Origin: Candidatus Poribacteria bacterium
GTDB taxonomy: Bacteria; Poribacteria; WGA-4E; WGA-3G
Direction: 5' to 3'
Assembly: GCA_028820845.1 (NCBI GenBank)
Contig: JAPPII010000033.1
Location: forward strand, 1-64,000
DNA: 64,000 bases
Below, piece after piece: positions 1 through 64,000 of this stretch. Each line of letters starts with the position of its first letter. Positions within the stretch are counted from its first letter, which is position 1. Both the position numbers and the translations under genes were made by a program. The notes below the pieces were generated by a model, which was given only the letters and a program-made list of their open reading frames with translations, was not told the origin of the DNA and did not search any database.

Positions 1-661
1 GGTCTTGCTGCTCTTGCTCATAGTGCCACACATAGTCTTTTTCAACGGTGCCGAGCTGTTCTGCTTTCGGGATATCGCCCACCTCAAGTTCAGTATTCAT
101 CACAATTTGCCCATGCCTCCCGTGCAGTCCGAACAATAACACAATATCCAACTTGACATCCTCGTATTGAATCATGTGCGGGTTATCCAATCCATAGAGC
201 TCGAAACTGAAACCTGTAATATCGGGATTCATTTTAAACAATTCGGTGATTTGCTGGTATTTGCGAAGGATATGCTCCCACATCCTTATGTAGCGACCTC
301 TCAAAAACGGGAACAGGCGCACTTTGAACGTGATGTATTCCATCCCGTTGTTTCTGTAACGGTACATAAAAATGTTGGTGCCGTCGTACTTGCGGAAACG
401 GTAAATCCGTTCCGCACTCGGAAACCGGTAATTATGCCCTAATCCGAACGGATAAGCAAGTTTCGGCGTGCCGAAGATGAGCGGCTGATCAGTAGATTCA
501 CCATTGATCTTTCTTATCAGCAGCCCGCCATAGCGTTTGTCTCTACTGAAACTGATTTGTCCCTCAACGTAGTTTTGCGGGTTAAACGGGTCTGTCGCGC
601 TAAATTGGGCATAGTCTGAATCTAAGACTTGTTGGCCCCTTTTTATTTTTTGTTGAGTCAC
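1..661 (-). CDS. RNA-ligase-like nucleotidyltransferase, 3' end off window
   Basis: The frame is open from a GTG at 661 to the left edge (220 codons), so the C-terminus is missing. The start has GGAGG six bases upstream. Residues 91-96 read KYDGTN, the motif I (KxDGxN) of ATP-dependent RNA and DNA ligases; Lys91 would carry the AMP. FELYG at 153-157, followed by NPHMIQY, looks like motif III/IIIa of the RNA ligase family. Such enzymes seal or repair RNA ends using ATP through an enzyme-AMP intermediate. The family call rests on these two motifs; motifs IV and V are outside the window, so the exact subfamily is open. A small ORF lies 77 bp upstream on the same strand. Confidence 0.7.
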   Translation of the reverse strand, partial: MTQQKIKRGQQVLDSDYAQFSATDPFNPQNYVEGQISFSRDKRYGGLLIRKINGESTDQPLIFGTPKLAYPFGLGHNYRFPSAERIYRFRKYDGTNIFMYRYRNNGMEYITFKVRLFPFLRGRYIRMWEHILRKYQQITELFKMNPDITGFSFELYGLDNPHMIQYEDVKLDIVLLFGLHGRHGQIVMNTELEVGDIPKAEQLGTVEKDYVWHYEQEQQD

Positions 662-738
662 TGCTGTCCTCCAAGGGGTCCAGTAGATTATCCATTCTAA
701 ACTTAGTGCCTGTTCGTAGTAGCGCAATTCATTGCACT

Positions 739-945
739 CTAACCCTCATTTTCAGATGAGCAGAGAAAGTCAATCTGCACGCCTTCTCGTTCAAGTGCTT
801 TTTGGAACGGTTCCCATTTTCTATCTAATGCCTGCAAGATAGTTGCTTTTTTAGCATGGTCCCGCTCGTATGCGATAGCGACCGCAATAAATTTTCTCTT
901 GTCTTGCCACGATTTGAGGTTTTTCACTCGTATATGCGTAATCAT
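739..945 (-). CDS. small hypothetical protein (68 aa)
   Basis: A 68-residue, charged, probably cytoplasmic protein that I do not recognise. Support for a real gene comes from a strong ribosome site (GGAGG seven bases before the ATG) and from its position 77 bp upstream of the RNA-ligase-like gene on the same strand, where the two could be co-transcribed. No signal peptide, membrane segment or cysteine cluster is visible. A role in the same pathway as the ligase is only a guess from position. Confidence 0.55.
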   Translation of the reverse strand: MITHIRVKNLKSWQDKRKFIAVAIAYERDHAKKATILQALDRKWEPFQKALEREGVQIDFLCSSENEG

Positions 946-1048
946 TTCCCTGCCTCCATGTTAATGCTATTATACGAAGTTTTATAGGGAAATTCAAGAC
1001 AAATCCAGATCACAAAGAGGCATCAATTTCGGGGGAATGCTCCTTAAA

Positions 1049-1083
1049 ATCCGCGTCATCCGCGCAATCCGTGATAATCCGCG
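1049..1083. repeat. ATCCGYG short periodic repeat, four units
   Basis: Four copies of ATCCGCG/ATCCGTG start at 1049, 1058, 1067 and 1077, spaced 9, 9 and 10 bases, in the gap between the small minus-strand gene and the plus-strand pair. It encodes nothing obvious. The near-constant period suggests either a decayed tandem repeat or a protein-binding array. Confidence 0.6.
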
Positions 1084-1199
1084 ATTCAGACAGACACAAC
1101 CGAATTTTTGTTTGATTACAAACCTAAAATAAGATAAACTACTTCTTGTATCTCATCTTAATACTGAAAAAAAATATAGCATGGAAAAGGAGACAACCC

Positions 1200-1463
1200 T
1201 TGGAAAAGATACGTGAACTGATGTCACTGCTGGAATCTGGGATTGAGGACTACGACGCTCAGATGAAGGCACTACAGGCAGAACGGTTAAAATACATTCG
1301 ACTCTCAATAACCGAGGGGTTCGGCTCGGAGGAAAGCGATTCTCAGCAGTCGTGGCTCCTACACCTTAAGCAGCTTGAGGATTCCCTGACGACCCGCCGG
1401 AACAGCATACGACAGGCGATTCGGGAAGCAGCGGACGCTATCCAGAAGGAGGAAAACGCGTAA
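1200..1463 (+). CDS. small coiled-coil-like hypothetical protein (87 aa)
   Basis: A highly charged, mostly helical small protein with two helix-forming stretches (about residues 1-35 and 50-85) that could form a coiled coil. I place the start at a TTG at 1200, which has AAGGAG eight bases upstream; the frame is open further upstream to 1146 but without a ribosome site. Its stop codon overlaps the ATG of the next gene by one base (TAATG), so the two are translationally coupled. The family is not recognised; coupling suggests it works with, or sets the level of, the exported protein downstream. Confidence 0.6.
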   Translation: MEKIRELMSLLESGIEDYDAQMKALQAERLKYIRLSITEGFGSEESDSQQSWLLHLKQLEDSLTTRRNSIRQAIREAADAIQKEENA

Positions 1464-4400
1464 TGTCAAGAAAATACTTGCACTGCATATTGCTGCTGAT
1501 ATACTTTTTTGCTGTCTGCACGGTGACGGCACAGGAGATGAATACTTCGCAAATTATTGAAGAAGCGATCCGATATCAGAATTTAGGGTTGGCGTATCTT
1601 GAAGAATCGCAACCCTCGAAAGCAGTTGAAGCGTTCACAGAACTCGTGGAACTACTCCCCGATGAGGCGATCGGATACGGTAACCTCGCCGTCGCACATC
1701 TGCGATTGCAGCAAGCCGATACCGCTGAAGAGTGGGTCAAGCGTGGAATTGCCGTTGCACCAACAGAAAGCCAGTTACACTTCATCTTATCCGAGGTCTA
1801 CCAATTACAAGGGCAGACCGAATTAGCCGTAGAGGCGATGAAGGATGCTGTCCGGTTAAATCCCGACGAATTGGAGTTCCGCTACAAGTTGGTCCGGCAC
1901 TACCTCGGACAACGGAACGATCCGGTAGCACAGCAAGAGGCGGTTGGGCATCTTCAAGAACTTCACACTCGGTCGCCGGTGAATATTGTCGTGCTATTGA
2001 AGTTAACGCAGGGGTTGTTGGCGCAGGAACAGTTAGAAGATGCAGCGCGTCTCAGTCAAGAATTAATGCGGCTTTTGGGGGACACGGATGCAGAAAAACT
2101 TGCATACCTCACACAAGGGATAGAGGCAATACAGCAGGTGGACTTGGCACTTGCTACGCGAAATATCCGTATTTTCGAGAACTTACACCGGGCAAGTCCG
2201 CGCTATCAACAGGGCATCGGTGAGTTGGTGACCAACATCCTTGGGCATCCCATAGAGACGTTCAGTCAAGAATTTAAGACACGCATCGCTGCCGAAAGGA
2301 CTCCACCGATTGATGTGGAGTTTGTGGATGTTACGGAACAAATCGGACTTGCTGTGAAACCGCCTTCACCCCTAAAAATGCCTATGGCTGTATCGCTTGT
2401 GGACTACGATAACGACGGAGACATGGATCTGTATACAAGTGCTAACGGTTTGATGGTGTATCGGAATACTGGGGGACACTTTGAAGCTATTGAAGCATTT
2501 ATAGGGGAACAAGATACCTACATTACTGCTGCTGATTTGAATAAAGATGGTATGCAGGAATTCCTCATGGAAGTTGTCAATGGAATGTTGTATTTACCGT
2601 ATTCCTGGACGATGGAGCCAGGACAGAATCTGGAAGTATCTTCCATCGTTGACTATGAGCAAGCCAGACCAGAAACCGGACTACTCCACCCAGTCGATTT
2701 TGACCACGACGGCGATCTAGACATCTTTTCAGGTCAATCTCCCACCACGATGTATCGGAACAACGGCGAAGGAACTTTCACCAATGTTGGGGAACAGACC
2801 TTTGTAATAACTGATACAGAAAACGTATCTGTAGGACAAGGTGTTCCGGCTGAAGCATTCTCGGCTGATTTTGATGATGACGGGGATATAGACATTTTTG
2901 TCACGCATAGTGAGACAGGATGCACCCTCTACGACAACCTCCGACAAGGAAAACTCCACGCCGTTACGACTGAAATAGGGATTCCACAGGATGTCCATTA
3001 TACCGCAGCGGTTGCTGGTGACTACGACAACGACGGTGATTTCGACCTCTTCTTGGCGACAACAGATCGCCTCCATTACTATAGGAATATGGGGGACGGA
3101 AGTTTCGTTGATGTGTTGGGTCCAGAGGCAGGTGTGGGAGGTCTACCCCCTACTTTTTTGAGAAATATAGATTACGATAACGACGGGTTTCTTGATGTCT
3201 GGGTCGGGGGCGAAAAAGGTATGTTCCTGTTTCGGAATGACGGTACTGGTGATTTTGCAGAACCTTATCCAATTCTTGACTCGACAACGCTCACAGGTGA
3301 GCTACGTCTTGAGAACGCAGTCGCCGGTGCAGTTGGGGATTACGACAACGATGGCGATCTCGATCTCTTTTTTATCAATGCCGACGGACAGTTGCGCGCA
3401 CTGCAAAACAACGGTGGAAATCAGAACAATTGGATACAGGTCCGACTGGAAGGGATTACTGCCGGAAATAACAAAGTCAATAGAGACGCTATCGGATCGA
3501 AGTTGGAGGTGAAAGTCGGCGACCTGTATCAATTGCGGTATGTCTCCGAACAGGTGTCCCATTTCGGCTTGGGCGCGCATGATGCTGCAGATGTCGTCCG
3601 AGTCGTCTGGACGAATGGCGTTCCACAGAATGTCGTTGAACCGCGGGCGAGACAGCGGGTTCTGGAGAAACAGGTGCTGAAAGGTTCCTGTCCGTTCCTA
3701 TATGTCTACAACGGCGAACAGTATGAATTTGTGACCGATCTGCTCTGGCGCGCCCCGTTGGGACTTGTCACTTCAATGGGGTTCGTCGCGCCTGACGAAA
3801 CAAGGGACTTTGTGAAAATATCAGGGCAGAAGATGCAACCGAAGTCGGGTAAATATTCTATTCAGATTACCGAGGAATTGTGGGAGACCGCCTATTTTGA
3901 TGAAGTGAAACTCATAGCCGTCGATCATCCAGCAGACACCGACATCTTCGTGGACGAACAGTATATCCCACCGCCGTTCGCGGAATTCAAAGTCTATGGG
4001 GTCGCTGAGAAAAAATACCCGAAGTCAGCAGTCAATCATCGCGGTGAAGAGGTCTCCCATGCCTTAAAAGCGTTTGATTACCGCTATGCTGTGGAACACG
4101 CACCCGGTGCCTATCAAGGCGTTGTGGAACCGCATGCTATTGTTCTTGACCTTGGAGATGTCCCTAATGATGCCCCCGTGACGCTATTCCTAACGGGCTG
4201 GATTTTTCCGACTGACACGAGTATCAATATTGCCCTATCCCAAAATCCGACGATCAACCCGAGTTTCCCTTCGGTCTCTGTGAAGGACGTAACGGGTGAA
4301 TGGAAAACCGTTATTGAGATGATTGGGATACCCGCAGGCAAAAACAAAACGATTACTGTTGATTTGACCGGCAAATTCCTATCGAATGATAGACGGGTTC

Positions 4401-4972
4401 GGATTGAAACGGATATGCAGATTTATTGGGACATGGCGTTTTTTACTGTTGGAGCGCAATCCGTGCCGATGGAGATGACGATTTTGAATCCAGATAGTGC
4501 CGATTTACACTACCGGGGTTTCTCCGAGATGTATCGTCCGAATCCACACGCGCCACACCTGTTTGACTATCAAAAGGTAACGAAGGAACCGCAGTGGCGT
4601 GATCTCGCTGGATACTACACCCGCTACGGTGATGTTAATGCGTTGTTGCAGGAAGTCGATGATATGTACGTTATCCTGAATGCTGGAGACGAAATCACGG
4701 TAGAATTTGATGATGCGCGCCTTCCTGCCTTAAAAACGGGTTGGGTGCGCGATTTTATCCTTTACAGCGATGGATGGGATAAAGATGGCGACATTAATAC
4801 CCTCACATCGCAGACGGTTAAACCGCTACCCTTTCATGGGATGTCTGCCTATCCGTATCCTGAAACTGAACACTATCCAGACGATGAAGCACATCAGGAG
4901 TATCGCCGTAAATACAACACACGACGCGTCGAACACCGACTGCCGCCGTTGGGAAATGGCATAGTAAAGTGA
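1463..4972 (+). CDS. exported TPR / FG-GAP / UnbV (CRTAC1-like) protein
   Basis: A 1169-residue protein with an N-terminal signal peptide (cleavage probably after about residue 23). Residues 30-200 hold TPR-like helix pairs. Residues 310-640 hold at least six VCBS/FG-GAP repeats with calcium-binding loops of the form DxDNDGDxD (near 313, 413, 470, 521, 571 and 627), expected to fold as a beta-propeller. Residues 660-725 match the ASPIC/UnbV domain, including HFGLG and VVWTNG. About 400 C-terminal residues match nothing I know but are beta-rich. Proteins of this type are extracellular and bind calcium and partners or glycans; the precise function is unknown. It is coupled to the small gene before it. 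The domain order is clear, the role is not. Confidence 0.85.
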   Translation: MSRKYLHCILLLIYFFAVCTVTAQEMNTSQIIEEAIRYQNLGLAYLEESQPSKAVEAFTELVELLPDEAIGYGNLAVAHLRLQQADTAEEWVKRGIAVAPTESQLHFILSEVYQLQGQTELAVEAMKDAVRLNPDELEFRYKLVRHYLGQRNDPVAQQEAVGHLQELHTRSPVNIVVLLKLTQGLLAQEQLEDAARLSQELMRLLGDTDAEKLAYLTQGIEAIQQVDLALATRNIRIFENLHRASPRYQQGIGELVTNILGHPIETFSQEFKTRIAAERTPPIDVEFVDVTEQIGLAVKPPSPLKMPMAVSLVDYDNDGDMDLYTSANGLMVYRNTGGHFEAIEAFIGEQDTYITAADLNKDGMQEFLMEVVNGMLYLPYSWTMEPGQNLEVSSIVDYEQARPETGLLHPVDFDHDGDLDIFSGQSPTTMYRNNGEGTFTNVGEQTFVITDTENVSVGQGVPAEAFSADFDDDGDIDIFVTHSETGCTLYDNLRQGKLHAVTTEIGIPQDVHYTAAVAGDYDNDGDFDLFLATTDRLHYYRNMGDGSFVDVLGPEAGVGGLPPTFLRNIDYDNDGFLDVWVGGEKGMFLFRNDGTGDFAEPYPILDSTTLTGELRLENAVAGAVGDYDNDGDLDLFFINADGQLRALQNNGGNQNNWIQVRLEGITAGNNKVNRDAIGSKLEVKVGDLYQLRYVSEQVSHFGLGAHDAADVVRVVWTNGVPQNVVEPRARQRVLEKQVLKGSCPFLYVYNGEQYEFVTDLLWRAPLGLVTSMGFVAPDETRDFVKISGQKMQPKSGKYSIQITEELWETAYFDEVKLIAVDHPADTDIFVDEQYIPPPFAEFKVYGVAEKKYPKSAVNHRGEEVSHALKAFDYRYAVEHAPGAYQGVVEPHAIVLDLGDVPNDAPVTLFLTGWIFPTDTSINIALSQNPTINPSFPSVSVKDVTGEWKTVIEMIGIPAGKNKTITVDLTGKFLSNDRRVRIETDMQIYWDMAFFTVGAQSVPMEMTILNPDSADLHYRGFSEMYRPNPHAPHLFDYQKVTKEPQWRDLAGYYTRYGDVNALLQEVDDMYVILNAGDEITVEFDDARLPALKTGWVRDFILYSDGWDKDGDINTLTSQTVKPLPFHGMSAYPYPETEHYPDDEAHQEYRRKYNTRRVEHRLPPLGNGIVK

Positions 4973-5000
4973 AGATATTTGCTTAGCTGGGTTTTGATAG

Positions 5001-6185
5001 TCACGAGACCCGCACCACTTCGCCTCCAATGCGGCGTAGCGGGATATACAGGCAGAGGGTCGCTATTACCAAAACGCCTGCCAGAGCCACGTAAGGGTCG
5101 GTTCCTTTTTCGTAAAGCCAGCCAGCGAGGAGGGGACCCAAAATACGTCCGAAGCTTAAAAAGGCATCCATGATGCCGATAGCCGTTCCTTGACCGATTT
5201 GGGTTTCCTTGGAAATCCACGACGAATTGGTTGGACGGATGAGTTGATTCCCGATACCGGTGATGGTAATATAAACCGTGAGCGTTGCGAAGGAGAACGC
5301 ATTCGGCAAAAGTGCCAGACCGAGTGCGTTGAGGCATAGCCCGACGAGGATGATCCGCCGTTCCCCAAATTTGTTGATAAGTCTGCCGAGTAAGATACCC
5401 TGCATTGGCACAACAACTGCGCCCATAATCATGAACATCCAACCCATTTCCCTTTGTCTGTAGTCCCAACCTTTTTCAATAAAAAGCGGAAAGGTTGCCT
5501 CCAATCCGGCGAAACTGAAAGTTGAGAAAAATGCAACAAGAAAAAGGGAGTTGAACGGCGATTTGAGTGTTGTCCAACGGAATATTTCGCGTGGCGAAAC
5601 CCATTCGTGGTGTTCTTCATGCCCTTCAGGAGTGTCGATTTTCTGTAGTGATTCGGGTAGTAGCGCGAGGACGAAGAGGAAGTTCACCAAGGAGAGACCA
5701 CCGGCGACAAAAAAGGGGATATCATGACTGCCCATGATACCGCCGATCGCTGGTCCGAGAATGAAACCGAGTCCCATCGCGGCACCCATGAGTCCCATGC
5801 CTTTCCCGCGCTCCTCGGATGTCGTTACGTCAGCGACGTAAGCCATGACGCTCGGCAGCACTGCCGCTGAAGCGATGCCTGCAGCACTCCGCGCAATCAT
5901 AAGCCATACGTAATCCTTTGCCAATCCAAACCCGATTAAGGCGAAGGCATTCCCAAGCAGTCCGAGTAAGATTGCCGGTTTTCTGCCGTATCGGTCTGAT
6001 AACCTGCCCCAGATTGGCGCGAATAGCAATTGCATCCCCGAATAGATGGACATTAATATGGCGATTTGGGTGGGAGTTGCACCGATATCTTGGGCGTAAT
6101 AAGCGAGATTTGGAATGATGATGCCAAACCCAAGCATCACAAGAAATTGGGTTAAAAATAGGAGAAGAAGTCTTGATTTTTTCAT
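5001..6185 (-). CDS. MFS transporter, DHA1-type efflux family
   Basis: A 394-residue, 12-helix inner-membrane transporter. The loop between helices 2 and 3 carries GRLSDRYGRKP, the MFS motif A, and helix 5 carries GFILGPAIGGIMG, close to antiporter motif C of drug:H+ exporters such as the TetA type. A hydrophilic central loop (about 190-215, with GHEEHHEW) separates the two halves. It probably exports a small organic molecule in exchange for protons; the substrate cannot be read from the sequence. It converges with the preceding large exported-protein gene (28 bp apart). No strong ribosome site is visible before the ATG. Confidence 0.85.
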   Translation of the reverse strand: MKKSRLLLLFLTQFLVMLGFGIIIPNLAYYAQDIGATPTQIAILMSIYSGMQLLFAPIWGRLSDRYGRKPAILLGLLGNAFALIGFGLAKDYVWLMIARSAAGIASAAVLPSVMAYVADVTTSEERGKGMGLMGAAMGLGFILGPAIGGIMGSHDIPFFVAGGLSLVNFLFVLALLPESLQKIDTPEGHEEHHEWVSPREIFRWTTLKSPFNSLFLVAFFSTFSFAGLEATFPLFIEKGWDYRQREMGWMFMIMGAVVVPMQGILLGRLINKFGERRIILVGLCLNALGLALLPNAFSFATLTVYITITGIGNQLIRPTNSSWISKETQIGQGTAIGIMDAFLSFGRILGPLLAGWLYEKGTDPYVALAGVLVIATLCLYIPLRRIGGEVVRVS

Positions 6186-6504
6186 CTAATTGCGTGTGAA
6201 AACCGCAATAAAGCGTTCGTACCTTTCAATTCTGACAGATCGCGTTTTAATGGCATGGTCCGAGAGCAATCTAAAAATATAATATCGTCTATTATAGCAA
6301 GTCTGAGTGGCGGGTGTCAAATTAAAAGAAGCCCTTGGGCATCAGCAGTCGGTAGTCGGTGACCAAGAGGTTTAGATGAATCTGTCCGCTTTTTGGAAAA
6401 TTTACTATAGAAATTTTGACCTGTTTTTGATATAATAAAATTGGTTTCATCATTATTGACAAGAGACTCAACAATCGCACTTATAAATAAATATTGGAGG
6501 AAGC
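6186..6504. promoter_or_regulatory. intergenic region upstream of dnaE
   Basis: An AT-rich 319-bp gap between divergent genes, so promoters for both the MFS gene and dnaE should lie here. A TATAAT is at 6431-6436, but I find no good -35 at 16-18 bp. A CAGCAGTC-type repeat phrase sits near 6346. The dnaE start has TTGGAGGAAG immediately upstream, a strong ribosome site. Confidence 0.35.
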
Positions 6505-9500
6505 ATGGCAAGGGAATTTGTGCATCTACATAATCATAGCGAGTATAGCATGCTCGACGGTGCGTGTCGTATCGCCGATATGGTAAAGTGGGCGGTCGAA
6601 AATAGTGCCCCCGCTGTTGCCCTTACTGATCATGGAAACATGTTCGGGGCATGGGAATTGTATAGTAAAGCAAAGGACGCAGGTGTCAATCCAATCGTCG
6701 GATGTGAGGTGTACGTAGCACCTGGCGACCGAAAGACACGCGGGAAAGAACAGGGCGGTCCCTATCATCTTACGCTGCTTGCAGAAGATGCAACCGGTTA
6801 CCAGAACCTCCTAAAATTGGTGTCGCTTGGCTATACAGAAGGTTTTTACAGCAAGCCGCGCATTGACATGGATATCCTCCGCGAATATCGTGATGGCATT
6901 ATCGCACTCACAGGATGCATCCAAGGACAGGTGCCACAACTTCTTTGCTCGAATAGACGGGAAGAAGGTGTGCAGAATTTCAAGACGTTGATGGAGATAA
7001 TGGGGCAACGCAACCTTTACGTTGAGGTCCAGAATCACTACATTGACAAGGAACTTGAAGCGTATCCGATAATGGTACAGCTCGCGAAAGAGTTCAATCT
7101 TCCGCTTGTGGGTACCAACGATTGTCACTATCTCCGCAAATCTGACCACATGATGCACGACGTTCTTCTCTGTATCCAAACGAAGAAAACCGTCAACGAC
7201 CAGCAACGGCTGCGGTTTGAGAATCACTTCTACTTTAAAAATGTTGACGAGATGCGGGAGGTGTTGAAGAATTATCCGCCGGAAGCCATCAGCAATACGC
7301 TTGAAATCGCGAATCGGTGTAACCTTAAACTTGACTATGGCAAAAACCTGATGCCAGAATACGAGGTGCCTGACGGACACACAAATGACAGCTACCTCAA
7401 AGAGCTCTGCTATCAAGGTTTGCGCGAAAAATACGGCACGGAACTCTCCGAACCTGTTCGTCAAAGGTTGGATTACGAACTTGATGTTATTAGTAAAACC
7501 GACTATTCCGGTTACTTCCTCATTGTGTGGGATTACGTTAAATACGCTCATAAACAAGGATACCCGCTCTGTGCACGCGGATCGGCTGCCAGCAGTCTCG
7601 TGCTGTATGCGTTGGATGTCATTACCTTCAATCCGATGGATTACGACTGTCTCTTTGAGCGGTTTCTGAATCTTGAACGCATCAGTCCACCCGATATTGA
7701 TATTGATTTTGCCGATCGTGCCCGTGAACACGTCATCAACTATCTTGTAAACAAATACGGCGTAGATTCAGTCGGTAAGGTCGCTACCTTTGCCACACTC
7801 GGCGCGAAAGCTGCAATCACGGATGTCGGACGCGCCCTTGAGATGCCTCTTGAGAATGTCAAGGACTTGACACAACGGATTCCAAGCACCCCGGGTATCA
7901 CGATTGATGAAGCTTTGGAACAGGTCCCTGAATTTCGGCAACGCGCTGAACTCCCTGCAAATAAAGAGTTAATGGATCTTAGCAAAGCCGTTGAGGGTAT
8001 GAAACGGCACGTTTCGTGCCATGCCTCAGCGATTGTCATTTCAAATGGACCCCTCACCAATTACGTCCCGTTGTTCAAAGATAAACACGACCAGGTCGCA
8101 GCACAATTTGAAGGTAAAACCGTTGAAGATGTTGGTATCGTTAAGTTTGATTCGCTCGGTGTGCGAAGTCTTACCGAGATATCCGACTGTATTCAGATGA
8201 TTAAGACAACCAAGGGGACAGACCTCAAATTAGAGGATATTCCGTTTGATGATGCACCCACTTATGCATTGCTTAGCAGGGGGTTGCTTAGCGGATTGTT
8301 CCAACTGGATGCTTCGCCGGGTATGTTTCGAGTTGTGACGCAGATGCGCCCAGATACCTTTGAGGAATTTTCTACAATACCTGCACTCTATCGCCCAGGT
8401 CCGCTTGAAAGCGGCACTATGCAAGAATTCATTGATCGGAAAAACAAGTTAAAACCGGTGCAATATATACACCCCTCGCTTAAAGATGCACTCAAGAACA
8501 CCTATGGGGTCTGTGTATATCAGGAGCAGGTGATGCAAATCGCGCGTGATATGGCTGGTTTTACCCTCGGAGAAGCGGACATCCTCCGCTCCGCAATGGG
8601 AAAGAAGGATCCTGAACTTCTCAAAGCACAAAGGGAGAAATTCGTTGAAGGTGCTGTCAAAAACGGCATCGCGAAACGGGAAGCAGAAGATGTATTTACG
8701 CAGTTGGAGCCTTTCGCTGGCTATGCCTTCAATAAGTCACACACCGTCGCCTACTCCATGTTCGCCTACCGGATGGCGTATTTGAAAACGCACTATCCGC
8801 ATGAATTCATGGCGGCGATGATGACGGGAGAGGCGGGGGATTCGGCGAAGATTACACGGTATCGCGCAGAGTGTAAGAAACTCGCCCAGTTCCTGGACGT
8901 AGAAATCAATCTTTTACCACCGGATGTTAACAGCAGCAGGCGGGAATTCACGGTCGATGGAAACGATGTCTGCTTTGGACTGGTCGCAGTGAAAGGGGTC
9001 GGTGATGGTGCGATAGATGCGATCATTGAGGCGCGGGAACAGAGCGGTTCGTTCAAATCTTTGGAGGATTTCTGTGAACGCGTGGATCTCAAACAGGCTA
9101 ATAAACGTGCTGTTGAAAGCTTAATCCTGAGTGGCGCGTTTGATTCGCTTGAAGGACATCGCGCACGGCACATGGTGAACTTGGAAAACATCATGAAAGC
9201 GGCACAGACTGCGCAAGCAGAACGCGATCGTGGGCAGATGAATCTCTTCGGTGAGGCAACAGAAGTGATGCCGATAACGCCAACGCTTACAGATGCGCCG
9301 GAATATGATCCTTTAGAGCGGCTTAAGCAAGAGAAAGAGCAGCTCGGCTTCTATGTTTCTGGACATCCACTTGAAGAGTATAGCGATATTATTGAGTATT
9401 ATACAACCGCGAGTACACAGACACTCGTTGAGCACCCGATTGATGCTGAAGTTTTCGTGGCAGGGATGATAACGGAAGTTAAAAACCTGACTACGAAGAA

Positions 9501-10026
9501 AGGGGACCCCATGGCGGTGATTGGGTTTGAGGATCTGGAAGGATCGGTCGAAATTGTTGTTTTCCCTGAAGCGTATAAGACCGCCGGGGATCTCGTTGAA
9601 GGTCGAGTCGTTTGGATCCGCGGGAAAGTCAATCAGAACAGTAGGAATCGGAAGTCTGAGGATGAAGTGCAACGGGAACAACGTCAGATACAGGCTGAGC
9701 ACATCGTGGATATTGAATCTGTCCCTGAAAAACAGACCTCTGCGCTTGAGGTGACGATCCCTGAAACGGATCTTGAGAACACCGAGAAACTGGAAGCACT
9801 CCAGAAAATTGCCCGCGCCAACAGAGGACGGAACGATCTGATTTTACGACTCATGACCCCGCGTTACGGCGAAGTCATCGCACGGTGTGCTCAGAAATAC
9901 AAGGTCGCCTATAAACCGCAGGTTATTAAAGAGGTAGAGCAATTGTTTGGCGAGAATTGTATCAAACCGAGCAATCGGACGATACGCGGCGGTAAGAGCC
10001 GCGGCTCATATACAGATTTTGTTTAA
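6505..10026 (+). CDS. dnaE: DNA polymerase III subunit alpha
   Basis: The replicative polymerase catalytic subunit, 1173 residues, the usual DnaE length. It opens with a PHP domain (HLHNHSEYS near residues 8-16). The palm has PDIDIDF at 396-402, giving catalytic Asp399 and Asp401, and FDSLGVR gives the third, Asp549. Helix-hairpin-helix and beta-clamp-binding regions follow, and an OB-fold begins near residue 990 (VFVAGMITEV). The intact PDxDxDF shows an active polymerase of the DnaE rather than PolC type. There is no intein. The start is fixed by a strong ribosome site. It is probably monocistronic with, or transcribed into, the aldo/keto reductase 15 bp downstream. Confidence 0.97.
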   Translation: MAREFVHLHNHSEYSMLDGACRIADMVKWAVENSAPAVALTDHGNMFGAWELYSKAKDAGVNPIVGCEVYVAPGDRKTRGKEQGGPYHLTLLAEDATGYQNLLKLVSLGYTEGFYSKPRIDMDILREYRDGIIALTGCIQGQVPQLLCSNRREEGVQNFKTLMEIMGQRNLYVEVQNHYIDKELEAYPIMVQLAKEFNLPLVGTNDCHYLRKSDHMMHDVLLCIQTKKTVNDQQRLRFENHFYFKNVDEMREVLKNYPPEAISNTLEIANRCNLKLDYGKNLMPEYEVPDGHTNDSYLKELCYQGLREKYGTELSEPVRQRLDYELDVISKTDYSGYFLIVWDYVKYAHKQGYPLCARGSAASSLVLYALDVITFNPMDYDCLFERFLNLERISPPDIDIDFADRAREHVINYLVNKYGVDSVGKVATFATLGAKAAITDVGRALEMPLENVKDLTQRIPSTPGITIDEALEQVPEFRQRAELPANKELMDLSKAVEGMKRHVSCHASAIVISNGPLTNYVPLFKDKHDQVAAQFEGKTVEDVGIVKFDSLGVRSLTEISDCIQMIKTTKGTDLKLEDIPFDDAPTYALLSRGLLSGLFQLDASPGMFRVVTQMRPDTFEEFSTIPALYRPGPLESGTMQEFIDRKNKLKPVQYIHPSLKDALKNTYGVCVYQEQVMQIARDMAGFTLGEADILRSAMGKKDPELLKAQREKFVEGAVKNGIAKREAEDVFTQLEPFAGYAFNKSHTVAYSMFAYRMAYLKTHYPHEFMAAMMTGEAGDSAKITRYRAECKKLAQFLDVEINLLPPDVNSSRREFTVDGNDVCFGLVAVKGVGDGAIDAIIEAREQSGSFKSLEDFCERVDLKQANKRAVESLILSGAFDSLEGHRARHMVNLENIMKAAQTAQAERDRGQMNLFGEATEVMPITPTLTDAPEYDPLERLKQEKEQLGFYVSGHPLEEYSDIIEYYTTASTQTLVEHPIDAEVFVAGMITEVKNLTTKKGDPMAVIGFEDLEGSVEIVVFPEAYKTAGDLVEGRVVWIRGKVNQNSRNRKSEDEVQREQRQIQAEHIVDIESVPEKQTSALEVTIPETDLENTEKLEALQKIARANRGRNDLILRLMTPRYGEVIARCAQKYKVAYKPQVIKEVEQLFGENCIKPSNRTIRGGKSRGSYTDFV

Positions 10027-10041
10027 AAAAAGGAAGTTACT

Positions 10042-10863
10042 ATGCAGTATCGCACACTCGGTAAAACAGGACTCAGCGTATCGGAGATTGGTTACGGCGG
10101 TGGTAGAGTCCGTCCGGAACACGATGAGGCGACACTCGTTAAGATGCTTCACTACGCCATGGATTGCGGTCTCAATTACTTCGACACCGCACCTGACTAC
10201 GGCAGCGGTTACAGCGAAACGATTATCGGTAAGGCGATTGCTGGACGACGGGAATCGTGTATCGTTGCGACTAAAACGGAGGAATACGATCCAGACGGTA
10301 TCGCGACGGATGTAGAGGGCAGTCTACAACGACTCGGAACCGATTACATTGATGTCCTGCAGTTTCACGGTGGTTGGTTCTATGCCGACGATGTTGACAT
10401 AATTCTCAATAAAGGGGGGTTGGACGCATATCTAAAGCTAAAGGCTGACGGAAAAGTCCGCTTTATCGGGTTTTCGGCGGATGGTCCCTCCGGCGGCGCG
10501 GAGCAGTTGATTGCCACCGGTGCGTTTGACATGATACAAACCCATTATAACCTCATGTACCAGAGCACCTGTGATGCGTTCGGCAGGCGCGGCATTATTC
10601 CTGACGCGGTTGCGCAGGAAATGGGGATTGTGCTAATGCGCTCCACGACGAGTAATGCGTTCCAGAATCTCATGAAGCACTGCTTTCCGAATGAGATGGC
10701 GAATGTTGATGTGGACAGCTTTCTGCTCAATTATTCCCTCTCGAATCCGCTAGTAAATGTTGCACTGATGAGCCTGCAGAGCATTGACGATGTGGATTGG
10801 ACGAACGCTGTTTCGGACAATGTTGGTGCCCGATTGGATTTGCAGGCAGTTCATGGGAGGTAG
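10042..10863 (+). CDS. aldo/keto reductase family oxidoreductase
   Basis: A 273-residue cytoplasmic (alpha/beta)8 barrel that should use NAD(P)H to reduce or oxidise a carbonyl or sugar substrate. The AKR tetrad is visible: Asp and Tyr in YFDTAPDYG, Lys in VATKTEEY, and His in LQFHGGW. The opening MQYRTLGKTGLSVSEIG is typical of the family. The substrate is unknown. The ATG has AAAGGAAG upstream. It lies 15 bp after dnaE and may share its transcript. Confidence 0.85.
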   Translation: MQYRTLGKTGLSVSEIGYGGGRVRPEHDEATLVKMLHYAMDCGLNYFDTAPDYGSGYSETIIGKAIAGRRESCIVATKTEEYDPDGIATDVEGSLQRLGTDYIDVLQFHGGWFYADDVDIILNKGGLDAYLKLKADGKVRFIGFSADGPSGGAEQLIATGAFDMIQTHYNLMYQSTCDAFGRRGIIPDAVAQEMGIVLMRSTTSNAFQNLMKHCFPNEMANVDVDSFLLNYSLSNPLVNVALMSLQSIDDVDWTNAVSDNVGARLDLQAVHGR

Positions 10864-10870
10864 GCGGCAC

Positions 10871-11230
10871 CTACGGTTTTCGCGGTGGTTTCTCATCTAC
10901 TGATGCCGTCTCCTTGCTTATCACCTCTATGAGATGATAGGCGTACTGTCCTACATCCTGGATCTCTGTGCCCCGGTCCTCCAGTCTGACTTTGAGGGTG
11001 TAGATGTACCCGGGTTCAAAGTCAAACCCTTGTATACTTTCATAGAAAAATTCCCACTCTTGGCTTTCCTCATTGAATTCAAGATAGCACTGCTGCTCGA
11101 TGAATCCTTGGCAGGTTTCGGTATAGGGGCCGATGATGAGGGTTTCTATATGATTGTCCCGACCGCATCCCATACTGAGCGCGATGAGGAATGAGGCGAT
11201 TGGAATAAACAGTTTTGTTGGAAATGGCAT
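10871..11230 (-). CDS. DUF4377-like lipoprotein
   Basis: A 119-residue lipoprotein. The signal sequence ends in ALSMGC, an acceptable lipobox, so Cys22 would be lipidated. After it come a paired-cysteine region (ETCQGFIEQQCYLEF) and GFDFEPGYIYTLKV, which fit the DUF4377 pattern of small secreted domains resembling those found with heat-shock-type lipoproteins. Function is unknown. It converges on the aldo/keto reductase gene. The ribosome site is weak (GAAG). The last 15 residues are charged and proline-rich. Confidence 0.7.
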   Translation of the reverse strand: MPFPTKLFIPIASFLIALSMGCGRDNHIETLIIGPYTETCQGFIEQQCYLEFNEESQEWEFFYESIQGFDFEPGYIYTLKVRLEDRGTEIQDVGQYAYHLIEVISKETASVDEKPPRKP

Positions 11231-11335
11231 GTTTTTCTTCGCTTGCAGCTCTCAGCAGACGCTTGACAAGTGCGCTGGCATCAGAGTAAAAATAATACAC
11301 AGTTATGGATCGTAGGTTTTAGATGTGCTGTAGAA

Positions 11336-11539
11336 TCACTTCTTAATGTCACCCCACCGAATAGCCAATTTTCCTCGAGGTTCTACCTCCTGCGCAATCC
11401 TCAACGTCTCTACCAAACCTTTCTCCGCAGCTGTCTTCACATCTTCAGGTTCAATCGCTGCGTTGCCAATATACACTTCGTCAATTAATCCCTTGTAGGG
11501 GGACGCCCAATTATCACTGGAATTTGTGGGGTTCCGGGA
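11336..11539 (-). pseudogene. C-terminal remnant of a LamG-type secreted protein
   Basis: On the minus strand an open frame without a start reads WASPYKGLIDEVYIGNAAI, the conserved last strand of a LamG/concanavalin-like domain, and ends EVEPRGKLAIRWGDIKK before a TGA at 11336-11338. A stop codon at 11540-11542 closes the frame upstream, so the N-terminal part is lost. The ending matches the tail on other exported proteins in this window. I read it as the end of a deleted gene. Confidence 0.65.
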
Positions 11540-11542
11540 TCA

Positions 11543-11568
11543 ATGGTGCGGTGGGAAGACCGCACCAT
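11543..11568. repeat. palindromic repeat ATGGTGCGGT/ACCGCACCAT
   Basis: A perfect 10-bp inverted repeat around a 6-base loop, 15 bp past the acn stop. It is one of several GG(T/C)G(C/A)GGT-type palindromes in this window. No T-run follows, so it is not a standard terminator, though it could stall or protect the 3' end of the acn message. Confidence 0.6.
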
Positions 11569-11583
11569 AATTGGGAAAATCTG

Positions 11584-14256
11584 TTAAGCGGACAAGAAGT
11601 TCCGAATAACGTAGTCGAGAATCCCACCGTGTTTGTAGTATTCTACCTCCACCGGTGAGTCGATTCTGATTCGCAGCTCGGTTGTTAGGATCTCACCGTT
11701 TGCCCGAACGATTTTCATCGTTGCCATCTGTCCGGGTTCGAGGGTGTCCGCAAATCCTGTGATACTGATAATCTCACTGCCGTCGAGGTTGAGCGTCTGA
11801 ACGTTTTCACCGGCTTTGAATTGCAACGGCAAAACTCCCATGCCGATAAGATTGCTCCGATGGATCCGTTCGTAACTTTCCACAACCACGGCTTTAACAC
11901 CAAGGAGTTTGGGGCCCTTTGCTGCCCAGTCGCGTGAGCTACCCATACCGTAATCCTGTCCGGCGAAGATAACAGTCGGAATCCCGTTTTCACTATAATT
12001 GAGTGCTGCTTCATAGATGGTTGTTTGTGTGCCTTCGGGATGCTGAACAGTGTATCCACCTTCAACATCAGGTGTCATCAGATTCCGAACGCGGCGGTTA
12101 GCAAACGTGCCGCGACTCATCACGCGATCGTTGCCACGTCTGGAGCCATAGGTATTGAAATCTCGCTGTTCAACGCCGTGTTCTTGTAGGTACGCGCCTG
12201 CGGGACTCGCTGCAGCAATCGCGCCCGCTGGGGAGATATGGTCAGTGGTGACGGAATCTCCGAAGATGCCGAGAACGCGGGCATCTATGATGTCTGATAT
12301 AGGTGCAGGTTCGCGGGCGAAACCTTCAAAGAACGGTGGATGTTGGACGTAGGTACTCCGCTCATTCCACGGATAGAGCACACCCGTCGCGCCAGCGAGT
12401 TCTTCCCATTCCGGTGCCTGATTCCCGATCGCTTCGTACATCTCCCGGAATGTCTGCCGATCGACCGCTGCGCCAATCATCTCAGCGATTTCCTGTCGTG
12501 TGGGCCAGATGTCCTTCAAATAGACGGCTTCACCGGCATCGCTATGTCCGATGGGTTCTGTTGCAAAGTCGATGTCAATCCGTCCTGCCAGTCCATAAGC
12601 GACAACGAGCGGTGGTGACATGAGAAAATTGGCTTTTATCTCAGGATGCACACGCGCCTCAAAATTCCGGTTCCCACTCAAAACACTGGCAGCAACGAGG
12701 TTCCCCGCATCAATCGCTTCTTGAACAGCATCGTCAAGGGGACCGCTGTTACCGATACAGGTTGTGCAACCGTAGCCAACGACGTTGTACCCAAGTGCTT
12801 CGAGGTAAGGCAACAAACCCGTGTTCTGTAGGTATTCAGTTACGACACGTGAACCCGGTGCTAAACTGGTTTTGACGTGATCGCGGACACGCAGCCCTTT
12901 TTCGGCAGCTTTCTTGGCGAGAAGTCCTGCGCCAATCATAACGGACGGGTTGCTTGTGTTTGTGCAACTTGTAATTGCTGAGATGACAATCGATCCGTGT
13001 GTTATGCCATCGTTATCGGTATCCGCTGCTGTCACGCCGAACCCGTCTTCTGCGACCGGACGCGTGAGCAGTTCAGTGAAGGTCTCTTTGACATCCGACA
13101 GCGCGATCCGATCTTGCGGACGTTTCGGGCCAGCGATGCTCGGTTCTATATCGCCGAGATTGATTTCAAGGACATCTGAATATTCGACTTCACCGAGACG
13201 TGGAATGCCGAACATGCCTTGTGCTTTAAGGTAGGATTCCACCAAATCGACGTGTGCTTCATCGCGTCCCGTGAGACGGAGATAGCGCATGGTCTCTGCG
13301 TCTGGCGGGAAGAATCCGATAGTCGCCCCGTATTCGGGACACATATTGGAAAGTGTTGCGCGATCGGGTAAGGAAAGTACTTCTACGCCTTCACCAAAGA
13401 ATTCAACGAATTTATCGACGACTGCAGCGGCTCTGAGACGTTGCGTCACGGTCAACACGAGATCTGTCGCCGTTACGCCTTCTCGCAATTTGCCTGTAAG
13501 GTGGACGCCAAGAACTTCAGGGGTCAGGATATAAACAGGTTGCCCTAACATCGCGGCTTCTGCTTCAATGCCACCGACACCCCACCCGACGATACCTAAG
13601 CCGTTAATCATCGTGGTGTGTGAATCCGTACCGACAACGGTATCTGGATAAGCGAGGGAGTTCTCTGTCATAACGACTTTCGCGAGGTATTCCAGATTCA
13701 CCTGATGCACGATGCCAATGGAGGGCGGGATGATATTGAACTTTTCAAACGCCTGCTGTCCCCATTTCAGGAACTCGTAGCGTTCTTTGTTGCGTTCAAA
13801 TTCCCGTTGGGTATTGAACTGGAATGCGTCTGCTGAGCCGTAAGCATCGACTTGGATGGAGTGGTCAATAACCAAATCAACGGGGACGAGTGGCTCTATC
13901 ATACGTGCATCGCCGCCGAGTGCTGCGACAGCGGAACGCATTGCGGCAATATCGACGACCAGCGGTACACCCGTGAAATCTTGTGCGACGACGCGTGCGG
14001 GTTTGAACGGAATCTCCTCGGCTTTGGGGGATTGCGCGTTCCAGTTTGCTAAGTTTGAGACATCCGTTTCAGTGATTTGGTGTCCATCGTAATTTCGCAG
14101 TAACGACTCTAATAGGATACGGAGACTGACGGGGAACTTTGCGATTGACCCGATACCGGCTTCTGATAGGGCAGGAAGTGAATAGTAGGTACACTCCTGT
14201 CCTCCGCTTTCGAGTGTTCGGCGTGTATTGAACAGATTGTGAGCAGGGTGGGGCAT
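11584..14256 (-). CDS. acnA: aconitate hydratase
   Basis: An 890-residue AcnA/IRP1-type aconitase that interconverts citrate and isocitrate in the TCA cycle in the cytoplasm. The three 4Fe-4S ligands are Cys431 (in SCTNTSNPS), Cys497 and Cys500 (in [14 protein letters not shown]). The substrate-binding TDSHTTM motif is near 210, and the C-terminal swivelling domain begins near residue 660 with [14 protein letters not shown] and ends with the [12 protein letters not shown] region. Length and motifs are complete. The ATG follows an AAAGGAG-like site. Two decayed LamG gene ends flank it. Confidence 0.96.
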
Positions 14257-14342
14257 CTGTTAACTCCTTTGTTTTGTAGAAACTTTTCTATTATTTTAAC
14301 ACAAGTCGGTGTTGTATTTCAATTTTTCCCTTAAAATAAGTA

Positions 14343-14364
14343 GGCGAGGTTAGGAAACCTCGCC
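14343..14364. repeat. palindromic repeat GGCGAGGTT/AACCTCGCC
   Basis: A perfect 9-bp inverted repeat with a 4-base loop between acnA and the LamG remnant. It belongs to the same family as the palindromes at 11543, 23150, 35010 and 57692. Confidence 0.6.
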
Positions 14365-14396
14365 AGCAGTGTGTTTTGTCTCTATTGTACCAGTTC

Positions 14397-14690
14397 TCAG
14401 CGTTTAAGGGCTGCCCAACGGGTTGTCAGTTTGCCTTGGGGTTCCACTGCCAAGAACGTCTCAACGCTATCCATTATCAGATTAATTTCGTCTGCATCTA
14501 ACGCACGGGAGAAGACGGCGTAATCGTCCATTAGACCGGCAAAAGTCTCGCCACCGGAACCACCAATACGATAGGTGGCATTCGCACCATCGGTTTCTTG
14601 AAAGTCCGTCTCAGCGACTACTTTACCGTCTGCGTAAATTTTGAATTTATCACCATCGCCTGTAACGGCTACGTGTATCCACTCATCCGC
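14397..14690 (-). pseudogene. C-terminal half of a LamG-domain protein, 5' end lost
   Basis: The minus strand reads ADEWIHVAVTGDGDKFKIY, then FAGLMDDYAVFSRALDADEI, the second half of a LamG/concanavalin fold, and ends LAVEPQGKLTTRWAALKR before TGA at 14397-14399. The codon before the first residue shown is itself a stop, so about half the domain and the signal peptide are missing. A lipoprotein gene ends seven bases upstream in a different frame, which suggests that a rearrangement joined the two. The tail matches the other exported proteins here. Confidence 0.7.
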
Positions 14691-14697
14691 TCAAATT

Positions 14698-15027
14698 CTA
14701 TTCTTCAATTACATCTTCCACAATCATGTAGGTAAGCCTCACAGTTTCATCTGTCCATGCGACTAAAATTTCGAGAGGACCTGGCGTGAAGGGGCCATCA
14801 ATCTTAGCTGTTCTTCCATCAACTGTAACCTTACCCGCACTTGACGTTAAATTAATCGGCACGCCATCGAAAATAAGCGTAAGGGTAGTATTTGCCGAAA
14901 TGGATTCACCACTACGTGGCGTTACATTCACAAAATGTACTGGTGCCTCTCCATATTCATAGTCGTCAGGAACACAACCATAAACAGCGAGTAAACCCGC
15001 AAGTAATGTAGATAATATCCTGAGCAT
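14698..15027 (-). CDS. small Ig-like lipoprotein
   Basis: A 109-residue lipoprotein with lipobox LAVYGC near residues 13-18. The mature part has the look of a bacterial Ig-like (Big_5-type) domain: PRSGESISANTTLTLIFDG is the usual first strand pattern. It would sit on a membrane surface. The function is unknown. It ends directly against the LamG remnant, so it may once have been the N-terminal part of a longer protein, or the junction may be a deletion scar. AGGAAAAACC lies upstream of the ATG. Confidence 0.6.
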   Translation of the reverse strand: MLRILSTLLAGLLAVYGCVPDDYEYGEAPVHFVNVTPRSGESISANTTLTLIFDGVPINLTSSAGKVTVDGRTAKIDGPFTPGPLEILVAWTDETVRLTYMIVEDVIEE

Positions 15028-15083
15028 ATTATTTGGTTTTTCCTATCCTAATTCCACCTTAGTAACGTGGTTTGGGTTGTAAT

Positions 15084-16295
15084 CTAATGCTGTTCCTTTT
15101 TTGATGGTTGAACAATTTTAACATAAACTCCATGCAGCTTCTCGCCGATGCTTCGCCAATCGTAATCCTGCTCCACGCGGGCGCGACCGTTTTCACCAAT
15201 CCTACGACGGAGTTCCGAGTTTGTGAGCAGTCGGGTAACCGCATCAGCAAAATCGGTTGGCACATCGGCAATGAGAATCTCCTCGCTATCTCTGAGGTCT
15301 AACCCCTCCGCACCGACACTCGTAGAGACAATCGCTTTCCCCATTGCCAATCCTTCGAGGATTTTTAGACGGGTCCCACTTCCGATCCGCAACGGCACAA
15401 CAAAGACCGTCGCTTCAGCGAAATAGGGTTTGATTTCCGGCACACGTCCGGTGGCAACAATGCCGTCTCGCGCTGCCAGCTTTTGCACCCGTGCCGACGG
15501 ATTTCCACCGACAATCGAGAACGCCACATCGGGGAGCTTCTCCTGAATCCGAGGTAAGACTTCATCAGCGAAGAAAGCGACAGCATCCTCGTTCGGATAC
15601 CAATCCATGCTCCCGATATAGATGAGATGTGCGGGTGCTTCACTGGTAAAGTCGGGATGGTAGTGTGTGATGTCCACACCGTTCGGGATTATCTCGATAG
15701 CACCTTCTGGACAGTGCTGCGCGAAAACCGCTGCGTCTATGTCGGAAGTACAGGTAACGGCATTGAACTTCGGACTCAGCAGACGTTCATAGCGTTGAAA
15801 TGCGAGTTGTTGTGTCCAATAGGCGAATTTATAGAACGGGTTGGCTGTTTCGCTGCAGAGCCTGCGCCAGATGGCGGAATCGACATTTTGTTGTGAAAGC
15901 ACACCGGGTAGGTGCGTTTCTGTATAGAACTGTGCTACGTGGAACATCTCATAGTGGACGAGATCAAAGGTTTCGTTTGCTAATAGTGCTTTCAGTTTCC
16001 GACGGTAGGCAGGCACATCGTAGCGTGCGACGGTGATGGGTTGTCTTTTGAGAAACGCCTTGGCAAGTGTACCTAACGATACGCGTGGGAGGGTCGACGC
16101 GTGTGGGACGAGATGGACCTGGATACCTAACTTTCTGAGTTCAGCAACCCCGTCTGCATCTGTCGGTTGGGTCTCCAAGGCGAGCAGCGTTACGTCGCTT
16201 TTTTGGGCAATCTGTTTGAGGAGGTTATAAACCCGGATACGTCCGCCATCGGTGAGTGGAAACGGCACGGTAGGGGATAGAAAGAGAATCTTCAT
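15084..16295 (-). CDS. glycosyltransferase, GT4-like
   Basis: A 403-residue GT-B-fold sugar transferase. I start it at the ATG at 16295 (MKILFLSPTVPFPLTDGG), because the longer frame would run into the peptidase gene upstream. The N-terminal Rossmann domain shows PLTDGGRIRVYNLL. The C-terminal domain shows LIYIGSMDWYPNEDAV and VVPLRIGSGTRLKILEGLAMGKAIVS (split here across the family's donor-binding EX7E-like region), ending with a GENGRARVEQDYDW helix as in GT4 enzymes. It probably adds a nucleotide-activated sugar to a cell-surface polysaccharide or lipid. Donor and acceptor cannot be read. It lies 10 bp after the S66 peptidase in the same direction. Confidence 0.85.
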   Translation of the reverse strand: MKILFLSPTVPFPLTDGGRIRVYNLLKQIAQKSDVTLLALETQPTDADGVAELRKLGIQVHLVPHASTLPRVSLGTLAKAFLKRQPITVARYDVPAYRRKLKALLANETFDLVHYEMFHVAQFYTETHLPGVLSQQNVDSAIWRRLCSETANPFYKFAYWTQQLAFQRYERLLSPKFNAVTCTSDIDAAVFAQHCPEGAIEIIPNGVDITHYHPDFTSEAPAHLIYIGSMDWYPNEDAVAFFADEVLPRIQEKLPDVAFSIVGGNPSARVQKLAARDGIVATGRVPEIKPYFAEATVFVVPLRIGSGTRLKILEGLAMGKAIVSTSVGAEGLDLRDSEEILIADVPTDFADAVTRLLTNSELRRRIGENGRARVEQDYDWRSIGEKLHGVYVKIVQPSKKEQH

Positions 16296-16305
16296 TCTTT
16301 TAAAA

Positions 16306-17355
16306 TCAGGTGTTTGTAACTGCTGCTTCGTTGATAGCAATTTCCTGTTTAGTTGAATCAATGCGAGCCTTCATGCCTATCGGAAGGACGAACATCGGAT
16401 CCGTGTGCCCGAAATCCATATTGGTGACAATCGGCATATCGCTTAACCCGTGTTCCTCGCGAACCGCGTTACAGAGGGCATCGTCGTACGCGTGGAAGGT
16501 ATTGGGATCGACACCTCCGCCGGGTCGTCCGAATAGAATGCCCGCCAATCCCTCAAGAATACCCATTGCGCCGAGGCATCTCACGAATTCTGTTAGGAAC
16601 GTGGGGGGTGGTGCATCTTCAGAGGTTTCCAAGAAAAGTACAGCCCCATGAAGATCATCAGCAGAGAAATAGTCAGTCCCGCGGAGCCAGTCCAAAACTT
16701 CGACACAGCCCCCAAAGAGTAGTCCCTCAACGATACCTGCTTGCTGATGGAATCTCCAACCCGTGCAGGGGTTCAGTTTCCGGCGAATAGATTGGTTTTC
16801 GGGGTTCTCCCACGGTAAATATTCAACCGTCCATCCTGCTCGGTTCGGCGCAATAACGCCAGTCGGTTCGGCAGAGAAAAGGGTTCGGCGGACGGAATTC
16901 GCCATATATGGGAACATCCCGCCGTTTTCAGCAAAACCCGCCATAAACGAGGGACCATAAAATGAGACGATACCGGCTTTGAAACAGGCAGCGTGCGAGA
17001 TAGTGGTATCCGAAAAACCCATAAAGACCTTCGGGTTGTTCCGAATCAGGTCTAAATCGAGATATGGCAGCGTCCGGATTGAATCTTCACCACCAATTGT
17101 CGAGATAATTCCGTCGATTGTCGCATCAGCGAAAGCCCCCATTAAATCGTCGGCACGCGCTTTTGGGTTCTTAGCAAGCCAATCTGGATCGCGTAAGGCG
17201 TGTTCCGTTTCGATGACCGTTACATCGAATTCTTCTTCAAACTGCTGTTTACCAATCTGGTAACGGTAGGGGACAGTACCGGGACCACCCCAAGAGAGCG
17301 AAATCGCCGCGATACGGCTACCGGGACGTAACATTTTGGGCTTAATTTTCTGCAT
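16306..17355 (-). CDS. peptidase S66 family protein, MccF/LD-carboxypeptidase-like
   Basis: A 349-residue serine peptidase of family S66. Ser115 in MGFSDTT is the nucleophile; LFLETSEDAPP and MDFGHTDPM supply the likely catalytic Glu and His. The family includes LD-carboxypeptidases that trim murein tetrapeptides and MccF enzymes that cleave microcin C-like acyl-AMP toxins; the extended N-terminal half and FLETSE region look closer to the MccF branch. There is no signal peptide, so it acts in the cytoplasm. Its start overlaps the upstream gene by 14 bp, so the two are co-transcribed. Confidence 0.85.
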   Translation of the reverse strand: MQKIKPKMLRPGSRIAAISLSWGGPGTVPYRYQIGKQQFEEEFDVTVIETEHALRDPDWLAKNPKARADDLMGAFADATIDGIISTIGGEDSIRTLPYLDLDLIRNNPKVFMGFSDTTISHAACFKAGIVSFYGPSFMAGFAENGGMFPYMANSVRRTLFSAEPTGVIAPNRAGWTVEYLPWENPENQSIRRKLNPCTGWRFHQQAGIVEGLLFGGCVEVLDWLRGTDYFSADDLHGAVLFLETSEDAPPPTFLTEFVRCLGAMGILEGLAGILFGRPGGGVDPNTFHAYDDALCNAVREEHGLSDMPIVTNMDFGHTDPMFVLPIGMKARIDSTKQEIAINEAAVTNT

Positions 17356-18421
17356 TGGCTCTCCTGATCTGGTCTTTTACTCTGTCAATAAGAACGAGCA
17401 GGCGTTCTTTGGCTTGTTGGCGTGAACTCAAGGTCGGTGGCGGTGGCGTGAAAACGGTGCCACGCGCGCTTTGGACCCAACCTTCTGTTTCGCCATCAAT
17501 CTTGACGCGAAGCCACTTGCTGTCAAGATTCAGATAGACCTTCAGCCGATTGTTCTCACTCAGGATGTCATATTTTAGGGGCGGACTGCTTATCATCCAA
17601 CCCTCAGCGTCTTTGTCGGCGGATACCTGTGCCCGTCGGGACACAGGCATGTTTTCCTTCACGAATTCTTGGATGAGTTTTGCCGGTAGTTTGCCCGCTG
17701 CAAGCGATGACTCATAAACTGAATCCGTCTCAAATAGGAAGGTAAGAATTTCAAATTTTGATTGCTGATAGACGTGGAGTTTCCCTTCGGCACTCCGAAT
17801 GTTGTAAGCTTGTTTATATTGGTTGTCCTTGATGAGCCAGTGTCTGTTTCTCTCTTCGGTCGATATTTCCAAATCTGTGGAAAGCCCGATTTTGTTGGCA
17901 TCAAAAGCCTCTTTGAGGTCGGGTAGATAAACGCCAACTGTGTCGTCGGTTCTGACGATTGTGTAGGCAGCACCGGAGGCATCCCTGAGTCGCCACTCCT
18001 CACCGCTGAGCAGGACTTCAATTGGAGATCCGCTCGGACGGAATCGGATGTCTTTTGTTAAATCGGCGAACATCTTTTGCCAATCCGTTGCTGTTTTCAA
18101 TGCCGTGTCCAAACGTTGCGCTTTCAACGTTGCGCGGTGTCCCAGTGAGGCGTTAAACACGAGTTCGCGCGCCAATTTACGACTGTTCAAATTGCTGATA
18201 TATTGCGAATCGAGGCTAAACCGATAGACATCTTTGGTGTATACAATCGGTTTTGAATCGACTGTGGGTCTGCCGCGGAGTGCTGTACGTTTATGAATTT
18301 GGAGTTTCGGGACCCCTTTCTGCTCGACCGGAGGGGCTTGAAGGAGGTAGAGACAGATGCCGGCACCGATTACGATACTGAAGATAATGAGATATGTTAG
18401 GCTTTTCAGAAGTGCTTTCAT
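17342..18421 (-). CDS. membrane-anchored protein with C-terminal SH3-like domain
   Basis: A 359-residue protein with one N-terminal membrane segment (about residues 7-29) and a periplasmic remainder. Residues 285-320 (LKVYLNLDSKWLRVKIDGETEGWVQSARG would be the core; shown here only as its ends) fit a bacterial SH3b fold, often a murein or peptide binder. The rest is not recognised. Its 3' end overlaps the S66 peptidase, so the two are in one operon with the glycosyltransferase after them. This arrangement fits a role in cell-wall or surface-polymer handling, which is inference from position. Confidence 0.65.
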   Translation of the reverse strand: MKALLKSLTYLIIFSIVIGAGICLYLLQAPPVEQKGVPKLQIHKRTALRGRPTVDSKPIVYTKDVYRFSLDSQYISNLNSRKLARELVFNASLGHRATLKAQRLDTALKTATDWQKMFADLTKDIRFRPSGSPIEVLLSGEEWRLRDASGAAYTIVRTDDTVGVYLPDLKEAFDANKIGLSTDLEISTEERNRHWLIKDNQYKQAYNIRSAEGKLHVYQQSKFEILTFLFETDSVYESSLAAGKLPAKLIQEFVKENMPVSRRAQVSADKDAEGWMISSPPLKYDILSENNRLKVYLNLDSKWLRVKIDGETEGWVQSARGTVFTPPPPTLSSRQQAKERLLVLIDRVKDQIRRANAEN

Positions 18422-18531
18422 GTTTGCTCCTGTTGCCGCCGTGCGTATTATTTTTTATCAATCTTCCCGTCAAGACCCCTGCTTTAGCTTGCGGGATGTA
18501 GGCGGGTGTTGGATTTGTGTGAAAAATAAAC

Positions 18532-18560
18532 TTGACATCAATCCAAAATTGTGGTATAAT
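18532..18560 (+). promoter_or_regulatory. consensus sigma-70 promoter for tnpB
   Basis: TTGACA at 18532-18537 and TATAAT at 18555-18560 with a 17-base spacer: a perfect consensus. The -10 is preceded by TG-like bases. The predicted start is near 18567, about 90 bases before the tnpB ATG, leaving a structured leader. Confidence 0.8.
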
Positions 18561-18574
18561 TCTTGCATCAGGCT

Positions 18575-18628
18575 GGCAGACATGCAAAGCATTGTCGCTT
18601 GACAATGTGTCTGCCTACCCACTTTGCA
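18575..18628 (+). ncRNA. structured tnpB leader RNA with possible pseudoknot
   Basis: GGCAGACA (18575-18582) pairs with TGTCTGCC (18608-18615), and CATTGTC (18590-18596) pairs with GACAATG (18601-18607) around a GCTT loop. The unpaired TGCAAAG (18583-18589) is exactly complementary to CTTTGCA (18622-18628), so the leader can form a pseudoknot. All three pairings are perfect. It lies between the promoter and tnpB. A role in tnpB control or in element-end recognition is inference. Confidence 0.55.
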
Positions 18629-18657
18629 GGGGTTAAAAGTCTGATGTCTGATATACC

Positions 18658-19764
18658 ATGAAAACATACAAGTATAAGTTCGGGAATCCATCTAATTTGA
18701 TACGTCTTGGCAACCTGCTTGATGATATGTGGCAAGTGCATGAATACTTCCATAAGTGGCAGCGACAACGCTATAAAGACGGTTTGCCGTATGCGAACTA
18801 TAACGCGATGGCTGCACACTTGACGGAATGCAAGCGAACCACGTATCCACATTGGAACGCCTTGCCGAGTCAAGCTATGCAAGAAGAATTGAGACGTATT
18901 GATGCTGCGTATCAGCGTTTTTTCAAGAAACTTGGCGGTAGACCACACATCAAGCCGAGACATAAATTCAAGTCCTTCACGCTCAAACAATCGGGTTGGA
19001 AAATCAGAGAGAATCGACTCACGATAACCTTGCGGCATTGGGACGCTGGCAAGTGGAAACGCGATCCTGTGCCCTATACCTTTTTCAAACATCGTGAGTT
19101 TCATGGGAATATCCGTCATATCACAATCAAGCGCGATGCGTGCCATGACTATTGGCTGTGTATCACAACCGACTTTCAAGCAACCGAACCTTTGCCAACA
19201 ACCGGTGAAAACGTTGGGGCAGACTTTGGTATGAAAGACGCATATTTGACACTTTCGACGGGTGAGAAGATCCAACACCCACAACCGTTGAAACAGTCTT
19301 TGAACAAACTGCGGTCTCTCAACAAAAGCCTTTCGCGTAAAGTCAAAGGGTCTAACGGTTGGTGGCGTGCCGTCCGGGACCTCGCACGCCTCTATCGCAA
19401 AGTTGCTAATCAACGCCTTGATTTTCAGTCGAAACTGGCGGCCGACTTGTGCGAGCGATTTGATACGATCGTGCTTGAAACGCTGAACCTTGACGGCATG
19501 AAACGCTTGTGGGGACGTAAGGTCTCTGACCTCGCTTTTTACCAGTTTGTTGAGATATTGAAGTTCAAGTGTTTCAAACATAAGCGTGAGTTCCGTCAAG
19601 TCGGACAGTGGACTGCCACAACAAAACCGTGTTCGGATTGTGGGCATCCCAACGAAAATCTTTCTCTCTCTGATAGACAGTGGACGTGTCCTGAATGTGG
19701 TTCACACCACGATAGAGACGTAAACGCTGCGATAAACATTTTGCAGGCAGGGATAGCTGCCTGA
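18658..19764 (+). CDS. tnpB: TnpB RNA-guided nuclease (IS200/IS605 family)
   Basis: A 368-residue TnpB, a typical length. The RuvC residues are Asp189 (in GADFG), Glu274 (in IVLETLNL) and Asp354 (in HDRDVNAAINIL). A zinc finger uses Cys325, Cys328, Cys344 and Cys347 (CSDCG and CPECG). All catalytic residues are present, so it should be an active nuclease. Known TnpB proteins cut DNA at sites chosen by an omega RNA made from the element's right end, which helps keep the element in place after TnpA excises it. No ribosome site is obvious before the ATG. The gene runs opposite to both neighbours. A long open frame on the other strand is a shadow. Confidence 0.93.
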   Translation: MKTYKYKFGNPSNLIRLGNLLDDMWQVHEYFHKWQRQRYKDGLPYANYNAMAAHLTECKRTTYPHWNALPSQAMQEELRRIDAAYQRFFKKLGGRPHIKPRHKFKSFTLKQSGWKIRENRLTITLRHWDAGKWKRDPVPYTFFKHREFHGNIRHITIKRDACHDYWLCITTDFQATEPLPTTGENVGADFGMKDAYLTLSTGEKIQHPQPLKQSLNKLRSLNKSLSRKVKGSNGWWRAVRDLARLYRKVANQRLDFQSKLAADLCERFDTIVLETLNLDGMKRLWGRKVSDLAFYQFVEILKFKCFKHKREFRQVGQWTATTKPCSDCGHPNENLSLSDRQWTCPECGSHHDRDVNAAINILQAGIAA

Positions 19765-19850
19765 CGGTGGAGACGGCATCAGACGGTCGACTCTTTGAGG
19801 AAACCGCACTGTCTACGAAGCCGAAGCCCCAACCTTTAGGTTGTGGGTGC
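19650..19850 (+). ncRNA. probable omega RNA region at the element's right end
   Basis: In known TnpB elements the guide RNA scaffold overlaps the 3' end of tnpB and ends at the right end, with the guide taken from flanking DNA. Here the tnpB 3' end, about 85 bases of non-coding DNA and the terminal hairpin at 19827-19847 are in that position. The first guide bases would then come from the 3' end of the vWA gene. The call is from position and the hairpin only. Confidence 0.4.
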
Positions 19851-19852
19851 TA

Positions 19853-21454
19853 TCACTCCCTATCTGAGGCTTTAAAGCGAGTGGCTCGACTCACGAGATG
19901 CATGAGTTCGTCCACCTGCTCGTTGTGGATTCGGCGTGTGATACCTCTAAGACTTTGCGATACCGCTGCCAAACTTCCATCCCGTGCCCAAGGACTCTCA
20001 CGCAGAATTTCTGCGAATTCTGCTACAGTCGCTGCGAGTTGAAATTCAGCGGATGCCGCTTCAAAGGTACGGTTCGACTGTGTTGTGGAAATTTCCTTGT
20101 TAATTTCCGAGGGACGATGGGTATCTGGATCCTTGTAGCGTATAGAGACAGTCGCCAAATGTCCTCTGGCACCTTCAGAGAGTTCAATTTCATAGAGTGC
20201 CGTGACGCTATGACCTGCGCCGATTTCTCCACCATCTGCCCTGTCATCTCGGAAGTCTTCATGGTCGAGGCGACGGTTTTCATAGCCGATCAGACGGAAA
20301 CGGTTGACGACTCGTCGATTGAATTCGACTTGGACCTTTGCATCTTTGGCAATGAGTTGTAACGTTCCCGTCAGGTTCTCAACAAAGACGCGTTTCGCTT
20401 CGTTGAGGGTATCCACATAAGCGTAACTACCGTTGCCGTTATCGGCGAGTTGCTCCAAGAGGACATCGTTGAAATTCCCCATGCCGACCCCGATTGTTGT
20501 GAGCGTAATCCCTTCTGCAACATGCCCGCGAACTTTTCTGAGTATAGCATCAGCGTCCGTTGCGTCAACGTTGGCAACGCCGTCGGAGCAGAGAATCACG
20601 CGGTTGATACTGCCAATCTTTGCATCGCGCAAGGCGAGACTATACCCAAGACGAAGTCCTTCATCAACATTGGTCGAATCCTCTGGTACGAGAGAATGGA
20701 TTGCTGCCAGAATTCCCTCGCGTCCCTCGATACCAGTATGTGGGAGGACAATTCGCGCTCGGGTACTGTAAGCAACAATAGCCACCTTATCCCTCGGACG
20801 GAGCTGTTCAACCAAAAGCGTTAGGGCACCTTTCACCAATTCTAACCGATTTTCGATAGCCACTGAACCGGAGACATCAATCACGAAAGTCAACAGAGCG
20901 TCCTTGCGGTTTTCTTCGGAAACCTTGCGACCTTGGATACCGATGCGCAGCAATTGGAATTGCTCACCATCTCGCGGCACTCGGAGACGTTTGCGATCTG
21001 GCGGCACTCGGAGTTGTTCGCCTCCACCAAATCGGGAGGGCACGCCCTCAATGTGAACGGCGAATGTTTCATCCCACGGTGATGGATAGTTGTAATCAAA
21101 AGCGTTAACAAATTCCTCTACCCGAACGGCTTCCGATGGCGGAAGGTATCCATCTTGGAGATAGCGTCGTGTGATGGAATAGGAGGCGGTATCAACATCC
21201 ATACCGAACGTCGAAAGGTGGTCATCCCTTGTATTAATAAATTGATTCGTGCCGTAATCCTTAAAGAAAACATCATTATAGGCGACATCGTTTGGTGGTG
21301 TCAATCCGCCGTAAGAGGAATATACCCCTGCTGACTCTGCCTCCATACTATCTTCAGCATCACCACCCCCGCAGCCCGTGTAGATAAAGAGCATCAATCC
21401 GTACATCATGAAGACAACACTTAATGTGTATACTGTTTTAAATTCAGTTTTCAT
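19853..21454 (-). CDS. von Willebrand factor A domain lipoprotein, YfbK-like
   Basis: A 533-residue lipoprotein with lipobox IYTGC near residue 28. The N-terminal part has FGMDVDTASYSITRRYL and VRVEEFVNAF, typical of YfbK-type proteins. The vWA domain (about 180-350) has a complete metal site: DVSGS, a Thr in STNVDEGL and SDGVANV. The C-terminal region fits DUF3520. Such proteins bind ligands through a metal-dependent adhesion site at the cell surface; the partner is unknown. Its TGA sits at the border with the TnpB element's right end, so the last residue or stop may come from the insertion. CTCC-rich DNA after 21454 gives a ribosome site on the minus strand. Confidence 0.85.
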   Translation of the reverse strand: MKTEFKTVYTLSVVFMMYGLMLFIYTGCGGGDAEDSMEAESAGVYSSYGGLTPPNDVAYNDVFFKDYGTNQFINTRDDHLSTFGMDVDTASYSITRRYLQDGYLPPSEAVRVEEFVNAFDYNYPSPWDETFAVHIEGVPSRFGGGEQLRVPPDRKRLRVPRDGEQFQLLRIGIQGRKVSEENRKDALLTFVIDVSGSVAIENRLELVKGALTLLVEQLRPRDKVAIVAYSTRARIVLPHTGIEGREGILAAIHSLVPEDSTNVDEGLRLGYSLALRDAKIGSINRVILCSDGVANVDATDADAILRKVRGHVAEGITLTTIGVGMGNFNDVLLEQLADNGNGSYAYVDTLNEAKRVFVENLTGTLQLIAKDAKVQVEFNRRVVNRFRLIGYENRRLDHEDFRDDRADGGEIGAGHSVTALYEIELSEGARGHLATVSIRYKDPDTHRPSEINKEISTTQSNRTFEAASAEFQLAATVAEFAEILRESPWARDGSLAAVSQSLRGITRRIHNEQVDELMHLVSRATRFKASDRE

Positions 21455-21649
21455 CAGAAATAACTCCCTTTATTCACGCTGCTGAACCTGCCTCAACTAT
21501 TTTTCCGGTATTCCTATATGCAATATATAACGAGTATCGGTGGAAAATGGTTGACATTAAGTTAGTGGCAGTCCACAATTACAAATAAGGTTAGTAATCA
21601 ATTATGCCGTGGTTTTGAATGTGCGATAATGCACGTCGCATGAATCAGA

Positions 21650-21712
21650 ATCAACGGTATGAATGCCGTATGGCATTCACCGGGTATTCATGCCTTAGTG
21701 GCATGAACCGGG
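21650..21712. repeat. double-hairpin dispersed repeat in a 380-bp gene-free gap
   Basis: In the gap 21455-21834, ATCAACGGTAT is followed by a perfect hairpin GAATGCC-GTAT-GGCATTC (21661-21678) and a second, TTCATGCC-TTAGT-GGCATGAA (21687-21707), then CCGGGG. Related copies lie near 60191-60215 (inverted) and 63590-63640. I see nothing else in this gap apart from start signals for the flanking genes. Confidence 0.6.
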
Positions 21713-21834
21713 GCGAGTACGCCGCAGAATCGCACGACTACAAACGCGATGTGTCGTCCCTCTCTTGTTAACTTATTAGATACTTAAACGGTATCAAATC
21801 TTCAACAATTATATTTTTCCCGACTTTGGAGACT

Positions 21835-23133
21835 ATGCCAGACTTAAATCCGATAGCAATCGAATTAAACGAACAGATTCAGACGACTACTCCTGTGGTT
21901 TTTGAACTACTCTCGGAGTTAGGGAGACGTATCTATCTACCGAAGGGCATCTTGAGTCAGACGGCAGAGGCGAATACAAAGGCAGACCGTTTCAACGCCA
22001 CGCGTGCGATTGCCTTAGAAGATGGCGACCTGATGCACCTTGCTGTTTCGCGCCGACTTGTGCCAGAATTATCGTTAGAAGGGGTCTATGGATACGCACC
22101 TGTCCTCGGTCAGCCTGAATTACGAGAGGCGTGGAAAACACATCTTTTGAAAGAGAATCCATCCCTCGCGGAGGCAACATTGAGTCTGCCAATTGTGACC
22201 AGTGGCATGACGCACGGGTTTAGTCTAATCGCTGAACTCTTCGTGGATACTGGGGACGTGCTTATCCTTTCAGATAAGATTTGGGGAAATTATCGTCTCA
22301 TCTTTGAGACAAAGGCGGGAGCAGCGGTTCAAACCTATCCGTTTCTCAACGCAGCAAACGGTTTCAATACACACGGCTTTCGCGACACCCTCACCAATAC
22401 CACGGGTGAAAAGTTACTGGTTCTTCTGAATTTTCCGCACAATCCGACCGGCTACGCCGTTACTCAGACAGAAGCAGCACAGATTGTAGATCCTATTGTG
22501 GCGCGTGCCGATAGGGGTTGCCGTATCCTTGTTATGATTGACGATGCCTATGCGGGTTTGTGGTATGATGCGTCTGTAATGCACGAATCGCTTTTTGGAG
22601 TGTTGGTCGGATGTCATCCGAATGTCGTTCCTATAAAAATAGACGGTGCGACGAAAGAGGAGTATGCCTGGGGGTTGCGCGTGGCGTTTCTTACCTTTGG
22701 GCTTGGAATGGCAGCGATGCAACCCCTCGAACAAAAGTTAAGTGGACTCATCCGATCAAATACCTCTGGCGCATCACAAGTCTCTCAAACGCTCGTCTTG
22801 GAAGCGATGCAAACGCCCGGCTACGCTGAGCAGAAACAGCAGAACTACGAAACTCTCAAGAGACGTGCGTTGAAGGTGAAAGAAGTAGCGTCTGCTTCGC
22901 GGTATGCGAAACTTTGGGAGGTATATCCGAGTCACGCCGGTTATTTTACGTGTCTGAACCTTAAATCTGGGAACGCCGAAGTGGTTCGGCAGCGGCTGCT
23001 TGACGATCACGGCATCGGCACGATTGCGCTGGGTGAGACGGGATTACGGATTGCGTATTCGTGTCTTGAGGTGTCGGATATTGAGGCGGTTTTTGAAGTG
23101 ATTGCGCGAGTGATTGAAGAGAGTGGAGGATAG
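21835..23133 (+). CDS. PLP-dependent aminotransferase, class I/II fold
   Basis: A 432-residue fold-type I PLP enzyme, probably a homodimer in the cytoplasm. NFPHNPTGY near 205 and DDAYAGL near 243 hold the cofactor ring, IDGATKEEY carries the Schiff-base lysine, and WGLRVAF holds the phosphate-binding Arg. It should move an amino group between an amino acid and a 2-oxo acid; the substrate is not clear. I prefer the ATG at 21835 over a TTG nine bases earlier, although GGAG lies only three bases before it, so the start is uncertain by three codons. Confidence 0.85.
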   Translation: MPDLNPIAIELNEQIQTTTPVVFELLSELGRRIYLPKGILSQTAEANTKADRFNATRAIALEDGDLMHLAVSRRLVPELSLEGVYGYAPVLGQPELREAWKTHLLKENPSLAEATLSLPIVTSGMTHGFSLIAELFVDTGDVLILSDKIWGNYRLIFETKAGAAVQTYPFLNAANGFNTHGFRDTLTNTTGEKLLVLLNFPHNPTGYAVTQTEAAQIVDPIVARADRGCRILVMIDDAYAGLWYDASVMHESLFGVLVGCHPNVVPIKIDGATKEEYAWGLRVAFLTFGLGMAAMQPLEQKLSGLIRSNTSGASQVSQTLVLEAMQTPGYAEQKQQNYETLKRRALKVKEVASASRYAKLWEVYPSHAGYFTCLNLKSGNAEVVRQRLLDDHGIGTIALGETGLRIAYSCLEVSDIEAVFEVIARVIEESGG

Positions 23134-23149
23134 GTTGCGTTCTAATGGA

Positions 23150-23175
23150 TAGGCGCGGTTGAGAGACCGCGCCTA
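23150..23175. repeat. palindromic repeat TAGGCGCGGT/ACCGCGCCTA
   Basis: A perfect 10-bp inverted repeat between the 3' ends of two convergent genes. It is well placed to stop transcription from either side but lacks T-runs. Same family as 11543, 14343, 35010 and 57692. Confidence 0.6.
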
Positions 23176-23196
23176 CCAAGTGTAATATATTGATAA

Positions 23197-23808
23197 CTAT
23201 TTTCCTGTCTTCAAGGCACCCCAGGTTGTGGTAACCTTTCCACTGGGTTCGACAGGTGTCGTCGGTAACGTGCCGACGGTTTTTCGGAAATAGACATCAT
23301 CTTCAACGTCGTTAGGACCCGCCCAGACCCAGTATGCCGTTGAATCGGGATCCTTCAAAGTTTGACGCATTGTATCTGCCCCGAATCCCCAGATACCACT
23401 ACCGAACTGATCAAGCTGCGTTGCGTTGTCCCAACCACTGTCATCAAAATCGGGTTGTTCCCAGCCGTCGTTCCGATCAGCGAGTGGTGGACCGGCATCC
23501 GCCTTCCAAGTATCATCGGACGGGATATAGGTATCGTCGTCAAGGATGACATCAAACAACGCACCCCCACGCCCAGCGGCACCGGGTTCAGCGTCGTGAA
23601 CGTAGACAGCGATAACGGCGTATCCGTCCGGCATGTCAAACTCGGTAATGCTCGCTTCCTGCCAGTTATTGCCGTCTGCAACCTCTTCCCCGTTAACAAA
23701 CCCCACCCAGGAGTTGTCGCCGTTGATACGAAGTGTTGCGCTCCAAACGTTTGGAACGATTAAAGCGAATGCTAAAATCAAAATTATTGGAACAAAAAAC
23801 TTTTTCAT
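23197..23808 (-). CDS. exported jelly-roll-like protein with conserved C-terminal tail (copy A)
   Basis: A 203-residue exported protein: a signal peptide (cleaved near AAs 22-23, after VWSA) and then a beta-rich domain. SWVGFVNGEEV and AVIAVYVHDAEPG follow the pattern of galactose-binding-like domains in which a small inserted group is held on the surface. It is a close paralogue of the gene at 23836, 27 bp away, so the pair is a tandem duplication. It ends VEPSGKVTTTWGALKTGK, the tail shared by five proteins or remnants here. Ligand unknown; a surface carbohydrate-binding role is inference. An AAGGAG site precedes the ATG. Confidence 0.75.
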   Translation of the reverse strand: MKKFFVPIILILAFALIVPNVWSATLRINGDNSWVGFVNGEEVADGNNWQEASITEFDMPDGYAVIAVYVHDAEPGAAGRGGALFDVILDDDTYIPSDDTWKADAGPPLADRNDGWEQPDFDDSGWDNATQLDQFGSGIWGFGADTMRQTLKDPDSTAYWVWAGPNDVEDDVYFRKTVGTLPTTPVEPSGKVTTTWGALKTGK

Positions 23809-23835
23809 CTGATTCTCCTTTATTATGTCAGAAAA

Positions 23836-24471
23836 CTACAAAGTTTCTCTCTTAATGCGTGCCCACGTCGTGGTGAGTTTGTCTTCAGGTTCAACGGAAA
23901 GTGTTCCGATAGTGTATCGGAAATAGATGTCGTCTTCGGCATCGTTGGGACCGCACCAGACCCAATTTGCTTCACATTCGGGGTCTTTGAGGATTTGTTC
24001 CATAATTGCAGCACCGAATCCCCAGATACCACCACCGAACTGTTCATAAATTTCGAGTTCATCTTCCCAGTCGCTGTCGTCGAAATCGACTTCCATCCAA
24101 TCATCTTTCCGATCGGCGATAGGTTCACCGGTATCGCACCGCCACCCCTCTTCACCGGTTCCGATGTAATCGGGTTTATCGTTGAGGATAATGTCAGCGA
24201 GGAAACCGCCTCTACCGGCAGCACCGGGCTCGGCATCGTGTACATAGACAGCGATCTGTGCGAAGCCTTTGTCAAGCTTAAATTCGCTGACAGTCGGGAC
24301 TTGCCAGTTTCCGCTTGCAGCGACCTCTTCACCATTAATGAACACAACCCAAGTGTTATCACCACTAACGCGCAATGTGCCTTTTGTTGGAGCAGCATCG
24401 ACTGTTTGTATCAGGAGCGTCCCGCTTAGGAAAAGCGTCAGGGTTAGATAGAATATTGATCGGTTTTTCAT
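23836..24471 (-). CDS. exported jelly-roll-like protein with conserved C-terminal tail (copy B)
   Basis: A 211-residue paralogue of the next gene downstream, with the same order: signal peptide, TWVVFINGEEV, AQIAVYVHDAEPGAAGRGGF, a DDSDWEDELE stretch, WGFGA, and YWVWxGPND-type ending near residue 165 (here NWVWCGPNDAEDD). It ends SVEPEDKLTTTWARIKRETL. The two share the fold but have drifted, so the duplication is not recent. An AGGTTT-type weak ribosome site precedes the ATG. Two hairpins lie upstream. Confidence 0.75.
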   Translation of the reverse strand: MKNRSIFYLTLTLFLSGTLLIQTVDAAPTKGTLRVSGDNTWVVFINGEEVAASGNWQVPTVSEFKLDKGFAQIAVYVHDAEPGAAGRGGFLADIILNDKPDYIGTGEEGWRCDTGEPIADRKDDWMEVDFDDSDWEDELEIYEQFGGGIWGFGAAIMEQILKDPECEANWVWCGPNDAEDDIYFRYTIGTLSVEPEDKLTTTWARIKRETL

Positions 24472-24487
24472 GAAAACCTCCGTAAAT

Positions 24488-24537
24488 GCACAGTTGGAAA
24501 CTGTGCTGATTGTATGTTATGGCACACGGCGTGTGCC
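24488..24537. repeat. two hairpins between exported protein and ATPase genes
   Basis: GCACAGT-TGGAA-ACTGTGC (24488-24506) and GGCACAC-GGC-GTGTGCC (24521-24537) are both perfect. They lie just after the stop of the DUF815 gene and before the exported protein gene on the same strand. They may set mRNA stability or termination between the two; there is no T-run. Confidence 0.55.
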
Positions 24538-24539
24538 TA

Positions 24540-25448
24540 TTACTTTGTTGTATCTGATTCAAGTGCTAACCGTCCAGCGAGGTCCGCGATGAACTGATAG
24601 GCGACGCGTCCGGAACGGCCACTTGAAGAGGCTTCCCACTCCAGTGCAGCGCGGTGCAACGCGTCCGTTGGAATGGATAGTTTGTGTTGTTGTGCGTAAT
24701 GAGAGACAATCTGCAAATAGGTGTCCTGTGAAATCCGTTGAAAAGCGAGACGCAACCCAAAGCGATCGCTCAATGAGACCTTTTCCTCTGTCGCTTCACG
24801 CGGATATAGTTCGTCTTCGTCGTTCTGTGGGTAGCGATTGTCGCGGACCTGTCGAGGCATCAGGTGCCGACGGTTTGAGGTTGCATAAATGAGAACGTTG
24901 TCTGGACAGGCGGAGATCCCGCCTTCCAACATCGCTTTCAACTCCCGATACTCCGGTTCGTCTTCGCTGAAGGCGAGGTCGTCGCAGAAGAGGATATAGC
25001 GTTCGGGACGTTCCCACACCATCTCGGCAATCTCTTGTAAATGGACAAGCCCCTCTTTACTCACACCAATTAATCGAAGTCCATCGTTGGCATAACGCGC
25101 CAGCATCCCCTTTACGAGTGAAGATTTACCCGTGCCGCGATCGCCCCATAACAGCACATGGTTGGCAGGTACGTCTTGGAGAAACTGACGGGTGTTCCTA
25201 TCGAGTTCCGAAGACTGTCGCTCTATTCCAATCAAGTCAGATAAGCGGACGATGTTCGGATGTTTGACAGGAATAAGGTGCCCTGATCCGTTTTGCGCTC
25301 GCCATCGGAAAGCGATATAATTATCAAAGCATTCACTTGATGCGTATGCCGTATGTGCTTCCAAACGGGTTAGCAAACCATCGGCTTTTTCAAGCAGTTG
25401 CATGAAAAATGGGAGAATGTCTGCCATCTCCTGATTTCTTTTTGACAT
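24540..25448 (-). CDS. DUF815-family AAA-type ATPase
   Basis: A 302-residue cytoplasmic P-loop ATPase of the DUF815 family. Walker A is GDRGTGKSS at 102-110. ILFCDDLAF is Walker B, YATSNRRHL is sensor 1, and LSDRFGLRL is the arginine-finger region. Members of this family have no settled role; an AAA chaperone or loader function is likely from the fold. Here it stands between an exported protein and a decarboxylase gene with no clear link. The start ATG at 25448 follows GGTGGTGAACT. Confidence 0.85.
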   Translation of the reverse strand: MSKRNQEMADILPFFMQLLEKADGLLTRLEAHTAYASSECFDNYIAFRWRAQNGSGHLIPVKHPNIVRLSDLIGIERQSSELDRNTRQFLQDVPANHVLLWGDRGTGKSSLVKGMLARYANDGLRLIGVSKEGLVHLQEIAEMVWERPERYILFCDDLAFSEDEPEYRELKAMLEGGISACPDNVLIYATSNRRHLMPRQVRDNRYPQNDEDELYPREATEEKVSLSDRFGLRLAFQRISQDTYLQIVSHYAQQHKLSIPTDALHRAALEWEASSSGRSGRVAYQFIADLAGRLALESDTTK

Positions 25449-25462
25449 AGTTCACCACCGAC

Positions 25463-27103
25463 TCAAATTTTTTCCGCTACCCGCTCTGCCAACTGAGTCA
25501 GTGCAGGTGACATGTCCAATTTATCAATTCTCGCCTCAATTAGGGCAAAGTGTTGTGTCTCAGCAAATGCTGCCTTCATGGCAGTTTCAAATTCACCTTC
25601 GGTCCGGGTAACAAACGCGATCCCGCTGCCGAAGAGTTCCGGCACACGGGTATAGTTCCAATTCTCTATATCATTAAAGGATCCATCAATGAAGGGTCGA
25701 ACAGTGCCATACCCCCGGTTGTTTAAAATCAACACAATCGGATTGAGCCTGTAGCGTATAGTCGTTGACAGTTCAGTGCCAGTCATTTGGAATGCGCCAT
25801 CACCTACGATGACAAGCGGTCGGGCTGTAGGGTTGCCAAGCTGTGCACCGATTGCAGCGGGAACTGCAAACCCCATTGAGGTATAGTAGGCAAGTGCGAT
25901 AAAATCGGTACGCGCCGGAAGTCGTAAGTCCGCAGCCCCCCAGAGGCTGTCACCAACATCAGGAATAATCGTCATGTCTTCACATATAAGCAGATTCAGG
26001 TGTTGAAATAGGCGTTGCATCGTAAGCGGTTGGTCGGGGACCATCTTAAAGGGTTCTGGCACTTCCATGACCCATTCTAAATCTATATCTCCGCGTTCTC
26101 GGAGTTGCGGAGAACACAAGTTATTGATAAAGTCCTCAAACGTGACATTTTCATACGTGGAGTAACGGACAGCGATCCTATCCGAGGTCGCATAAATACA
26201 GCGACTTCGTTCAAGTTTTGCCGTGTAAATCCCAAGGTTAACATCGGTCATGAAGGCACCAAGAATAATAACGCAATCGGAAGTCTCAACAAACATCGTA
26301 ACTTCATCTCTGCTCATCGCGCCACCATAAATACCTAAGTAGAGCGGATGTGCCTCCGGCATCACTGACTTGCCCAGTAATGTCGTCACCACAGGTATCT
26401 GTTTCGCTTCTGCAAGGCTGAATAGTTTGCTTTGGCAACCGAATCTGTGGAGCTCGGCACCCGCTAAAATAATCGGATTGTGGCTCTGGTTTATAAAATC
26501 AATGGCATCGGTTAAGGCAGCGTTCAACGTTTCTGGATCACTGTCATGTCCCATCGTTGAGGGACGTTGGTAGCCTGTCGCTTCCACATCCACCATATCT
26601 CTTGGCAACTCAATGTAGCCCGGACGCTTATGCCGATAGACAGCATCTATCACTCTGTCTATCTCATTAAAGGCGGTAAAGGCGTCGTCGAGGAGTGCTG
26701 ATGCAACGGTGATCTCGTCATAGATACGTTGTTGTGTATGAAAATCTCTGCCTTTATGGTGCAAAAGCGCGTCCTCACCGCGCTCTTTTATCGCTGGGCT
26801 GCCGCTGATGATAACCAGCGGCGACTTTTCAGCATAGGCAGCTGTGACAGCGTTGATCATAGATAATCCACCAACACCGTACGTTACACAGGCAGCCCCC
26901 ATACCCTTTATGCGGGCATAAGCATCTGCCGCATATCCTGCCGTTTCTTCTCGTGTCGTACCGATGTGTTGAATCGGACTTTTCTCTATCAGATCGAAAA
27001 GCAGCACAACATAATCACCAGGGATGCCGAAAATGTGGTCAACTCCGTAACTTTGCAGTTTTTTCAAAAGGTACTCACCTATAGTAGGCTGTTTATTTTC
27101 CAT
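25463..27103 (-). CDS. TPP-dependent 2-oxo acid decarboxylase (pyruvate/indolepyruvate type)
   Basis: A 546-residue TPP enzyme. Glu52 in TTREETAGYAADAYAR activates the cofactor, His115-His116 match the HH pair that separates pyruvate/indolepyruvate decarboxylases from acetolactate synthases, and GDGAFQMTGTELS with NNRGYG is the TPP/Mg motif. It should turn a 2-oxo acid into an aldehyde and CO2, leading to ethanol or auxin-type products. I start it at 27103, which has GGGGAT upstream; the longer frame to 27139 would overlap the HAD gene. It probably ends the operon Ldh2-HAD-decarboxylase. Confidence 0.88.
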   Translation of the reverse strand: MENKQPTIGEYLLKKLQSYGVDHIFGIPGDYVVLLFDLIEKSPIQHIGTTREETAGYAADAYARIKGMGAACVTYGVGGLSMINAVTAAYAEKSPLVIISGSPAIKERGEDALLHHKGRDFHTQQRIYDEITVASALLDDAFTAFNEIDRVIDAVYRHKRPGYIELPRDMVDVEATGYQRPSTMGHDSDPETLNAALTDAIDFINQSHNPIILAGAELHRFGCQSKLFSLAEAKQIPVVTTLLGKSVMPEAHPLYLGIYGGAMSRDEVTMFVETSDCVIILGAFMTDVNLGIYTAKLERSRCIYATSDRIAVRYSTYENVTFEDFINNLCSPQLRERGDIDLEWVMEVPEPFKMVPDQPLTMQRLFQHLNLLICEDMTIIPDVGDSLWGAADLRLPARTDFIALAYYTSMGFAVPAAIGAQLGNPTARPLVIVGDGAFQMTGTELSTTIRYRLNPIVLILNNRGYGTVRPFIDGSFNDIENWNYTRVPELFGSGIAFVTRTEGEFETAMKAAFAETQHFALIEARIDKLDMSPALTQLAERVAEKI

Positions 27104-27122
27104 CGGATATCCCCAAGTAAAA

Positions 27123-27830
27123 TCATAATACCTTATCAAAAAGCAGTGTACAGGAATTTTGCAATCCTTTCAACAGTTCTAAATCCAATAAGTCAGACGC
27201 ACCGTCAAGGACAGCGTAAACATCATAATCCTCGAACGCTTCTCGCGGCGTGACACCTGACAACACAGCAATAAACGTAATATCAGCACGGCGCGCGGTT
27301 TCAGCATCAGTCACGCTGTCTCCTACATAGACGCACTGTTCGGGAGTGCCACTCGTTTGGGCAACTGCCAGCAGTAACCCTTCTGGATTCGGTTTATACG
27401 CTGCGTCGCCACCGCCAACAATAACGGGGAAGGCATCTACAAGATTCTCTTTGGCGAGAATCCCTTGAATGTAAGGTCGATTCTTCTGAGAAACAATAGC
27501 GAGTTGGATATTTAGGTTCAACAATACCTGTACCGTTTCTGGCACACCTTCGTAGAATTCCGCTAACGCAACCATTGTCTCATCAGCGCGTTGAAGGAAG
27601 AATTGCGTAAATTCATCAATACGTTTAGGGTCGGTTTCTCCAGCAAGTGATATGAGTATATCGGGTAGCGATAAACCGATTGCCCGCCGAATTGTATCGT
27701 CAGAAGCGAGGGGTAGCCCCATTTGGCTGAATGCGAAGTTAACGCCGTCAATCGTGCCTCGCGCAGAGTCTACCAACGTATAGTCAAAATCGAATATAAT
27801 GGTTTGAACAGGCAGCTTCAATTGGCTCAA
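27123..27830 (-). CDS. HAD-family phosphatase, Gph-like
   Basis: A 235-residue HAD hydrolase with DFDYTLVDS at 14-22 (nucleophile Asp14, acid/base Asp16), the motif III lysine in AYKPNPEG and the motif IV acids in GDSVTDAE. The alpha-helical cap between motifs I and II is of the phosphoglycolate-phosphatase kind. It probably removes phosphate from a small metabolite such as 2-phosphoglycolate. The start is a TTG that overlaps the preceding gene's TGA (TTGA), so translation is coupled to it. The decarboxylase gene follows after 19 bp. Confidence 0.85.
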   Translation of the reverse strand: MSQLKLPVQTIIFDFDYTLVDSARGTIDGVNFAFSQMGLPLASDDTIRRAIGLSLPDILISLAGETDPKRIDEFTQFFLQRADETMVALAEFYEGVPETVQVLLNLNIQLAIVSQKNRPYIQGILAKENLVDAFPVIVGGGDAAYKPNPEGLLLAVAQTSGTPEQCVYVGDSVTDAETARRADITFIAVLSGVTPREAFEDYDVYAVLDGASDLLDLELLKGLQNSCTLLFDKVL

Positions 27831-28879
27831 AACTCAAGTTCGGGTATCCCGACCTCCGCTGCTGTCTCTTGAAATTGCCGCCACGTCTCGTCGTCAATAG
27901 GGATGCCTTCACGTAGGCGATCCTCGGTTTGACGTGCCTCAATTTCACCGGGGGTCAAGATTTCCTCGAATCCGGGTGCGGTCGGTGCGGCTTTCACGTG
28001 GTCAACGAGTCCGTCAACATGGTCATAGAAGTCTTCAAGCGGTGTAAAATTAGCGATGTCCAGTGCTATCATCAGCACCCCGTTCTGGAGGCGTGTGTTT
28101 CCAGAACCGCTACAGCCTGCCCCGGACAAGGCACCCCCTAAAATGTCAATCATCAAACCGAGGGCGTATCCCTTGTGTCCAGCAATCCCGCCGAGTGGTA
28201 ACAATGCCCCCGGTGGGGTTTCCATCAGGTCTCTTGGGTTCTGTGTCGGTTCGCCTTCGTTGTTGATGAGCCAACCGAGTGGCACGGAATCCCCACGGTT
28301 AACCGCAACGCGAATTTTGCCTTGTGCGACAACGCTGCTCGTGATGTCGAGCAGGATTGGGTGTCCATTGCGCGTCGGTGTGGCGATTGCGATAGGATTT
28401 GTTGCGAGTCGTCCATCTCGGCCGCCAAACGGAGCGACGTAGAGCGCAGTCCCACCGGCGTTGACCATCGTGATGCCGACCATACCCGCTTCGGCTGCCA
28501 TCAGCGGATAACTCCCAATCCGTCCGATGTGGTTGCAGTTGTAGACACTGATTGCGCTAATCGTGCTTGACTTCGCCTTTTCAATTGCGAGTGACATCGC
28601 CTTCTGTGCGATGACGTGTCCGAACCCCCAATTGCCGTTGATAAGGGCATGTGAAGCCGATTCACGTTCAATTTCCATCGGTGCTCCCGGTTGAATTAAC
28701 CCGGATTCGATGAGTCCAATATACTGTGGGATGCGGATAACGCCGTGTGAATCGTGGCCTGCAAGGTTTGAGGCGACAAGCAACTCCGCGACAATTGATG
28801 CTTCGTGACTCGGCACACCCCGAGCTTCAAAGATGTCGGCTGTGATTTTCTGTAGCTGGTGCTGCGTGAAATTTGGCAT
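27827..28879 (-). CDS. Ldh2 / malate-lactate dehydrogenase family oxidoreductase
   Basis: A 350-residue NAD(P)-dependent dehydrogenase of the Ldh2/YlbC family, a fold distinct from classical lactate or malate dehydrogenase. AGHDSHGVIRIP near 40-51 holds the conserved His and Arg, and LATNPIAIATP and GHKGYALGLM are family signatures. Such enzymes reduce 2-oxo acids (malate, lactate, ureidoglycolate, sulfolactate). Here it heads an operon with a HAD phosphatase and a 2-oxo acid decarboxylase, which suggests 2-oxo or 2-hydroxy acid metabolism. The PhyH gene 31 bp upstream may share the transcript. The ribosome site is weak. Confidence 0.88.
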   Translation of the reverse strand: MPNFTQHQLQKITADIFEARGVPSHEASIVAELLVASNLAGHDSHGVIRIPQYIGLIESGLIQPGAPMEIERESASHALINGNWGFGHVIAQKAMSLAIEKAKSSTISAISVYNCNHIGRIGSYPLMAAEAGMVGITMVNAGGTALYVAPFGGRDGRLATNPIAIATPTRNGHPILLDITSSVVAQGKIRVAVNRGDSVPLGWLINNEGEPTQNPRDLMETPPGALLPLGGIAGHKGYALGLMIDILGGALSGAGCSGSGNTRLQNGVLMIALDIANFTPLEDFYDHVDGLVDHVKAAPTAPGFEEILTPGEIEARQTEDRLREGIPIDDETWRQFQETAAEVGIPELEF

Positions 28880-28909
28880 ATCGGTGTTAGCGTTTACCTC
28901 TACTTTCTA

Positions 28910-29695
28910 CTATGCTGCGTCAAACAGCGATGGGAAGTGGCGGTACGGGTCGCCGGGTTCACGGAAGAGAATCTTTTGGCGTTCTGTGAGTTCTATATCT
29001 TCCGGTTGTGCCATGCGCTGCGATTTCCACGCAATATGTGAAACGCAATACTTGTACAACAGGGAGCGACGTTCATGCTTTCCGTTCCAAGCTGCTGTAC
29101 CGTGCGTCAGTGCTTCAGTGAACAGGATTGCTGAACCTGCTGGCACGTTTGGAATGATTACACAAGGTGACGCTTCAGGCGCGTCATCTATCTGTCGTGG
29201 CAGCTTGAAATTGCTCTTATGGCTCCCCGGAATACAGCAAAATCCACCGTGTTCTGGTCCAGCATCGGTGAGGTTATAGGTTACAACAACAAATCCATTA
29301 TGGATCTCGTTATCTCGGAAGGAGTAGTATTCTCCGTGCTTCGCTCTTGCTGTTGGAGAGGTCGCACCATAATCCGCGTGCAGCCGTCCGCGTGGCATGC
29401 CTTCCCGCATGTACATCCCGTAAATCCGATCCAGGCGGAAGCAGTCGCCTAAGCGGAATTGAAGTATCGGCATAATTTTCGGATGGTCAAGGAGATTACA
29501 AAACGCTTTTCCCCACTGCAGAAAACCGGGACCGTCCGGCGCACTGCCGAATCTTTGGACCCTTCCGGGTGTCGGGAGTTGTTGATCGTCGATGTGTTGG
29601 TTGAGTGTTGCAACCTCTTCTGGACTCAATACATTTTCGATGACGAGGTAGCCTTGCACGTCAAAGAGGTACTGTTGCAACTGTAAGTCACTCAT
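28910..29695 (-). CDS. phytanoyl-CoA dioxygenase (PhyH) family protein
   Basis: A 261-residue Fe(II)/2-oxoglutarate oxygenase. LHADYG gives the His-x-Asp pair and ALTHGTAAW the distal His that bind iron; the Arg in KHERRSLLYKY binds 2-oxoglutarate. It should hydroxylate a small organic substrate in the cytoplasm with succinate and CO2 as by-products. The PhyH family is broad, so the substrate is open. The window holds a second, distant member at 37916, and such proteins are often numerous in poribacteria. It could lead the operon into Ldh2. Confidence 0.88.
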   Translation of the reverse strand: MSDLQLQQYLFDVQGYLVIENVLSPEEVATLNQHIDDQQLPTPGRVQRFGSAPDGPGFLQWGKAFCNLLDHPKIMPILQFRLGDCFRLDRIYGMYMREGMPRGRLHADYGATSPTARAKHGEYYSFRDNEIHNGFVVVTYNLTDAGPEHGGFCCIPGSHKSNFKLPRQIDDAPEASPCVIIPNVPAGSAILFTEALTHGTAAWNGKHERRSLLYKYCVSHIAWKSQRMAQPEDIELTERQKILFREPGDPYRHFPSLFDAA

Positions 29696-29951
29696 ACGCC
29701 TACCCTCCTGTTGTCTACAGGACTGTGAGATTGCTTGATAAAATATTTATAATCAATTTAGCATATATGGCGAGGCAGTGTCAAATAAATTTTACGCGTG
29801 TCGTGTGTGCATGCCCTATATCGTGCAGCGTGAACCCAGGTTTGTCCGTTTTTGTGCATTAAGGCGGGCAAACGATAGGGCATTTAGCGTTTAGGCGGTG
29901 GCACGCAAATTGCACAGGTCGTCATAGCAACTTGTTGTGTGAAAAGGAGAC
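29696..29951. promoter_or_regulatory. divergent intergenic region with nested inverted repeats
   Basis: Outer arms ATGCCCTAT (29811-29819) and ATAGGGCAT (29875-29883) are a perfect inverted repeat. Inside it GTTTGTCCG (29840-29848) and CGGGCAAAC (29865-29873) pair with one wobble. The array ends 16 bp before the -24 element of the sigma-54-like promoter. This is where an activator might bind, although the usual distance is longer. The rest of the region is AT-rich, with the start signal of the PhyH gene at its left. Confidence 0.5.
29899..29914 (+). promoter_or_regulatory. sigma-54 (RpoN)-type -24/-12 promoter
   Basis: TGGCACG, four bases, then TTGCA: an exact match to the core of the sigma-54 consensus TGGCACR-N4-TTGCW. 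The predicted transcription start is near 29925, about 27 bases before the WD40 gene's ATG, which suits a leader with the AAAAGGAGA site. No rpoN or enhancer-binding protein gene is in the window. Confidence 0.6.
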
Positions 29952-32045
29952 ATGTCACTTATGAAACAGACACTGTTTTTTATTTTAGCGATGCTACTGG
30001 TTTTTGTCCTACCGTGGTCGAACGGTTTTACGCTGAATTATACACAGATGGGGCTACCGGAAGGGGCAATCACGCGGTTGGGGAAAGGCTATATAAACGA
30101 TATAGCATACGCGCCAAACGGCACGCAACTTGCTGTGGCGACCTCTATAGGGGTCTGGCTCTATGATACCTCTACGGATACTGAACTTAACCTCCTCTCG
30201 GAAGGTCCCAATTACGTTCAGGCGATTGCATTCTCACCCGATGGCGGCATTTTGGCAAGTGGCGGCTATTTGCGAAACGGGGTCATTCGGTTATGGGATA
30301 CAACTACAGGAAAACTCTATGATACCATTGATGTATCCGAAGAGGTTTTAACCCTCGCGTTTTCGCCAGATGGCACCATACTTGCCAGCAGTGGCGAATG
30401 GCCCGACTATCCGATTCGATTGTCGGATATAGCCACACGTCAACTTCGAGATACGCGCTTTGACAACACAGGTTCTCCTTACGCGCTTTCCTTCTCACCC
30501 GATGGAAAGACCCTCGTGAGTGGGGGACGGGATAACACAGTTCGGTTGTGGGATGTCCAGACTGGAGAACTTAAGAACCGGCTTAAAGGACACCGAGACG
30601 ACGTTAATGCTGTTATATTTTCCCAAGATGGCGAAATGTTGGCGAGCGGTAGTGATGATGGAACAGTTCGGTTGTGGAATGTCCAGACTGGAGAGACTTT
30701 CGCTACGCTGAAAGGAAACACGAAATTCCCGGAAGGGATCACTGCCCTCGCGTTTTCACCGAATGGTACAACGTTAGCAAGCGCGACAACCGATCAGATA
30801 TGGTTGTGGGATGTCCACACGAAACAGATAATACGGATTCTTGAAGGGCATACCTGGCATGTCAGCGCGCTGGCGTTTTCGCCAGATGGTGAGACTCTCG
30901 CCAGCGCAGGTTGGGATTGGACACTCCGGTTCTGGAATGCCGCTACCGGAAAACTCCGCAAGACCTTTGGTGAACATACAAGCGCAGTTAATACGGTCGC
31001 GTTTTCGCCAGATGGGAAAACACTTGCCAGTGCCAGTTGGGGATTGATTCGCTTGTGGAATACGAATGGCATCCCACTTCAATTATGGCACGCCCGGACC
31101 GGAGAACACCTCGAAAATTTCAGATACCATATTGATTATGTTTGGACCGTTGTATTTTCACCCGATGGTAAACACCTGGCAAGCAGTGGTAACGACAGCC
31201 GGCTCCGATTGTGGGAGGTTCACACTGAAAATCATGTCTTTACGCTTAGAGGGGGTGGTGATGCCGTCGCATTTTCGCCGGACGGAAAACTTATCGCAAG
31301 CGCGTACGGAGGGGATAATATGATCTCAACAATAGGTTTATGGGATGTTCACACGGGTGAACTCCTTCACGTTCTCAGCAGACATTACGCGCCGCTGACG
31401 TGTGTCGCCTTTTCCCCAGATGGTAAAACACTTGTGAGCGCGAGTCGAGATTCCGAGATTGTTTTGTGGGATATGGCTACCCTCCAACGCCGTCTGAGTA
31501 TTACAACACAGCACACAGAAGCTGTCTATGCTGTCGCCTTTTCTCCTGATGGCAGTACGCTTGCGACCGGTAGTTACGATCAGACGCTTCGATTATGGGA
31601 CCCACAGACCGGAGAACGTAAAGCGGCGTTGCAGTATCCAGATGCGGTGACCTCTGTCGCCTTTTCCCCTGATGGCAGAACCCTTGCTGTCACATCCGGG
31701 GAGTGGACAAACAATCACATACAGCTCTTAGATACAGAGACACTTCAACCCATTGAGACGCTGGAGGGGCATACGGAGACTATTACGGCTTTAGCGTTCT
31801 CATCTAATGGCAGAACCCTTGTGAGTAGTAGTTGTGATGGTACGACTCTCTTATGGGAAATTTCGGGTGCTGAGGTGCCGCACGATGTCAACGGCGATGG
31901 GCGTATAAATATTGAGGATTTAAGGTTCGTTGCTGCCCACCTTGGAGATATGGAAAAAGGAAACGCAGCAGATATTAACAATGATGGGGTTGTCAATATT
32001 CTTGATCTCGTCGCAGTTTCAAGGGCGATAGCGCGTTCGCGGTGA
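29952..32045 (+). CDS. exported WD40 beta-propeller protein with C-terminal dockerin
   Basis: A 697-residue exported protein. A signal peptide fills residues 1-24. From about 45 to 640 the sequence repeats FSPDGKTLASGSxDxTxRLWD-like units, some 13 blades, enough for two propellers. Residues 645-697 hold two EF-hand-like calcium loops, DVNGDGRINIEDL and DINNDGVVNILDL, with the spacing of a type I dockerin, a module that plugs into cohesins. No cohesin is in the window. It may be part of a surface complex. Two ATGs compete (29952 and 29961); the second has better spacing from GGAG. The sigma-54-like promoter is 40 bases upstream. Confidence 0.88.
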   Translation: MSLMKQTLFFILAMLLVFVLPWSNGFTLNYTQMGLPEGAITRLGKGYINDIAYAPNGTQLAVATSIGVWLYDTSTDTELNLLSEGPNYVQAIAFSPDGGILASGGYLRNGVIRLWDTTTGKLYDTIDVSEEVLTLAFSPDGTILASSGEWPDYPIRLSDIATRQLRDTRFDNTGSPYALSFSPDGKTLVSGGRDNTVRLWDVQTGELKNRLKGHRDDVNAVIFSQDGEMLASGSDDGTVRLWNVQTGETFATLKGNTKFPEGITALAFSPNGTTLASATTDQIWLWDVHTKQIIRILEGHTWHVSALAFSPDGETLASAGWDWTLRFWNAATGKLRKTFGEHTSAVNTVAFSPDGKTLASASWGLIRLWNTNGIPLQLWHARTGEHLENFRYHIDYVWTVVFSPDGKHLASSGNDSRLRLWEVHTENHVFTLRGGGDAVAFSPDGKLIASAYGGDNMISTIGLWDVHTGELLHVLSRHYAPLTCVAFSPDGKTLVSASRDSEIVLWDMATLQRRLSITTQHTEAVYAVAFSPDGSTLATGSYDQTLRLWDPQTGERKAALQYPDAVTSVAFSPDGRTLAVTSGEWTNNHIQLLDTETLQPIETLEGHTETITALAFSSNGRTLVSSSCDGTTLLWEISGAEVPHDVNGDGRINIEDLRFVAAHLGDMEKGNAADINNDGVVNILDLVAVSRAIARSR

Positions 32046-32049
32046 AATG

Positions 32050-32081
32050 AAAAAAATAGGCGCGCCTGTCAAACGCGCCTA
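32050..32081 (-). terminator. rho-independent terminator for the 32109 lipoprotein gene
   Basis: Read on the minus strand, TAGGCGCG (32074-32081 complement) pairs with CGCGCCTA around a 9-base loop and is followed by six T residues. It lies 28 bp past the stop of the minus-strand gene. It belongs to the family of palindromic repeats and shows that some copies act as terminators. Confidence 0.7.
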
Positions 32082-32108
32082 AGAAAAGAAATGCAAACCA
32101 ACACTGTA

Positions 32109-32873
32109 TTATTCCTTAATGTAATCTGAGCGTAACTCAAACGTATGATTCACCCAACTCCCTGCGCGGACATCAAGTTCAGTCTCAATTGCTATTATAT
32201 CTTCCAGTTCCTCGTAGGCAGTGGCATCTGCTTGGTTCGCAAACTCTAATTCGACAAGGCGGTGTGGATTTTCACCGTTATAGTTGTCAAAAGAGGATAC
32301 CGCTTTCAGCTGCGGGGGGCTGACCAACACATCAGAAATAGAAGCAACCCACTCAAGGTAAGCTTGTTTTCCACCAAGGGGATATTCAACAAAAATAATG
32401 CCTTTAATCGGCCAATCGTCTTCACCGGTTTTCGAGTAGTCAGAGCGCTCAATGAATGTATGTGCGCTCACTCGGGACGCGTGGTTGGGGAGGTTTTCAA
32501 AAACGGCAGCGATCTCCGGACGATTCATATATGTCATCGCATCAACAAAACTGTCAAATTCAAACTCAACGAACCGGTGTGGACTCACTTCCTCGCTATT
32601 GTCATAAGATCTTATCCGATTGACCTCTTCAGGAGCTTGCAAAATTGAGGCAATGGAGGCAATCCACTGAAGATAAATATCCTTTCCACCTTCCGGGTAG
32701 TCTACTAACCAGACTAATTTCACTGGCGTTGTTTCTATATCCATCATAGTCTCATCCATCGTAGCATCTGCGGGTGTGACATCTAACACAGATCTTTGTG
32801 CTCTATCGCAGCCCACCAGTGCGACAAACGCGATAAGAACTATCAAGGACAGGTTCGCTAATCTCGAAATCAT
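32109..32873 (-). CDS. lipoprotein with two tandem dimeric alpha/beta-barrel-like domains
   Basis: A 254-residue lipoprotein with lipobox ALVGC near residue 22. Two halves are related: YPEGGKDIYLQWIASIASIL with a later PHRFVEFEF, and YPLGGKQAYLEWVASISDVL with PHRLVELEF. Each unit looks like a ferredoxin-fold, dimeric alpha/beta-barrel domain as in EthD or antibiotic monooxygenase-like families, so the duplication would supply a whole dimer in one chain. No function is known. A membrane-surface binding or stress role is inference. A hairpin terminator follows. Confidence 0.65.
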   Translation of the reverse strand: MISRLANLSLIVLIAFVALVGCDRAQRSVLDVTPADATMDETMMDIETTPVKLVWLVDYPEGGKDIYLQWIASIASILQAPEEVNRIRSYDNSEEVSPHRFVEFEFDSFVDAMTYMNRPEIAAVFENLPNHASRVSAHTFIERSDYSKTGEDDWPIKGIIFVEYPLGGKQAYLEWVASISDVLVSPPQLKAVSSFDNYNGENPHRLVELEFANQADATAYEELEDIIAIETELDVRAGSWVNHTFELRSDYIKE

Positions 32874-32973
32874 AATTTTTTCTCCTTTTGTTAATGTAAA
32901 AGTAGGTTAATAAGACTTACATTTATAGAAAATTGCCCTGTCCTATGTCCTATCTGTTAGGTTTAATTCTTTC

Positions 32974-33007
32974 TCTTAAGGATAGCACATTCTTAAGGAT
33001 AGCACAT
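32974..33007. repeat. perfect 17-bp tandem duplication
   Basis: TCTTAAGGATAGCACAT occurs twice in direct contact (32974-32990 and 32991-33007). It lies between two minus-strand genes, upstream of the lipoprotein gene. A slippage event or an operator pair could explain it. Confidence 0.7.
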
Positions 33008-33057
33008 TATTTTTTCCAAGGCAATTCATTATGCGGCGGGAACTATTCAAAATTTGC

Positions 33058-33606
33058 TTACGACTCCCAAATCGGTTCCGAAGTGTTCGCGCGGAAGTTT
33101 ACCGTCCGAGCGAGAACAAACAGAAGGTCTGAAAGTCTGTTTAAACTCCGAAGTATTTCCATATTCACTTCAGTTTTACGTGCGAGCCGAACAACACACC
33201 GTTCACTTCGGCGGCAGACGACGCGCGCGATATGTAAAATAGCACCGGCGGCACATCCACCGGGTAAAATAAAATTCCTGAGAGGCGGAAGTTCTTCTGA
33301 AAGCGTATCTATCGCAGCTTCCATCTCTGTCGTGAAGTCCCCTGATATTCGCATTTCAGAGGATTTTGAATGTGTTGCGGGTGTTGCCAAATCCGCTCCA
33401 ACTGCAAAGAGGTGATTTTGGACGCGCGACAGCAACTCCAAAAGGTCGGAATCGTCAATCAACGTCTGGGCATAACCGATATAGGCGTTGAGTTCGTCAA
33501 CAGTGCCAATCGCCTCGAATTGTAGGGCATCTTTCCCTAACCTTGTGCCGCCGTACAGCGCGGTTTCTCCAGAATCACCAAATTTAGTATAGATTTTCAT
33601 ATCCAT
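33058..33606 (-). CDS. ATP:cob(I)alamin adenosyltransferase, PduO/MMAB-type
   Basis: A 182-residue, all-helical, probably trimeric enzyme that moves the adenosyl group of ATP to cob(I)alamin to give coenzyme B12. The N-terminal MKIYTKFGDSGETALYGG and IGTVDELNAYIG and the C-terminal RRSERCVVRL and NRLSDLLFVLAR match the PduO/MMAB family. It implies use of B12 enzymes such as methylmalonyl-CoA mutase or a diol dehydratase, none of which is in the window. It diverges from the fuconate dehydratase gene. Confidence 0.9.
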   Translation of the reverse strand: MDMKIYTKFGDSGETALYGGTRLGKDALQFEAIGTVDELNAYIGYAQTLIDDSDLLELLSRVQNHLFAVGADLATPATHSKSSEMRISGDFTTEMEAAIDTLSEELPPLRNFILPGGCAAGAILHIARVVCRRSERCVVRLARKTEVNMEILRSLNRLSDLLFVLARTVNFRANTSEPIWES

Positions 33607-33644
33607 TTATTATATACTCTGTGAAAAAAGGAATCAACGCAAAT

Positions 33645-34979
33645 ATGAAAATTTCAGGTAAAATTAAGAAGATTAACGTCCTTGACCTACGGGTACCCAC
33701 ATCGGATACGCTTCTCGGTTCCGATCCGTTTCACAAAAAGCCAAACTATTCTGCAGTGCTAACCACGCTGGAGACAGACACAGGTCATCAGGGCATTTCT
33801 GTCGCTTTCACCGCCGGTGCCGGCAACGATTGGATTGCCTACGGGGTTAAGGACCTCGCACAACTTGTTGTCGGAATGGAGATGGACACGTTTGTTGCTG
33901 ACCCAGGCGAATTCCATAGGCTACTCGTTGACCACCACCAATTGCGTTGGCTTGCAGATGGTGTCAATCGGATGGCAATCGGGAGCATTGTCAATGCAAT
34001 GTGGGACCTCTGGGCAAAATTGGTGGGTAAACCGCTCTGGAAACTCCTTGTCGATTTACCGCCGGAGAAAATTGTACAGTGTATCGACTGGCGATATTTA
34101 CAAGATGCGTTGACCCCTGATGAAGCCGTAGGGATTCTCAACGCACACTCAGAGGGGCGCGATGATCGCGAACAGTGCCTCCGGAAACAGGGACCCAAAG
34201 CATATTCCACTGCCGGATGGCTCGGTTTAACGGACGAACAGATTATCGAAACGGTGAATCAAGTAAAGGCAGCCGGACTCGACTGCTTCAAGATGAAGGT
34301 CGGACAGGATCTCGAATTTGACAAAAAACGACTCGCTTTCATTCGGGAAGCAATTGGTCCAGAGGCGCGCTTGATGCTTGATGCCAATCAGATTTGGGGT
34401 GTTGATGAAGCGATCGCTTATATGAAGGAATTAGCAGATTTTAACCCGACATGGATTGAAGAGCCAACAGCGCGCGATGATGTTCTTGGTTTTGTGAAAA
34501 TTGCGCGTGCCTTAGAAAAATACGGCATCGGGGTTGCTACAGGGGAACAGGTGCCCTCCCCCGTTATCTTCAAGCAATTAATCACGAGTGGCGCGATTCA
34601 ATACTGTCAGATTGACGCGACACGGTTAGGCGGGGTCAACGATGTTCTCGGAGTCATCTTAATGGCAGCGAAGTATAGCGTTCCTGTCTGTCCTCACGGG
34701 GGGGGTATCGGTTTATGCAACATGATTCAGCACTATGCCCTTTGGGATCAAATCTGTGTTGCGGCGCACTCGGATACACAAGTGGTTGAATACCTTAACT
34801 TCCTCCAAGAAGAGGTTTTCTTACATCCGATCCGAGTCCAGAACGGTGCTTATATTACGCCGACGGTTCCGGGGTGGGGGCTTGAGATGTTCCCTGACTT
34901 CATTGAGGAGCACGTCTATCCGACAGGCTCCATCTGGCAAGGGAGAGAGGCATCTGGTGGAGTAACGTTTTTGGCGTAG
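33645..34979 (+). CDS. L-fuconate dehydratase (enolase superfamily, ENOSF1-like)
   Basis: A 444-residue enolase-superfamily enzyme. The KMKVG motif carries the base, LDANQIW, WIEEPTARDD and ATGEQ carry the Mg ligands Asp, Glu and Glu, and CPHGGGIGL carries the His base. The length and the DPFHKKPNYSAV opening match L-fuconate dehydratases, which convert L-fuconate to 2-keto-3-deoxy-L-fuconate. I prefer the ATG at 33645 to a GTG at 33621, which has no ribosome site. The HpcH/HpaI aldolase converging on it is a plausible next step in deoxysugar acid breakdown. Confidence 0.88.
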   Translation: MKISGKIKKINVLDLRVPTSDTLLGSDPFHKKPNYSAVLTTLETDTGHQGISVAFTAGAGNDWIAYGVKDLAQLVVGMEMDTFVADPGEFHRLLVDHHQLRWLADGVNRMAIGSIVNAMWDLWAKLVGKPLWKLLVDLPPEKIVQCIDWRYLQDALTPDEAVGILNAHSEGRDDREQCLRKQGPKAYSTAGWLGLTDEQIIETVNQVKAAGLDCFKMKVGQDLEFDKKRLAFIREAIGPEARLMLDANQIWGVDEAIAYMKELADFNPTWIEEPTARDDVLGFVKIARALEKYGIGVATGEQVPSPVIFKQLITSGAIQYCQIDATRLGGVNDVLGVILMAAKYSVPVCPHGGGIGLCNMIQHYALWDQICVAAHSDTQVVEYLNFLQEEVFLHPIRVQNGAYITPTVPGWGLEMFPDFIEEHVYPTGSIWQGREASGGVTFLA

Positions 34980-35009
34980 CCCCTTAGCGATTTTCTTTTT
35001 AAAATGGTA

Positions 35010-35030
35010 GGCGAGGTTTGTAACCTCGCC
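35010..35030. repeat. palindromic repeat GGCGAGGTT/AACCTCGCC
   Basis: A perfect 9-bp inverted repeat with a 3-base loop between the convergent fuconate dehydratase and aldolase genes. Same arm sequence as the copy at 14343. Confidence 0.6.
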
Positions 35031-35052
35031 GGTCCTCTTATAGGAGGGCAAA

Positions 35053-35808
35053 TCACGACTTCGCGCCTTCCGCAGATGCTTTAAACGCTTCTGCCCCCGA
35101 CGCAATCCATCCACCAACACCTGTCATCAAAAACCTAACGCCTGCCTTTACGTATTTTTCGACGGTCGCGTTAGTCGTCAAAGTGCCAGCAACCCGTCCT
35201 GCCTCTTGAATGCGAGCAAGTGCAGAATCGAGTGTATTCTGGACATCTGGATGCGTAAGATTCCCAATATGCCCCATGGACGTTGCTAAGTCTGACGGCG
35301 CAACGAAGAATACGTCGATATGATCAACGGTAAGAATTTCGTCAAGGTTATTCACGGCGACGATGTCTTCAATTAGAACCATGACGAGTGTCTGTGCGTT
35401 GGCTTCTTCAAAATAGGTATCTACACCGTAGCCTTGGCGACTGGTGAACATGCCGCGGTGTCCGATAGGTGCGAATTTCGCGCCGTCCACAACGTTTTGT
35501 GCTTCTGCCTTCGTGTTAACATGTGGAACACAGATTCCCATTGAACCACAGTCCAGTGTCCGGTAGATGAGCCCTTGGTCGTTTCGATTGACGCGTGTGA
35601 TGGAGGTCATACCCCAGAGGTCGCACGCACGCGTCAGGTCCCCGATGCGTGACGCATCAACAGCACCGTGTTCACCTTCCAGCCAGACACCGTCGAATCC
35701 GTTCGGGCCGAAAATATCTATATCATCGGCACTCGTTAATCCTGAAATAACGTAGGTGAGGTCGCCAGCTGCTAACTTCTCTTTAACTCGATTCGGTCTT
35801 ATTTGCAT
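35053..35808 (-). CDS. HpcH/HpaI-family 2-oxo acid aldolase
   Basis: A 251-residue class II (metal-dependent) aldolase of the HpcH/HpaI/RhmA family. GFDGVWLEGEHGAVD near 38-52, the RVNRND region near 72, VPHVNTKAEA near 94, VLIEDIVAVNNLDEI near 143 and FFVAPSDLATSMG near 167 fit the family. It should cleave a 2-keto-3-deoxy sugar acid to pyruvate and an aldehyde. Lying against L-fuconate dehydratase, 2-keto-3-deoxy-fuconate or -rhamnonate is a reasonable guess. The ATG has GGAGAAATT upstream (ribosome site). Confidence 0.8.
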   Translation of the reverse strand: MQIRPNRVKEKLAAGDLTYVISGLTSADDIDIFGPNGFDGVWLEGEHGAVDASRIGDLTRACDLWGMTSITRVNRNDQGLIYRTLDCGSMGICVPHVNTKAEAQNVVDGAKFAPIGHRGMFTSRQGYGVDTYFEEANAQTLVMVLIEDIVAVNNLDEILTVDHIDVFFVAPSDLATSMGHIGNLTHPDVQNTLDSALARIQEAGRVAGTLTTNATVEKYVKAGVRFLMTGVGGWIASGAEAFKASAEGAKS

Positions 35809-35838
35809 AAATTTCTCCCGTTGGGTTGTTATCTTCTC

Positions 35839-35911
35839 TAGGAGGGATTTCCTAATCCCGACTTATGACTCGTGCCTGCTGGTTTCTTGTAGGAGGGATT
35901 TGTAATCCCGA
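35839..35911. repeat. two copies of TAGGAGGGATTT hairpin repeat
   Basis: GGGATT...AATCCC hairpins occur at 35844-35859 and 35895-35909, each within TAGGAGGGATT...TAATCCCGAC. A CTGACTGCTGA-type phrase follows at 35916-35940. They sit between two minus-strand genes. Confidence 0.55.
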
Positions 35912-35974
35912 CCTCTGACTGCTGACCGCTGATAACTGACGGCTATCTTATCAAGAATCTCAATAATTGTCCAT

Positions 35975-36013
35975 AAAAAAGTAAAGCGCGCACTTAGGCA
36001 GCACGCGCTTTAC
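35975..36013 (-). terminator. rho-independent terminator for the 36046 gene
   Basis: On the minus strand GTAAAGCGCG pairs perfectly with CGCGCTTTAC around a 13-base loop and is followed by TTTTTT. It lies 33 bp past the stop of the membrane-protein gene. Confidence 0.85.
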
Positions 36014-36045
36014 ATTCAGGGCCGTAGTGGTGCTTTCATTATGGT

Positions 36046-36474
36046 CTATCCACTGGAGCGGAGCAGATGGACACCCATCGCACCGTTCAACAAAGGAAGT
36101 GCTGCATCGAAGATAATCCATATCAACCCACGGGTATCACTACTAACAGCAGTAAAGTCTTGACCGGCACCGCTGATGCCGAACCAGTTCCAGAGGAAGA
36201 TGATCGCTGCAAACATGAATCCATAAAACAGCGTGTTCGCTGCTATGAATTCTTGAACGCTTGCGTCTTCACCGGCACGGCTCATACGAATGTAGCCAAA
36301 GATCACCCCTAATATTATGGAGATCAGAGAGAGTGGGTTGATATAGTCCCACGTGGAGCTATTCGGACTATCTGTGGTGGAAGTGTGGTAAATAGGTTCA
36401 AGGACTGTTTGGATGGCGACTATCGCCGCGATGACGATAAGCACAACGCCTATAATTCGCTTGAGGGTTTCCAT
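36046..36474 (-). CDS. small four-helix membrane protein
   Basis: A 142-residue inner-membrane protein with about four membrane segments (near 5-25, 45-62, 80-98 and 117-135). A short outside loop is rich in Ser and Thr. The sequence matches no family I know. It is followed by a clear terminator, so it is a single-gene unit. TCC-rich DNA upstream gives only a weak ribosome site. Confidence 0.65.
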   Translation of the reverse strand: METLKRIIGVVLIVIAAIVAIQTVLEPIYHTSTTDSPNSSTWDYINPLSLISIILGVIFGYIRMSRAGEDASVQEFIAANTLFYGFMFAAIIFLWNWFGISGAGQDFTAVSSDTRGLIWIIFDAALPLLNGAMGVHLLRSSG

Positions 36475-36860
36475 GATTTTTTCCTTATCCCTGAATGGGT
36501 GTAGTTAAATCTTGTCCCAAGAAACGAAATTGGTTATAGCATTGTTATCACACGTTACAGAGATTTACCAGATTCACGCGTATTATACATTTTTTAACAT
36601 TTTAAGTCAAAATTTTTTACAAAAATATAAGTTTTTTATCTTATGCTATCAAAATATGTAAACATCTTGCTAAACTGCTGACTGCTGGCTAAAAGTGTTG
36701 ACGCGTTCGATGCAATGTGGTATCCTTAATGCTAACATTCCGTTCCGCTTCAACCTGTTTATCGGCGAAAAACAAATGATATGTCACCGATGCGAAAAAT
36801 GGTTATATTGAAGTAAAGCTTGAGTGGACATCACAACCCAAAATTGGGTATAATACCTAT
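36475..36860. promoter_or_regulatory. AT-rich gap with promoter for the Rpn gene
   Basis: A 386-bp divergent gap. TGGACA at 36825-36830 and TATAAT at 36849-36854, 18 bp apart, form a promoter whose -10 ends six bases before the ATG at 36861. Transcription would start at or next to the ATG, leaving no leader and no ribosome site. A CTGACTGCTG phrase is near 36677. I see no other signal in this gap. Confidence 0.65.
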
Positions 36861-37844
36861 ATGGCACAATATGATATTAGCACGAAATACCTGTTACTTG
36901 AACATCCCAAAGTACTCATTGAATACTTCCTGGGCAGGCAGAACGTCGAAATTATAGAGCATCTGAATACGGATCAGCCAACATTCAAAACACACCGCGG
37001 GGATAGCACAACAAGAGTTCGCATTGATGGTAAAAAGACGATAGTACATCTGGAAGTGCAATCTGGCAATAGCCCGAAACCGATGTGGGCGCGGTTGGCG
37101 GCTTATTGTGGATTTCTCATCAGCGAATTTCAGATGCCAGTTTATTGTGTTGTTTTGTATCTCGGACCCACCGCAGGGAGAAACGACCCTGGATACTATG
37201 CTTATGAAACTGAAGAATTTCGTTATTTAATCCAATATAAAGTGATAAGACTCGCGGAGATAGAGGGTCAGGCTGTATTGGAGACACAGGCACCTATGTT
37301 ACTCCCTTTCGCCCCGCTGATGAAACCACCTGCAGATACAAGCGCGGAGCAGTGGTTGAGAAGATGTGTTACAGCCGCTGAGAGGGCACCAGTTGAGAAA
37401 GCCGTACGAGATGACCTTGTGGCAACACTCGGCATCTTCAGTGCTTTAGCTTATGATGAAGCATTCGTGAATCAATTGATAAAGGAGGAGATTGTGCAAG
37501 AATCCACGTTTTTCCAACACCATCTTGAAAGGGCTACGAAACGTCTTGAAGCAGAAACAGAACGCCGCACGCAAGAGGCACTTGAACAAGGACTTGAACA
37601 AGGACTTGAACAAGGACTTGAACAAGGGGCGAAAAAAGGAGCGATTGAAGTTATCCTGTCATTTCTATCTTCAAAATTCCAACCCAGAGCGGTGTATGCC
37701 CTAAGACCATTACTTGAAAATATTGAAAATTTGGAACAGCTCAAGCAATTGGGAAGTGCAGCAGCAGAGGCAGAGAGCCTTGAGACATTCTTGCAAACGT
37801 TGGGGGCACAAACAAACTCTCAGAACGGAACAGATACCCCCTAA
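36861..37844 (+). CDS. Rpn-family recombination-promoting nuclease (PD-(D/E)XK, YhgA-like)
   Basis: A 327-residue protein of the Rpn/YhgA/transposase_31 group. Asp57-like acidic residues and IVHLEVQSG form the PD-(D/E)xK core, here with Gln in place of Lys as in many Rpn proteins. KPMWARLAAYCG is a family motif. Four copies of a 12-bp repeat (37581-37628) encode LEQG units in a flexible linker, followed by a helical tail. Such proteins raise recombination and may be nucleases acting near mobile DNA. Its promoter resembles the tnpB promoter. The start is set by the leaderless promoter. Confidence 0.82.
   Translation: MAQYDISTKYLLLEHPKVLIEYFLGRQNVEIIEHLNTDQPTFKTHRGDSTTRVRIDGKKTIVHLEVQSGNSPKPMWARLAAYCGFLISEFQMPVYCVVLYLGPTAGRNDPGYYAYETEEFRYLIQYKVIRLAEIEGQAVLETQAPMLLPFAPLMKPPADTSAEQWLRRCVTAAERAPVEKAVRDDLVATLGIFSALAYDEAFVNQLIKEEIVQESTFFQHHLERATKRLEAETERRTQEALEQGLEQGLEQGLEQGAKKGAIEVILSFLSSKFQPRAVYALRPLLENIENLEQLKQLGSAAAEAESLETFLQTLGAQTNSQNGTDTP
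37581..37628 (+). repeat. 12-bp tandem repeat CTTGAACAAGGA x4
   Basis: Four copies of CTTGAACAAGGA (the last ends GGG) encode the repeated peptide LEQG. Each unit keeps frame, so copy number can vary by slippage without destroying the protein. The purpose may be linker length. Confidence 0.9.
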
Positions 37845-37915
37845 AGTTTCGTTAGTGCTATGACATAGCGGATTATGTACACGACTTTAAGTTGTGTTTT
37901 AGAAAGGAGTTATCC

Positions 37916-38812
37916 ATGGACACCGAACAGAAATATCGTGTTGCACCGCCCGGATTTACGATGGAGCAGTGGGAAACCTTTAACAAAGATGGCATTATCT
38001 TCCTTGAGGACGCAATCTCCGATGAAGATATCCAGACCTATATTGATGCAATAGACCGAGTCGCTGCTAACAATCCGAAGTATACACCCGGCGGTTACCT
38101 CGGCATGCAGAATATCGTCGAACGCGACCCTGTATTTGCCGGGCTCATTGATCATGAGCGGCATGTTGGTTATGCGTATGACCTTTTCGGCGAACTCCTC
38201 AAACTTCACATAAGCCAATTTTTCCTGAGGCCACCGGGTGGCAAACAGTACAATCAGTGGCATCCAGATGGGGCGCGTGCGTTGCCTTATGGTGTGTTCT
38301 CACCGTATCTACCCTTGCAAATCAAGGTTGGGTATTGGCTGACGGATCTGCCGAGACCGAAGATGGGGAACCTCGTTGTGTTACCCGGAAGCCATCGGCA
38401 TCAGTACATGGAGGGCTACGATACGCACGAGAGCGTTCCCGGTGAGATGGTCGTCTGTCCACGTAAAGGGACGATGACGGTGATGCATTCGAGTATCTGG
38501 CATCGTGTAGAGCCGAACGAAAGCGATGTCGTGCGTTACAATATCTTCGTCGCCTATTGTCCGTCGTGGTTGACACCAGCAGACCGTTTTCATTCCTCAC
38601 CAGAGTGGTTAGAGACGCTCAACCGTGAACAGCGGATTATCATGCGGAGCTACAACAGCGCGTATCATAACGCCAAGCCACCCGCATCCGAATTTCCACT
38701 TTTCCTTGAACGCGACACGGGTGTTGAAAAGGATACAGACGCGTATCATGGACACGTCCAGCTGCATCGCCGTAAACGGTTGACGATGCATGAGAGACTT
38801 GCTGCCATGTAG
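37916..38812 (+). CDS. phytanoyl-CoA dioxygenase (PhyH) family protein
   Basis: A 298-residue Fe(II)/2-oxoglutarate oxygenase. WHPDGARALP supplies the His-x-Asp pair, IWHRVEPNESD the distal His, and VVRYNIF the Arg that binds 2-oxoglutarate. I start at the ATG at 37916, which has AAAGGAG six bases upstream; the longer frame lacks a ribosome site. It shares little sequence with the protein at 28910 outside the metal motifs. Substrate unknown. It lies just before the ABC transporter genes on the same strand. Confidence 0.88.
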   Translation: MDTEQKYRVAPPGFTMEQWETFNKDGIIFLEDAISDEDIQTYIDAIDRVAANNPKYTPGGYLGMQNIVERDPVFAGLIDHERHVGYAYDLFGELLKLHISQFFLRPPGGKQYNQWHPDGARALPYGVFSPYLPLQIKVGYWLTDLPRPKMGNLVVLPGSHRHQYMEGYDTHESVPGEMVVCPRKGTMTVMHSSIWHRVEPNESDVVRYNIFVAYCPSWLTPADRFHSSPEWLETLNREQRIIMRSYNSAYHNAKPPASEFPLFLERDTGVEKDTDAYHGHVQLHRRKRLTMHERLAAM

Positions 38813-38832
38813 AACCAGGGGCACATCGAATA

Positions 38833-39963
38833 ATGAAAACTTTATTCCTCAAAGACATGCGGTACCGCCAAGCGAGAGTCGTGCTAACAGCACTCGGTAT
38901 CACCGTGCTGATTTCACTCATCTTGCTATTAGGCGGTATCATGAACGGTATGCGTATCCAAGCGCGGCAGTACGTTGAATCAACGGGAGCAGACCTATGG
39001 ATTTCCGCTGAAGGTTCCGGTGGTGCTTTTATTGGTTTCTCCCTCATTATTGAGGAATACATGGCGTTCCTGAATGCAGGGCAAGGCTTAATCCCGGACT
39101 CTGCTTCACCCTTGGTTTTTGCGCAAGCGCGCCCGAATGTGCGTGGAAAATCCACTAAATCAATTGTTGTTGGCTACAAACTCGGAAAACTCGGCGGACC
39201 CAAGCGAGCGATTGAGGGAAGGATGTTTACCCCCAGCAATTTTGAGGACTACAGACCTGAAGATCCTGTTCCTTATGAAGTGGTTGTCGATGAGAAAATG
39301 GGTTTGGAGATTGGGGAGCAGATTACCCTCGGCGATGAGAAAGTGCGAGTTGTCGGGAAAACGGAAAGTCTCATGTTCGTTTTGGACACGCCGCTCCTCT
39401 TTATGGATGTCCGCATTGCCCAAAAACTCTTACTCGGTAACACGCCACATGTTAACATGATGGTCGCCAAGGTCAATGAGAACTTTCCTGTTCCAGAAGT
39501 AGCAACGCAATACGATGAATTTGAGACGATTGAAACGCGCACCTTAAAACAGACGGTCGGAAATATCATTGAATACTATGTCGATGAACCGATGAAAGCC
39601 GTGCAGTTTTTGCGGGTGATGCTCTGGTTAGCAGCGGGTATCCTTGTCGGGATGATTACCTATGTAACCATGCTCGAAAAAACGCAGGAAATCGGCGTGT
39701 TGAAAGCGATCGGGGCTGCGAATATCTATGTCATGGCACTCCTGTTAAAACAGGTTGCGCTGATATCCGCTGTTGGCGTGATACTTGGGCTTATGCTGTC
39801 CTACATCTTTGCAGCAGCGGCACCAATTTTCGTCGCGATTCATTTTGTTGAATCGGTCGCCGTTGCGTGTATCAGTTTCGTTGTCTGTTGTGGGAGCGGT
39901 TATCTGGCGGCGCGCAAGGCAATCACGGTGGATCCAATGATTGCGTTCCGCGGTGAGATTTAA
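38833..39963 (+). CDS. FtsX-like ABC transporter permease (MacB/LolCE type)
   Basis: A 376-residue inner-membrane protein with one N-terminal helix (about 20-38), a large periplasmic domain (about 40-260) and three C-terminal helices (268-375), the FtsX/MacB arrangement. MLEKTQEIGVLKAIGA is the signature cytoplasmic motif. It would act as a mechanotransmission permease with the ATPase that follows after 14 bp. The family extrudes lipoproteins, antibiotics or peptides. The beta-barrel-like protein after the ATPase makes an export or outer-membrane role likely, by inference. Confidence 0.87.
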   Translation: MKTLFLKDMRYRQARVVLTALGITVLISLILLLGGIMNGMRIQARQYVESTGADLWISAEGSGGAFIGFSLIIEEYMAFLNAGQGLIPDSASPLVFAQARPNVRGKSTKSIVVGYKLGKLGGPKRAIEGRMFTPSNFEDYRPEDPVPYEVVVDEKMGLEIGEQITLGDEKVRVVGKTESLMFVLDTPLLFMDVRIAQKLLLGNTPHVNMMVAKVNENFPVPEVATQYDEFETIETRTLKQTVGNIIEYYVDEPMKAVQFLRVMLWLAAGILVGMITYVTMLEKTQEIGVLKAIGAANIYVMALLLKQVALISAVGVILGLMLSYIFAAAAPIFVAIHFVESVAVACISFVVCCGSGYLAARKAITVDPMIAFRGEI

Positions 39964-39977
39964 GAGGTGAACACGGT

Positions 39978-40652
39978 ATGGCAGCAATAATAGAAGGGAA
40001 CGGCTTAACAAAACGCTTCGGCACAGGCGATGCGACCGTCGTCGCCATAGATTCTGTTGACATCGCTATTCAAGAGAGCGAGTTGGTGATGATTATGGGG
40101 GATAGCGGTTGCGGAAAAACGACGCTCATCAGTCTTCTCGGCTGTATTTTAACGCCCGATGCCGGTCAGATCCGAATTGATGGTGAGTCGATTGATCCTG
40201 CAGCGCAAGATATGAGCCTAATCCGCCGCGAGAAGATTGGGTTTGTGTTTCAGTTGTTCCACCTGCTCCCCTATCTCACCGCCCTTGAGAACGTCATGAT
40301 AGCGATGGACCTCGCCCGGACAAAGACTGACGCAGCAGAGAATCGGGCAATGGAACTCCTGACGCAGGTCGGTTTAAGCGAACGGTTTCACCATCGTCCC
40401 GCCCAGCTTTCCGGGGGTGAGAAACAGCGCGTCTCTTTTGCCCGTGCACTCGCCAACCGACCGAAGGTCATCTTTGCCGATGAACCGACCGCCAACTTAG
40501 ACAGTCGCCAGAGCGATAACTTAATGAGCCTGATTCAAGAACTACGTCAGGAACACCAAACGACTGTCGCAATTGTAACCCACCACGAAGGATTGAGGAA
40601 GAGTGCCGATCGTATTATCCAGATGAAAGATGGAAGGATTGTTGGTGAATGA
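39978..40652 (+). CDS. ABC transporter ATP-binding protein, LolD/MacB type
   Basis: A 224-residue ATPase. Walker [10 protein letters not shown] near 41-49, [15 protein letters not shown] for the Q-loop, [15 protein letters not shown] for the signature, [13 protein letters not shown] for Walker B and VTHHE for the H-loop are all intact. The [10 protein letters not shown] stretch is typical of LolD/MacB enzymes. It pairs with the FtsX-like permease upstream and its stop overlaps the next gene's ATG (ATGA), so all three are coupled. Confidence 0.92.
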
Positions 40653-42088
40653 ACGGACTTAGTTTTTTTTCAAATGCGGAGATATGGAAACGCCTCTCTG
40701 TTTCTGCAACGATTGCAATTTTATTTTTTTTCCTTATCCTACCGACTTCCGCCCAAGATGAATCACAATCGGGTCCCGCCGACGAAGATAAAGCCCTAAG
40801 CGAGATGGAACAATCTGATTTTCTAACAAGCGGGTTGTACGGCGGGGGTCTAACCTTTATTGACGGTGATACTTACGTTCAGTTGCAGCTTCAACCGGAT
40901 ATACCACTTGGAAAAATCGGTATCGGGTTAGACTTGATTTTGCTCTATAATCCTTATGCAGAAGGCACAGAACCGCAGATTCTCGCTGAAGATGGCGAAT
41001 CGTGGGACAGCCCGAGTACGTGGTTAAGACTTATCCGTTACGTCCGCTATGGTCAGCCCTATGCCCCGTTCTACGTTCGCTTCGGGGAGTTAGATTATCT
41101 TACAATCGGGCACGGTTCGATTATGTCTGGTTATTCTAACTATGATCGGCGTGGAGTACGCCTGAATCTCAGAGGTGCTAAAAACCGTTCTGGAGTCGAA
41201 ACAATGCTCAATGACATCGGGAACCCCTCGATTTTCGGGGGACGCGTATTCCTACGTCCATTCCAACGGGAAGAGAATAACAACTTTCTGACGCGATTTG
41301 AACTCGGTGCTACCTATCTCACCGACATCAACCCGAATTTGCAGGAGGCAGGCGAGGAACCCTTGAGCGCGATTGGACTGGATGTCGGGTTTCCTATCTT
41401 TGAGACAAGTACATTCCGGTTGGACCTCTACGACGATATCGCCTTTCTCAATACTTTGTCGGATACGGTTGAATCGGAATCAGAGACCACTGCTGTAGAA
41501 GAAAGCAGCGCGACGAATCTCGCATGGGGAAATGCTGTTGGTGTCGGGTTCGCTTTTACGCAAGCAATCTTCAAAATTGAGTACCGTGTCTTCGGAGATG
41601 GATATATCCCTTCTGTGTTCGACTATACGTATGAATCGGCGAAATCGCTATCACCAGAGCCTGATGTGCCGCAGTTTTTGGGTTTAGAGACAATGACGGA
41701 ACCGAGACGTGGTTTTTTCTCGCAACTCATCTGGCAGCCCCTACCGCAAATCCATTTCCTTGGTACACTTGAGGATTATACGAATATTGAACCCAAGCTC
41801 TATATGGGTACGACTGTATCGAAATTAGTACCACGTCTCTCGCTACGAGCGTTCTATACAAAACGGGATATAGGTGCGGGCGGCGAGACGAATTTCTTTG
41901 GGGACCTTTTCGATCTCGACGAGAAGTCGGCGTTCAGTGTAGAGGCACGCTATACCGTCTTTCCACCCGTTGAAACGATTGTCTTGCGTGAGTACACCTT
42001 CCGACGCGTCGAAACCGCAGAAGGGGTCTCCCAATTTGAACCGATTCACAAAACTTCGTTCATGGTAGGCGTTAGCACAGACTTTTAG
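40649..42088 (+). CDS. outer-membrane beta-barrel-like protein
   Basis: A 479-residue exported protein, signal peptide ending near PTSAQ. It alternates short beta strands rich in Tyr, Phe and Leu and ends in VSTDF; a C-terminal aromatic residue is typical of outer-membrane barrels. No family recognised. It overlaps the ABC ATPase gene by four bases and so probably belongs to the same machine, perhaps as the outer-membrane exit or substrate. The role is inference from operon position. Confidence 0.7.
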   Translation: MNGLSFFSNAEIWKRLSVSATIAILFFFLILPTSAQDESQSGPADEDKALSEMEQSDFLTSGLYGGGLTFIDGDTYVQLQLQPDIPLGKIGIGLDLILLYNPYAEGTEPQILAEDGESWDSPSTWLRLIRYVRYGQPYAPFYVRFGELDYLTIGHGSIMSGYSNYDRRGVRLNLRGAKNRSGVETMLNDIGNPSIFGGRVFLRPFQREENNNFLTRFELGATYLTDINPNLQEAGEEPLSAIGLDVGFPIFETSTFRLDLYDDIAFLNTLSDTVESESETTAVEESSATNLAWGNAVGVGFAFTQAIFKIEYRVFGDGYIPSVFDYTYESAKSLSPEPDVPQFLGLETMTEPRRGFFSQLIWQPLPQIHFLGTLEDYTNIEPKLYMGTTVSKLVPRLSLRAFYTKRDIGAGGETNFFGDLFDLDEKSAFSVEARYTVFPPVETIVLREYTFRRVETAEGVSQFEPIHKTSFMVGVSTDF

Positions 42089-42093
42089 CGCGC

Positions 42094-42411
42094 TTAGGCA
42101 TCCGATTTTACTTCCACCTTGATCTCTTCGTCTTCAACAAGCACAGGGTAAGTTCTGACATGGAGACGTGGGTCGGTTTGACATTCCCCCGTTTTCGTAT
42201 CATAAGCATAACCGTGGACGGGGCAGACAGCAATACCGTTGCGAATTCTGCCTCTACCGAGAGAACCCAGCGCATGCGGGCAGGTGTTGTCCACAGCACA
42301 AAATTCACCGTTCTCGTTGAAAATAGCAATCCGTTTTCCGTTGACGGTAAACGCCTTGCCGCGTCCTTCACGGATAGCTGATGTTTTCGTGACCGTTGTC
42401 CAATCCGCCAT
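42094..42411 (-). CDS. Rieske 2Fe-2S ferredoxin (NirD-like)
   Basis: A 105-residue soluble Rieske protein. Cys44-x-His46 in CPHALGSL and Cys63-xx-His66 in CPVHGYAYD bind the 2Fe-2S cluster. The length fits nitrite-reductase small-subunit or biphenyl-dioxygenase ferredoxin types; there is no partner reductase or oxygenase nearby, so its role is uncertain. It lies four bases from the permease gene upstream and six from the barrel gene with which it converges. Confidence 0.88.
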   Translation of the reverse strand: MADWTTVTKTSAIREGRGKAFTVNGKRIAIFNENGEFCAVDNTCPHALGSLGRGRIRNGIAVCPVHGYAYDTKTGECQTDPRLHVRTYPVLVEDEEIKVEVKSDA

Positions 42412-42415
42412 TTTT

Positions 42416-44125
42416 TTACTCCTTCACGCCACCTAAAGTAATACCTTGCACAAATTCACGCTGCATCGCTAAAAACAGAATAACAATCGGCATTAGCGAG
42501 AGCAGTGTCCCCGCCATCAACATGCCGTAGTCTTGCCGATAGATACCGACGAGGTTCGCTAAGCCGATCGGTAGTGTGTATTTTGCCTCATCGCGCAAGA
42601 TAATGAGGGGCCAAAGATAACCGTTCCACGAACCCAAGAAAGAATAGATAGTTAACGCACCGAGTGCTGGCTTGATAATGGGTAGCACAACCCGGTAGTA
42701 GATACCGAACTCGGAACAACCGTCAATGCGCGCTGCGTCCAACAATTCCGATGGGATCGTGACAATGAATTGGCGCATCAAAAATACGCCGAACGCGCCT
42801 ACTGAGAATGGGATGATGATCGCTTTGTAACTATTGAGCCAGCCAATATCATACATCAATCCGAATAGCGGAACAAGGAGCACCTGAAAAGGCACCATCA
42901 TTGAAGCGAGAAGAATACCAAACAGGATTTTTTGACCTCGAAATTGATATTTCGCAAACGCGTAACCACCGAGTGAACAGAAAAACAGCGTCAATAAGGT
43001 TGAAGCAGTGGCGATAAAAACACTGTTGATGAAATACCGATTGTATGGCACTGTCTTCCACAAATTTCGGTAGTTTGAGGTAAACTTATCCCACACTATT
43101 GATAGGTAGCCCGGCTGATGAATCGTCAACTGTAGAAGGAGTTGCGTTCCTGCACCTATTTCTATTGCAGACGGCGTTGTAAGGTCTGTTTCTACCTGTT
43201 CCATTGTGATATGCGATGATTCCAGTTCACCCGGAGTGCCGTGCAATCGCCATACCGCATCTTTCCACAGCGCACTCTCCAAAATGAAAGGACGTGTCGG
43301 TTGATAGGTAACGTTGCGAGTCGTTCCAGCATGTAGAACGGAGACGCTTAAATCGAGGTGGTGATACGAGGCATCACCGCGAACGGGCAGGATAATCCGC
43401 CGAATCTGTTCAACTGGAATGGGTGAAGAGATGCTCGCTGTCATGCGGACGGTTTTGTCATCTCGGAATTCGTAAGATATATTCGCCGCAGTCTGCGGAT
43501 CGGCAGATGTTCGGAGGTTCGCGCCTCTCTCTGCTTTCCACTCGGCGCCTTCGATCTGTGGACGGTTGAAATCGAGATCTTCTATCTGAAGCCTTCCCAC
43601 TGCCACTTCTCGATACACCGAGCTCCAGATCGTGTCAACGGTTTCTGGAATAATTGCTGCCTCCACCGTCTTGATGATTGAAGGTGTTGTGCCACGCCAA
43701 ACTTCCTCCGGCAGTCCTGCTACCAGTTGTTGCCATAACCCCTCGACTGTTTCTGTCTGTAATTCCTCAGATGGGACGTAATTGGAGAGATGCAGGTTTG
43801 CTGCGAGATGTGTTTGCGCCTGTTTCCAAACAACCTGTGTGAGTTCTGGTGCTAACGTCTGCCAGGCCGTTTCGTCAATTGTCTCTGGTTTCTCTATTTT
43901 TCGATAAGCGTTTTCAACGGTATAAGGCGATGACGCGACGCGCGGCGGGAGACTCGGAAACCACTGAATCGGTACCGCGAAAATCTCATTTGCCGTCTTA
44001 AAAGAGGACGTCAGCAACCAGAGCATAGGTATCATCGTGCAGAAAGCTGCGCCTACCAAAAGGAGATAACCGATACCTCTGGAAATTTTTGTCGCAACCT
44101 GTTTATTTTTTTGGTTTTGGTTCAT
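42416..44125 (-). CDS. MalG-type ABC permease with a ~290-residue periplasmic insertion
   Basis: A 569-residue permease, twice the usual ~280. Helix 1 (about 18-40) and the extracytoplasmic stretch up to about residue 62 are normal. Residues ~62-348 are an added domain with helical start and a beta-rich end. From residue 349 the normal sequence resumes at FTSNYRNLWKTVPYNRYF, followed by five helices. The EAA loop is LLDAARIDGCSEFGIYY, which contacts the ATPase. The family imports sugars. No MalF, binding protein or ATPase is near; it abuts the MoxR gene by one base. The insertion may do the work of a binding protein, which is inference. Confidence 0.85.
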   Translation of the reverse strand: MNQNQKNKQVATKISRGIGYLLLVGAAFCTMIPMLWLLTSSFKTANEIFAVPIQWFPSLPPRVASSPYTVENAYRKIEKPETIDETAWQTLAPELTQVVWKQAQTHLAANLHLSNYVPSEELQTETVEGLWQQLVAGLPEEVWRGTTPSIIKTVEAAIIPETVDTIWSSVYREVAVGRLQIEDLDFNRPQIEGAEWKAERGANLRTSADPQTAANISYEFRDDKTVRMTASISSPIPVEQIRRIILPVRGDASYHHLDLSVSVLHAGTTRNVTYQPTRPFILESALWKDAVWRLHGTPGELESSHITMEQVETDLTTPSAIEIGAGTQLLLQLTIHQPGYLSIVWDKFTSNYRNLWKTVPYNRYFINSVFIATASTLLTLFFCSLGGYAFAKYQFRGQKILFGILLASMMVPFQVLLVPLFGLMYDIGWLNSYKAIIIPFSVGAFGVFLMRQFIVTIPSELLDAARIDGCSEFGIYYRVVLPIIKPALGALTIYSFLGSWNGYLWPLIILRDEAKYTLPIGLANLVGIYRQDYGMLMAGTLLSLMPIVILFLAMQREFVQGITLGGVKE

Positions 44126-44126
44126 T

Positions 44127-44999
44127 CTATAATCCTAATTCGGATAATTCTACTGTCCGTGCCCGTTGAATGTCGTCCTGATACTTGAAGACACACCCAA
44201 GCGTTTCCGTAACAACCTCTGCATCCAGTTGCGCCTTACCGAGTGCGATGAGTGCCAATGCCCAATCCAGCGTCTCTGCTACCCCCGGTTTTTTGTAGTA
44301 ATCCCCTTGCCGCCACAGCTGCATGATCCGACACAACTGCTCCGCGAGATGTTCGTCAATATCTGGCAACTTCGTCTGGACAATTGCCAGTTCTTTCTCA
44401 AGAGTCGGATAATCGATCCACTGATAAAGGCAACGGCGTTTGAGGGCTTCGTGTACCTCTCGCGTCCGATTTGAGGTGAGCACAACATGCGGGATATGTT
44501 TTGCTCGGATCGTGCCGATTTCGGGGATCGTAATCTGAAAATCGGATAGGACTTCAAGCAGGAACGCCTCAAATTCACTGTCGCTCCGATCTACCTCGTC
44601 AATGAGTAAGACCGGTGGGACATCAGCATCGCTCTGAATGGCTTCCAGCAACGGACGTTTCAGCAGAAATGCCTCACTGAACAAATCCGTTCCGATGTCT
44701 TCTTTATCACGTCCTTGTGCTTCGTCAATGCGAAGTTGCAAAATTTGCCGTGTATAGTTCCATTCATACAACGCGCTGTTTACATCCAAGCCTTCGTAAC
44801 ACTGCAATCGGATGAGTTTGGCGTTTGTTGAGTCCGCAAGGACTTTAGCGACTTCTGTTTTGCCGACCCCGGGTTCGCCTTCGAGAAAGATAGGCTTTTT
44901 GAGGTGGTGCGCCAGATAGAGCGTCGTCGCTAAACCCTTATCTGCGATATACGCATGTTTTTCACATACGGCTTGAACGTCTTCGATGGATGTAAACAT
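44127..44999 (-). CDS. MoxR-family AAA+ ATPase, CoxD-like
   Basis: A 290-residue AAA+ ATPase. Walker A is GEPGVGKTE (41-49) and Walker B VLLIDEVDRSD (130-140); VVLTSNRTREVHEAL is sensor 1. CoxD-type MoxR ATPases help mature molybdenum hydroxylases such as CO dehydrogenase and xanthine dehydrogenase. The MocA-like gene lies 27 bp upstream, which supports this role. The hydroxylase subunits themselves are not in the window. The permease gene follows closely on the same strand. Confidence 0.88.
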   Translation of the reverse strand: MFTSIEDVQAVCEKHAYIADKGLATTLYLAHHLKKPIFLEGEPGVGKTEVAKVLADSTNAKLIRLQCYEGLDVNSALYEWNYTRQILQLRIDEAQGRDKEDIGTDLFSEAFLLKRPLLEAIQSDADVPPVLLIDEVDRSDSEFEAFLLEVLSDFQITIPEIGTIRAKHIPHVVLTSNRTREVHEALKRRCLYQWIDYPTLEKELAIVQTKLPDIDEHLAEQLCRIMQLWRQGDYYKKPGVAETLDWALALIALGKAQLDAEVVTETLGCVFKYQDDIQRARTVELSELGL

Positions 45000-45026
45000 T
45001 GTGTGATATGTAATCGGTAGCCTCCT

Positions 45027-45632
45027 TCACTTCTCCTGCAAAGCGCGTTCATAATCTTCTCGATAATCAATATCCCGCAATACCCGATCCGTATCTACAG
45101 TGACGTAGTGAATATCGTCACCGTATTTCTTGAAAAGTGTTCGTACGCCACTACTCCCTGAGTCTAAGGCAAGGATTTCACAAGTATATCGCTGGTGAAA
45201 GACAACCGGATGCCCGCGTTTGTAGTTGTAACTCGGAAGCGCAATTCCTTTGTCCGTTTGTTGGTAGGCATTGATAACCTGATTAATCAACTCAGAAGTA
45301 ATGAAAGGCTGGTCTACTAACATCAGTGAAAATGCGTTGCTCCCTTGCAAGGATCGGATACCCACCTGTGCCGAGGTTAACATCCCTTCGCGGTAATCAG
45401 GGTTAAAAACAATTCTGACCGGGCGCGTCCGCAGTTGTTCCTTGATCTCCGCTGCGCAGTGTCCGACCACGACAATAACCTCATCAAACTTTGCACCGAG
45501 CATGCTATCCACTACGGTCTCAACGATAGTGCTTTCTCCAAACGGGAGTAGCTGCTTCGGCTCTCCCATTCGGGAGGAGAGTCCTGCTGCAAGAAGGATT
45601 CCAGATATGAAAGGAGATGATTGCTGCGCCAT
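45027..45632 (-). CDS. MocA-like molybdenum cofactor cytidylyltransferase / NTP transferase
   Basis: A 201-residue nucleotidyltransferase. LLAAGLSSRMGEPKQLLPF is the nucleotide-binding motif of the MobA/MocA group and LMLVDQPFI gives the metal-binding Asp. MocA attaches CMP to molybdenum cofactor for hydroxylases of the xanthine dehydrogenase family. Together with the CoxD-like ATPase it points to such an enzyme. It lies two bases after the YdjY-acylphosphatase gene. Confidence 0.85.
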   Translation of the reverse strand: MAQQSSPFISGILLAAGLSSRMGEPKQLLPFGESTIVETVVDSMLGAKFDEVIVVVGHCAAEIKEQLRTRPVRIVFNPDYREGMLTSAQVGIRSLQGSNAFSLMLVDQPFITSELINQVINAYQQTDKGIALPSYNYKRGHPVVFHQRYTCEILALDSGSSGVRTLFKKYGDDIHYVTVDTDRVLRDIDYREDYERALQEK

Positions 45633-45634
45633 GT

Positions 45635-46603
45635 CTAATACCGAATGCCGAAAGTCTCATATTCCCCAGTGAAAGCACGTGCGTCGATGTCAATCGAATC
45701 GACTCTTGCGTAACGCGGTCCCTTTTTCAGGAACGTAACTAACGCATCTAACTGCGCCTTATCACCCTCGGCGACAACCTCGACTTTACCGTTTGGTAGA
45801 TTCTTTGCATAACCGTTAACACCGAGTTGTTTCGCGTTGAGCTGCGTAAAATTACGAAAACCTACACCTTGCACCTTGCCACTGATTAGCACGTACAATT
45901 GCATTTTCTGGTTGACCTCAATCGTAAGTGTGATAGGAGTGCCAAGTTCTGGGAGCACGGCATCGTTCTTTTTATAGATGTTCTCCTCTGACGATTCAGG
46001 AAGCGGGTTCTGGAAGAGCGCGCTTGCATCAAACACCCTCAAGGCGACAATGTCATTACTCATAAACGCTTGCGGCAGCATCGCATCTTCATCTTCACTG
46101 TCCAAGTCGGGCACAATACGCGAACCCGAGTAGATCCAAGCGACCTGTTGCAACGGCTTTTTGGTTTTTACATTGAGAATAAGTTCTTCGGCGCGGACCT
46201 TTTTCATTTCGTCGCCGTCTTTCCACGCAACGGACATAATGAATGCAGTACCTGTTGGCGATGTCGGGGCATCTTTTTCTTCATCGTAGCCAGGGGGTGT
46301 GCCGACTTCAACACCGAGTTTACTTAAAGCGTCGTAGATTTCTTTCGCTGTCGCATCAACAATAATGATACTCTCATACTCCTTGCCGTCGCGTCCACAG
46401 ATGAGATATTCGACTGCACCTCTTAAATGCTCATCATATTCACCGAGTGCTTTAGAAATTTCGCCAGTTAAGACGAGCTGTTTTTCCTTTTCCATCACCT
46501 TGAGATGCCCATCACCCCATCCGATACTCGACAGCGCAACAAGGCACACAGTTAAACAGATTTTGATTCCCACCTTCAAAATACTGGGTTTTACCTTCCT
46601 CAT
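45635..46603 (-). CDS. exported YdjY-like / acylphosphatase fusion
   Basis: A 322-residue exported protein. After a signal peptide (cleaved near residue 25), residues 30-230 look like the YdjY domain (LICGRDGKEYES, PTGTAFIMSVAWKDG, AWIYSGSR). Residues 235-322 are an acylphosphatase: LISGKVQGVGFRNF gives the catalytic Arg and GYAKNLPNGKVEVVAEG the Asn. Acylphosphatases are normally free cytosolic enzymes of about 90 residues, so the exported fusion is unusual. I start at the ATG at 46603, which has AAGGAGG six bases upstream; the longer frame does not. Confidence 0.85.
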   Translation of the reverse strand: MRKVKPSILKVGIKICLTVCLVALSSIGWGDGHLKVMEKEKQLVLTGEISKALGEYDEHLRGAVEYLICGRDGKEYESIIIVDATAKEIYDALSKLGVEVGTPPGYDEEKDAPTSPTGTAFIMSVAWKDGDEMKKVRAEELILNVKTKKPLQQVAWIYSGSRIVPDLDSEDEDAMLPQAFMSNDIVALRVFDASALFQNPLPESSEENIYKKNDAVLPELGTPITLTIEVNQKMQLYVLISGKVQGVGFRNFTQLNAKQLGVNGYAKNLPNGKVEVVAEGDKAQLDALVTFLKKGPRYARVDSIDIDARAFTGEYETFGIRY

Positions 46604-46667
46604 GAGATCCTCCTTTTTCATAGTTGTTGGTTTTAATAGTTTTCAGTCGTCAGTTAACCGACAACCA

Positions 46668-47510
46668 TTAAAAAGTATACCGCAAACCGTTAAAAATTTC
46701 CACATCATGTTTTCGGATAGTGGTAGGCGGTTCGCTGTCGTATCGAAAATTAATGCGCAACGGAAACGCCAATTTTGTCGTCAAACGGAACGTCACGCTC
46801 CCTTCAAAGAGGATACGATAGTCTTGAAAACGCCGAACATGGAATTGATAATAACCCGTTGCGCTGGTCGTAATCCGTTCGTCTAATTGCCATGTCCAAT
46901 TGATATAGTTTGTTGCCCGCACGATACGCGTTGTGATTTCGCCGAGTGTTTTGTCATTAATACGTTCATGTTCCCACATTGCCCCGACACCGAGATATAC
47001 CTTAAATCTGGGATTGGATGGATATAGTGCCAGCCTTGTACCGCCGCCTGCTAAATTTCGGTCATTCAATAAAATGGATTCGTTGAATTGTTTTTGAACG
47101 AACGATTCAACAAAGAGATGCTGCGTCAAACGTCGTATAATTCGCGTATGTGCCATGCCTTTATTTACAAAAAACGCGCCCTTCCGCCTACCTTCTTGGA
47201 GGCTTCCAAAGACAAAACCGTGATAAGTTTTTGACAGATAATCTGATCGAAACCGTGTCCGCGCCGTAAACAGATCTGTGTTTCCCGTGCGATAGGTTAA
47301 ATCCATCGTGATGCTGTTATACCAACCCGGTTCCAATTGCATCTGCTTTGTCGTTTCATCCGTAAAAATATTAACTTGGGCTGCGAGGGGAGAACAGAAG
47401 GTCAGACATAAGACAAAACAGGTGTGAATAATCCACGGATGGCGGCACTGAATGCTGAATCTACGCAAAAATGCGTTGCTTTTTTGACTTTTTTTAATAT
47501 TTCTTGACAT
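46668..47510 (-). CDS. DUF481 / YdiY-like outer-membrane protein
   Basis: A 280-residue exported protein with signal peptide (about 25-45 in the long frame, ending CSPLAAQ). The mature region has repeated amphipathic beta strands and ends NGLRYTF with a terminal Phe, as in outer-membrane barrels. SITMDLTYRTGNTDLFTARTRF resembles the family DUF481 (YdiY) opening. Function unknown. The first codons of the long frame are probably too long; a later ATG is not evident. It diverges from the gene at 47919 across a gap with a large hairpin. Confidence 0.72.
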   Translation of the reverse strand: MSRNIKKSQKSNAFLRRFSIQCRHPWIIHTCFVLCLTFCSPLAAQVNIFTDETTKQMQLEPGWYNSITMDLTYRTGNTDLFTARTRFRSDYLSKTYHGFVFGSLQEGRRKGAFFVNKGMAHTRIIRRLTQHLFVESFVQKQFNESILLNDRNLAGGGTRLALYPSNPRFKVYLGVGAMWEHERINDKTLGEITTRIVRATNYINWTWQLDERITTSATGYYQFHVRRFQDYRILFEGSVTFRLTTKLAFPLRINFRYDSEPPTTIRKHDVEIFNGLRYTF

Positions 47511-47622
47511 TTTTCAACATTTATTGTATACTTTGTAATTGGCAGCCTTTTTTATGAGAGGTGCGCCGACGGTGATACCAACACCGATCGACGCGGCACT
47601 GCCATAACGTCCCTATGACAGC

Positions 47623-47676
47623 GCTAACCTAATTGTATCATAAAATCCACTTATTTTGTGATACAATTAGGTTAGC
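47623..47676. repeat. 24-bp hairpin in a 408-bp divergent gap
   Basis: In the gap 47511-47918, GCTAACCTAATTGTATCA (47623-47640) and TGATACAATTAGGTTAGC (47659-47676) are a perfect 18-bp inverted repeat. Inside it a T-G pair and AAAAT/ATTTT extend the stem to 24 pairs with a 6-base loop. No T-run follows and the flanking genes diverge, so it is not a terminator. I see no clear promoter in the rest of the gap. Confidence 0.8.
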
Positions 47677-47918
47677 ACCTTATACACAAAAGGATTGCCG
47701 AGAACGCACACCTCACCGTTTGCCTTCCCAAAGCAATCCCCAGAAAACAACGGACAAAAACTGATGAAATTGCCTTTATGATAGACGATTGCTATCGTCG
47801 CGCGCTGACCCGTGGGATTCTTGTCGTGCCCCTCTGTCTCACAGGTTGCACCTCCGCGCAAGATCACCTATAAAATCCTATCCACTTCAATACCCTAAGG
47901 AAGGTAATCAATAACTTT

Positions 47919-50171
47919 ATGAAAACGCTTTACATCAACCTATCGCTTCTCGCGATTATGTTTTGCAGTTGGCTTCACATCGCTGATGCACAGACTGTGA
48001 ACATACCGGATACTGGTTTAGAAGCAGCAATCCGCGCCCAGCTCGGCAAAGAAAAAGGATCCATCACGCAAGCAGACATGAGAAGTTTGACAACCCTATT
48101 CGCTCACGAACAGAGAATCAGGGACCTCACTGGTCTGCAACATGCGACTCACTTAAAGAGACTGCATCTCAATGGCAATTCGATTACGGATGTAACACCG
48201 CTTTTGAAACTAACGAGCCTGCGGTTCTTAGATCTCACGGATAATGAAATTCAGAATGTCCATCCACTTGCGAGGTTGAGAAACCTAAGGACGTTATCTC
48301 TTGACTCCAATCCAATAACCATAAATCTTCCGCTAACCCTAACTGAACCGATGGTGATTAAGGGTGGAGAATTCGCTGTCTTCAGCCGCGACCGAGGTCG
48401 TTCTATTCTCGGAAACGTGACCACAATCTATCAAGATTGGTCCGCGTTTACAGGAGCGAATCCTGTGCTTACCAAGTCCCTTAGAAGTAGCAGTAGTGAT
48501 GGAGGCGGTGGTGAAGGCGGCACTGGCGACTTGCTGGCGCGCGTCAACGAAACATTTGATAGTTTTAGAACCGAAGGTTTCGGTGGTACGATTGAACTGA
48601 TTGCACACCCCAACACAAACACCAAATTCGGCGATCTCGTTATTAGCGAAATCATGTGGGGAAGGCATGAAAACATGGCAGATAACCAGTGGGTAGAACT
48701 TTACAGTCCGAAGCAAGACATCACACTTAATAGGAATCGTTATGCTTTGCTACTCACAGGTAAATATCTGGAGAGGGATGTCATTCCCGCAACAGAGTTT
48801 TATGGTGGATGGAGCGTGATAGATAGAGTCCGGAATGCGACGGCGGAGAAGAATGTATCATGGGAATTGCCGGGACTTAGCAAAGGCATACAACCCGATC
48901 AACCGTCAGTCTCCATGTACCGAGAAATACAATACGCGACAGGAGAGGTACCTGATGGCAGCCTTGCAAGGAGTTGGAAAGCCTCAAGCAATCGAGAAAA
49001 CTTGACATTTCCAAATTACGGTACACCGGGGGCGAAAGATGGTACGAAAGTGCTACGCGCTGCCTCCCAACTGCCGCTAACGTACTGGGTAACCGCGCTG
49101 TCTGGTCGGCTTTATCGTCTTGCGGGTGCGGAAGTGGAGATGTTAACACCCAATGTCCAGAATATAACGAGTCTTGCCGTAGATGCAATAAACGCGAAAG
49201 TCTACTTCACAGAGAAAACAAGTGATAGAACCGGAAAAATCCATAGCGTGGACTTTGACGGTTCAAATCTTACAACTCTCGCCACTATCCAGTCGGGGGT
49301 CCCTGTGGACCTGACTATTGACCCTGAGGGCAAAAGACTATATTGGACAGATTCACTTGGACGGGTTCGACGTGCAAACCTTAACGGTAAACACATTAGG
49401 AACCTGATCCAAAACCTGAATTCACCCAAACGCATCGCGTTGCATACGGCTGATGGCAAGATGTACTATACGGAAGCGAACAGTATCTGGCGTGCAAATC
49501 TCGATGGTAGTACCCCAGAAGCAGTGGTTACAGGCTTGGTGAAACTTGGGGATATTGTTATTGCAAGCGGCAAGATGTATTGGAAACAAGAAATAGCTGC
49601 TGGACGTGGTGCTGTAAAACGCGCTGACCTTGATGGCTCGGATATTGAAGCGGTCGTCTCAATCCAAGGTATTCCTTTTGGTATTGCTATTGATAGTGAA
49701 GATGATAAGTTATACTGGACGAATTCGCTTGGGAGTATCCAGCGCGCCAACCTTGATGGTTTAAGAATACAAAAAATCGTCACCGGTTTAGACCCATCTG
49801 AAGACTTTGCATTGGCCACCGGATCTTTGACAACTCTGGCTGCGCCGAGAAATGGATCACTTGGATCAACAACCTCTGAGGTAACCCAACTCCTCGCCAA
49901 CTATCCAAATCCGTTCAATCCAGAGACCTGGATGCCTTACGATTTGGCACAAGACACGGATGTTCATATCTATATCTATAACTTAAAAGGAGAATCCATT
50001 CGGGAGTTATCTCTCGGCTTCCAGACGGCTGGAACGTATAGAACTCCGTCGCGCGCTGCGTATTGGGATGGACGGAACACTTTGGGTGAACCAGTCGCAA
50101 GTGGTGTCTATTTTTATACCCTTCAGGCAGGGGCTGTTAAAGTCACTCGTCGAATGGTGATTCTCAAATAG
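47919..50171 (+). CDS. exported LRR / lamin-tail / YWTD-propeller protein with FlgD-like C-terminal domain
   Basis: A 750-residue exported protein. Signal peptide 1-24; leucine-rich repeats about 40-140 (LKRLHLNGNSITDVTPL); a Gly/Ser linker near 190-200; a lamin-tail domain from about 240 (LVISEIMWG); a beta-propeller about 390-660 with LYWTDSLGRVRRANLNG and similar YWTN units; and a C-terminal domain about 665-750 that begins NYPNPFNPETW and ends VTRRMVILK. That last module is the FlgD-like or type-IX-type sorting domain. It should be surface-located. It has an AAGGAAGGT-type ribosome site and runs in the same direction as the next lamin-tail gene. Confidence 0.87.
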   Translation: MKTLYINLSLLAIMFCSWLHIADAQTVNIPDTGLEAAIRAQLGKEKGSITQADMRSLTTLFAHEQRIRDLTGLQHATHLKRLHLNGNSITDVTPLLKLTSLRFLDLTDNEIQNVHPLARLRNLRTLSLDSNPITINLPLTLTEPMVIKGGEFAVFSRDRGRSILGNVTTIYQDWSAFTGANPVLTKSLRSSSSDGGGGEGGTGDLLARVNETFDSFRTEGFGGTIELIAHPNTNTKFGDLVISEIMWGRHENMADNQWVELYSPKQDITLNRNRYALLLTGKYLERDVIPATEFYGGWSVIDRVRNATAEKNVSWELPGLSKGIQPDQPSVSMYREIQYATGEVPDGSLARSWKASSNRENLTFPNYGTPGAKDGTKVLRAASQLPLTYWVTALSGRLYRLAGAEVEMLTPNVQNITSLAVDAINAKVYFTEKTSDRTGKIHSVDFDGSNLTTLATIQSGVPVDLTIDPEGKRLYWTDSLGRVRRANLNGKHIRNLIQNLNSPKRIALHTADGKMYYTEANSIWRANLDGSTPEAVVTGLVKLGDIVIASGKMYWKQEIAAGRGAVKRADLDGSDIEAVVSIQGIPFGIAIDSEDDKLYWTNSLGSIQRANLDGLRIQKIVTGLDPSEDFALATGSLTTLAAPRNGSLGSTTSEVTQLLANYPNPFNPETWMPYDLAQDTDVHIYIYNLKGESIRELSLGFQTAGTYRTPSRAAYWDGRNTLGEPVASGVYFYTLQAGAVKVTRRMVILK

Positions 50172-50193
50172 AGTTATCGTACATCTGTTTTCT

Positions 50194-50222
50194 TTGTAGC
50201 ATAGGAAACCGTTAGCCTGTGC
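50194..50222. repeat. TTTGTAGC-type palindromic repeat
   Basis: TTTGTAGCATAGG and CCTGTGC flank a 10-base loop. It matches the pattern at 57893, 57922 and 60056, between two genes on the same strand. Confidence 0.45.
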
Positions 50223-50271
50223 ACAAAACGTCTCATTAAGTTATGGGATCCACTATAATTGGAGAAAAAGA

Positions 50272-52983
50272 ATGTTGTCAAGATTAATATTTTCCTTAGT
50301 TTTAGTTTTAATGTTCGCCTCTTTTGCCGAACCAGCACCCGCCCAAGGATTGCGGAACAGTGCTCCCCTCAACACCGGCGTGGATGTTTACGATAACAGT
50401 CCGAGGAATCAACTGATGAGAAAAAATGGATTTGTTGTTCACGTGAAGAGCGACGGTGATAGTGAGGATCCTGCTCCTAATGGAACAGTTGATGCTGAGG
50501 TTATTACCGTAACAACACTCCGCGGTAACGCAAACTTTCCGAATTTGGAAGAACTCTTGCGGTTTGGTGGCACGATTGAACTTTCACTCAACATTGGTGA
50601 AAAAGGGTCGTCAAACCATACTATCGTATCAGATACAGAGGCCCCAGCCGGTATTGTTGATGATCCTAACACTAATTTCAATGAAGTAAATCTTGCTAGT
50701 CAGAAAGCCATTTCAGATGCAGTGCTTGCTCAGTTTAAGCACAGACTCGTCATCAGTGAAATTATGTGGGGACTTGATGGATCAGATGACTCGAAACAGT
50801 GGATCGAAATTTACAACAATGGGGACGCTCTAAAAGGTCGCGATGATCTGAGGCTTCGTTTCTACTTCAACCGGAGAGTCAACAACTTAGGCAAAACTTA
50901 CACTCAGGAATACGACAATGGCTTTACAGAAGAACGTTTAGTTATTGACATGGTTAGCCTCATCAATCGCTTTGGGAGTAGATGGGATCCGCCCGGTAGC
51001 AGTGGTCGGACGATTGCTTCTGAAGATGGGAGGCATCCCGTAGAAAATCTCGTCTCCATGTATCGGAAGACAGATATTCTTTTTGGTTGGCGTTATAAAG
51101 ACAATGCGGCGTTCGGTGATGGGAGTGAGGCGGATTCTTGGGAAGCATCCGTTGGACGGACCAATATGGACGGTCCTTTCGTTGGAACGCCCGGAACTGT
51201 CCATAAACCTTATGTCGGTACAGCCTTCAGGTACGATAAAACCCCAGCGTCCATCCCTGCTGAAGGGGTTATCATCAACGAGTTTCGGAACGATACCTCC
51301 GCTGCTAACATCGATTGGGTTGAACTCCACAATAACACGGACACCGATATTTCCATCAGAGGTTGGCAATTAAGAGTATTTGGTGAACGCAAATTGAATG
51401 GCGGCATATACATCGGTAGTCCGATAGGTGCCCAGTTTCCTGATGAGAATCTCGCGAAGATTCCAGCAGGCGGTTACCTTTTGATTGTCAATCGTCATCC
51501 CTCAGAAACACCTTTGGCGGGTGGGATTGACATCACAAATAGTGACGACTTCCCGCACGGTGCAACGCATCAGTTTTACGTTGACAGCAGATTAAATCTG
51601 CCAAACACAGGCAAATACCTTCTTTACCTCCGAAAAAGGGATTCTTCGTCTGATTCTTTCGCCGATAAAATTGTAGACTTTGCTGGGAACCGTCGGACCT
51701 CGTGGGGGAGTACGGACCTTGCACCCTTGGTCGGCTGGGAAGCACCATCGGGAGAGAATCTGGATCCCATCTTCCAAGGCACTCTCGCCTCCAGTAGTAA
51801 ATCCTATGGTCGCGACGCTCAGAAGTCAAGAACCGATTATAGACTTCACCAGGAGGATTGGAAAGAATTTGGCAGTGAATCCGGTGGGCTCGGTTATGAC
51901 CCCGGTGTGGATTTGGCAATCGCTCCCGGCACTCCCGGTTATCCGAACGACGCTGTCAAGGGAAATATTGCTGATGTTACCGGTAGCGTCGTTATCAGCG
52001 AGATTATGTATGATGCCGGACCTCGGGCCAGACTCGTCCAATGGATTGAACTCTATAACACCTCTATGACTACAGCTGCTAACCTGGATGGTTGGAAGTT
52101 AGAGCTCCGTAATGGAGGCGAGGGTGATGTATCCTCTGTTGATGCTGCCTTCACATTTGATGCTGCGAAAAGAAATACGGTTATCTTACCGAACCAAACC
52201 CTACTGCTTGTCTCCGACAGGAGCAGCGCAAGCGACGTGCCTAACAACCGAGTCTATAACCTCTATCGAAACCACCGCGATGCGTTAGGTTTGAAAAATC
52301 GCGGCAGTACGCTCCTGAGCACTGAAGGTTTCTACCTCAAACTTACGGATAAAGATGGTAAGTTCGTAGACGAGGCGGGCAACGTCATGCTCGATGGTCC
52401 GAGACGCATCCTCCAATGGACCCTACCCGAAGTTAATGGAGATAAGCGGTATTCAATCTTACGTCAATTCGGAAACCGTCAATTTGATGGCAACGCAGAT
52501 GCCGCCGATCCCGGCACTATGCAGTCGGCTTGGCGTGCTGCTCAGAGTGCCTTAACCTACTACGGACATCGCGATGATGTTGGTTCGCCTGGACACCGTG
52601 TCGGAAGCGCATTACCGGTCTCACTCTCCAGTTTCCATCCAGTTCGCGACAAAGGAACAGGAGCAGTTGTTATCACATGGACAACCGAGTCTGAGTTGAA
52701 CAATGCCGGATTCAACATCCTGCGGAGTGAGACGAAGAATGGTGCGTTCCAGGTCATCAACGTCAAAGGCATTATTGCGGGTCATGGGACTACCAGTGAA
52801 AAGCATGTGTATACGTACACAGATACAACTGCGAAACCCAACGTTGTTTACTACTACCAGATTGAGGATGTCTCTCTTGATGGCAAACGCACGACCTTGG
52901 CAACCACGCATCTGCGGGAGGATGTCAGTGCGGGGGGTAAACTCACGACGCGTTGGAGTGAGCTAAAATCGTTTGGCAAATAG
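50272..52983 (+). CDS. exported protein with three lamin-tail domains and conserved C-terminal tail
   Basis: A 903-residue exported protein. Signal peptide 1-25; lamin-tail domains begin near residues 159 (VISEIMWGLDG), 333 (VIINEFRND) and 573 (VVISEIMYD), each with WIEIYNN/WVELHNN/WIELYNT in the second strand; then an FnIII-like domain about 780-880 starting LPVSLSSFHP, a common module before C-terminal sorting signals. It ends GGKLTTRWSELKSFGK. Lamin-tail domains in bacteria are secreted and often appear with nucleases or adhesins; none is fused here. TTGGAGAAAAAG precedes the ATG. A rho-independent terminator follows. Confidence 0.87.
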   Translation: MLSRLIFSLVLVLMFASFAEPAPAQGLRNSAPLNTGVDVYDNSPRNQLMRKNGFVVHVKSDGDSEDPAPNGTVDAEVITVTTLRGNANFPNLEELLRFGGTIELSLNIGEKGSSNHTIVSDTEAPAGIVDDPNTNFNEVNLASQKAISDAVLAQFKHRLVISEIMWGLDGSDDSKQWIEIYNNGDALKGRDDLRLRFYFNRRVNNLGKTYTQEYDNGFTEERLVIDMVSLINRFGSRWDPPGSSGRTIASEDGRHPVENLVSMYRKTDILFGWRYKDNAAFGDGSEADSWEASVGRTNMDGPFVGTPGTVHKPYVGTAFRYDKTPASIPAEGVIINEFRNDTSAANIDWVELHNNTDTDISIRGWQLRVFGERKLNGGIYIGSPIGAQFPDENLAKIPAGGYLLIVNRHPSETPLAGGIDITNSDDFPHGATHQFYVDSRLNLPNTGKYLLYLRKRDSSSDSFADKIVDFAGNRRTSWGSTDLAPLVGWEAPSGENLDPIFQGTLASSSKSYGRDAQKSRTDYRLHQEDWKEFGSESGGLGYDPGVDLAIAPGTPGYPNDAVKGNIADVTGSVVISEIMYDAGPRARLVQWIELYNTSMTTAANLDGWKLELRNGGEGDVSSVDAAFTFDAAKRNTVILPNQTLLLVSDRSSASDVPNNRVYNLYRNHRDALGLKNRGSTLLSTEGFYLKLTDKDGKFVDEAGNVMLDGPRRILQWTLPEVNGDKRYSILRQFGNRQFDGNADAADPGTMQSAWRAAQSALTYYGHRDDVGSPGHRVGSALPVSLSSFHPVRDKGTGAVVITWTTESELNNAGFNILRSETKNGAFQVINVKGIIAGHGTTSEKHVYTYTDTTAKPNVVYYYQIEDVSLDGKRTTLATTHLREDVSAGGKLTTRWSELKSFGK

Positions 52984-53039
52984 GTCAGACACAAAGGTTG
53001 TTCAGGGATGTAATAATTGAACTAACCTAAAACCAAATA

Positions 53040-53077
53040 GGGATCCCCGGCTTCGGTTGTGGGATCCCTGTTTTTTT
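53040..53077 (+). terminator. rho-independent terminator after the lamin-tail gene
   Basis: GGGATCCC (53040-53047) pairs with GGGATCCC (53061-53068), the pair being self-complementary, around a 13-base loop, followed by TG and seven T residues. It lies 57 bp after the stop. Confidence 0.88.
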
Positions 53078-53237
53078 ATGAGAAAGTCGCTAGCAGAGCT
53101 CGCTCCTACAAGAAGAAGATTGCGCAAAAAATCGAAATTATCAGAAAACTGAACGACCTTGGACAAAGCATTCTATAATTGGACAAAATCGTTCTATGGT
53201 GGTAAAATCAATAAAACACAAGATAGAAAGGCAGAAA

Positions 53238-54200
53238 ATGCAACGAATCCTCATAGATACCGATCCAGGCGTAGACGACGCTTATGCAATTCTCCTCGCC
53301 ATGCGTTCGCCTGAATTGTGCGTAGAAACAATAACGACCGTCTGCGGAAATATCTCAGTCGAACAAGCAACGCAAAATCTGTTCACGATTCTCGGATCGC
53401 TTGATTTAGACGAATTTCCTATTATTGCCCAAGGCGAAGCTGCACCGCTCGTAAAACCCCTCGTGAATGCAGCACATGTCCACGGTGATGACGGCTTAGG
53501 AAATACCAGTCATCTGCAAGATACCGATGGCAACCCACGCTACTCCCCTGCAAATACCACTCTCTCATCCATGTCAGGTGTAGATCTCATTCTTGGGACA
53601 GCGGCGCAGTATCCAGATGAACTTATCATTGTAGCACTCGGTCCGCTGACGAATCTCGCCAAAGCAATCCGTAAGGATGCCGCTAAAATGCGAAGGCTTC
53701 AGAAAATTATTGTGATGGGTGGTGTTTTTGAGGACTACGGCAATGTCACAACAACAGCGGAATTCAACATCTTCGTCGATCCGCATGCAGCCCAAGAAGT
53801 CTTTCAATTTGGGGTGCCTGTTCACATCTTCCCACTTGATGCGACACACCAAGTTGTCCTGATGGGCGAACGGTTGCGCGCCGAAATTGAGGGACGGCAG
53901 GATAAAGTTTCACACTTCCTCTGGGATGCGACACAAGCCTGCATGGAATTTTATCGTCAACACGTCGGATTCTGGGGATTTCATATCCACGATGCCCTTC
54001 CCATTGCCGTGTTAACGTCTCCAGACTATTTTGAGAGTGTTGATGCCTATGTACAGGTCGAAACCGAAGGCGATTTGACCAACGGTATGACGGTTGCCGA
54101 TTTACGTCCTGAACGCCAACGTCACAATCCAAATGCACAGGTCTGTGTTAAAGTAGATGCCGAGGCGTTTTTGGATAACTTTTTCCAGCGGCTTCGGTGA
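53238..54200 (+). CDS. inosine-uridine nucleoside N-ribohydrolase
   Basis: A 320-residue nucleoside hydrolase. DTDPGVDDA at residues 7-15 is the calcium-binding signature; FHIHDALPIAVL carries the active-site His and Asp. It splits nucleosides into base and ribose in the cytoplasm for salvage. I choose the ATG at 53238 (GAAAGG upstream) over the in-frame ATG at 53196. Its last 53 bases overlap the end of the convergent beta-helix gene. It is not clearly in an operon. Confidence 0.9.
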   Translation: MQRILIDTDPGVDDAYAILLAMRSPELCVETITTVCGNISVEQATQNLFTILGSLDLDEFPIIAQGEAAPLVKPLVNAAHVHGDDGLGNTSHLQDTDGNPRYSPANTTLSSMSGVDLILGTAAQYPDELIIVALGPLTNLAKAIRKDAAKMRRLQKIIVMGGVFEDYGNVTTTAEFNIFVDPHAAQEVFQFGVPVHIFPLDATHQVVLMGERLRAEIEGRQDKVSHFLWDATQACMEFYRQHVGFWGFHIHDALPIAVLTSPDYFESVDAYVQVETEGDLTNGMTVADLRPERQRHNPNAQVCVKVDAEAFLDNFFQRLR

Positions 54201-55464
54201 AATCCGATGGATCCATATCGTTTATATCGAAAGTGTTTCCTTCAAACACGACACCTTGATTGGTTTTACCGCGCGTGAACACTGCATTCCCATCGGTCTG
54301 GAAGCGGTTATTATAGAAACGGATATTGCGAATCCCGTCGCTCACGCAGTCAACTACAGCGGGATTTCCATCGGTGGATGCTGCTGTATGGATTCTGTTC
54401 GCGAAGAAGGTTGTATCCCTGATACCGCCGTTTGCACCCGTTGACCAGAGATGGATGCCGCCATAACTGTTTTTTCTACCGTCGTTTACACTCAGGTTGT
54501 AACGGAGGATGTTCCCGTAAAAAGGTCGCGCACCCTCGAATTGTGCCAGTAGGTACCCCGCGCCATCATTATTGTGGGAATAGTTATACTGAACGGTTGA
54601 ATTTGTTACACCTCCATCCAGATCGAATCCACCCCCGTCTTTACTGCTACCGGTGCGATTGTGATGCGATTCGTTGAACTGAATCAGAACACGGTTCGCG
54701 TCCCATACCCATATACCGACAGGTCCCCCACCTGCGTAGTCGTTTAGTCTGCCGTTTTCATAAGCGCAGCAATATTCGATAGTCGCACTATCTACCTGTG
54801 CAAGAATAATACCGTTCCCTGAATGGCTGCCCTTGCCGGGGATCCCCGCGTTCCTATAGGCACTACAATTGCCGACATAGAAATCAGCGTGTGCGTAACC
54901 CGCTCGCGCTGGGTTCCATGCGCCGGTACAGCTGATGCCTGCATCTCCGTTGTCATGGCTTGTGGTATGCGTAATCCGAACATTACGGAATCCGCTCCAA
55001 CTCCCGTCTGTGGGTTCTGCCGTGAAACAGATCCCAGAATCCCTGAAGCCGCTGACATTTACCCGATGAATCCGAATATCCGTGAATTTGGCATCCCTGA
55101 GTAAGGTGTTGATGAACAAAATGCCAGAGCCTGTGTTCTCTGATGCCCCAGCACCGATGAAATTCAAGTCCTGTAGATGGATGCCGCCGCTGTTTTTCAC
55201 TACCAAACCAGAACCGACACCTGCGTCAATCGTCGCAGAACCTTCTCCATAGGAACCGATTTTTACAGCACCTACTTTCCGTCTGCTACAGGGTCTGATT
55301 TCAGTGAGGGAGAGATTTCCCACGAAGGTCTGATTCGCTTGAAACCGGACCGAATCGCCCGGCAACAACTCGGTAGTATTTACGCGTTTGATACTTCGCC
55401 ACGGCTGCGTTTTACACAAACCGGAGTTTGAATCCTTACCGTGTAGGTTGACGTAGTAATCCAT
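54148..55464 (-). CDS. right-handed parallel beta-helix protein
   Basis: A 438-residue protein with repeated short beta turns that match pectin-lyase-like folds (PbH1): runs such as GSGILFINT, DNGDAGISCTG, GNGIILAQV and GGFDLDGG. The opening YYVNLHGKDSNSG is common in this group. Polysaccharide lyases, glycosidases and surface adhesins share the fold; I see no catalytic triad that decides. I start at the ATG at 55464 because the longer frame runs into the upstream gene. No signal peptide is seen from this start. Its 3' end overlaps the nucleoside hydrolase by 53 bp. Confidence 0.8.
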   Translation of the reverse strand: MDYYVNLHGKDSNSGLCKTQPWRSIKRVNTTELLPGDSVRFQANQTFVGNLSLTEIRPCSRRKVGAVKIGSYGEGSATIDAGVGSGLVVKNSGGIHLQDLNFIGAGASENTGSGILFINTLLRDAKFTDIRIHRVNVSGFRDSGICFTAEPTDGSWSGFRNVRITHTTSHDNGDAGISCTGAWNPARAGYAHADFYVGNCSAYRNAGIPGKGSHSGNGIILAQVDSATIEYCCAYENGRLNDYAGGGPVGIWVWDANRVLIQFNESHHNRTGSSKDGGGFDLDGGVTNSTVQYNYSHNNDGAGYLLAQFEGARPFYGNILRYNLSVNDGRKNSYGGIHLWSTGANGGIRDTTFFANRIHTAASTDGNPAVVDCVSDGIRNIRFYNNRFQTDGNAVFTRGKTNQGVVFEGNTFDINDMDPSDFTEAAGKSYPKTPRHLL

Positions 55465-55483
55465 AACCGATGTTTGCCGGACG

Positions 55484-56005
55484 CTAAAACGTGTGTATTC
55501 CACCGAGCGGGTGATTCGGAATATAGCGGAGATCGTTGTACGGATCACGCTGGAGCATTAGCGGTACATCCAGTTTTGGGAGTTTCAACTCCGCAAATTT
55601 GACCCGCTGGGCATCGGTGAGTTCTAAGGCAATCTCTTCAATCAATTCATTAATCTCGTTCATAAAGATCTCGCGCTGCTTCAAAAACTTGCGTGCCTCG
55701 TCTCGGAATGCGTTGAGTTCCCGCCGCGTCCGCATGTCCGAGAATCCGCTTTCATATCGATCGTAATACCGATTTGTTAGCCCAGCGCGAAACACCTGAT
55801 AGTCCGCCTCTAACTGTTTCTTCTCAAAGTCATAGTCATCAACAATATCGCGAATCAGTTTCAGTTTAGGATGGATAGTCTGTTGTTGTACCGTTGTGAG
55901 TTGCAGTACGGTTGTACTTTTGGAGACATCAATGAGTTTAGCACCTCCGCATGCTTGCAACAGACCAGAGAGGAATAGAATGAGGAACATCCAAACGCTT
56001 CTCAT
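55484..56005 (-). CDS. helical lipoprotein
   Basis: A 173-residue lipoprotein: lipobox LLQACG near residues 15-20. The mature region is almost wholly helical and highly charged (about 40-150), suggesting a coiled-coil bundle. It ends with a proline-rich stretch. I start at 56005, where TGGAG lies eight bases upstream; the longer frame overlaps the M32 gene. No family recognised. It lies 29 bp after the carboxypeptidase gene and 19 bp before the beta-helix gene, so the three could be one operon. Confidence 0.65.
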   Translation of the reverse strand: MRSVWMFLILFLSGLLQACGGAKLIDVSKSTTVLQLTTVQQQTIHPKLKLIRDIVDDYDFEKKQLEADYQVFRAGLTNRYYDRYESGFSDMRTRRELNAFRDEARKFLKQREIFMNEINELIEEIALELTDAQRVKFAELKLPKLDVPLMLQRDPYNDLRYIPNHPLGGIHTF

Positions 56006-56034
56006 GATCAATTCTCCATTTGTAAGATACGTGC

Positions 56035-57606
56035 TTACGAAGCACTCCCGTTGGGCCACGCTTTGACCATATCCTCCCATTGCTGAGTGCCGTCGTCGCC
56101 TAAATCGTAAAAATATCCGTATTTCAGTTTAAGATATGCGATATAAGGTTTAATAGACAGGGGACTTCCTGTTGCGCGTTCAACGATTTCGGGTGCCGTA
56201 TACTTTGATCCGTGTTGGTAAAGATTCTCTTTCAACCAATTGTGAAGTGTACTGAACTTGCCCTCCCTCTTAATTTCAGCTGGAATCTCAGGATGTGCTT
56301 TAAAGGCAGAGACGTAAAATTGTGAGGCTAAGATATTGCCCAATGTGTACCCCTGAAATCCGCCACCGATGAGGCTGTAGTACCAGTGCACATCTTGCAA
56401 AACACCGTCCTTGTCATCTGGTGGCACGATGCCGAAATCTGCTTCAAACCGTTCGCGCCACGCATTGCGGATGTCTCGGATCTCAAGTTTTCCTTCTAAC
56501 AGTGCCAATTCAAGATCGAAGCGCAGCATAACATGGAGGTTATATGTTACCTCGTCGGCATTTGTGCGGATGAGAGAGCATTCTACTTTGTTGATGGCAC
56601 GATTGAATGTGTCCCGAGATACAGTACCGAGCTGCTCAGGAAAAACGCTTTGGAGTTTCGGATAGTAGTGATACCAAAACCCGCGACTCCGCCCGACCAG
56701 ATTCTCCCAGAGTCTCGACTGACTTTCATGGACACCGGAGGAGGTGCCGCGAGCGAGAGGGGTCCCCTCGAAATCCATTTGAATGCCTTGCTCATACAGT
56801 GCGTGTCCAGTCTCATGGAGCGTGCTGAACAGCGCATCACCGAGAAAATTCTCCTTTGTTCGCGTTGTAATCCGGACATCGCCGAGTGAGAACTTCGTCA
56901 TGAATGGGTGGTGTGTTTTGTCCTGCCGCCCGCGATTCATATCGTAACCAAACTGCTCAGCAACTTCTAATCCAAATTCGAGTTGTTTTTCTTCTGGAAA
57001 GTATTGATGCAAACACGAATCATCGGCGGGTTCCTGTGATGTGATCGCAGCAACAATTGGAACGAGTTCTTCACGGAGTTCGGCGAAGATACGACTCACC
57101 TCTGTCGCTTTCATCCCGTACTCGCTCGCTTCAATGAGTGGATCTGCGATATGATCATAGCCCGGAAAGAAGTTTGCTGCCTGTCTGCTGTAATCCAGCG
57201 TTTTTTCCAAGTAGGGACGGACCCGCTCAAAGTCGTCTGCCGGACGTGCCTCGGTCCATACCTGGAAAGATTCCGCACTATGATTTGCCACCTCAGCCGT
57301 GAATTCTGCGGGTATTTTAATGGCGCGTTCATATTTTCGGCGTGTGACGCGGATGAGGCTCGCTTCGTCGGAATCGTAAGAGAGACTTTTTTCGTAAGGT
57401 TCGAGTGCATCAAGCAATTTCCCGATGACGGGATCAGTGAATTTTTCGTGTGACAAACGACTAAGCGTTGCCATTTGGCGACCGCGCGCCGCAGCACCGC
57501 CAGGGGGCATATAGGTGGATTGGTCCCAATGGAGCAATCCTGCAGCGGACGATATATCGTTTATCTCAAGCAGCCGGGTTTTAAGTTCCTCAAATTTCGC
57601 TTCCAC
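56035..57606 (-). CDS. carboxypeptidase Taq-type metallopeptidase (M32)
   Basis: A 523-residue zinc carboxypeptidase of family M32. HETGH at 264-268 is the zinc-binding HExxH, followed by ALYEQG and then GVHESQSRLWEN with the third ligand Glu, all as in the Taq/Pfu enzymes. It removes C-terminal amino acids from peptides in the cytoplasm. The length fits the family. The ATG follows a GAGGAGAAT ribosome site. Confidence 0.95.
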   Translation of the reverse strand: MEAKFEELKTRLLEINDISSAAGLLHWDQSTYMPPGGAAARGRQMATLSRLSHEKFTDPVIGKLLDALEPYEKSLSYDSDEASLIRVTRRKYERAIKIPAEFTAEVANHSAESFQVWTEARPADDFERVRPYLEKTLDYSRQAANFFPGYDHIADPLIEASEYGMKATEVSRIFAELREELVPIVAAITSQEPADDSCLHQYFPEEKQLEFGLEVAEQFGYDMNRGRQDKTHHPFMTKFSLGDVRITTRTKENFLGDALFSTLHETGHALYEQGIQMDFEGTPLARGTSSGVHESQSRLWENLVGRSRGFWYHYYPKLQSVFPEQLGTVSRDTFNRAINKVECSLIRTNADEVTYNLHVMLRFDLELALLEGKLEIRDIRNAWRERFEADFGIVPPDDKDGVLQDVHWYYSLIGGGFQGYTLGNILASQFYVSAFKAHPEIPAEIKREGKFSTLHNWLKENLYQHGSKYTAPEIVERATGSPLSIKPYIAYLKLKYGYFYDLGDDGTQQWEDMVKAWPNGSAS

Positions 57607-57691
57607 AATAATATTCTCCTCGCTTGTAATCTAATACCATTTCTAAAAGTTTATCTCGCATTAACCGAACCCACTCACGTCACACCCGGTA

Positions 57692-57712
57692 GGTGCGGTT
57701 TCTAACCGCACC
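57692..57712. repeat. palindromic repeat GGTGCGGTT/AACCGCACC
   Basis: A perfect 9-bp inverted repeat with a 3-base loop, 86 bases upstream of the M32 start. Same family as 11543 and 23150. Confidence 0.6.
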
Positions 57713-57787
57713 GAGCAGTGCTGAAAAATAGCCAACCTTTTAAGAGGAATTATCAATTAGAATTGGTATAATATAATATGAGTCCAG

Positions 57788-57841
57788 TTATCCGAGTTCG
57801 ATCATTTGTTTGGTGAGTACTTCAGCTATAGACTTTGCCAT
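57788..57841 (-). other. possible 17-residue ORF with strong ribosome site
   Basis: MAKSIAEVLTKQMIELG is encoded from an ATG at 57841 with GGAGG eight bases upstream. It ends at TAA at 57788. The ribosome site is among the best in the window, but a 17-codon frame is not proof of a gene. It could be a truncated gene start or a leader peptide. Confidence 0.3.
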
Positions 57842-57892
57842 TGTTTCTACCTCCATTCCTCGTGTATATAATACGTAAGTTGCTGCCCTGTA

Positions 57893-57942
57893 GCATAATC
57901 TTTTAGATTGTGCATCTGCGTGCGCAAACTGAAAGTTTACGC
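57893..57942. repeat. two adjacent TGTAGC-type palindromic repeats
   Basis: GCATAATCT and AGATTGTGC (57893-57901, 57905-57913) form one hairpin with a 3-base loop; GCGCAAACT and AGTTTACGC (57922-57930, 57934-57942) form another. Both have the flanking TGTAGC or its reverse complement. Confidence 0.5.
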
Positions 57943-58221
57943 TACAAAATGCCTGGATCATCGACAGTTTTCAGTAAAAAATAAGGTATGCAGGTCTAAA
58001 ATCGTGTCAGTAGTAACTTGGGTATATAATATAGCACGATCCGGCTGCGAAAGCCAAATAAAAAGCGTTAGATTTGATATAGTGTATTCGCCTTTGTCTC
58101 CTGAGACCAACCGTTTTCTTCCCATGATGATAGCAAATTACAAAAATTCCGGCTTTTGTCTTATTTTCGTAACAATTAAATGCTATAATTTACGGCAGAA
58201 TCAAGCAAGGAAGGCAAATTT

Positions 58222-59142
58222 ATGCAGAAATACAATCGGATACTGTCCTTCATCATAAATATTTTAGTCATCCTAACAGGTGCCGTTGTTGTTAGCAGTT
58301 GTTCGCCGAAAGATAGCGAAGGGGGCCTCACTAAAGATGTTGACCACATCACTATCAAGAATAAAGGCTCAGACACGATGGTGAATTTGGCGCAGGCGTG
58401 GGCAGAGACGTACACGAGTATCTCCAGCCAAGCATCGGTAGAGGTGTCGGGTGGCGGTTCTGGGACAGGTGTTGCTGCACTCATCAACGGAACTGTTGAT
58501 ATAGCCAACTGCAGTCGCCAGATTAAGCCTAAGGAATTAGAGCAGGCAACGCAAAATACGGGTAAAGTGCCTCAGGAATTTATCGTCGGTTATGATGCCC
58601 TTGCGGTTTATGTCCATCATGATACACCTATTGATAAGATTACAATCCCACAGCTCGCAGAGATCTATGGCGAGAACGGCACGATAACGAAGTGGAGCCA
58701 TCTCGGTCTCACGCATACCGCCTGTCCAAGCGACAAAATTATTCGCATCAGTCGGCAATCTAATTCGGGTACGTATTTCTATTTTCGAGAGGCACTGCTT
58801 GGGACAGCGCGCGACTTTCGTATCGGTTCGTTAGATTTACACGGCTCTAAAGATGTAGTGGAAGTTATTGGAAGAACGCCCTGCGCGATTGGCTACAGCG
58901 GTATGGGGTATGCTACCTCACATGTCAAAATGTTAGAAGTCGCTACTACCTCCGATGCCCCTTACTACGCACCAACTCTTGAGAATGTTATGGCGAAAAC
59001 CTATCCTATCGCCCGTCCACTTTACATGTACTCCTTGGGTGAACCGACAGGCGCAATTAAAACATATCTCGATTGGATTTTGTCCGCCGAAGGTCAACAG
59101 ATTGTTGAGAAACTCGGTTTCGTACCGTTAGACAGCAGCTAA
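58222..59142 (+). CDS. pstS: phosphate ABC transporter substrate-binding lipoprotein
   Basis: A 306-residue PstS. The signal ends VVSSCS, a lipobox-like site, so Cys27 may be lipidated. The mature part begins ITIKNKGSDTMVNLAQAW, and SGGGSGTGVAALINGTVDIANCSR and SRQSNSGTYFYFREAL are the phosphate-binding signatures. It delivers phosphate to the Pst permease. GGAAGG lies before the ATG. It heads the pst cluster; the -10-like TATAAT at 58184 is a possible promoter. Confidence 0.93.
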   Translation: MQKYNRILSFIINILVILTGAVVVSSCSPKDSEGGLTKDVDHITIKNKGSDTMVNLAQAWAETYTSISSQASVEVSGGGSGTGVAALINGTVDIANCSRQIKPKELEQATQNTGKVPQEFIVGYDALAVYVHHDTPIDKITIPQLAEIYGENGTITKWSHLGLTHTACPSDKIIRISRQSNSGTYFYFREALLGTARDFRIGSLDLHGSKDVVEVIGRTPCAIGYSGMGYATSHVKMLEVATTSDAPYYAPTLENVMAKTYPIARPLYMYSLGEPTGAIKTYLDWILSAEGQQIVEKLGFVPLDSS

Positions 59143-59148
59143 ACATAT

Positions 59149-60054
59149 ATGAATTTTCTACGCAAAAAAAGCACAGCAAACCTGCCGTTTTCCGAAACAG
59201 CAATTGAACTGTTTATTCGCTTATGTGGTATTAGTTCTATTCTCTTTGTATTTGGTATCTTTTTCTTTGTATTTCGCGAGGGGGCGGGTTTTCTTTTCAA
59301 CGGTTTGGATTTGAAGGAGTTTCTGACGAGCGTAGAGTGGCAACCGACCTCACTCAATAATAAAAGATACGGTGCGTTTGCCTTAATTGTGGGCACTTTT
59401 AGTGTTACAGTCTTAGCAATGTGTATTGCCGTCCCTTTTGGGCTCGGCGCAGCAATTTTTGTCTCAGAGTTTTGTAGCCCAAAACTGAGAGAGACTTTCA
59501 AGATTATCATCGAGCTGCTCGCTGCGATCCCGTCGGTTGTGTGGGGGTTTATTGGGTTGACCTTGATGAATCAGCTGATTATTGCTGTGTTCAAAGCACC
59601 CATCGGTTTAACGATGCTCAACGGAGGCATTATGTTGGCGTTGATGAGTGTCCCGATCATCGTCTCTATAGCGGAGGATGCCTTAAAAGCCGTGCCAGAT
59701 TCCTATCGCGAGGCAGCGGAAGCACTCGGCGCAACCCGATGGCAGGTGGTCTATCGTGTGCTTTTACCAGCAGCAAAAAATGGGCTATTGGCAGCCGTCT
59801 TGCTCGGTGCCGCACGTTCCATCGGTGAAACAATGGCGGTCTTGATGGCAACCGGACACTCTGTTAACATTCCGTCGGGGCCGCTTTCTTGGATCCGCAC
59901 GCTAACAGCGACAATCGCCGCCGAATTAGGGGAAGTCGCGAGGGGTGATGAACACTATCAGGTCCTCTTTATTATCGGTATTCTCCTTTTTACTATCACA
60001 TTTATAGTGAACCTCATCGCTGATTTGGTTATCAAAGGCATCCGTCAAGAGTAA
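59149..60054 (+). CDS. pstC: phosphate ABC transporter permease
   Basis: A 301-residue inner-membrane permease with six membrane segments. The EAA loop, REAAEALGATRWQVVYRVLL, contacts the ATPase. The short periplasmic loop after helix 1 and the late GIRQE end are typical of PstC. It begins six bases after the pstS stop, so it is co-transcribed. It forms the channel with PstA. Sequence is complete. Confidence 0.93.
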   Translation: MNFLRKKSTANLPFSETAIELFIRLCGISSILFVFGIFFFVFREGAGFLFNGLDLKEFLTSVEWQPTSLNNKRYGAFALIVGTFSVTVLAMCIAVPFGLGAAIFVSEFCSPKLRETFKIIIELLAAIPSVVWGFIGLTLMNQLIIAVFKAPIGLTMLNGGIMLALMSVPIIVSIAEDALKAVPDSYREAAEALGATRWQVVYRVLLPAAKNGLLAAVLLGAARSIGETMAVLMATGHSVNIPSGPLSWIRTLTATIAAELGEVARGDEHYQVLFIIGILLFTITFIVNLIADLVIKGIRQE

Positions 60055-60055
60055 T

Positions 60056-60208
60056 TTTGTAGCGCAAACTTTTAGTTTACGTCTGATCCAACACAATCTA
60101 AATGAAGATTAATTTATAACTTCGGTAATTTCCTAATAATGCTTGGTGCGGTTGGGAAACCGTGAAGAAACACCCCACGGAATGCCCGGGGAATGCCACA
60201 CGGCATTC
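60056..60208. repeat. cluster of three dispersed palindromic repeats
   Basis: A TGTAGC-type repeat (60056-60082: GCGCAAACT, AGTTTACG), a degenerate GGTGCGGTT/AACCG copy near 60145-60162 and a GAATGCC-ACAC-GGCATTC hairpin (60191-60208) fill the 237-bp gap between pstC and pstA. The gap does not contain a clear promoter or terminator. Confidence 0.55.
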
Positions 60209-60291
60209 ATACCGTTGATTTACGCGCATTCCGTGTTGATTCGCAAAAACTCTACCAAGCCTGGGGAACCTATTAAGGATAATACGGAGAT

Positions 60292-61209
60292 ATGAACACT
60301 GACGTACAGGTATCGCCGCAAGAGATGTTCACGGAAACACCGATTGCCCGGCAAAAACGGCAGATAGAGAATGTAATGCGGATTTTCCTGCTTGTCATAA
60401 CAAGTCTGATGATTATCCCGCTGCTTCTCATTATCGGCTATCTCCTCTATAAGGCATTGCCGGTACTCTCTTTGGAGTTTCTGTTTACGAATCCGAAAGA
60501 CAATATGCGTGCCGGTGGACTCTGGGCACCCTTCCTTGGAACAATCTATTTAGTGGTAGTGTCTCTATTGGTGTCTGCTCCTATTGGTGTATTCGCTGCC
60601 GTCTATCTCAACGAGTATGCCCGTGATAACTGGTTTACGCGTATCACGAATTTGGCTGTTGTTAATCTGGCTGGCGTGCCGAGTATCGTCCACGCGCTGT
60701 TTGGCGTCGGTGCATTTGTCCTCTTTGCAGGTTTAGGTGAGTCTATACTCGCAGCCTCACTCACGCTCGCAATCATGACGCTTCCGGTTATTATCGCCAG
60801 CACAACGGAGGCACTTAAAGCGGTACCTATGTCTTTTAGGGAGGCGTGTTGGAATCTGGGTGCGACGCGATGGCAAACGATTCGCCGTATCGTCCTCCCT
60901 AACTCCATCAGTGGTATCCTGACGGGTGTGATTTTACAGGTATCGCGCGCAGCGGGTGAAACGGCACCTATCATGTTCACCGGGGCGGTTTTCTATAAGT
61001 CTATTGCGGAAGGAAACCTTTTCGCCTATAATATAACGGAACAGTGTATGGCACTCTCCCTACATCTTTTTACAATTTCAACACAGGTACCAGATGTGAC
61101 CGAGGGAATTCCGTACGGGACTGCAATAGTGCTTGTCGCCACTGTTTTACTCGTCAACGCCGCATCAATTGCGCTAAGGGTTTATCTCCGAACTCGAAAG
61201 AAATGGTAG
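60292..61209 (+). CDS. pstA: phosphate ABC transporter permease
   Basis: A 305-residue inner-membrane permease, six membrane segments after a cytoplasmic N-terminus of about 25 residues. The EAA loop is REACWNLGATRWQTIRRIVL. The SRAAGETAPIMFTGAVFY motif is typical of PstA. It follows pstC after a repeat-rich gap. The ribosome site is AAGGATAATACGGAG. It should pair with PstC and the two PstB-type ATPases. Confidence 0.93.
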   Translation: MNTDVQVSPQEMFTETPIARQKRQIENVMRIFLLVITSLMIIPLLLIIGYLLYKALPVLSLEFLFTNPKDNMRAGGLWAPFLGTIYLVVVSLLVSAPIGVFAAVYLNEYARDNWFTRITNLAVVNLAGVPSIVHALFGVGAFVLFAGLGESILAASLTLAIMTLPVIIASTTEALKAVPMSFREACWNLGATRWQTIRRIVLPNSISGILTGVILQVSRAAGETAPIMFTGAVFYKSIAEGNLFAYNITEQCMALSLHLFTISTQVPDVTEGIPYGTAIVLVATVLLVNAASIALRVYLRTRKKW

Positions 61210-61236
61210 AGTGGTTGTTTATAACCAGACAAAAAC

Positions 61237-61992
61237 ATGAATAAAGAAAAATTACGAAATATTGTTGAGGGGGCCGCATTTACCGCCGTCATCCAGTTTC
61301 TGATTCTTGCATCCGCTGTCGTTTTTGTGCTTGAATCCGATAGAGATGTGTGGGGATTAGCCGGATATGCAACGCATTTTCTTATTTTAGACTGGGTGTT
61401 TTTTGTTTTATTTTCAGCGGAATATGCACTGCGGGTCTACATTGAACCCAGAAAACGGGATTTCATTTTCAGTTTCTATGGTATAATTGATTTGCTGGCG
61501 ATTTTACCGTCTCTGTTTCTCGTCCCCGGATTTCGTGTGCTACGCGTCCTCCGATTCTTGCGGGTCTTCAGAATCTTCAAGGCAACCCGTTTTATCCTCG
61601 CAGTTGATCGGCTCGCAACAGCACTTCGTGGCATCCAGCAAGAACTCTTGGCACTCGTTATCTTATCGTTGATGCTCGTCTATCTCGCGGCATGCGGGAT
61701 CCACTACTTTGAGAGAGATGTCCAACCTGAAAAGTTCGGCTCTATCCTTGATTCGATGTGGTGGGCTGTTGTGACATTGACAACTGTCGGGTATGGAGAT
61801 GTCTATCCAGAAACAGGCGGTGGAAGGGTTTTCACTGCGCTCGTCACCCTTGTGGGTGTAGGGCTTATCGCGATTCCTTCTGGATTGTTGGCATCGGCTT
61901 TGACGGAAGCACGCGTGGAACGCGAAGCAGCAGAGGAAGCTGAAGAAAAAGAGAATCAATCTACGGAACACAGCGACACAAAAAGTGGCTAA
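61237..61992 (+). CDS. voltage-gated ion channel family protein (Kv-like)
   Basis: A 251-residue six-helix potassium-channel-type protein. The S4 helix near 98-113 has Arg at 100, 103, 106, 109 and 112, the every-third pattern of a voltage sensor. TTVGYGD at 182-188 is the potassium filter. It should be a tetrameric K+ channel in the inner membrane. It lies 27 bp after pstA and six before pstB1, so it is inside the pst cluster. A helper role in balancing charge or sensing energy state during phosphate uptake is inference. Confidence 0.9.
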   Translation: MNKEKLRNIVEGAAFTAVIQFLILASAVVFVLESDRDVWGLAGYATHFLILDWVFFVLFSAEYALRVYIEPRKRDFIFSFYGIIDLLAILPSLFLVPGFRVLRVLRFLRVFRIFKATRFILAVDRLATALRGIQQELLALVILSLMLVYLAACGIHYFERDVQPEKFGSILDSMWWAVVTLTTVGYGDVYPETGGGRVFTALVTLVGVGLIAIPSGLLASALTEARVEREAAEEAEEKENQSTEHSDTKSG

Positions 61993-61997
61993 AAAAT

Positions 61998-62783
61998 ATG
62001 AACACGAATGGTAATAATGATTCACAAACCACACCTATAATTGAAATCAACGATCTGACGGTCCGTTACGGCGATACACCTGCGCTGAACGGAATCTCTT
62101 TTGATGTCCATAAAAATGAGATTCTCGGTATCATTGGACCTGCGCAGTCGGGTAAGACCACACTTTTGCGGGTTATCAACAGAACGCTGGAATTTACGGC
62201 AGGAACGACTATAGAAGGTTCTGTAAAACTTGATGGCGTAGACATTAGCACGATTGGCGATGTTTATGGCTTACGTCGGCGTATCGGTATGGTGTTGCCG
62301 TTGCCCGTAGGACTCCCCCTTTCAATATACGATAACGTCGCTTTCGCACCGCGGACAGCAAGCGTTCGGGCAAAATCGGAATTAGACGAAATCGTTGAGC
62401 GGTGTCTGCAGCAAGCTGCACTCTGGGATGAAGTCAAAGATAGGCTGGATACGCTTGGGACGAAACTCTCTGGTGGACAACAACAACGCCTTACGATCGC
62501 CCGCGCCCTCTCGCATCAACCGGAGATTCTCTGTCTTGATGAATTTTCTATTGCTGTCGATCCTGTTACAACGATGCGTATTGAAGACGTCCTGAAAACT
62601 TTACGGACGGAAATGACGATTCTTCTTGTCACCAATCTTGTTCAACAGGCGAAACGGTTAGCAAACCGCACCGCTTTTATGCTCAATGGCGATCTCGTTG
62701 AGATTGATACAACCGATGTGATTTTTTCTGACAACCCGAGGAATCAGGCCACTTACGATTACGTCAACGGCACTTTTGGCTAA
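61998..62783 (+). CDS. PstB-like ATPase with degenerate Q- and H-loops (PstB1)
   Basis: A 261-residue PstB-family ATPase. Walker A GPAQSGKTT (47-55, Lys53), the signature LSGGQQQR (157-164) and the catalytic-type Glu182 in ILCLDE are intact. The Q-loop Gln is Pro101 (MVLPLP for MVFQKP), the H-loop His is Asn213 (LLVTN) and Walker B continues DEFSIAVDP instead of DEPTSALDP. In ABC dimers each ATP site is made of one partner's Walker A/B, Q and H and the other's signature. So this chain would supply a poor site of its own but a good signature to its partner. It starts six bases after the channel gene. Confidence 0.88.
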   Translation: MNTNGNNDSQTTPIIEINDLTVRYGDTPALNGISFDVHKNEILGIIGPAQSGKTTLLRVINRTLEFTAGTTIEGSVKLDGVDISTIGDVYGLRRRIGMVLPLPVGLPLSIYDNVAFAPRTASVRAKSELDEIVERCLQQAALWDEVKDRLDTLGTKLSGGQQQRLTIARALSHQPEILCLDEFSIAVDPVTTMRIEDVLKTLRTEMTILLVTNLVQQAKRLANRTAFMLNGDLVEIDTTDVIFSDNPRNQATYDYVNGTFG

Positions 62784-62795
62784 ATTTTTTAAACT

Positions 62796-63569
62796 ATGGG
62801 AATGATGAATTATAGCATTGAAACTGAAAATCTTAGTCTCTGGTACGGCGATTTTCAAGCACTCATTGATGTCAATGTCAAAATACCCAATGGTCAGATA
62901 ACCTCTCTTATCGGTCCATCAGGATGCGGGAAATCGACATTACTTCGCTGTTTTAATCGGGTCAACGAGCGTTACGGCAACGTCACGACCAAGGGGAAAA
63001 TTGAGGTCCTCGGAAAAAATATCTACGACCCAGATGTCTCTTTACCAGAACTCCGCAAAGCCGTCGGTATGGTGTTCCAGCGACCGAATCCATTGCCAAT
63101 TTCGGTTTACGAAAATGTCTTATTCGGTTTGCGGATTCACTCACCAATGCGCAGCCTAACACGGACGGACTGCGATCAGATCGTTGAAGAAGCTTTAACC
63201 TCTGTTTTCCTCTGGGATGACCTAAAGGATAGATTGAAGGTCCGCGCAACAACACTTCAGCTTGAACAGCAACAGAAACTCTGTATCGCGCGGCTATTAC
63301 CGCTTAAGCCGAAAGTTATTCTCATGGACGAACCGTGCTCCGCCTTGGATGCAAAAGGAACACTCGCTGTTGAAGAACTCATGGAGGTACTCGCAGGAAC
63401 CTACACATTCTTAATTGTGACGCACAATATGGCGCAAGCGCGACGCGTGAGTAAAGAGTGTATCTTCATGTTCCTCGGTGAACTTATTGAATATAGAGAG
63501 ACACAGGCACTGTTTCAGACACCAGAACACCCCAAAACTGCAGATTATGTGCAAATGCGGTACGGATAA
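62796..63569 (+). CDS. PstB-like ATPase with degenerate signature motif (PstB2)
   Basis: A 257-residue PstB-family ATPase. Walker A GPSGCGKST (40-48), the Q-loop MVFQRPNP (Gln95), Walker B VILMDEPCSALDA (174-186) and the H-loop VTHN (His210) are intact. The signature is LQLEQQQK (154-161) in place of LSGGQQQR. So it can bind and hydrolyse ATP only against a partner that supplies a good signature. PstB1, twelve bases upstream, has one. Two homodimers would each lack a whole site, so a heterodimer is the simple reading. No strong ribosome site precedes the clustered ATGs. Confidence 0.88.
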   Translation: MGMMNYSIETENLSLWYGDFQALIDVNVKIPNGQITSLIGPSGCGKSTLLRCFNRVNERYGNVTTKGKIEVLGKNIYDPDVSLPELRKAVGMVFQRPNPLPISVYENVLFGLRIHSPMRSLTRTDCDQIVEEALTSVFLWDDLKDRLKVRATTLQLEQQQKLCIARLLPLKPKVILMDEPCSALDAKGTLAVEELMEVLAGTYTFLIVTHNMAQARRVSKECIFMFLGELIEYRETQALFQTPEHPKTADYVQMRYG

Positions 63570-63576
63570 GGATAGC

Positions 63577-63740
63577 ATTCAGCATTCAGCATCAACGGTA
63601 TTCAGGTTCTCCGTGTGGCATGAACCGGGATTGCTACGCAACCCTCTCAGCGGTCAGTAAAGATCTGTTCCGTTTAAAGGATCTTCCTCTTGCTGACTGC
63701 TGATTGCTGAAAGCGCAGCGTGCTGACTGCTATTCCCGCT
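63577..63740. repeat. repeat phrases after pstB2
   Basis: AGCATTCAGCATTCAGCATCAACGG, then TGTGGCATGAACCGGG (a relative of 21650), then a CTGACTGCTGATTGCTGA phrase and GTGCTGACTGC. These short repeat phrases fill the 184-bp gap before the last gene. They encode nothing and are the same kinds seen near 6346, 35916 and 36677. Confidence 0.5.
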
Positions 63741-63753
63741 GATTGCCAATATT

Positions 63754-64000
63754 ATGAATTCTTTAATGACTCGTCCGAATCCAAGACAAAAATTCGCTTT
63801 GCAGAGTATTGCGCTCGTTATACTGGGAGCGGTGTTCATCCCAATATGGTACCTTCTACAAAAATTGCGCGTCTCTGATGTAGAGGTATCATCAGTAATA
63901 CCTGTCTCGGAGACGCTATCGGGACCACTCAGCGATCTCTATCTTTTTTTAATTATTAGTTTTTTCGCAATTTTGTTTGCGGTGCTATGTGCCTTTTACT
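63754..64000 (+). CDS. membrane protein, 3' end off window
   Basis: Open from an ATG at 63754 (or 63766) to the right edge, 82 codons. It has a membrane segment near 17-36, a polar loop and a second segment beginning near 60. The position after the pst ATPases suggests a further phosphate-system part such as a divergent permease or sensor, but the visible sequence shows no family motif. No ribosome site is clear. Too short for a firm call. Confidence 0.5.
   Translation, partial: MNSLMTRPNPRQKFALQSIALVILGAVFIPIWYLLQKLRVSDVEVSSVIPVSETLSGPLSDLYLFLIISFFAILFAVLCAFY

Follow-up and report, generated by a model that had tools for sequence, protein, structure and literature searches.

A large periplasmic domain inserted in a MalG-type ABC permease of Candidatus Poribacteria, with a homologous insert in a second transporter

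The stretch of 64,000 nucleotides analysed here (contig JAPPII010000033.1 of the Candidatus Poribacteria assembly GCA_028820845.1, referred to as the window) contains a gene for a MalG-type permease in which a long segment separates the first transmembrane (TM) helix from the remaining core. This locus raises the questions of whether such a protein is real, with which other subunits it would form a transporter, and how the additional domain was acquired and what it might do. The features of the locus are given below, with residue numbers referring to the MalG protein.

42416..44125, minus strand: MalG-type permease gene with inserted domain (569 aa, one open frame)
44000..44086, minus strand: TM helix 1, residues ~14-42 (hydropathy; model helix 5-41)
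43079..43942, minus strand: inserted periplasmic domain, residues ~62-349 (alignment versus insert-free MalG; insert profile A1)
43616..43873, minus strand: helical subdomain of the insert, residues ~85-170 (AlphaFold2 models)
43118..43606, minus strand: beta-sandwich subdomain of the insert, residues ~174-336, with the conserved LPxRGDxSYH (~246-255) (sequence columns and AlphaFold2 models)
42419..43078, minus strand: TM2-TM6 permease core, residues 350-569, BPD_transp_1 at 387-556 (Pfam, PDB homologues, Foldseek)
42710..42745, minus strand: EAA-type coupling motif LLDAARIDGCSE, residues ~461-472 (sequence and invariant columns)
44127..44999, minus strand: MoxR-type AAA ATPase, conserved neighbour 1 bp upstream of malG (Pfam and neighbourhood comparison)
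42094..42411, minus strand: Rieske [2Fe-2S] protein, conserved neighbour 4 bp downstream of malG (Pfam and neighbourhood comparison)

A sequence-only reading had described this open reading frame, and its coordinates, its strand and its 569 open codons proved to be exact. The same reading had placed an insertion after helix 1 at residues ~62-349, which was borne out by alignment, Pfam and hydropathy. The Pfam domain BPD_transp_1 covers residues 387-556 only (75.3 bits versus a cut-off of 26.4), the MalG, SugB and AlgM2 chains of the PDB align with the protein from residue ~341-364 to the C-terminus, and the hydropathy profile has no TM helix at residues 43-363, the next hydrophobic stretch beginning at ~364. 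The best sequence and fold matches of the core were AlgM2, SugB, MalG and UgpE, and Foldseek yielded matches to SugB and MalG with E-values of 1e-6 to 5e-5. Additionally, the core contains the EAA-type motif with DAARIDG at residues ~463-469, in which A464, A465, D468 and G469 are invariant in 57 sequences; we take this motif to be the site contacting the ATPase. The usual MalG topology puts the TM1-TM2 loop on the periplasmic side, and the insert, lying between TM1 and TM2, is therefore placed in the periplasm. This position supports the proposal that it sits on the face where a binding protein docks, and the suggested division into a helical and a beta-rich half matches the AlphaFold2 model, with helices at residues 85-170 and strands at 174-336.

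At positions 42094-46621 of the window, malG belongs to a tightly spaced cluster, with gaps of a few bases, that also encodes the MoxR-type AAA ATPase, a MobA-like transferase, an acylphosphatase-domain protein and the Rieske protein. A Pst (phosphate-type) ABC operon starts at 58.2 kb (window 58222-64000 and L142) and encodes a PBP_like_2 protein and permeases, followed downstream by a PstB-like ATPase and a PhoU-like protein.

Whole-genome searches detected the insert-bearing full-length MalG in 55 of the 58 genomes of the family within Candidatus Poribacteria, with one copy each and with several of these genomes consisting of single contigs, and a scan of the genome collection yielded about 50 loci encoding the same full-length protein. 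In almost all loci malG is located between the AAA and Rieske genes, often a few bases from each. Insert-bearing MalG proteins were present in 64 of the 85 genomes of the phylum that were searched; the insert was absent from about 300 searched genomes of other phyla, and a search of viral contigs and plasmids gave no match. An assembly or frameshift artefact fusing two genes, which the sequence-only reading had named as a refuting case, has virtually no probability: no point in its support was found, the same uninterrupted frame recurs in over 50 independently obtained MAGs and single-contig genomes, no region of the gene has a dN/dS of 1 or more, and homologous architecture also occurs in a paralogous system. 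Insert-free homologues, the other case raised against the reading, do exist, namely the MalG proteins of two loci (L090 and L091) and a malG remnant in genome G039, but they bear on the history of the domain and give no sign of an artefact. A split match in genome G031 that looked like a chimera turned out to be an ordinary open reading frame with extra insert residues. The window MalG is a real, well-conserved new version of an established transporter type.

Comparisons of close relatives yielded dN/dS values below 1 in every region of malG, with 0.00-0.04 for the TM core, 0.13-0.29 for the helical half and 0.11-0.41 for the beta half of the insert. Both core and insert are under purifying selection. 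The insert is nevertheless by far the fastest-evolving part of malG: across the family its identity falls to ~40% at the lowest, versus at least 90% for the core, and lies below that of the substrate-binding protein (SBP, 71-98%) and MalF (78-98%) of the same genomes.

The earlier remark that binding protein, MalF and ATPase are missing nearby holds for the genes near malG, which include no cognate SBP, MalF or MalK, but not for the genome, which encodes such partners elsewhere. Among MalG proteins without the insert, the nearest one (72% identity in the core; ~277 aa) occupies third position in an SBP-MalF-MalG operon in L090 and L091, which belong to two class-level Poribacteria relatives (L090, G079:C11; L091, G080:C13). 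When the MalF and SBP of the L090 operon were used as queries, the search for homologues and linked partners proposed in the sequence-only reading led to another contig of the window genome, where an adjacent SBP-MalF pair that lacks a neighbouring MalG is located at C101:45957-48413. This pair's SBP is 61% and its MalF 68% identical to the L090 counterpart; cognate SBP and MalF are accordingly encoded in the window genome, though not adjacent to malG. MalF of the C101 type was found in 56 of the 58 family genomes and together with the insert-bearing MalG in 54, and a distance of 0.75-2.5 Mb separates malG from malF in five genomes that consist of a single contig. The f1 MalF (319 aa) matches the E. 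coli MalF model from position 263 onward only, indicating that the P2 domain (residues 91-271) is absent, and the window-type SBP has a hydrophobic N-terminus and no lipobox. Moreover, the window genome encodes a MalK-type ATPase with a regulatory TOBE/OB domain; two candidates of this type are singly encoded at C114:158486-159580 (above the cut-off of the UgpC model) and C32:10415-11533. Shared ATPases of the MalK kind occur in other bacteria (PMC7658222). Judged from these homologies, the window MalG is probably a subunit of a CUT1-type type-I ABC importer that would be assembled from subunits encoded at separate loci. Its substrate may be a carbohydrate; the C101 SBP matches just a general carbohydrate SBP model, below the cut-off.

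Some individual genomes need separate mention. In favour of the pairing of MalG with this SBP and MalF, the two-contig genome G039 lacks SBP and MalF and, of malG, retains no more than the final 75 codons; this remnant (L100:8769-8990) is 93-95% conserved and lies between intact Rieske and AAA genes. The adjacent SBP-MalF pair was missing from G015, a 78%-complete draft, where its absence is probably a draft gap. The related genomes G048 and G050 (L197, L198, L237, L238) keep SBP and MalF and have no close MalG anywhere; at the malG locus the AAA gene is intact and malG and the Rieske gene are missing, and their SBPs are the most diverged of those compared (71-73%). Genome G071, outside the family, likewise fits the pairing, since it has the f1-type MalG together with the f1-type SBP-MalF; it also has the second type of insert-bearing MalG and the corresponding SBP-MalF (L088, L089, L202, L203), with transfer and contamination (7%) both remaining candidate sources. 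On contig C47 of the window genome (G000; L105:9497-10714), a second MalG-like permease of 405 aa with its own adjoining SBP and MalF has an insertion behind TM1; this stretch of ~120 residues is markedly hydrophobic and resembles extra TM helices; because of its own partners and its different insertion, it was ruled out as a partner of the window system.

The insert is not restricted to this importer. Class- and order-level relatives encode eight more MalG proteins with such an insert (30-33% identity overall). In family f5 the gene adjoins one encoding an SBP-MalF fusion protein, and in f7 (G074) and f4 (G071) the fusion is encoded on a contig apart from the insert-bearing MalG; the fusion proteins comprise 795-918 aa. 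The inserts of this second type occupy the same TM1-TM2 loop as the window insert, the profiles of the two types align with an hhalign probability of 100% and an E-value of 4.7e-52 over 283 columns, and both types have SPY, several Trp residues and LPxRGDxSYH in common. A 777-aa SBP-MalF fusion beside an insert-free MalG was observed in another phylum (L204:3077-5410, G112:C44), indicating that fusion and insert are separable and that CUT1 permease subunits fused to an SBP are not confined to Poribacteria.

The AlphaFold2 model of the insert has a mean pLDDT of 84.9 and a pTM of 0.80 and shows, in insert numbering, helices at 28-113, then some nine strands reaching as far as 279, and finally a helix that connects to TM2. 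The TM core is modelled less confidently in the full-length prediction (pLDDT ~55-75), from which placement of the domain over the pore is not readable. Profile searches of Pfam, NCBIfam and the PDB with the insert returned nothing significant, and Foldseek found no PDB match with E < 1e-3; the best rows, SPOP MATH domains (E 2e-3, TM-score at most ~0.3), reflect a generic beta-sandwich likeness. Neither an SBP fold nor an SBP match in Pfam was detected, so that the protein does not qualify as a fusion of an SBP to a TM domain, and MalF P2 was absent from the profile matches among PDB sequences as well as from the 50 best Foldseek rows. Thirteen columns are invariant in 57 insert sequences, and the invariant aromatic residues W88, W131 and W196 stand out together with the SYH motif. 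The open-access literature searched yielded no account of a MalG insert of this kind. By these sequence and model comparisons, the insert is a previously unclassified, outside-facing domain.

The sequence-only reading had considered a built-in capture or gating domain. In the case of capture, the insert could be a ligand-binding domain, with a beta-sandwich resembling a carbohydrate-binding module (CBM) that would bind substrate or glycan by the pore. The beta-sandwich half, the three invariant tryptophans and the SYH motif would suit such a role, as would Foldseek rows to CBM22 and an endoglucanase, but the latter are insignificant (E 0.13-0.14, TM-score < 0.25). The comparison of the predicted structure with carbohydrate-binding folds, which that reading had called for, recovered no such fold; no significant CBM family or fold match was obtained with Pfam and Foldseek, none of the 57 members has a Pfam CBM match, and capture is already provided by the SBPs of both systems. 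We therefore regard ligand binding by the insert as unlikely. Gating likewise gains no support, and orthologous transporters whose SBP and MalF are of the same kind do without the insert.

The two types of insert-bearing MalG do not have a common core ancestry to the exclusion of other transporters. In a TM2-TM6 tree with 18 outside MalG proteins, the window type was placed beside the insert-free L090 and L091 proteins (support 100/94), and the second type was placed elsewhere, with insert-free MalG proteins of other phyla (100/99). In a topology test under LG+G4, in which some outgroup branches are long, a single clade of all insert-bearing cores was rejected (p-AU 3.2e-6), as was a clade including L090 and L091 that would permit one loss (p-AU 1.3e-4). 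Small core trees without wide outgroups did not separate a single from a multiple origin, and the insert tree is unrooted and gives no direction of transfer. The rejection of a single insert-bearing clade implies that the domain, or the core around the domain, was exchanged between transporters, and since the insert occurs only in Poribacteria among the genomes searched, exchange is simpler than an ancient insert that was lost many times. Recombination between malG genes may accordingly have exchanged either the insert, which would have entered a canonical malG, or the core, with a canonical core replacing that of an insert-bearing gene.

With regard to function, we tentatively favour the insert as a docking or retention platform for a membrane-anchored SBP, although the case falls somewhat short of even. 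In this mechanism the domain between TM1 and TM2 would hold the anchored SBP over the translocation pore through a presumed insert-SBP contact, a role that would parallel that of E. coli MalF P2 on the other half of the pore. It is suggested by the periplasmic position of the insert together with a cognate MalF devoid of P2 and an SBP that is tethered in both systems, either by fusion to MalF (second system) or by a hydrophobic N-terminus (window system). Several observations speak against it. The insert-free L090 and L091 systems have the same kind of anchored SBP, and docking thus cannot strictly require the insert. Its sequence also changes far more quickly than that of the SBP (for example, 45% versus 80% identity in G044), a pattern that would be strange if the two surfaces co-evolved for docking. 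Furthermore, G048 and G050 have SBP and MalF but no close MalG, and Foldseek shows no match to MalF P2 among its 50 best rows. The broader proposal, that a phylum-specific domain of new fold is an exchangeable importer module and a separately evolved, MalG-side counterpart of P2 for SBP retention or docking, is conceivable and appears doubtful to us.

Fast divergence under purifying selection (0.11-0.41 versus 0-0.04 for the core) would also suit variable partners, as would be expected if the insert tied the importer to a component of the envelope, such as peptidoglycan, the outer membrane or a porin or receptor, instead of to the SBP. Movement of the domain between two unrelated transporters is compatible with this idea, its partner then not needing to be one particular SBP, but Pfam, PDB profiles and Foldseek revealed no likeness to known peptidoglycan-binding or outer-membrane-contact domains, and we rate an envelope link as improbable. 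Lower still stands the explanation that the insert is a structural spacer or a relaxed passenger with no specific role: rapid divergence, the insert-free orthologues that relatives keep as separate operons and the loss of malG in G039, G048 and G050 fit it, whereas dN/dS values well below 1, a confidently predicted fold, the 13 invariant columns across two transporter lineages and a frame that is open in 55 of 58 genomes make it very unlikely.

Many Poribacteria are sponge symbionts, and accessory domains on the permeases of type-I importers are usually read as SBP fusions or as the MalF P2 loop. The insert represents a third kind of accessory domain, located in MalG, conserved within a sponge-symbiont family and common to two unrelated transporters, and thus an extracytoplasmic module of ABC importers that is apparently exchangeable between systems. 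In addition, the subunits of one importer are scattered over the genome, where annotation by gene neighbourhood would miss them, and the insert-free orthologues of the relatives provide a natural control for the function of the module.

Compared with the MalG, SugB and UgpE proteins (CUT1, PF00528), the window MalG has a like TM2-TM6 core, EAA motif and C-terminal region, whereas canonical MalG proteins comprise ~275-300 aa with a short TM1-TM2 loop and the window protein is ~288 residues longer at this site. Unlike canonical malG genes, the window gene does not lie beside genes for SBP and MalF. The E. coli binding protein MalE makes contact with MalF P2 (residues 91-271) and with MalG residues ~70-72 (PMC3150292). 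Like the insert, MalF P2 is a sizeable domain that folds on its own within a periplasmic loop of a CUT1 permease, but P2 belongs to MalF rather than MalG, comprises ~180 residues and gave no fold or sequence match to the window insert in the searches. OpuA and GlnPQ are type-I importers whose SBPs are fused to the transmembrane subunit (PMC11065425, PMC8025302), and the paralogous system of Poribacteria likewise fuses the SBP to a permease subunit. OpuA and GlnPQ are, however, osmolyte and amino-acid systems, whereas the Poribacteria fusion joins an SBP of the SBP_bac_1/8 family to MalF, and the MalG partnering this fusion, unlike OpuA and GlnPQ, bears an additional insert that is not an SBP. 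The nearest relative is the L090/L091 operon, with orthologous SBP (61%), MalF (68%) and MalG core (72%), but in that operon the genes are contiguous and MalG is free of the insert.
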